Positions 1 to 25,441 of a stretch of 25,441 bases of DNA are shown here, piece by piece. Position 1 is the stretch's first letter; each line of letters opens with the position of its first letter. Under the pieces are notes generated by a model, which did no database searches, was not told the origin of the DNA, and was given only the letters and a program-made list of their open reading frames with translations. The translations under genes were made by a program, and so were the position numbers. This DNA is from a virus: IMG/VR virus record IMGVR_UViG_3300017772_000110, positions 1 through 25,441 of that record. The stretch is one strand, 5' to 3'.

Positions 1-2075
1 TCATTGAAATACAAAATCTCAGGATTGCTTTACCGACAGCAGATGAACCGTTTAAACGAAGCGATAAAAAAGCGGAGCAACGTTGGGAAAAACAAAACTA
101 CCCAAAAGAGCTAAGTAGAATTAAAAGTAGATTTGATTGGGAAGAATACCCATCCGAATTTAAAGAAAAGTGGTATGATTACATCGACGAAGAATTCAAA
201 AGGCGAGAAAATGGTTATTGGTTTTACAATAACGGTTTGGCTACTTACATTACTGGTACTCATTACATGTACCTCCAATGGTCAAAGATCGATATTGGGG
301 CACCAGACTATAGAGAAGCTAACAGACTCTTCTTTATATTTTGGGAAGCATGTAAAGCAGATGCAAGATGTTACGGAATGTGCTATCTTAAAAACAGACG
401 ATCTGGATTCTCTTTTATGTCATCAGCGGAACTTGTTAACCAAGCTACAATATCTTCCGATGCTAGATTCGGTATATTGTCCAAGTCTGGTTCGGATGCC
501 AAAAAAATGTTTACAGATAAAGTTGTACCCATATCAGTCAACTACCCGTTCTTCTTTAAACCCATTCAAGATGGTATGGACAGGCCGAAAACGGAACTGG
601 CATATCGTGTTCCGGCATCAAAGCTTACTAGAAGAAAGCTTGAGTCGAATGAACAGCTTAGAGAATTAGAAGGATTAGATACAACTATTGACTGGAAAAA
701 CACAGGTGATAACTCCTATGATGGTGAAAAGCTAAAACTATTAGCTCATGATGAAAGTGGTAAATGGGAAAGACCTGATAATATATTAAATAACTGGAGA
801 GTTACAAAAACTACATTAAGACTAGGATCAAGGATCGTAGGTAAGTGTATGATGGGCTCAACTTCAAATGCTTTAGATAAAGGTGGAGACAACTTCAAAA
901 AATTATACTACAATTCAGACGTTGCTAAAAGAAATAGAAACGGACAAACATCTTCTGGCCTCTACTCTCTTTTCATCCCTATGGAGTGGAACTACGAAGG
1001 ATTCATGGATACTTTTGGACTTCCTGTCTTCACTAGACAAAAGAGTCCAGTCAAAGGAGTTGATGGTTTTGACATTACAACAGGAGTCATTGAGCACTGG
1101 GAAAACGAAGTTGATGGACTTAAAGACGACACAGACGGATTAAACGAATACTATAGACAGTTTCCAAGAACTGAAGCTCACGCATTCAGAGATGAAGCTA
1201 AAAACACATTATTTAACTTAACTAAGATATATCAACAAATAGATTATAATCTTGAAATGAATAATGTTTCTTCTGTGACTAGAGGAAGCTTTATGTGGGA
1301 AAATGGTATTAAAGATACAAGAGTTTCTTTTATGCCTAATAAAGATGGAAGGTTTTTAATATCTTGGGTACCACCTAAAAACTTACAAAATCGAGTGATA
1401 GTAAATAATGGGCTTAAGAGTCCTGGAAACGAACACATTGGAGCTTTTGGTTGTGATAGTTACGATATATCAGGTACTGTTGATGGTAAAGGATCTAATG
1501 GTGCTTTACATGGATTAACAAAGTTTAGCATGGAAGATGCGCCGCCTAATCATTTCTTTTTAGAATATATATCAAGACCTCAAACAGCTGAGATATTCTT
1601 TGAAGACGTGTTGATGGCTTGTGTATTTTACGGTATGCCTATACTTGCTGAGAATAACAAACCAAGATTACTATACTACTTTAAGCGTAGAGGTTATAGA
1701 GGTTTTTCAATGAATCGTCCTGATAAAATTTGGAATAAACTCTCTACAACAGAAAAAGAAATAGGTGGAATACCTAATTCAAGTGAAGACATTAAACAAG
1801 CACATGCTGCTGCAATTGAATCTTATATAGAACAATACATAGGTATACTTCAAGAAGGTTATGGAGATATGTACTTTCAGAAAACCTTAGAAGACTGGGG
1901 TAGGTTTAATATTAATAACAGAACTAAGTTCGATGCTACTATAAGTTCTGGTTTAGCTATAATGGCTTGTAACAAAAATAGATACAGACCTAATCCTGAA
2001 AAAAAATATCAACCTATTAGTTTAGGTATTAAGAGATATAACAATGATGGAGTAACTTCAAAAATAATAAAATAA
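1..2075 (+). CDS. terL: Phage terminase large subunit (5'-partial)
   Basis: This is the DNA-packaging motor: an ATPase that drives DNA through the portal and a nuclease that cuts the concatemer. The frame is open from base 3, so the start lies left of the window and 690 C-terminal residues are visible; a TTG at 237 is internal. Conserved packaging-ATPase features are in order. A deviant Walker A reads KNRRSGFS (bases 390-413). Walker B is KLLAHDES (735-758) with the acidic pair at 750-755. The coupling motif GSTSN is at 855-869. The C-terminal RNase H-like nuclease shows GCDSYD (first Asp codon 1455) and a late Asp in TKFDATIS (codon 1932). The segment TYITGTHYMYLQW just after base 240 is one I associate with terminases of marine and crAss-like phages. 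The portal gene starts 4 bases after the stop. GC content is patchy, highest in the ATPase half. The call is firm; the subfamily is inferred. Confidence 0.93.
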   Translation, partial: IEIQNLRIALPTADEPFKRSDKKAEQRWEKQNYPKELSRIKSRFDWEEYPSEFKEKWYDYIDEEFKRRENGYWFYNNGLATYITGTHYMYLQWSKIDIGAPDYREANRLFFIFWEACKADARCYGMCYLKNRRSGFSFMSSAELVNQATISSDARFGILSKSGSDAKKMFTDKVVPISVNYPFFFKPIQDGMDRPKTELAYRVPASKLTRRKLESNEQLRELEGLDTTIDWKNTGDNSYDGEKLKLLAHDESGKWERPDNILNNWRVTKTTLRLGSRIVGKCMMGSTSNALDKGGDNFKKLYYNSDVAKRNRNGQTSSGLYSLFIPMEWNYEGFMDTFGLPVFTRQKSPVKGVDGFDITTGVIEHWENEVDGLKDDTDGLNEYYRQFPRTEAHAFRDEAKNTLFNLTKIYQQIDYNLEMNNVSSVTRGSFMWENGIKDTRVSFMPNKDGRFLISWVPPKNLQNRVIVNNGLKSPGNEHIGAFGCDSYDISGTVDGKGSNGALHGLTKFSMEDAPPNHFFLEYISRPQTAEIFFEDVLMACVFYGMPILAENNKPRLLYYFKRRGYRGFSMNRPDKIWNKLSTTEKEIGGIPNSSEDIKQAHAAAIESYIEQYIGILQEGYGDMYFQKTLEDWGRFNINNRTKFDATISSGLAIMACNKNRYRPNPEKKYQPISLGIKRYNNDGVTSKIIK

Positions 2076-2079
2076 ATAG

Positions 2080-4500
2080 ATGATTTATACTACTAATAAT
2101 AGTTCATTCCCGGATCAGGTGGTGCCTGATGCAGAGAAAGCTACTTTAGATTATGGGCTTGCTGTCGGTAGAGCGATTGAAGGTGAATGGTTTAGAAATA
2201 ATGGTCGTGGTAATAATGGATACGCTACTAATTATAACAACTACCACAGCTTGAGATTATACGCGAGGGGTGAACAACCTGTTCAAAAGTATAAAGATGA
2301 ACTAGCTATTAATGGTGATTTATCATATCTAAACTTAGATTGGAAACCAGTTCCTATAATATCTAAATTTGTAGACATTGTTGTCAATGGAATGACTCAA
2401 AGAAATTATGAAATAAGCGCTTTTAGCGTTGATCCATTTTCTTTAAAATCAAGAACTGATTATGCGTCTACGTTGTTGAGAGATGTTAGAGAGTTAGAGC
2501 TAATTCAACAAATGGAGCAAGAGTTAGGTGTTGAAATATTATCTAAAGAAGTTAGAGAATTAGGTTTAGAAAACGAAGATGAAGTAAAACTACATTTACA
2601 GCTAGATTATAAACAGTCAATTGAAATAGCTGAAGAAGAAGTTATAAAAGACATATTAAACAAAAACAAATACGATTCTATAAAAAAGAGGTTTTGTCAA
2701 GATTTAGTAACACTTGGTATATCAGCAGTTAAAACAACCTGGAACAAAGCTGAAGGTGTTGTTGTAGATTACGTAGATCCCGCTGCTTTAGTTTATTCAT
2801 ATACAGAAGATCCTAACTTTGAAGATATATATTATGTTGGTGAAGTAAAATCTGTTTATATATCAGATTTAAAAATGGAATTTCCATACTTAACAGATCA
2901 AGAAATGCAAACCATACAAAAATACCCTGGCAATCAAGAGTATTTAAGAAATTGGAGTGGTAAGCAAGACGATTTAACTGTGCAGGTGTTGTATTTTGAA
3001 TATAAAACTTATTCTGATCAAGTTTTTAAAATAAAACAAACGTCTACAGGTTTAGAAAAAGCATTGCAAAAGCCTGACACTTTTAATCCGCCTGAAAGCG
3101 AAAAGTTTAATAGAGTTTCTAGAACTATAGAAACATTGTATAGCGGAGCAAAAATATTAGGACACCCAATGATGTTAAAGTGGGGCTTAGCAGAAAACAT
3201 GACAAGGCCTAATTCTAACATAAACAAAGTTAGAATGAATTACAACATATGCGCTCCTAGAATGTATAAAGGACGTATTGAATCGACTGTTAGTAAAATA
3301 ACAGGCTTTGCTGACATGATTCAGTTAACTCATCTTAAATTGCAACAAGTGTTATCTAGAGTTGTACCAGATGGTGTTTATCTAGACATGGATGGTTTAG
3401 CAGAAGTTGATCTAGGTAATGGTACTAACTATAATCCAGCTGAAGCTTTAAATATGTATTTTCAAACTGGTTCTATTGTAGGTAGATCATTAACTCAAGA
3501 CGGTGATATTAATAGAGGTAAAGTTCCTATACAAGAATTACAAACAGGTTCTGGTGGAGCTAAGATACAGAGTTTGATACAAACTTATCAGTATTATTTA
3601 CAAATGATAAGAGATGTAACCGGTTTAAACGAGGCTAGAGATGGTTCAACACCTGATAAGAACTCTTTAGTAGGTTTACAAAAGCTAGCAGCAGCTAATT
3701 CCAATACCGCTACAAGACACTTACTTCAAGCCATGATGTATATGACTGTTAAAACATGTGAAAACATAAGTTTAAGAGTTGCTGACTCTTTAGAGTTTCC
3801 ACTAACTAAGCAAACTTTAGAAAATAGCATATCTAGATTTAATGTAGGTACTTTAGAAGAGCTTGCAGATTTAAACATGTATGAGTTTGGAATATTTTTA
3901 AACTTAGAGCCAGATGAAGAGGAGAAACAAGTTTTAGAACAAAACATTCAAATAGCTTTAAAGTCAGGGCAAATAGACTTAGATGATGCTATAGACTTAA
4001 GAGGCATAAACAACCTCAAGTTAGCTAATCAAATGTTAAAACAAAGAAAAGCTAAAAGACTTAAAATAAAACAACAACAGCAAGCCGCACAAGTGCAACA
4101 GCAAACTAATGCTAACGCTGAATTAGCTGAAAGAACAGCTCAAGCTGAAATGCAAAAACAACAAGCTTTAACAGAGTCTGAGATGCAGATAGAGCAAGCT
4201 AAATCTCAGTTTGATATAAACAAGATGCAGCAAAAAGGAGAGATTGACAAGCAAATTCTTCAAATGAAATTTCAATTTGATATGCAGCTCAAACAAATGG
4301 AGATTCAAGTTCAGAAAAGTAAAGAGCAAGAGATTGAAGATAGAAAAGATAAAAGAACTAAAATACAAGCGACTCAACAAAGTGAGATGATTTCTCAAAG
4401 AAAAAACGACTTACTACCTATAGATTTTGAAGCAAAACAAGATTTAGCTAACAATGATATGGGTAGCTTACAAAACCCAGGAGAATTAATGCCTGAGTAA
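2080..4500 (+). CDS. Portal protein with long coiled-coil C-terminus
   Basis: Portal proteins form the dodecameric ring at one capsid vertex, where terminase docks and the tail attaches. The 806-aa length, and the position between terminase and scaffold/capsid genes, match crAss-like portals, which are about this long. Residues 45-125 carry a well-conserved N-terminal block (HSLRLYARGEQPVQKYKDEL, then LSYLNLDWKPVPI and FVDIVVNGM). The middle includes VDPAALVYSY and a Gly-rich stretch near residue 490. Residues about 645-790 are almost purely Gln/Lys/Glu/Ala-rich heptad-like sequence, presumably a helical barrel and tail projecting into the capsid. The ATG at 2080 follows the terminase stop by 4 bases, and the upstream AATAAATAG has no Shine-Dalgarno element. 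The portal assignment rests on family resemblance plus context and is strong. Confidence 0.88.
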   Translation: MIYTTNNSSFPDQVVPDAEKATLDYGLAVGRAIEGEWFRNNGRGNNGYATNYNNYHSLRLYARGEQPVQKYKDELAINGDLSYLNLDWKPVPIISKFVDIVVNGMTQRNYEISAFSVDPFSLKSRTDYASTLLRDVRELELIQQMEQELGVEILSKEVRELGLENEDEVKLHLQLDYKQSIEIAEEEVIKDILNKNKYDSIKKRFCQDLVTLGISAVKTTWNKAEGVVVDYVDPAALVYSYTEDPNFEDIYYVGEVKSVYISDLKMEFPYLTDQEMQTIQKYPGNQEYLRNWSGKQDDLTVQVLYFEYKTYSDQVFKIKQTSTGLEKALQKPDTFNPPESEKFNRVSRTIETLYSGAKILGHPMMLKWGLAENMTRPNSNINKVRMNYNICAPRMYKGRIESTVSKITGFADMIQLTHLKLQQVLSRVVPDGVYLDMDGLAEVDLGNGTNYNPAEALNMYFQTGSIVGRSLTQDGDINRGKVPIQELQTGSGGAKIQSLIQTYQYYLQMIRDVTGLNEARDGSTPDKNSLVGLQKLAAANSNTATRHLLQAMMYMTVKTCENISLRVADSLEFPLTKQTLENSISRFNVGTLEELADLNMYEFGIFLNLEPDEEEKQVLEQNIQIALKSGQIDLDDAIDLRGINNLKLANQMLKQRKAKRLKIKQQQQAAQVQQQTNANAELAERTAQAEMQKQQALTESEMQIEQAKSQFDINKMQQKGEIDKQILQMKFQFDMQLKQMEIQVQKSKEQEIEDRKDKRTKIQATQQSEMISQRKNDLLPIDFEAKQDLANNDMGSLQNPGELMPE

Positions 4501-4511
4501 ATTTCATTAAC

Positions 4512-4528
4512 TATTATATTATATTATG
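4512..4528 (+). promoter_or_regulatory. TTATA-repeat leader of the scaffold gene (copy 1)
   Basis: The 17-mer TATTATATTATATTATG ends in the start codon of the scaffold gene. The identical 17-mer, with a slightly longer repeat in front, abuts the start codon at 7697. The other ten visible starts have A-rich leaders without this repeat. It could be a phage-specific promoter element or an unstructured translation-initiation leader. The identity is seen directly; the function is a guess. Confidence 0.45.
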
Positions 4529-5698
4529 TCAGAAAAAGAAGAAGTAAAACCTTTAAAAGTTAAGGTTAAAAAACCTTCATTAAAAACTAAATCAAACAAA
4601 ATACATAAAGTTGATTTAAGTAAAAAAGAAGAAGTAAAAGAAGAAATAAAAGAAGATGCCATTCAAGAGCCAAGCGCAGAGAAAGTGGATGTACAAGAAC
4701 CATCCGGAGATGGCAAAGAAGTGGGAGAAGCACACGAAGAAAAAGTCGTTACCACTGAAGCTAAAGAAGAAAAACAAGTAACATCTCCAATATCTGAAAT
4801 AACTGAAGAAGCTGCTAAAGAAGTAGAAGAAGTTAAGAAAGAATATAAAGAAGCTATAAGAGATGAAAAGGTCACTGGAAAACCATTACCTGAAAACATC
4901 GAAAAACTAGTTTCTTTTATGGAGGAAACAGGTGGAACTATTGAAGACTACGCTAGATTAAATAGAGATTATTCTAACATAGATACTAATTCACTACTTA
5001 AAGAATATTATAAAAATACTAAACCACACTTAAACGAAGATGAAATAGAATTCATAATGGAAGATAATTTTTCTTATGATGAAGATGTGGATGATGAGCG
5101 AGACATAAAGAAAAGAAAACTTGCTTTTAAAGAAGAAATTGCTAAAGCCAAAAACTTTTTGGAAGAAACCAAGAGTAAATACTACGACGAAATCAAGTTG
5201 AGACCCGGCGTAACTCAGGACCAACAAAAAGCATTAGACTTTTTCAATAGATACAACAAAGAACAACAAATAGCTGATCAACGTCATAAAACGTTTCAAT
5301 CAAAAACTAATGAGTTTTTCACTAATAACTTCGAAGGTTTCGAGTTTAACGTAGGTGAAAAGAAATTTAGATACAATGTTGGAAATGCTAATGATGTTGC
5401 AGAAAAACAGTCAAACTTAAACACGTTTGTTAAGAAGTTCTTAAACAATGAGGGTGAAGTTGTTGATACTGTAGGTTATCACAAAGCTATTTACGCTGCT
5501 GAAAATGCAGACACTATTGCTAATCATTTCTATGAGCAAGGTAAAGCCGACGCTGTAAAAGATATGATGGCTAAATCTAAAAATATAACAGGTCAAGCGA
5601 GGCCACAAGCTAATGGTGATATGTTTATTAATGGATTAAAAGTGAAAGCTGTCACTGGCGCAGATAGTTCTAAGTTGAAATTTAAAATAAAAAAATAA
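4526..5698 (+). CDS. Probable capsid scaffolding protein
   Basis: This highly charged 390-aa protein lies between the portal and major capsid genes, the usual site of a scaffold. Scaffolds guide capsid shell assembly and then leave or are degraded. The N-terminus is basic and patterned (LKVKVKKPSLKTK, residues about 9-21). Residues 25-115 are a low-complexity Glu/Lys/Val region, probably disordered or helical. Residues about 135-250 form a more ordered acidic/helical block containing KPHLNEDEIEFIMEDNF and YDEDVDDERDIKKRKLAFK. The C-terminus ends in KLKFKIKK, which mirrors the basic N-terminal pattern; a basic C-terminal tail is common in scaffolds that bind coat protein. The start at 4526 follows a TTATA-repeat leader. 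No protease domain is seen. Function is inferred from position and composition. Confidence 0.72.
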   Translation: MSEKEEVKPLKVKVKKPSLKTKSNKIHKVDLSKKEEVKEEIKEDAIQEPSAEKVDVQEPSGDGKEVGEAHEEKVVTTEAKEEKQVTSPISEITEEAAKEVEEVKKEYKEAIRDEKVTGKPLPENIEKLVSFMEETGGTIEDYARLNRDYSNIDTNSLLKEYYKNTKPHLNEDEIEFIMEDNFSYDEDVDDERDIKKRKLAFKEEIAKAKNFLEETKSKYYDEIKLRPGVTQDQQKALDFFNRYNKEQQIADQRHKTFQSKTNEFFTNNFEGFEFNVGEKKFRYNVGNANDVAEKQSNLNTFVKKFLNNEGEVVDTVGYHKAIYAAENADTIANHFYEQGKADAVKDMMAKSKNITGQARPQANGDMFINGLKVKAVTGADSSKLKFKIKK

Positions 5699-5720
5699 CA
5701 ACAACTAAAAACAAAATAAA

Positions 5721-7184
5721 ATGAGTTTTGCAACTGGCGGGTCTTTTCCTGCTTCTATAGTTCCAATGCCAAATCAAGTAGCTGTACAAGATAATTATAT
5801 CGATTTTCAGAAGGCTGGTTTTTCGCAATGGACACAACAATATCTACCTGAGCTTTACGAAGCAGAAGTAGAAAGATACGGAAACCGAACTATTGGTGGT
5901 TTCTTGAGAATGGTTGGCGCTGAAATGCCAATGACATCTGATCAAGTTATTTGGTCTGAACAAAATAGATTACACGTAGCTTATGACACTGTTCAAGTAG
6001 CTGCAGTTGCTGCTAATCAAGTAACTGTTACTATCACACCTCAAGGTGCTGAGGCTTCTTCTGGTGTTAGAATTGGTAATACAATTTTAATATCTGACAA
6101 TGCTACTGGACTTGTAACTACTAAAGCTCTTGTGATTGGTATTAATGCCACAGGCTTTGTATTAACTTGTGAGTTATATGATGCTGCTCCTTCTGGAATT
6201 ATTACAGGTGCTGCTTCAAACAGCTTGTTTGTATACGGTTCTGAGTTTCCAAAAGGAACAAATGGAATGGGTGGAGCTATTGAACCAGGTGTAACTACTT
6301 ACAAAAATTCTCCAATTATCCTAAAAGATAACTATGAATTAAGTGGTTCTGATGTTGCTCAAATTGGTTGGATCGAAGTTGCTACTGAAGATGGTCAGTC
6401 TGGATACTTATGGTATTTAAAAGCTGAATCTGAAACTAGGCTAAGATTTGAAGACTATATGGAAATGTCAATGGTTGAAGGTGAGAAAATGAATGGAACA
6501 GTTCCTTTTGGGGGTAATTTTCTACCAACTGGTGGTACTCCAACTCAAAATATCAAAGGTACTGAAGGTTTATTTGCTGCTATCGAAGCAAGAGGTAATG
6601 TATACTCTGGTTTTGCTGGAGCTGCTGCTCCTGGCGCTGGTGCTTTAGGTGATTTCGATGAAATCCTTAAAAACCTAGACAAGCAAGGTGCTATTGAAGA
6701 AAACATGTTATTCTTATCTAGAGCTACTGCTCTTGATTTCGACGATATGATTGCTGCTGTTAATGGTGGATTTGCTTCTACTCAAGCTGCTTCTTTCGGA
6801 TTATTTGAGAATGATGGTGACATGGCATTAAACTTTGGATTTTCAGGTTTTAGAAGAGGTTCTTATGACTTCTACAAAACTGATTGGAAATATCTAAACG
6901 ATGCTACAACTAGAGGTTTATCTAATGAGATTGATGGTGTAATGGTTCCTGCTGGAACAACTACAGTTTACGATCAAATGTTAGGATCAAACATCAGACG
7001 TCCTTTCTTACACGTAAGATATAGAGCTTCTGAGTCTGAAGATAGAAAGATGAAATCTTGGATCACTGGATCTGTAGGTGGAGCTTACACTTCTGATCTT
7101 GACGTTATGAGAGTTAATTTCTTATCTGAAAGATGTTTAGTAACTCAAGCTGCTAATAACTTCGTGTTATTCAAAGGAGCTTAA
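5721..7184 (+). CDS. Major capsid protein, HK97-type fold (crAss-like)
   Basis: This is the probable main shell protein. Its 487 residues match the roughly 490-aa capsid proteins of crAss-like phages, and it follows the scaffold gene. The N-terminal arm and following helix (residues about 28-70) contain FQKAGFSQWTQQYLPELYEAE. Residues about 85-170 are a Thr/Val/Ala-rich beta segment (VTVTITPQGAE, then GNTILISDNATG), which I read as an insertion domain on the HK97 core. The core continues with YGSEFPKGTNGMGG, then ILKDNYELSGSDVAQIGW, GYLWYLKAESETRLRFEDY, and late IRRPFLHVRYRASESEDRKM. GCT, GGT and other T-ending codons dominate, consistent with high expression in an AT-rich host. The start follows an A-rich leader (AAAAACAAAATAAA). 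The family call is from memory of motifs and gene order. Confidence 0.88.
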   Translation: MSFATGGSFPASIVPMPNQVAVQDNYIDFQKAGFSQWTQQYLPELYEAEVERYGNRTIGGFLRMVGAEMPMTSDQVIWSEQNRLHVAYDTVQVAAVAANQVTVTITPQGAEASSGVRIGNTILISDNATGLVTTKALVIGINATGFVLTCELYDAAPSGIITGAASNSLFVYGSEFPKGTNGMGGAIEPGVTTYKNSPIILKDNYELSGSDVAQIGWIEVATEDGQSGYLWYLKAESETRLRFEDYMEMSMVEGEKMNGTVPFGGNFLPTGGTPTQNIKGTEGLFAAIEARGNVYSGFAGAAAPGAGALGDFDEILKNLDKQGAIEENMLFLSRATALDFDDMIAAVNGGFASTQAASFGLFENDGDMALNFGFSGFRRGSYDFYKTDWKYLNDATTRGLSNEIDGVMVPAGTTTVYDQMLGSNIRRPFLHVRYRASESEDRKMKSWITGSVGGAYTSDLDVMRVNFLSERCLVTQAANNFVLFKGA

Positions 7185-7216
7185 TTATTTATTAACATTT
7201 TAAAAATATAGAAATT

Positions 7217-7633
7217 ATGGGTTTAATTAAAATCATAAAAAAAATAAGCACAGGTAGTTATGAAAATTACTACGTGGGTACTGATATAAAATCAATTGTT
7301 GGTGCTACTTCTGGTAGTGCTGACAATACACAAGTTTCAACAATTGTTCTTAAAACAATTAGTGGCGTAACAGCTACTATTGTTTTAACAGCTGGTGTTC
7401 AAGCTGCTGATCTTCAAACAATAACACAAGGTTATTTCTGGGATAGAGCTATTTTAGCTGATTCACAAGGTAATGATTTTGCTGGTCTTGTTGAAGGAGC
7501 TCAAATGGGGGCTACTGGTACTGCTGGCGTAGCTGGTGGAGCTGTAGTTGGATCTTTCATTTTGCTTTTAGCAGATGGTAGTCCTGCAGCTGTAAAAACT
7601 GACGTTACTATTGATTCAGTAACTATATCTTAG
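7217..7633 (+). CDS. Small capsid-associated protein candidate
   Basis: A 138-aa protein directly after the major capsid gene and before a strong terminator. It probably shares the capsid transcript and is made in quantity. The short basic N-terminus (MGLIKIIKKIS) is followed by YYVGTDIKSIVGATSG and beta-prone Thr/Val/Ile repeats such as TIVLKTISGVTATIVLTAG. A Gly/Ala-rich stretch lies at about residues 95-115. It has no signal peptide and no charged catalytic motif. Small beta-rich proteins at this position in related phages are often head decoration or fibre-base proteins, but I do not recognise the family. The role is inferred only from position and composition. Confidence 0.6.
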   Translation: MGLIKIIKKISTGSYENYYVGTDIKSIVGATSGSADNTQVSTIVLKTISGVTATIVLTAGVQAADLQTITQGYFWDRAILADSQGNDFAGLVEGAQMGATGTAGVAGGAVVGSFILLLADGSPAAVKTDVTIDSVTIS

Positions 7634-7649
7634 TTAGTTTAAAATAAAT

Positions 7650-7674
7650 GATCCCGCTTCGGCGGGGTCTTTTT
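7650..7674 (+). terminator. Rho-independent terminator with TTCG loop
   Basis: GATCCCGC (7650-7657) pairs with GCGGGGTC (7662-7669) around a TTCG tetraloop, giving an 8-bp stem with one G-U pair. Five T's follow (7670-7674). The A-rich stretch just upstream could extend pairing with the T tract. It ends the terminase-portal-scaffold-capsid run 16 bases after the stop of the 138-aa gene. Only 22 bases separate the T tract from the next start codon. Confidence 0.93.
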
Positions 7675-7678
7675 AATT

Positions 7679-7699
7679 ATTATATTATATTATATTATG
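7679..7699 (+). promoter_or_regulatory. TTATA-repeat leader of the 265-aa gene (copy 2)
   Basis: This 5-bp-period TATTA repeat fills the gap between the first terminator and the ATG at 7697. Its last 17 bases are identical to the leader of the scaffold gene at 4512-4528. The gap after the terminator is too short for a standard Bacteroidota promoter (TTG near -33, TAnnTTTG near -7). Either this repeat is itself the start signal or the gene depends on readthrough. Confidence 0.45.
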
Positions 7700-8494
7700 G
7701 AAACAAAAGAAAATAAAAAGACTGTGGCTAAAGCTCCAGCAACTCCTAAAGTTCAAAAAGATACTTGGGAATATAAAGATAGAAACTATTACTTATTAGG
7801 AAATAAAACACCATTAACTTTCACAATAACATCTAGACATTCACGAAGGTATCCTTGTGTTTGGTTTGATGAAGACAAAGGTTATGAAAGAGAATTAAGA
7901 TATGCTACTAATCAAAAAAGTATATTTGTAGATGAACAAAAAGGTTCAGCTACTTTAAAGCATATTGTTTTTGACTCTGGTCACTTAATGGTTCCTAAAG
8001 AAAAAAGAAATTTACAAGAGTTCTTAGCCAAACATCCTCACAAAGGTGTTTTGTTTCAAGAGCATGATAAAGTAGAAGAAGCAGTTGATCAATTTGATTA
8101 TCTTGAAATGGAAATAGCAGCTATGAACATGGCTTATGAAATGGACATAGACAAGGCTGAAGCTATTTTAAGAGTTGAAAAAGGTTCTTCTGTAACTGAA
8201 TTAAGCTCTAAAGAATTAAAAAGAGATTTATTACTCTTTGCAAGGCAACAACCTGCTTTGTTATTAGATTTGGCTCAAGATGAAAATGTAGAGTTAAGAA
8301 ATTTTGCAATTAGATCTGTTGAAGCTAACATTGTTAGACTTGATGATGATCAAAGAACATTTAAATGGGTTGCTAATGGTCGTAAATTAATGACAGTACC
8401 TTTTGATGAAAATCCTTACTCAGCTATGGCTGCGTGGTTTAAAACAGATGAAGGACTTGAAGTTTACAAATCAATAGATAAAAAGCTTAAATAA
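7697..8494 (+). CDS. Conserved phage structural-region protein, function unknown
   Basis: A 265-aa protein flanked by two intrinsic terminators. Residues 1-20 are a Lys/Ala/Pro-rich leader, probably disordered. The rest looks folded. It contains YYLLGNKTPLTFTITSRHSRRYPCVWFD, split across residues about 31-58, then RELRYATNQKSIFVDEQ. A helical half follows, with EMEIAAMNMAYEMDIDKAEA and KELKRDLLLFARQQPALLL. The last part is conserved-looking: RTFKWVANGRKLMTVPFDEN, then AAWFKTDEGLEVYKSI. I recall similar proteins in uncultured marine phages at the same place between capsid and ring genes, always without a known role. A head-completion or capsid-accessory part is plausible. It has no enzyme motif and no membrane segment. 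Confidence 0.8.
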   Translation: METKENKKTVAKAPATPKVQKDTWEYKDRNYYLLGNKTPLTFTITSRHSRRYPCVWFDEDKGYERELRYATNQKSIFVDEQKGSATLKHIVFDSGHLMVPKEKRNLQEFLAKHPHKGVLFQEHDKVEEAVDQFDYLEMEIAAMNMAYEMDIDKAEAILRVEKGSSVTELSSKELKRDLLLFARQQPALLLDLAQDENVELRNFAIRSVEANIVRLDDDQRTFKWVANGRKLMTVPFDENPYSAMAAWFKTDEGLEVYKSIDKKLK

Positions 8495-8509
8495 CAAGTG
8501 ATTATAATT

Positions 8510-8541
8510 AAGGGTGGTTTTATCGCCACCCTTTTTTTTTT
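8510..8541 (+). terminator. Rho-independent terminator with 10-T tract
   Basis: AAGGGTGG (8510-8517) pairs with CCACCCTT (8526-8533) around an 8-base loop, and the T run extends from 8532 to 8541. It lies 15 bases after the stop of the 265-aa gene and only 12 bases before the next ATG (8554). Expression of the tail genes therefore probably depends on partial readthrough or on a promoter further upstream. Confidence 0.92.
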
Positions 8542-8553
8542 AAAAATATTAAA

Positions 8554-9303
8554 ATGGCAATAAACGTAAACACGGTATATACCACAGTTTTGAGTATACT
8601 TAATAAAGAACAAAGAGGATACTTAACACCTGATGAGTTTAACAAAATAGCTACTCAAGTTCAATTAGAAATATTTGAAAGCTTTTTTGAAGATTATAAC
8701 CAATACATACGTATGCCAAAAACAAGTGTGGAGTTCGCGTCTAGAATGGATCACATAATGGAAGAGTTTCAAGTGTTTGAAAAAACAGAGTTTGCAGATA
8801 ACACTACTCCACCAACTTCTAATGTTTACGATCAACCAGCTGACCTACATAGATTTGGTTCTGCAACTTGGAATAAAGGTACAAACTCTCCACCTATAGA
8901 GATAGTAAGTAACAGAGATTACAATGAATTAAAACTATCTCCTTTAACACATCCTACAAATAATTTTCCTGTTGCTAAATACCAACAAGATAAGCTAATA
9001 GTATTTCCAAGTCCAACAGTTTTTTCTAATACAGATGTGACTTTTAATTACATGAGAAAACCTTTAGATGTTGTTTGGGCTTATAGTTTAGGATCATTAG
9101 GACAATATGTATACGAACCTACCAATACTGGTACTGGCGTTATTCCAACTACTGGATCTGTTAATTTTGAAATAAGTGAAAGTCAACAAACTGAAGTTAT
9201 TTTATCTATATTAAAATATTCTGGTATTGTTATAAGAGATCCACAAATAATTCAAGCAGCTGCTCAAGAACTACAGCAAGAAGAAATAAATTCTAAAAGA
9301 TAA
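8554..9303 (+). CDS. Probable ring/adaptor tail protein
   Basis: A 249-aa protein that opens the tail-gene run after the second terminator. Its N-terminal half is helical: YTTVLSILNKEQRGYLTPDE, then FNKIATQVQLEIFESFFEDY (residues about 9-48). A mixed region follows with YDQPADLHRFGSATW, and a helical C-terminus contains QTEVILSILKYSGIVIRDPQ. The block 'NKEQRGYLTPDEFN...QLEIFESFF' is one I associate with the protein following the capsid genes in marine and crAss-like podoviruses, where ring proteins connect portal and tail. The next gene starts 6 bases after the stop. Structural role is likely; the exact ring is not determined. Confidence 0.7.
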   Translation: MAINVNTVYTTVLSILNKEQRGYLTPDEFNKIATQVQLEIFESFFEDYNQYIRMPKTSVEFASRMDHIMEEFQVFEKTEFADNTTPPTSNVYDQPADLHRFGSATWNKGTNSPPIEIVSNRDYNELKLSPLTHPTNNFPVAKYQQDKLIVFPSPTVFSNTDVTFNYMRKPLDVVWAYSLGSLGQYVYEPTNTGTGVIPTTGSVNFEISESQQTEVILSILKYSGIVIRDPQIIQAAAQELQQEEINSKR

Positions 9304-9309
9304 TAAAAC

Positions 9310-10434
9310 ATGGGATTAATAAACGAAACTAATGCTCAATATTATGCTGGTCAACAAGCTTTTACTAATTCCACAAGTCTTGGTCCTTATACTTGGACTG
9401 GTGACACATTATTAGCTACTTTACCAAAGCCTAATTTTAAAGTATTAAAAAATGGTACAGAGCTAACGTTAACTATTGACTACAATATTGATGGTAATTC
9501 AATTACGCTAGTAGCTGCACCTATTACAACCGATGTTATAGTTATACAGCTGTTAGAGCAGTCTATATGGGATAATTATGGTAGCTATGCTTACACTAGT
9601 TTAATAGACATCGTAAATAACTTCATGGTTGCCTATGTTGGTTTAGATAAAATCATACCAAGAGCTAAAAGATCAGATGTTATATTTCACGCTAAAAGAG
9701 GTTTACAAGAATTTAGTTATGATACTTTAAAATCTGTTAACTCACAAGAACTTACAATACCACCAAGTTTATCTTTAGCAATACCTCAAGACTATGTTAA
9801 TTATGTTCAATTATCTTGGGTGGATTCATCTGGTGTTAAACATATTATATACCCAACTACTTTAACTAGTAATCCTACACAACCATTATTGCAGAATACA
9901 GATGGAATACCTGAGCAAGATAACACTGGTGAAAATCTAGAGTCACAACAAGCTAAAACAGACGCTAGATGGGCTAGTAACAATAATCTAAACATTACAG
10001 GGCAACTAACAGATGAAATATTTGATCAAGCTAATGTATATGATTGGTCTTGGTGGAAAATGGCTTATGGTGAAAGATATGGTTTAGAACCTCAAGTATC
10101 TCAGAAAAATGGTTGGTTTACTATAAATGAAAGAGAAGGTAAGTTTAGTTTTTCTAGTGGTTTGGCAAATCAATTGATTATATTAGAGTACATCTCTGAT
10201 GGCTTAGCCTATGATTCTAATACAAAAGTACCTAAGATGGCAGAAGAAGCGCTATATGCTCATATAATGCATTCTATGGTAGCTTCTAGAGCTAATTTCC
10301 CTGAGTACATAGTTCAAAGATACAAGAGAGAAAGATCAGCTAAATTAAGAAATGCTAAAATAAGATTAAGTAATATTAAACTTGAAGAGTTTGCTCAAGT
10401 AATGCGTGGCAAATCTAAATGGATTAAACATTAA
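9310..10434 (+). CDS. Probable tail ring/connector protein
   Basis: A 374-aa protein between the 249-aa ring candidate and the 1199-aa tail protein. The first ~90 residues look like a beta domain (TLLATLPKPNFKVLKNGTEL with DYNIDGNSITLV), typical of small receptor or stem modules. Next come VIFHAKRGLQEFSYDTLKSV (from about residue 125) and LSLAIPQDYVNYVQLSWVDS. The C-terminal part holds VYDWSWWKMAYGERYGL, GWFTINEREG and a basic helical end (RYKRERSAKLRNAKIRLS). These blocks resemble a conserved tail protein of uncultured marine phages that I group with crAss-like ring proteins. The downstream gene starts 2 bases after the stop, so the two are probably co-translated. The assignment is by memory and context. 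Confidence 0.7.
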   Translation: MGLINETNAQYYAGQQAFTNSTSLGPYTWTGDTLLATLPKPNFKVLKNGTELTLTIDYNIDGNSITLVAAPITTDVIVIQLLEQSIWDNYGSYAYTSLIDIVNNFMVAYVGLDKIIPRAKRSDVIFHAKRGLQEFSYDTLKSVNSQELTIPPSLSLAIPQDYVNYVQLSWVDSSGVKHIIYPTTLTSNPTQPLLQNTDGIPEQDNTGENLESQQAKTDARWASNNNLNITGQLTDEIFDQANVYDWSWWKMAYGERYGLEPQVSQKNGWFTINEREGKFSFSSGLANQLIILEYISDGLAYDSNTKVPKMAEEALYAHIMHSMVASRANFPEYIVQRYKRERSAKLRNAKIRLSNIKLEEFAQVMRGKSKWIKH

Positions 10435-10436
10435 AG

Positions 10437-13400
10437 ATGGCAGAGGCTAAAAATAATTTTTTACAATCTAAAATGAACAAGGATCTAGACGCTAGACTTG
10501 TTCCCAATGGTCAATATAGAGATGCTCAAAATATTGTAATAAGCAGATCAGAAGGTGATAGCGTAGGTACAGTTCAAAATGTTTTAGGTAATACCGAGTT
10601 AACAAGTTTTGGTTTAACTGACAAACACTTAGAAGTTGTAGGCTATTACGTAGATGAATTAAATGATAGTATATACTTTTTTATAACAAACTATACTGAT
10701 TCATCAGAAGATGGTTTAAGTAATTTCGCATACTCAAGTTCAAAGCATTATATATGTAGTTATAATTCAACAACGAATACTTCTAATATATTAGTGCAAG
10801 GATATTTTCTAAACTTTTCTAAAACTAGTAACATAACTGGGGTTGACATGATAGAAAACGTATTGTTTTTTACTGATAATAGAAACCAGCCTAGAAGAAT
10901 AGATGTAAAAACAGCTAGTTCAAATTCAAGTTATTATAATTCGGAAGACAATATATCAGTTTTAAAATATTATCCATATACTCCAATATCTTTAATAAAA
11001 GAAGAAGTAACTTCTATATCTATAACTGCAGCTGGTAGTGGCTATGGCAGTTTAATACTCCCTTTTGAAGTTCCAGTAAACCAAATGCAAGGCGGTACTG
11101 GAGAAGGTTTAATTGTGACTATAACCTCTGTTAGTTCAGTAACTGGAGGTATAACTGGTATTACAGTAACAAATCCAGGCGTTGGCTATACTAATGGGGA
11201 CGTTGTAACTGTATACCCAAGAGTGGGTGATGGTACTATAACTTTAACAGTTGCAGAATCTTCTACAATGAAAAACAAAACCAATCAATATTTACCACCT
11301 AAAGCTACATCAGGTAGTAATTTGAACCCACATTACGATGTTAATTGGCCAGGTGATAAAGATTACTTAAGGGAAAGATTTGTTAGATTTAGCTATAGAT
11401 TTAGATTTGAAGATGGTGAGTATTCACTAATAGCTCCCTTTACTCAAGCTGCTTTTGTTCCTGAAAATGATGGTTATTTCTTAAGTGAAACCTTTAATCC
11501 TAGAACAGGTGTTTCAATAAGTTTAGATTCAGACGAGCAATATGCTTACACTAGTACTACTAATAGAATAATGCGAAACAACATAAACGAAGTTGGATTA
11601 ATAATCAATTGTCCATCAACTTCATCTTCTTGGGCTAGTTCTGTTTTGGATTTAAAAATAAAAGAAGTAGAATTATTGATAAAAGAATCTGATCAAGCGT
11701 CTATAAAGGTTCTAGATGTCATAGAAAGTAGTGATCTATCTAATGTTAGCATAGACAAGCTTCAATACGATTATCAATCAAGAAAACCAATAAGAACGCT
11801 TCCTGAAAAAGATTATACTAGAGTTTTTGATAAAGCGCCTGTTAGAGCTTTTAGTCTTTCCTGCTCTGGAAATAGAGTTATATACTCTAATTATTACGAC
11901 AAGCATACTAGTCCAGAGACATTAAGTTATAACGTAAACACTGTTGACAAAAACAATTCTCAGTCTATAGAATATCAAAACCACACCTTAAAACAAAATA
12001 GAACGTACCAAGTAGGTATAGTTTTAGCAGATAGGTATGGTAGACAATCAGATGTAATATTATCTGAAGTTGATGACGGAGTTGTACCTGGCTTGGTAGA
12101 CACTTTTAGTGGTTCTACAGTGTACAACAATTATAGAACACCAAGTGATAATAACTTGAATACATCTACTACATCTTGGAATGGTGAAGGTTTAGAAATA
12201 TTATGGAAAAAAGCGATTCCTTCTGTTGTTAATAGCCCAGGTTATCCTGGTTTATACGATTTAACAAATCCACTAGGTTGGTATAGTTGGAAAGTGGTAA
12301 TAAAACAACAAGAACAAGATTATTACAATGTTTACTTGCCTTCTATATTAAATGCCTATCCAAATAATGCTGATAAAGAACTAAATAAGACAGCTCATAT
12401 ATCCTTGTTTTCTGACAATATAAACAAAATTCCTAAAGACTTAACAGACGTTGGCCCTGAAGCTAAGGAATTTAGAAGTTCTGTTAATTTGTTTGGTAGA
12501 GTTACCAACATCAACTTTAATACGAGCCCTGTAACTAATGGTAATGTTCAGTTTTATCCAACACCTACACCTGACTTTGTTAATACTATTGGAACACAAA
12601 AAGATTTAAATATAGGAGCTTCTTCGGTTATCTCTCAAAAAAGTGCAACAGCAGTAGCTAGCGGTGATAATACAGATACTTTAATTGCTGAAGGAAATTT
12701 TAGATCTGATTCTATTATTGGACAAAGAGTTAGTGTTACAGCTAATGACGGAACTGTTATATTTAACAATAGACAATTAACATATTATGTTGCTAAAGCT
12801 GGAATTAATGGTTCTCAAGATGCTGTGATCAAGTTTAGTCCACCGTATACTAACAACACGGGTGGTTCTATAACCCTTGATCAAGTATCTTTAAATTCAT
12901 CTCCTTTTTACAATGCTGAAAACAATCCATTAATAGGTAGAATATCAACAACACCTTCAGGATTCAATACTTCTCCATCTCCAAATATAGGTGAACCAGT
13001 TGACTTTAATGATAGTTCATCTTCGACTGATGACTCTTATTTTCCTATCAATCTAGCTGTTTACGAAACTAAACCAATTTTTTCTAATTTAGAAATATTT
13101 TGGGAAACGCCTACTTCAGGTTTAGTAAGCGTTTTAAATACTGATATAACAACGGGAGATAGCGATACGCCTTATGGGTACTCTGATCCATCAATAGCTT
13201 GGTTTGAAAATGAGGGTGTTTCATCTTTTGTGACTAATAACATATATCCTACTGATTTTGCCGGAAATAATATAGTAAGTCCAGATGCTTCTTTTGAACT
13301 AAACTCTGTTGTTATAAATCCTGGAAATACGACCGTAAACAACCTGTTTGAACTGTTTAATAATGGTAATGGTAGTTTTGTTATAAAAACAAAAAACAAT

Positions 13401-14036
13401 CCAGGCGTTGAAGATGTTTACTATGGTCAAGACGAGGCTTTAGGATTTAATCAATATACTTTTACGGTTACTTGTATCGTAAACTACAGGACAATAACAG
13501 CTAGTTTTACCGGTGGCTTGTCTAATATAGTTCCTAGCTGGACTTATAACACTATACCAACAACAACTTTTAGCTGGGGTGATCTCGCTAATGTCAACAA
13601 CAGTGGTCCTATGCAAGGTGATATGTATTACTTAGGTAGTTTATTGACATATGGCAACCTAAGAACTAATATTGAATTTACCGGTAACACCAATGGTAAT
13701 CCTACTAATGGTTCTGTTATTAGTCCAAATAATTCTAATCAAACTAGAGAGCTTTCTATAAGTAATTTAACAGCTACATTTGTCTCAGGTGATCAACAGA
13801 ATTTTAATGGAGTTATACAGCCTGGTCCAGCGAGAATAGATAATGGGACTACTAATGGAGATTTAGATCCAAACGATAATTCAATAACTGGATTAGGTGT
13901 ATATATACACTATAGCTCTTTAGGAGCACCACAGGGTGGTGGTGGTTCAACCGCTAAGTATGATATTAATTTTAAATTATACGATGGAGGTGGTCTTTTC
14001 ACAGAGTATACCGTTAGAGCTGAGTTAGCTAATTAA
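10437..14036 (+). CDS. Large tail 'muzzle/stabilization'-type protein
   Basis: A 1199-aa tail protein. The N-terminal block KMNKDLDARLVPNGQYRDAQ (residues 13-32), followed by SEGDSVGTVQNVLGN, is a hallmark of the long protein annotated as 'stabilization' or muzzle protein in crAss-like and marine podoviruses. Further family-like blocks are ENVLFFTDNRNQPRRIDVKT, RERFVRFSYRFRFEDGEYSL, RTYQVGIVLADRYGRQSDVI and NLEIFWETPTSGLVSVLN. Residues about 192-277 are a Gly/Thr/Val-rich beta repeat that interrupts the conserved sequence. Residues from about 930 to the end are Asn/Ser/Thr/Gly-rich and look like variable Ig-like beta domains. It probably forms the distal nozzle of the short tail. The next gene, 9 bases on, resembles the rest of the same protein in relatives. 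Confidence 0.75.
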   Translation: MAEAKNNFLQSKMNKDLDARLVPNGQYRDAQNIVISRSEGDSVGTVQNVLGNTELTSFGLTDKHLEVVGYYVDELNDSIYFFITNYTDSSEDGLSNFAYSSSKHYICSYNSTTNTSNILVQGYFLNFSKTSNITGVDMIENVLFFTDNRNQPRRIDVKTASSNSSYYNSEDNISVLKYYPYTPISLIKEEVTSISITAAGSGYGSLILPFEVPVNQMQGGTGEGLIVTITSVSSVTGGITGITVTNPGVGYTNGDVVTVYPRVGDGTITLTVAESSTMKNKTNQYLPPKATSGSNLNPHYDVNWPGDKDYLRERFVRFSYRFRFEDGEYSLIAPFTQAAFVPENDGYFLSETFNPRTGVSISLDSDEQYAYTSTTNRIMRNNINEVGLIINCPSTSSSWASSVLDLKIKEVELLIKESDQASIKVLDVIESSDLSNVSIDKLQYDYQSRKPIRTLPEKDYTRVFDKAPVRAFSLSCSGNRVIYSNYYDKHTSPETLSYNVNTVDKNNSQSIEYQNHTLKQNRTYQVGIVLADRYGRQSDVILSEVDDGVVPGLVDTFSGSTVYNNYRTPSDNNLNTSTTSWNGEGLEILWKKAIPSVVNSPGYPGLYDLTNPLGWYSWKVVIKQQEQDYYNVYLPSILNAYPNNADKELNKTAHISLFSDNINKIPKDLTDVGPEAKEFRSSVNLFGRVTNINFNTSPVTNGNVQFYPTPTPDFVNTIGTQKDLNIGASSVISQKSATAVASGDNTDTLIAEGNFRSDSIIGQRVSVTANDGTVIFNNRQLTYYVAKAGINGSQDAVIKFSPPYTNNTGGSITLDQVSLNSSPFYNAENNPLIGRISTTPSGFNTSPSPNIGEPVDFNDSSSSTDDSYFPINLAVYETKPIFSNLEIFWETPTSGLVSVLNTDITTGDSDTPYGYSDPSIAWFENEGVSSFVTNNIYPTDFAGNNIVSPDASFELNSVVINPGNTTVNNLFELFNNGNGSFVIKTKNNPGVEDVYYGQDEALGFNQYTFTVTCIVNYRTITASFTGGLSNIVPSWTYNTIPTTTFSWGDLANVNNSGPMQGDMYYLGSLLTYGNLRTNIEFTGNTNGNPTNGSVISPNNSNQTRELSISNLTATFVSGDQQNFNGVIQPGPARIDNGTTNGDLDPNDNSITGLGVYIHYSSLGAPQGGGGSTAKYDINFKLYDGGGLFTEYTVRAELAN

Positions 14037-14045
14037 TAAAAATAT

Positions 14046-15734
14046 ATGTCAACTATAACAAAAATATCTTACTACAACACTTTTTGGAATAAAAAAGTAG
14101 TAACTCAAGGCCCTGCTTCAGCGCCGGGATTAGTTTCGTATTGGCCTGGATTACCGTGGAACCCAGCTGGATACCCAACGTATCCTAACGATATGACTAT
14201 AGTAGCTAGCGATTATGAAAGGAACTGGATGATAGAAGAATCTAGAATAGTAGGAGGATATAATAACACCACTACAGATCTAGGTGTTAGAGCTTATATA
14301 AATGAAGAGACAATAGATCAAAGACATAGATTTAATAGCTTAATATATTCTGGAGTCTACAATGCTAACACAGGTGTTAATAGCACTAATGTGTTTAGTG
14401 TTTCTGAAAATATCAGCAAATCAATAGATCCTTCTTATGGCGAAATAAAAAGAACAGTATCTTACGACACAAATTTAATAATTTTACAAGAAAGCAAAGT
14501 AAGTCAAAGTTTAATTGACAAGGACACAATATACACTTCTGAAGATGGCACGGCAACAAGTCCTCCTGGAACAGTATTAGGTCAAACAATACCTTATGTT
14601 GGAGAGTTTGGAATTGGCAATAATCCTGAAAGTTTTGCTGACTTTGGAATGAGAAAGTATTTTGCAGATCCTTATAGAGGATCTATTTTAAGACTTTCTA
14701 GAGATGGTTTAACAGAAATATCTCAAAATGGTATGACAGATTATTTTAGAGATGAACTTGAAAAATTATCTAATGGAGTTAAATCTTATGTGGTTGAAAA
14801 CACTACTAACACCACTGGAACCGTCAACGCTATAGTTCCTATAAGTGATCCTAAGGATATAGAAATAGGTATGAACATAGAAATAAATAATCTTCAAACT
14901 AATTCTTTTGTCACTGATGTGTCTTATGTTTCGCCTTTCAGTATAACTCTTTCAAGTAACATAACTTTAACTGGAGTTAGTGATTTAAGATTTGTAACAA
15001 GAGTTAAAGACAAAATAGTAGGAGGTTGGGATATATATGATAGACAATATAGTTTGTCTATGCAAAAGAAACCCCAAAGTCCTAATGAAGAAATGGCTTA
15101 TCAAACATTGTCTTTTGATGAATCTGTTAAAGGTTGGACTAGTTTATATACTTACAACCCATCAAACTCTTTTAGTTTAAAAAACTCTTATTATACAACT
15201 TTTAATGGTGGTTTATGGAAACATTATGATGAAAGTGTGATTAATAATAGAGGGACTTTTTACAATACTCATAATAGCTCTTTTGTTGATTTTATATTTA
15301 ACACTTCTCCATCTGCTAAAAAAGTTTTTCAAACAGTGAATTATGAAGGAGATAATGGGTATCAAGTTAATTATTTTAAGTCAGACTTGCAGCAGACAGA
15401 TCCTGATGTTCCACTAGCTTCGCCTTCAACTTACTTAACTAGCAATAGTTACCAAGATACTTCGGTTCAAGTTTATAGTTATGATCAAGGATTGTATACT
15501 GATACTATAACTGGACAACCTAAAAGAGCTGGTTTTAGTAGAAAAGAAAATTTATACGTGGCAAATTTAATAAATAATAGTTTAGCTAGACCTAATGAAA
15601 TTATATTTGGTAATTTTATGAGTGGTATAAAAGGTTACTTTGCTAGAGTGAAAATATCAACAGATAACTATACTGACGTCGGAGGTTTAAAAGAAATATG
15701 GTCTGTAGGTAGTAAATTTGTTCAATCATCTTAA
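14046..15734 (+). CDS. Tail protein resembling the C-terminal part of muzzle proteins
   Basis: A 562-aa protein 9 bases after the 1199-aa tail gene. Recognisable blocks include NWMIEESRIVGGYNNTTTDL (residues about 59-78), HRFNSLIYSGVYNANTGVN, DTNLIILQESKVSQSLIDKD, YRGSILRLSRDGLTEISQNG and, at the end, GNFMSGIKGYFARVKIST. In relatives I recall, these blocks occur downstream of the 'NKDLDARLVPNGQYRDA' portion, in the same long protein or in the neighbouring gene. They are therefore probably parts of one tail machine. The sequence is beta-rich throughout, with no transmembrane helix or enzyme motif. The ATG at 14046 follows the A-rich leader TAATAAAAATAT. The tail role is well supported by context; the split-gene view is inference. 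Confidence 0.7.
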   Translation: MSTITKISYYNTFWNKKVVTQGPASAPGLVSYWPGLPWNPAGYPTYPNDMTIVASDYERNWMIEESRIVGGYNNTTTDLGVRAYINEETIDQRHRFNSLIYSGVYNANTGVNSTNVFSVSENISKSIDPSYGEIKRTVSYDTNLIILQESKVSQSLIDKDTIYTSEDGTATSPPGTVLGQTIPYVGEFGIGNNPESFADFGMRKYFADPYRGSILRLSRDGLTEISQNGMTDYFRDELEKLSNGVKSYVVENTTNTTGTVNAIVPISDPKDIEIGMNIEINNLQTNSFVTDVSYVSPFSITLSSNITLTGVSDLRFVTRVKDKIVGGWDIYDRQYSLSMQKKPQSPNEEMAYQTLSFDESVKGWTSLYTYNPSNSFSLKNSYYTTFNGGLWKHYDESVINNRGTFYNTHNSSFVDFIFNTSPSAKKVFQTVNYEGDNGYQVNYFKSDLQQTDPDVPLASPSTYLTSNSYQDTSVQVYSYDQGLYTDTITGQPKRAGFSRKENLYVANLINNSLARPNEIIFGNFMSGIKGYFARVKISTDNYTDVGGLKEIWSVGSKFVQSS

Positions 15735-15744
15735 AAATAAAAAC

Positions 15745-16440
15745 ATGTTATTAGAAATATTTCAAACAATTATAATAGAACCTGCTCAAGGTGTTATACC
15801 TGCTTTAATGATTGCTGGTGTAGCAATGCAAGGTGTAAACGCTGCTTTTGCTATGGGATCTGCAAATGCTATGAATTCAAATATAGAATCATTAAATGAC
15901 GACATAACAAACTTAGCTAATGCTAGACAAGAAATACCAGATTTTAGTGAAAGTATTAAAGATTTATCAGGAGGATTAAAAAATCCATATGCTAGTTTAG
16001 GCGTCGCTACAGGAGCTGCTAAAATACAAATGGAGCAAACAGATATAGCTTTAGCAAATACACTAGATGCCATGCAAGCTGGAGGTATGGGCGCTGGTGG
16101 AGCCACTGCTTTAGCACAAGCTGCTTCTAGAAGTAAGCAAAATGTAGCAGCTAATATAGAACAGCAGGAAGCTTCTAATGAAAAATTAAGAGCTCAAGGA
16201 GAACAACAACTACAGCAACAAGTTATGGCTGAAAAAGTAAGAGTACAGCAAGGTCAATTAGCCGCGGATCAATTCGCTTTTAATGCTATTGAAGAAAGAG
16301 AGAAAACAGATCTAGATAGAGCTCAAGCACTTCATGATAATGCTTTAGCTCAGCAAATGGAATATAAGAGTGCTGGTTTACAGGCTATGGGAGCTTTCAC
16401 TGGAAGCATGGTAGAATTAGGCGCAACGTTAGGTGATTAA
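15745..16440 (+). CDS. Probable internal virion (cargo/DNA-transfer) protein
   Basis: A 231-aa protein starting at ATG 15745 (MLLEIFQTII). An upstream in-frame TTG at 15718 would overlap the previous gene and is unlikely. Residues 4-35 are strongly apolar, with a helix such as GVIPALMIAGVAMQGVNAAF that could span or insert into a membrane. The rest is alanine-rich, low-aromatic helical sequence, including GGMGAGGATALAQAASRSKQ and a Gln/Glu/Ala coiled coil to the end. This architecture is typical of small ejected proteins of podoviruses (T7 gp14 or P22 gp7/gp16 class). Position just before two larger candidate internal proteins fits. The exact homology is not shown. Confidence 0.68.
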   Translation: MLLEIFQTIIIEPAQGVIPALMIAGVAMQGVNAAFAMGSANAMNSNIESLNDDITNLANARQEIPDFSESIKDLSGGLKNPYASLGVATGAAKIQMEQTDIALANTLDAMQAGGMGAGGATALAQAASRSKQNVAANIEQQEASNEKLRAQGEQQLQQQVMAEKVRVQQGQLAADQFAFNAIEEREKTDLDRAQALHDNALAQQMEYKSAGLQAMGAFTGSMVELGATLGD

Positions 16441-16462
16441 AATAATAATAAAAATAAATTAA

Positions 16463-18388
16463 ATGGGAACATATAGTCAACCAAGTTTAGTTTTAGATAC
16501 TAGTTTTTCTAAAGCATCGAAAGCCATAAGTGATTCTACTTCTAAAGCTATAGCAGCTGTTCAAGCTCAAAAGAATAAAGAGCAGCAGAAAGCTATAAGT
16601 GATCAGAAGAAAAAAGAAAAAGAAGAAAAAGATAAAAGACAGCGAGATTTATTATTAAATAAAGAGCAAAAAGAAATTCAAGAAGAAGCTGATAAAAATA
16701 TTTTACTTACTAAAAAAGTTAAAACTGGTCAGTTAAGGTTTGGTAATGATGGTTATGGAGACGAAGGCACTGTAGCTAATTTAACAATTGAACAGAGTGA
16801 AAAGTATGAAGAAATAAGAAATAAAAATCTTCCACTTTCAGAGCTTCAAGCGGAATTAACAACAGCTGGACTAGATCAAGAAATTTACAGTGCTTTAATA
16901 AATGAACCTGGAGAAGCAATTGACGACCAATTGTCTAATCAAATGCTAGCTAATTTCTCTAGTTTAAAAGGTCTTGATTATAAAAAAGAAGAATATTCAC
17001 AGGTAAAGGAGATAATAAATATTGATAGAACTAAAGGTATACCTTTAATAGCTACATTATATAAGATTGGAGAACATACAAACCCTAACAATCCAGGTGG
17101 TCCTTGGACTGAAGATGGTTTACCACTACCACCTAAAAAAGGTAAAGATGGAGTTCCATTATACTTCACAAATGAAGATCAGTTTGATTTAAAGTTAAAT
17201 ATAGCTAAAGATTTAAGTTTTGGCGTAAACAAAGGCGCTTATAAATATGTTAACCCAGGTGATGGTAGTGATCCTTTTGTTAGATACACTAAAGGTGATG
17301 GTTCAACTTTTAGAATGACTCAAGAAGAGCTTTCTAGATCGATTGAAAGAACAGGTGGAGCGTTTATAGGTACTACAAGTGTTGAAAACTACAATAAGTA
17401 TTTAGATGGGTTGAAGTCAATAGCTTCTATAAACTTCAAAGGAGTTGCTGAAACTTACAAAAAGGCAAGTGAAGGAGAGGATAATAAAGTGACTGCAACT
17501 AGAAAAATTAGAAATTTAAATAAAGCTAAAAAAGATTTAAGAAAGTTTGTGAATGAGCAAATTGAAACAAACGGGCTAGGTACAACCTCTTATACTGGAA
17601 ATATTGTTCAAAACAATTGGCAATTAATGGGTGGACCTATAGAAGCTAAGCCAGGTGATCCTAAACCTAGCGGAGGAGTCTATAGTTTAGAAGATATAAA
17701 AAACTCCTATCAGTGGAATAGAAAGTCGTATGCGCAAAAAGAAATAGCTAAAGAAAAGCTTTATAATGACATGTATACTAAATATATGGCTGACGAAAAC
17801 ATATCTTTTTCAGAGTTTGAAACACCGTTAAACAGCACTATACAAAAGCAAGATGCTGAAAATCTTTTAACTTCAGCTATTTCTATACCAAATTCACAAA
17901 GAAATTTTGCTAACAATTATTTTGGTACTCCAATTGGCCAAACTCAACAAGGTGATATTAATATAGGCTTAGAATCTATTTTAACAAATTATCCTAAGTT
18001 GAAAAAAGATAATTTCAAAGGTCAATTAGAGTTGTTAAACATGTACGGTAATGATAAGTACATGAGTGGAGCAGATTTAAGTTCTAGTCAAGAAATAGTT
18101 GATGTAAATGGTAATCCAATAATGCTTAATAAATCTTCTTTATATATTAGAAGTGGAAACACTTATGTTCAAAGAAAAGATTTAGAGGCTAAAGATAACT
18201 TTATAAAAGAACTTAGAAAAGTTAGCGGAATGGCAACTCCTACAGTTTTAAAAGAATCAATGAAACTTTACAAAGGTAACCAGTCAGGAACTGCTACAAA
18301 TGTAGATCCAAACCCTGTAATAACACCAGGTCTTAGTACTAATACACCAGTTTCATCTAATAATGTAACTTTACCAACTGGACAATAA
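16463..18388 (+). CDS. Probable internal/ejected virion protein
   Basis: A 641-aa protein between the small cargo candidate and the giant protein. It opens with GTYSQPSLVLDTSFSKASKA, then a highly charged Lys/Glu/Gln coiled coil at residues about 25-85. The central part (about 190-330) has GWT-like Gly/Pro segments and KGDGSTFRMTQEELSRSIER. Residues about 330-460 are basic and helical, and the C-terminal ~35 residues are a Thr/Asn/Pro/Ser linker. No catalytic motif is visible. Proteins with the same start and charged coiled coil occur beside giant polyvalent proteins in marine phages, as I recall. A role inside the capsid or in DNA delivery is inferred from position. Confidence 0.62.
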   Translation: MGTYSQPSLVLDTSFSKASKAISDSTSKAIAAVQAQKNKEQQKAISDQKKKEKEEKDKRQRDLLLNKEQKEIQEEADKNILLTKKVKTGQLRFGNDGYGDEGTVANLTIEQSEKYEEIRNKNLPLSELQAELTTAGLDQEIYSALINEPGEAIDDQLSNQMLANFSSLKGLDYKKEEYSQVKEIINIDRTKGIPLIATLYKIGEHTNPNNPGGPWTEDGLPLPPKKGKDGVPLYFTNEDQFDLKLNIAKDLSFGVNKGAYKYVNPGDGSDPFVRYTKGDGSTFRMTQEELSRSIERTGGAFIGTTSVENYNKYLDGLKSIASINFKGVAETYKKASEGEDNKVTATRKIRNLNKAKKDLRKFVNEQIETNGLGTTSYTGNIVQNNWQLMGGPIEAKPGDPKPSGGVYSLEDIKNSYQWNRKSYAQKEIAKEKLYNDMYTKYMADENISFSEFETPLNSTIQKQDAENLLTSAISIPNSQRNFANNYFGTPIGQTQQGDINIGLESILTNYPKLKKDNFKGQLELLNMYGNDKYMSGADLSSSQEIVDVNGNPIMLNKSSLYIRSGNTYVQRKDLEAKDNFIKELRKVSGMATPTVLKESMKLYKGNQSGTATNVDPNPVITPGLSTNTPVSSNNVTLPTGQ

Positions 18389-18397
18389 ATATTTAAC

Positions 18398-21300
18398 ATG
18401 ATTGAAGAAGTACTTAGTGAAAATACCCCAACTGAAGAAATAGTTGAGAAAGTGGATGTTAATTCAGAAGAAAAAACAGAAGAAGATATTGTTGAAAAAG
18501 AACCTGTAAAATATAAGTATAAAGGTTCTTACTTTCTTCTTGATGGTACAAAAGAACGTCCTGGAATAAAACAAGCTGCAGATGTAGATGGATTAAGTAT
18601 AGATGAATATTTAAAAAGACACAAAGATATTTATAAAATAAATCCTATAGAATACACTGATACTAAAATATCTTTTGAAGATTTTAAATTAAAAAGTGAA
18701 GAAAAAATAGTACCTGAACTAAATTCTTTATATCCTGGATTTGTTTTTAAGCAAGTTGAGCCGGGTAGTGATAGCTTTACTGTTGTAAATAAAGAGACTG
18801 GAACAAATGAAACTATAAAGCTAGGAACTATATATAATACCAAGAGCAGAAGAAGCAGTGGAGATGTTAGTATACCTACTGGCGAGGAAGGTAACTTGAT
18901 AGATAAAGATGCTTTAAATGAAAGTAAAAAAGCATATAATAGCTTTATTAATTTTATAAACGACAACCCTGAATCTAGCAAAGAATCTAGTTTGATATAT
19001 GAAGCTACTGGTGAAACTGGATTAGACGGCGCTGAATCAATAAAGATTGGTGAGTATTTCGGTATTAAACCTAAAAAAGGATCTAAACCAGAGGGTGTTT
19101 TTGAAGGTCCTAGTTTTAAAAATACCAATAAAAACCAAGCTGTAGATTTAATTGAAGAGTTAAACGTTCTACAAAAAGAAGCTTTTAGAAACCCTTGGAA
19201 GTATGGTATTGGTAGAGAAGACACTCCAGGTAAAGAAAAATTCACTTTAACTGAAGAAAGTCACAAGTTGATTAAAGAAAAATTAATTGACGAATTAAGA
19301 ACTAATACTGAGATAGGTATATATGAAAGCTCTTTTAACAATTTGTATAATAATTTAAAAGATAAGAACAAAACTCTAATAGAGCAACAGTATGACGCAG
19401 ATAGAGCGCTTAATCTTTCAGATATTGAAATAGACAAAGAACTTAAAAAAAATACTATAGAGTCTTTTAATTCTAAGTTAACAACACAACAGTTGAAAAA
19501 CCAAGAGTTGAGTATTGAGCAAGGTGAAATATCTAGTGATATAAACATACTAAACAATAAAATTACACAAGCCGAAAATAAGCCATTAACACCAGAGTTT
19601 AATAAAGAAGCAAAATACAACGAGGTTGAAGCTTTAAAGGCTCAATTATTTAATAAACAAGCCACTTATAAAATACTACAAACCCAAAGAGTTGAAAACG
19701 CTACAACAACAGTAAGAAAAAGAGGTCTTTTAGGTGTTGAAGATTTTGGAGCGCAAGAAATAAAAACTACATCTGGTGAATTAGTAAAAAACTTTTTCAA
19801 CGATAGAGGTTTTTCCGAAGCCAGTATGAAAAAACTAGCTGATATAGCTGATAATGCTGAAGTTAGTGTTAAAAGTTCAATAGAATCTATTAAAGAGACA
19901 AATCCTTTGCTCACTCAGCGAGAGGCTATTGGAGAGATATTTAACAAAGAAATAATAAATCTTCAAACGTTGCGTAAAGAAGGTAGTGAGTCTAAGATAA
20001 AATTAAAAATATCTCAAGAATCCAAAAACATAGAATTATTTCCAGGTTTTAATACTTATAAAAAATTAAGAGAAAACGGTTATTTTCCTGATAAAAATGG
20101 TGAAGTAGAAATATCTTTATTAAAATTAAGAGAAATAGGCGTTGACTCTAGAAATTTTGAAGGTTTTATTGATGAAGCTTTAGACATGGCTAGTAAGCAA
20201 GATATTGAAGCTATTAAAATATATAACGAAGAGTATGATGAAGTAGAAGCATTATCTAATGCTTATTGGAGTATGTATGCTGGAAATGTAGACATATCAG
20301 CTATAGAAAAAGATGGTTTCTTAAAAACTCTTGCAACCTATACTTTTGTAAGTACTTTAGAAAAAGCTGGATACAATGACAAAGAAGCTAAAGACATCGT
20401 GTACTCAAAAGGAATGTCACCTCAAGACAGGATAGCAGCTATAAATTCAGCTATATTAACTAGTGCTTATCAAGTGAAATCATTATCAGGCGTTGAAATA
20501 GAACTAACACCAGAACAAAAAGAAGCTGTTAAAGTCTCTGTAAGTAATCAAGTAGCTCAAGGTATTGGTAGTTTTATTCCAGAAATGCCTTTGCTAATGG
20601 GTGGTGGACAAGCTTTAAATGCTTTAGGTTGGAAAAAGTATTACAATGGCTTAAAAGGTATTAAGAAGTTTGTAATGGGTGCTGTCGTTGAGGATGTTCA
20701 AATGCAAATAGCTTTAGATGCTGACATTGGTACTGGTGCTTCTTTTTATGGTATTGGTGCTCTTGGAAGAACAACGATAAAATGGGGTGAAAAATTCAGA
20801 GCTGCTCAGCCTGTATTTCAAAAGGTAATAGCAGCTGGGCCACTAGGTGCTGTGTCTTCAGAAACAGCTGGCTTTGTTGATGCTATAGCAAAGAGTGTAA
20901 TAGGTGAAAAGAATTTTTCAACTTCAATGAAAGAGCTTTACGGAGACTTAGACGCTGTTGAAGAAAGAATCTTAGTTAACACAGGTACTTTTTCTGGCTT
21001 TGGAATGATGGGGTTAAAAGGTAACGATGTTATTTCTACAAATAGAAAAATAAAACTAAGAGATAAGCTTAATAAAAGAATAGAAGACGTTAGAAGAGGA
21101 CCGACTAGAATAGTAAATGAAAAAGAACTTCCCGGAGTGTTAAGAGATTTAAAAGATCTTAGCCCTAAAGAAAAACAAAAAGTAGAAAACTTAACTTCTG
21201 GTGTTAGTGAGTTGCAGAATTTAATAAATTATGAAATAGCATATAAAGAGCTAACTCCTCCATCTAGTTTTAAATTTGAAAGTACAGATCCTGAAGTTAT

Positions 21301-24300
21301 AAAAGAATATAACAAAGAAGTTGAGGTTTTTAAAAGCAATCTTACAAAAAGATATGTAGATCCCTGGGTTAAAGGTATACAGAAGTTTAGTCCAGATTTT
21401 AAAGGTGTAAATCTTGTGGTTGGTAGAGGAGATAGATTTAGAAAAAATAATTTTAGAAATAAGAAATCTACTGCAGAGTTTGATCCTAACACAAATACCA
21501 TAACTATAGATATGGATCTTTACACAGCTGGAAAAGAAATACATGAGTTAACACACTTAGCCTCTAGAGAGTACTTTAAAAAACATCCAGCTGCATTAGA
21601 GAATTTAGCTAATGATTTAGGTGCTAAATTTAAAGATTATAAATTTGGAGAGTTTAATGGCAAAGAATTAGAACAGAGGATCGTAGATAAGTATAAAATA
21701 AACATAAACACTCCAGAAGGTAAAAAACTACTAGCAGAAGAGTATTTATCTTTTATGGGCGAATACTTAGGTAATCCAGAAGCATACTACACTAACCCTG
21801 CTTTAGCATCTAGTCTTTTAAACGAGGTTAAGTTAGAAATAAAAGATATATTAATTCAAAATGGAATAAAAAGTCCAGTTCCTAAAACAGCTAAAGATGT
21901 AGTTCAACTAATTGGACAAATAGGCATTAAAGGTGCTAGAGGTCAAAAAGGAGCAGAAACTTTAGTATCTGAACTACTAGGCTGGATTCCAAAAGAAAAT
22001 GCTAAAGAAACAGAGGTAGATATAGATAATTTAAGCATTGTAGAGGCTAACAAAAAAGCTGATAAAGCTAATGAAGATTATAAGTTTAGTGAAGCTAAAA
22101 AATCAATGGCTTCTTTTGATTTATCAAGAAAAACTACTGACGAAATTGTAGCTGAAAACGAAAAGATTGAAAAAGGAATTTTTGAAAGAGCAATAGATAA
22201 TCCAGGAAAAAGCTTAAAAGAATTAGTTACAAACGAAGATAGATTTAATCTATACATGAATAATCAAGCTAAAAAGTATGATTTAGTAAAAAGCTACGAA
22301 AGAAGAACCGGTATGGATCTTAAAGAAAAGTACGGAGAAGTATCTTATGAGGGTATTGTTGATTATTTAGATAAACAACTATATGAATATACTGGTAGAT
22401 GGGATCCTTCAGAAGGTGGAGGTAGTTTTGGTAAGTATATAAACCAACCTAGAGGTTTTAGTAGCCAGCTGATTAACGCTTTTGAAAAAGGAGGGAAAAT
22501 AATGGTAAAAAACTCTGAAGGTAAGTTAGAGTTTGTGCCAGATAGATTAGGTGGTGAAGCAGGTGAACTAGCTATGGTTAATTTAACAGAACCCACTTCT
22601 TCAAGCCTTAAGCAGAGTGGAATATTAGGAGATGTAGAAGCTGGTCTAATAGATAATAAAGGAGAGATAGTTCCAACTAGGTTATATAAAAATGTTGAAA
22701 AATCTTCTAAAGAACTAGAAAATGCAATTACAGAATTAGACCTTACTAAAGAAGGTATTGAAAGTTATAAAACTACTTTAGATAAGTCTAACATTGCTGC
22801 AGAGTTTGGGGTTGGTGAAAAGAAAATAAACAATGAAGATGGTAGTTTTAAAGGTAAAACCTCTACAAGGTTATCAGGTAAGGAAGTTACATCTGCTCAA
22901 GAATATATAAAGAAAAATGCTAAAACTTTATATGATATTTTGCCTAAAAACATAACTGATAAAGGTGCTAGTGAAAAAATTAGAGGGACTTCTACTGGTA
23001 TTCAACCAAATTTATTAAATGCTTTTTATGAGCAAAAAGGTAGAATTAATAACAAACAAGGTAATGTTGAGCAAACTAAACTACCTTTTGACGAAGCTAA
23101 ATTTTTAGAATATTTTGGTATAAAAGATGGTGTTTTTGAAACTTTAAAAGATAACGGTAAGATTGATCAAAGAATAAAATCTATTATACACCAACAAGGC
23201 AAAGCCATAACTAACTATGAAATAAGAAGAGTAAAAGAATTAACAGCTAATCAAATAGAAGATTTAAAATCTGGTAAGTCTGAAAACTTAGCTTCTATGA
23301 GTTTAAACGATGTAGATTTTTTAGAAGAAGTAGTTGAAAAATTAAATTCAGGAGAAAAATTAACACCAAAAGATATTAAAGCTTTAGCTGCTGAAAGAAA
23401 CGCTAGTGACTTTATTACTAAATTATCTCTTACTACTACTGATGAACAAAAGAAAGCTGTAGTTAGTCATTTACAAGAATTTGTAGTTGATCCAAAAATA
23501 AAAATTGAAAGAGAAAAACAAGCTAGGCGAGAGGATATGACTCTTGAAGAGATAGAAAAAGAAGAAGAGCTAAACATATCTAGATGGAGCAAAGCGTTAC
23601 CTGGTTTAAGAAAACTATCTGGCTTTAAAGATTTGCAACCAATAACTCCTGGTACTAGAAGTAAAAACGTAACTAGTGCAGAAAATAGAGATAGAACTAT
23701 AAAAAGTTTTAATAAAATTCTTAAAAAGTTTCCTGCATTATTAGAAAATGATAATTTTTCAAAGTATGTAAGAAACACTTTTGGAGAAGGTTCATTGAAA
23801 ACTTTTGGTCTTAAAAAATATAAGGGAAAAAAAGGTGATGCTGAATACTTTAGCATAGCTGAATTTAAAGATGTATTTGGTAAAGTTAAAAGCAAAGGTG
23901 AAAGACTAGATTTTATGGATGATGTCTTCATGGTAAACTATAGCGAAACAGGTTTTAAGAAGAAATGGGAAAAAGAAATTGAGGCTGCTAAGGTTAGGTT
24001 TCCTCTTTGGGAGTCTTCTCAAGGAGAGCAGTATAAAAGTTATTTAACTTCTTTTGGTAGAGACGCATTAAGCAACCCTAAGTTAGTAGATGCTAATGGT
24101 AAATTATTACCTGACGCTTATGAAAGAACTATGGATGCTAATAGAGAAGCTATAAAGTATACTTACGAAAAACTATCAGAAGCTTATAAAGAAAGTCCTA
24201 CAAAAGAAACTTTAGAAGATATAATAACTTTTCTTCAAATACAAACAGGTCAAGCCACAGGTATAATTAAAGGCCTTGCGCCTATGGAGTATCTATCTTT

Positions 24301-25441
24301 AGTTGGAGAAGCCACAAGACCTGGAGGTAAAAGATTCCATAATGAACACAATAAAGACTTATTTATATATAATACAGAATTTGTTAATTTGCTTTTAAAA
24401 TCTAAAAATGAAATTGGAAGTGAAAAGTTTATAAAAGAATTAAAAAATATTACTAATAGTGTTTCGCAATCTTTAACTTCTGATGCTGACAGAGCAGTAA
24501 AGGATGATCCTAAATACGGGGGAACTGGTGGTTCAATAGATCCTATAGTTAATGATGTATTATTAACTTCTACCTTAAACCCAGGTCAAGGCTCAAGAAC
24601 TTTATCTTTACGTGATTTCCAAATTGATAAGGTAACTACAGTTGCTGATTTACTATTAAAAGAATACGGTAAGAAAGAAGCTGAAAATATTCTTACAAAA
24701 TTTCCACCAAGTAAAGCAAAAGTAGAAGTAGAACAACAAATAGAATATCCTAGAACAAAAGTAGTTAAAAATAACGTGGAAGTTCTTAAAGAAGCTTCTA
24801 TGTCTAGTAAAGACTTAAATCAGACCCAGGTTATAAATACATTAAAAACTAGAGACAAAGCTATATCTAATGCTAGAATTAGAAACAAGACAGTGAAAAA
24901 AGCTAGAGTATTTGACTTTGATGATACAGTTGCTAGAACAAATAGTAAAGTTTTTGCTGAAAAAAATGGTGAAAGAAAAGTTTTAACAGCTGAAGAATTT
25001 GCTAAGCAAGGTAAAGAGTTAGTTGATGCTGGTTGGAAAATGGATTTTTCCGACTTCAATAGAGTTGTTGAAGGTGAAAAAGGACCTTTGTTTGAACTGA
25101 TGAAAAAGATGAAAGAATCATCAGGCGATAGAGACATGTTTATATTAACTGCTAGAGCTCCTGAATCTGCTCCAGCTATTAAAGAGTTTTTAGATGCTAT
25201 GGGTATTGAAATACCTTTAGAAAACATAACTGGATTAGGTAATTCTACAGGCGAAGCTAAAGCTGATTGGCTAGTTGACAAAGCAGCTGAAGGTTATAAT
25301 GATTTCTTTTTTGCAGATGATGCACCACAAAATGTTAAAGCAGTTCAAGAAGGCATGTCTCGTCTTGATGTTAAATCTAAAACTCAATTAGTTAAAGCTT
25401 CTAAAGATTTAAAAATAGACTCTGAAAGAGATAAGAAAAAA
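18398..25441 (+). CDS. Giant multidomain polyvalent virion protein (3'-partial)
   Basis: One frame runs from ATG 18398 to the right edge with no stop codon (read through by hand, 2348 codons), so the true protein is longer. Order of visible parts: acidic leader (residues 1-55); helical, coiled-coil-prone region (about 300-480); Gly/Ala-rich apolar region (about 718-830) with GIGSFIPEMPLLMGGG; zincin-like HELTH (1049-1053) with a candidate third ligand in AEEYLS (Glu 1114/1115); a segment resembling sigma-70 region 2 (about 1312-1360, WDPSEGGGSFGKYI); long Lys/Glu-rich stretches; and a HAD-type domain (about 2170-2325) with DFDDT (2173-2177), LTAR, a Lys after GEA and FFADDAP. Such mixtures are typical of phage polyvalent proteins, thought to be packaged and injected. 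The start is 9 bases after the previous stop. The role is inferred. Confidence 0.85.
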   Translation, partial: MIEEVLSENTPTEEIVEKVDVNSEEKTEEDIVEKEPVKYKYKGSYFLLDGTKERPGIKQAADVDGLSIDEYLKRHKDIYKINPIEYTDTKISFEDFKLKSEEKIVPELNSLYPGFVFKQVEPGSDSFTVVNKETGTNETIKLGTIYNTKSRRSSGDVSIPTGEEGNLIDKDALNESKKAYNSFINFINDNPESSKESSLIYEATGETGLDGAESIKIGEYFGIKPKKGSKPEGVFEGPSFKNTNKNQAVDLIEELNVLQKEAFRNPWKYGIGREDTPGKEKFTLTEESHKLIKEKLIDELRTNTEIGIYESSFNNLYNNLKDKNKTLIEQQYDADRALNLSDIEIDKELKKNTIESFNSKLTTQQLKNQELSIEQGEISSDINILNNKITQAENKPLTPEFNKEAKYNEVEALKAQLFNKQATYKILQTQRVENATTTVRKRGLLGVEDFGAQEIKTTSGELVKNFFNDRGFSEASMKKLADIADNAEVSVKSSIESIKETNPLLTQREAIGEIFNKEIINLQTLRKEGSESKIKLKISQESKNIELFPGFNTYKKLRENGYFPDKNGEVEISLLKLREIGVDSRNFEGFIDEALDMASKQDIEAIKIYNEEYDEVEALSNAYWSMYAGNVDISAIEKDGFLKTLATYTFVSTLEKAGYNDKEAKDIVYSKGMSPQDRIAAINSAILTSAYQVKSLSGVEIELTPEQKEAVKVSVSNQVAQGIGSFIPEMPLLMGGGQALNALGWKKYYNGLKGIKKFVMGAVVEDVQMQIALDADIGTGASFYGIGALGRTTIKWGEKFRAAQPVFQKVIAAGPLGAVSSETAGFVDAIAKSVIGEKNFSTSMKELYGDLDAVEERILVNTGTFSGFGMMGLKGNDVISTNRKIKLRDKLNKRIEDVRRGPTRIVNEKELPGVLRDLKDLSPKEKQKVENLTSGVSELQNLINYEIAYKELTPPSSFKFESTDPEVIKEYNKEVEVFKSNLTKRYVDPWVKGIQKFSPDFKGVNLVVGRGDRFRKNNFRNKKSTAEFDPNTNTITIDMDLYTAGKEIHELTHLASREYFKKHPAALENLANDLGAKFKDYKFGEFNGKELEQRIVDKYKININTPEGKKLLAEEYLSFMGEYLGNPEAYYTNPALASSLLNEVKLEIKDILIQNGIKSPVPKTAKDVVQLIGQIGIKGARGQKGAETLVSELLGWIPKENAKETEVDIDNLSIVEANKKADKANEDYKFSEAKKSMASFDLSRKTTDEIVAENEKIEKGIFERAIDNPGKSLKELVTNEDRFNLYMNNQAKKYDLVKSYERRTGMDLKEKYGEVSYEGIVDYLDKQLYEYTGRWDPSEGGGSFGKYINQPRGFSSQLINAFEKGGKIMVKNSEGKLEFVPDRLGGEAGELAMVNLTEPTSSSLKQSGILGDVEAGLIDNKGEIVPTRLYKNVEKSSKELENAITELDLTKEGIESYKTTLDKSNIAAEFGVGEKKINNEDGSFKGKTSTRLSGKEVTSAQEYIKKNAKTLYDILPKNITDKGASEKIRGTSTGIQPNLLNAFYEQKGRINNKQGNVEQTKLPFDEAKFLEYFGIKDGVFETLKDNGKIDQRIKSIIHQQGKAITNYEIRRVKELTANQIEDLKSGKSENLASMSLNDVDFLEEVVEKLNSGEKLTPKDIKALAAERNASDFITKLSLTTTDEQKKAVVSHLQEFVVDPKIKIEREKQARREDMTLEEIEKEEELNISRWSKALPGLRKLSGFKDLQPITPGTRSKNVTSAENRDRTIKSFNKILKKFPALLENDNFSKYVRNTFGEGSLKTFGLKKYKGKKGDAEYFSIAEFKDVFGKVKSKGERLDFMDDVFMVNYSETGFKKKWEKEIEAAKVRFPLWESSQGEQYKSYLTSFGRDALSNPKLVDANGKLLPDAYERTMDANREAIKYTYEKLSEAYKESPTKETLEDIITFLQIQTGQATGIIKGLAPMEYLSLVGEATRPGGKRFHNEHNKDLFIYNTEFVNLLLKSKNEIGSEKFIKELKNITNSVSQSLTSDADRAVKDDPKYGGTGGSIDPIVNDVLLTSTLNPGQGSRTLSLRDFQIDKVTTVADLLLKEYGKKEAENILTKFPPSKAKVEVEQQIEYPRTKVVKNNVEVLKEASMSSKDLNQTQVINTLKTRDKAISNARIRNKTVKKARVFDFDDTVARTNSKVFAEKNGERKVLTAEEFAKQGKELVDAGWKMDFSDFNRVVEGEKGPLFELMKKMKESSGDRDMFILTARAPESAPAIKEFLDAMGIEIPLENITGLGNSTGEAKADWLVDKAAEGYNDFFFADDAPQNVKAVQEGMSRLDVKSKTQLVKASKDLKIDSERDKKK

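Follow-up and report, generated by a model that had tools for sequence, protein, structure and literature searches.

The window, by which we mean the whole stretch of DNA analysed, is the sequence of an IMG/VR record of 25441 bases and contains a head–tail module with all of its genes on one strand, in the order terminase large subunit, portal, structural proteins, a phrog_14478 protein, P0004, P0003, P0002 and a giant gene. One virion structural protein (5721..7184, +) is, by its position, the probable major capsid protein; homologues of this capsid-type protein were found only in Flavobacterium, Cellulophaga and Maribacter podoviruses and in one environmental phage, and its relatives are phages of the Pervagoviridae/Pachyviridae/Elemovirus type. 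P0004 (14046..15734, +) is a muzzle/tail protein comprising a crAss_MUZ_C domain and part of phrog_14478. The latter is split in the window over two adjacent ORFs of 1199 and 562 aa (10437-15734), and is likewise two ORFs in the related contig L004; its counterpart in phi38:1 is a single 1324-aa protein. The shared arrangement in L004 suggests, at the sequence level, a gene fission and not an error. A crAss-like phage was considered and rejected, the C-terminal domain of the muzzle protein (crAss_MUZ_C) being the sole match; we do not place the virus in Crassvirales, because its nearest capsid relatives are the non-crass Flavobacterium, Cellulophaga and Maribacter phages and the giant has no RNA polymerase match.

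Matching gene order was found in phi38:1 (Pervagoviridae), phi19:3 (Pachyviridae), Elemovirus, Panino and MW202828, and the giant gene is the last in the head–tail module common to Pervagoviridae, Pachyviridae and Elemovirus. In Gundel_1 the same gene pair precedes the giant, but terminase and portal lie downstream of it. A DNA-level search of phage records with the window returned no match. The segment 3' of the giant in L004 (L004:19289-26821) carries, on the opposite strand, ribonucleotide reductase-like, MazG-like, thymidylate synthase, primase-helicase and DUF3799 nuclease genes.

The giant gene, P0001 (18398..25441, +), starts with ATG, is open at the contig end on its 3' side and supplies the N-terminal 2348 aa of what is probably a giant ejection/polyvalent protein. 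At the base composition of the window, the chance of 2348 stop-free codons is ~10^-89, GC by codon position is 44/33/16%, and both start and frame are kept in L002 (75% amino acid identity) and L003 (58%). Since homologues have the same start, frame and length, 18398-25441 is a gene, and the uninterrupted frame of 2348 codons, still open at the right edge, that the preliminary description had reported is confirmed. Complete relatives measure 2995 aa (L002 and L004), 3123 aa (L005) and 3143 aa (L053). Because the last residues in the window, KASKDLKIDSERDKKK (25391..25441, +), are identical in L053 and are followed there by 824 more, the expected length of P0001 is ~3170 aa. These residues begin an insert located after the HAD domain described below. 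In L053 (L053:6313-15741) the insert, of ~140 residues, lies between the HAD domain and a C-terminal core and is flanked by a repeated HAD-end sequence (DVKSKTQ...DVKSNTQ), which suggests from the sequence that it arose by duplication; at its right edge the window seems to run into this insert as well. A tblastn search of phage records with the giant gave only a single 7%, HAD-sized match.

Residues 965-1130 (21290..21787, +) form a zincin-like metallopeptidase domain, in which the zincin motif HELTH (residues 1049-1053; 21542-21556, +) is followed 62 residues downstream by Glu1115 (21740-21742, +), the candidate third ligand; motif and Glu are kept in close relatives. Across 19 giants, with a mean column identity of only 18%, the H, E and H of the motif and the Glu 62 residues on are invariant, and an HExxH pattern occurs in 95 of the 101 complete giants (a pattern count only). 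The AlphaFold model (pLDDT ~70-88) consists of a helix, a small sheet, the HEXXH helix and then further helices, the helix/small-sheet/HEXXH-helix layout being that described for polyvalent MPTases (PMC5512222). In Foldseek searches with this model PprI/IrrE, jannalysin and selecase ranked high, yet with E>0.1. The domain thus has the features of the gluzincin type, namely HEXXH, a downstream Glu on the following helix and a small beta sheet before it, with weak PDB fold E-values, and the model supports a gluzincin-like fold and a predicted peptidase. The zincin-like part read earlier from the motif is accordingly sustained by the invariant HEXXH and Glu and by the model.

Towards the end of the available sequence, residues 2165-2325 (24890..25372, +) carry the motifs of a HAD-superfamily phosphatase: motif I DFDDT (as FDFDDT at ~2171), motif II TAR, motif III K and motif IV DD. 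The region matches phrog_415 (polynucleotide kinase) with E=5e-6, its D-x-D, TAR, K and DD do not vary among the same 19 giants at 18% identity, and one relative gave a PF11019 match. Foldseek placed e(P4)/class C acid phosphatases first (probability 0.97-1.00; none with E<0.001). The HAD alignment, run as a profile against the PDB, gave nothing at E<=0.01, so it is PHROG, motifs and fold that carry the call. With DxD, T, K and DD motifs set in a Rossmann-like fold, a predicted HAD phosphatase domain is supported, and the earlier HAD-like reading stands on the phrog_415, motif and Foldseek evidence. The domain was found in 98 of the 101 complete giants, a share biased upward by the HAD peptides among our search patterns; Gundel_1 gp74 and two MAG contigs are the three without the domain. 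In six of the 101 (L080, L097, L128, L129, L130 and L134; coordinates L080:1927-12762, L097:2215-12459 and L128:4630-12375) a P-loop lies 35-38 residues past HAD motif I, and in the three scanned singly (L080, L128 and L134) it belongs to a Pfam AAA_33/zeta-toxin-like kinase (E down to 2.8e-15). An alignment of four giants shows the HAD picking up again after the inserted kinase, which points to a nested kinase–phosphatase pair within a virion giant. Such kinase–HAD giants are reminiscent of polynucleotide kinase-phosphatase, whereas the window copy has no kinase.

Between the two domains, the stretch GIVDYLDKQLYEYTGRWDPSEGGGSFGKYIN (22364..22456, +) had been read as sigma region 2, a reading that we abandon. 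No sigma factor was matched in this region in Pfam or PHROG, nor in PDB sequence or fold searches; predicted confidence at the stretch is ~30, and related giants do not have the motif conserved at this place. The nominal PDB profile match, 1xmx (E=0.0012, from a 4-row alignment), is not a sigma factor. The stretch falls inside a cassette of 1.2 kb (residues ~1220-1629; 22056..23283, +) that is 93.0% identical in DNA to L005, a relative only 66-75% identical elsewhere, while in L002, 88.8% identical to the window on both flanks, most of the cassette is represented by a diverged allele. Such a pattern of identity clearly signals that sequence has been exchanged inside the gene. An assembly chimera is the less likely explanation, given that the cassette matches L005 at 93% and not at 100%, preserves the reading frame and stands in place of a homologous allele. 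In L006 (L006:13687-13840) the giant frame is broken just past the zincin domain, near the position at which the cassette starts in the window.

The remainder of P0001 is less readily classified. The N-terminal region (residues 1-650; 18398..20347, +) is conserved in the closest relatives only and had no profile match in Pfam, PHROG or PDB. An apolar Gly/Ala-rich region (residues ~740-880; 20615..21037, +) noted previously is indeed a conserved stretch, but it does not amount to a transmembrane helix on the Kyte-Doolittle scale: none was found in P0001, no 19-residue window exceeding a mean of 1.2. Conservation in the family is highest in the C-terminal ~650 aa, a part absent from the window and examined in relatives, with a model made from L002 (mean pLDDT 73). 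This model matches viral proteins annotated as PolyVal ADP-ribosyltransferase, as large polyvalent protein associated domain and as internal virion protein D, and has a weak structural match to an Elemovirus structural protein. The parts before the core fall, in the 101 complete giants, into 63 groups at <35% shared identity, and recognised domains are rare there, with GH108 in one giant, the inserted kinases and a HAD-like DUF2608 in one. The GH108 peptidoglycan hydrolase domain is N-terminal (L021:4424-15283, residues 17-132, E=1.9e-6) and fits a protein that crosses the cell wall. In cultured relatives the variable part gave DUF3293 (Elemovirus) and weak GNAT matches (Gundel_1). The C-terminal half of phi19:3 gp129 (L031:28376-33988) resembles an ADP-ribosyltransferase-annotated protein of Pseudoalteromonas phage Y3 (26.5%, E=6e-68) and also a Pelagibacter phage structural protein. 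With at least 553 matched stretches, giants of this family occur commonly among marine viral contigs.

The two genes preceding the giant encode candidate partners. P0003 (15718..16440, +; 240 aa, with the likely true start, judged from relatives, at the ATG at 15745) has an apolar N-terminal segment and is the first ejection-protein candidate; its homologues are phi38:1/phi40:1 gp99 and phi18:3 gp120 (E 1e-32 to 1e-39) as well as elemo gp20 and Gundel gp72, and its best PDB profile match is an N4 gp52-like ejection protein (8vxq, E=0.0074). P0002 (16463..18388, +; 641 aa), the second candidate, occupies the position of phi40:1 gp100; it had no detectable homologue in cultured phages, homologues being confined to close marine relatives. 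A small apolar, a medium and a giant protein (240, 641 and >2348 aa) thus follow one another. In phi40:1, gp99, gp100 and gp101, and in phi18:3, gp120, gp121 and gp123, are annotated as structural from experimental MS/MS of particles, so that positional counterparts of the giant are present in virions of cultured relatives; for these counterparts, the absence from particles that the preliminary description had named as refuting its reading was not observed. The giant itself is homologous, over a C-terminal stretch, to Gundel_1 gp74, an annotated structural protein (E=1.9e-11 with the A5 profile, 3e-44 after iteration), and gp74 has an N-terminal part in common with phi38:1 gp101. A direct sequence match between P0001 and phi40:1 gp101 was not found, and the link between them is therefore made by position and through the Gundel_1 gp74 chain. 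Together, the MS/MS-detected trios, the P0003 and gp74 homologies and the C-terminal model uphold the placing, in the preliminary description, of a polyvalent protein beside two internal-protein candidates.

Comparison with cultured phages brings out both the common position and the variable content. Gundel_1 gp74 (Tenacibaculum phage, Pachyviridae) follows the same gene pair and, like the giant, has an HExxH and the homologous C-terminal stretch; it differs in being 2482 aa long and in having weak GNAT acetyltransferase matches instead of a HAD. The phi38:1/phi40:1 gp101 (Pervagoviridae) and phi18:3 gp123 (Pachyviridae) proteins occupy the same position after the same pair, but phi38:1 gp101, of 1691 aa, is shorter and has neither an HExxH nor a HAD motif, and these proteins gave no direct match in sequence to the giant of the window. 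Elemovirus gp18 resembles the giant in position, giant size (3694 aa) and HExxH, and differs as a DUF3293 structural protein with no HAD motif. Further afield, P0003–P0002–giant is analogous to T7 gp14–gp15–gp16 and N4 gp52–gp51–gp50. N4 (Schitoviridae) is the closest architectural parallel, having three ejection proteins, of which the giant gp50 (~3500 aa) has an HExxH domain and the partners are of 644 and 150 aa (PMC12633501); gp50, however, is a virion RNA polymerase, whereas the window giant has a HAD phosphatase and no RNA polymerase was detected in it. Zincin-like MPTases are the commonest domain of polyvalent proteins (PMC5512222, Iyer et al. 2017), and the giant is likewise a multi-enzyme phage protein with such a domain: it unites two domains of disparate activity (zincin and HAD, by signatures and folds) and is phage-encoded within a virion module (TerL, portal, capsid, muzzle). 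The main text of PMC5512222 does not name a HAD phosphatase among polyvalent domains, and against the proteins described there the window family shows a conserved C-terminal core with lineage-specific cargo.

We think it probable that three ejection (internal virion) proteins are encoded here one after another, with P0001 as the third and the largest, and that the virus is an uncultured marine podovirus of flavobacteria, a relative of Pervagoviridae, Pachyviridae and Elemovirus. This reading draws on the match in position and order after the muzzle gene to the MS/MS-detected trios of phi40:1 and phi18:3, the homology of P0003 to gp99/gp120 and its N4 gp52-like PDB match, the homology of the giant's C-terminus to Gundel_1 gp74 with a model matching polyvalent and internal virion proteins, the invariant zincin and HAD residues with fold-level matches, and N4 gp50 as an HExxH giant with two smaller ejection partners (PMC12633501). 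Counted against it were the lack of direct gp101 homology, P0002 having no cultured-phage homologue, a C-terminal core seen in relatives and PDB Foldseek E-values >0.001 for both models. The giant is of a known kind, that of polyvalent ejection proteins, but the marine branch in which it falls is large and variable and has hardly been described; the protein is most likely carried in the particle and ejected with the DNA, and host takeover before phage transcription may reasonably be inferred by analogy with its protein class. The three proteins would be packed in the head, with P0003 and P0002 presumably exiting first to form a conduit through the envelope, through which the giant would be threaded unfolded; crAss001 is a model for the ejection of unfolded cargo (PMC10172136). 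The conserved helical C-terminal part may anchor the giant in particle or conduit. Inside the host, the target of the zincin domain may be the giant's own polypeptide or a protein of the host, and the HAD domain may be a phosphomonoesterase that acts on nucleotides or on the ends of nucleic acids, with the remainder of the N-terminal two thirds serving as exchangeable cargo.

The same position and partners could also suit a giant that is mainly a structural ejectosome or scaffold component, such as a T7 gp16-like inner-membrane motor or internal core, its zincin serving self-processing or assembly, its HAD being structural or regulatory, and neither having a host-directed effector role. The C-terminal ~650 aa, as the most conserved part and one matching internal virion protein D, would fit this, as would the HExxH domain of N4 gp50, which lies in an ejected protein packaged unprocessed and in a region needed for encapsidation (PMC5512222, PMC12633501). 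We nonetheless consider it unlikely, in view of the invariance of the catalytic residues of both domains in so variable a family and of an N-terminal two thirds that diversifies and swaps cassettes as effectors do.

Far less probable is a virion RNA polymerase, N4 vRNAP-like or crAss-like, or a sigma-bearing transcription starter that redirects host RNA polymerase at once. The operon layout and protein size do resemble N4 gp52-51-50, and crassviruses package an RNA polymerase and have a muzzle protein (PMC10172136), as P0004 with its crAss_MUZ_C recalls; but over almost its whole length the giant had no PDB profile match and no RNA polymerase or sigma match among Pfam, PHROG and PDB profiles, no DxDGD motif occurs in the window or its marine relatives, and the sigma stretch is modelled with low confidence and unconserved. 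The RNA polymerase reading is disfavoured by the lack of a profile match, no N4-type RNA polymerase domain having been found. A tail-tip, fibre or tape-measure protein outside the head, which the adjoining tail genes and the length and variability of the protein might bring to mind, we regard as the most improbable of these, as the gene order is that of podoviruses with their own muzzle protein, the counterpart trios were detected by MS/MS, P0003 resembles an N4-type ejection protein and the enzymes are of intracellular type.

If P0001 is indeed ejected, it would be tempting, albeit speculative, to see in the marine branch a delivery system with a conserved C-terminal carrier, a near-constant injected HAD that sometimes (6/101) has a kinase in cap position, and a freely exchanged effector cassette beside a protease; the particle-borne kinase–phosphatase might then counter nuclease defences of the host by healing or resetting the ends of nucleic acids or nucleotides. 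Phage proteins delivered with the DNA decide how an infection runs in its first minutes and how the phage fares against the defences of its host, and most of them lack annotation. The giant family has cultured relatives, and its conserved carrier part is separate from its variable enzymes; were ejection confirmed, injected phage enzymes would become directly testable in laboratory flavobacteria.
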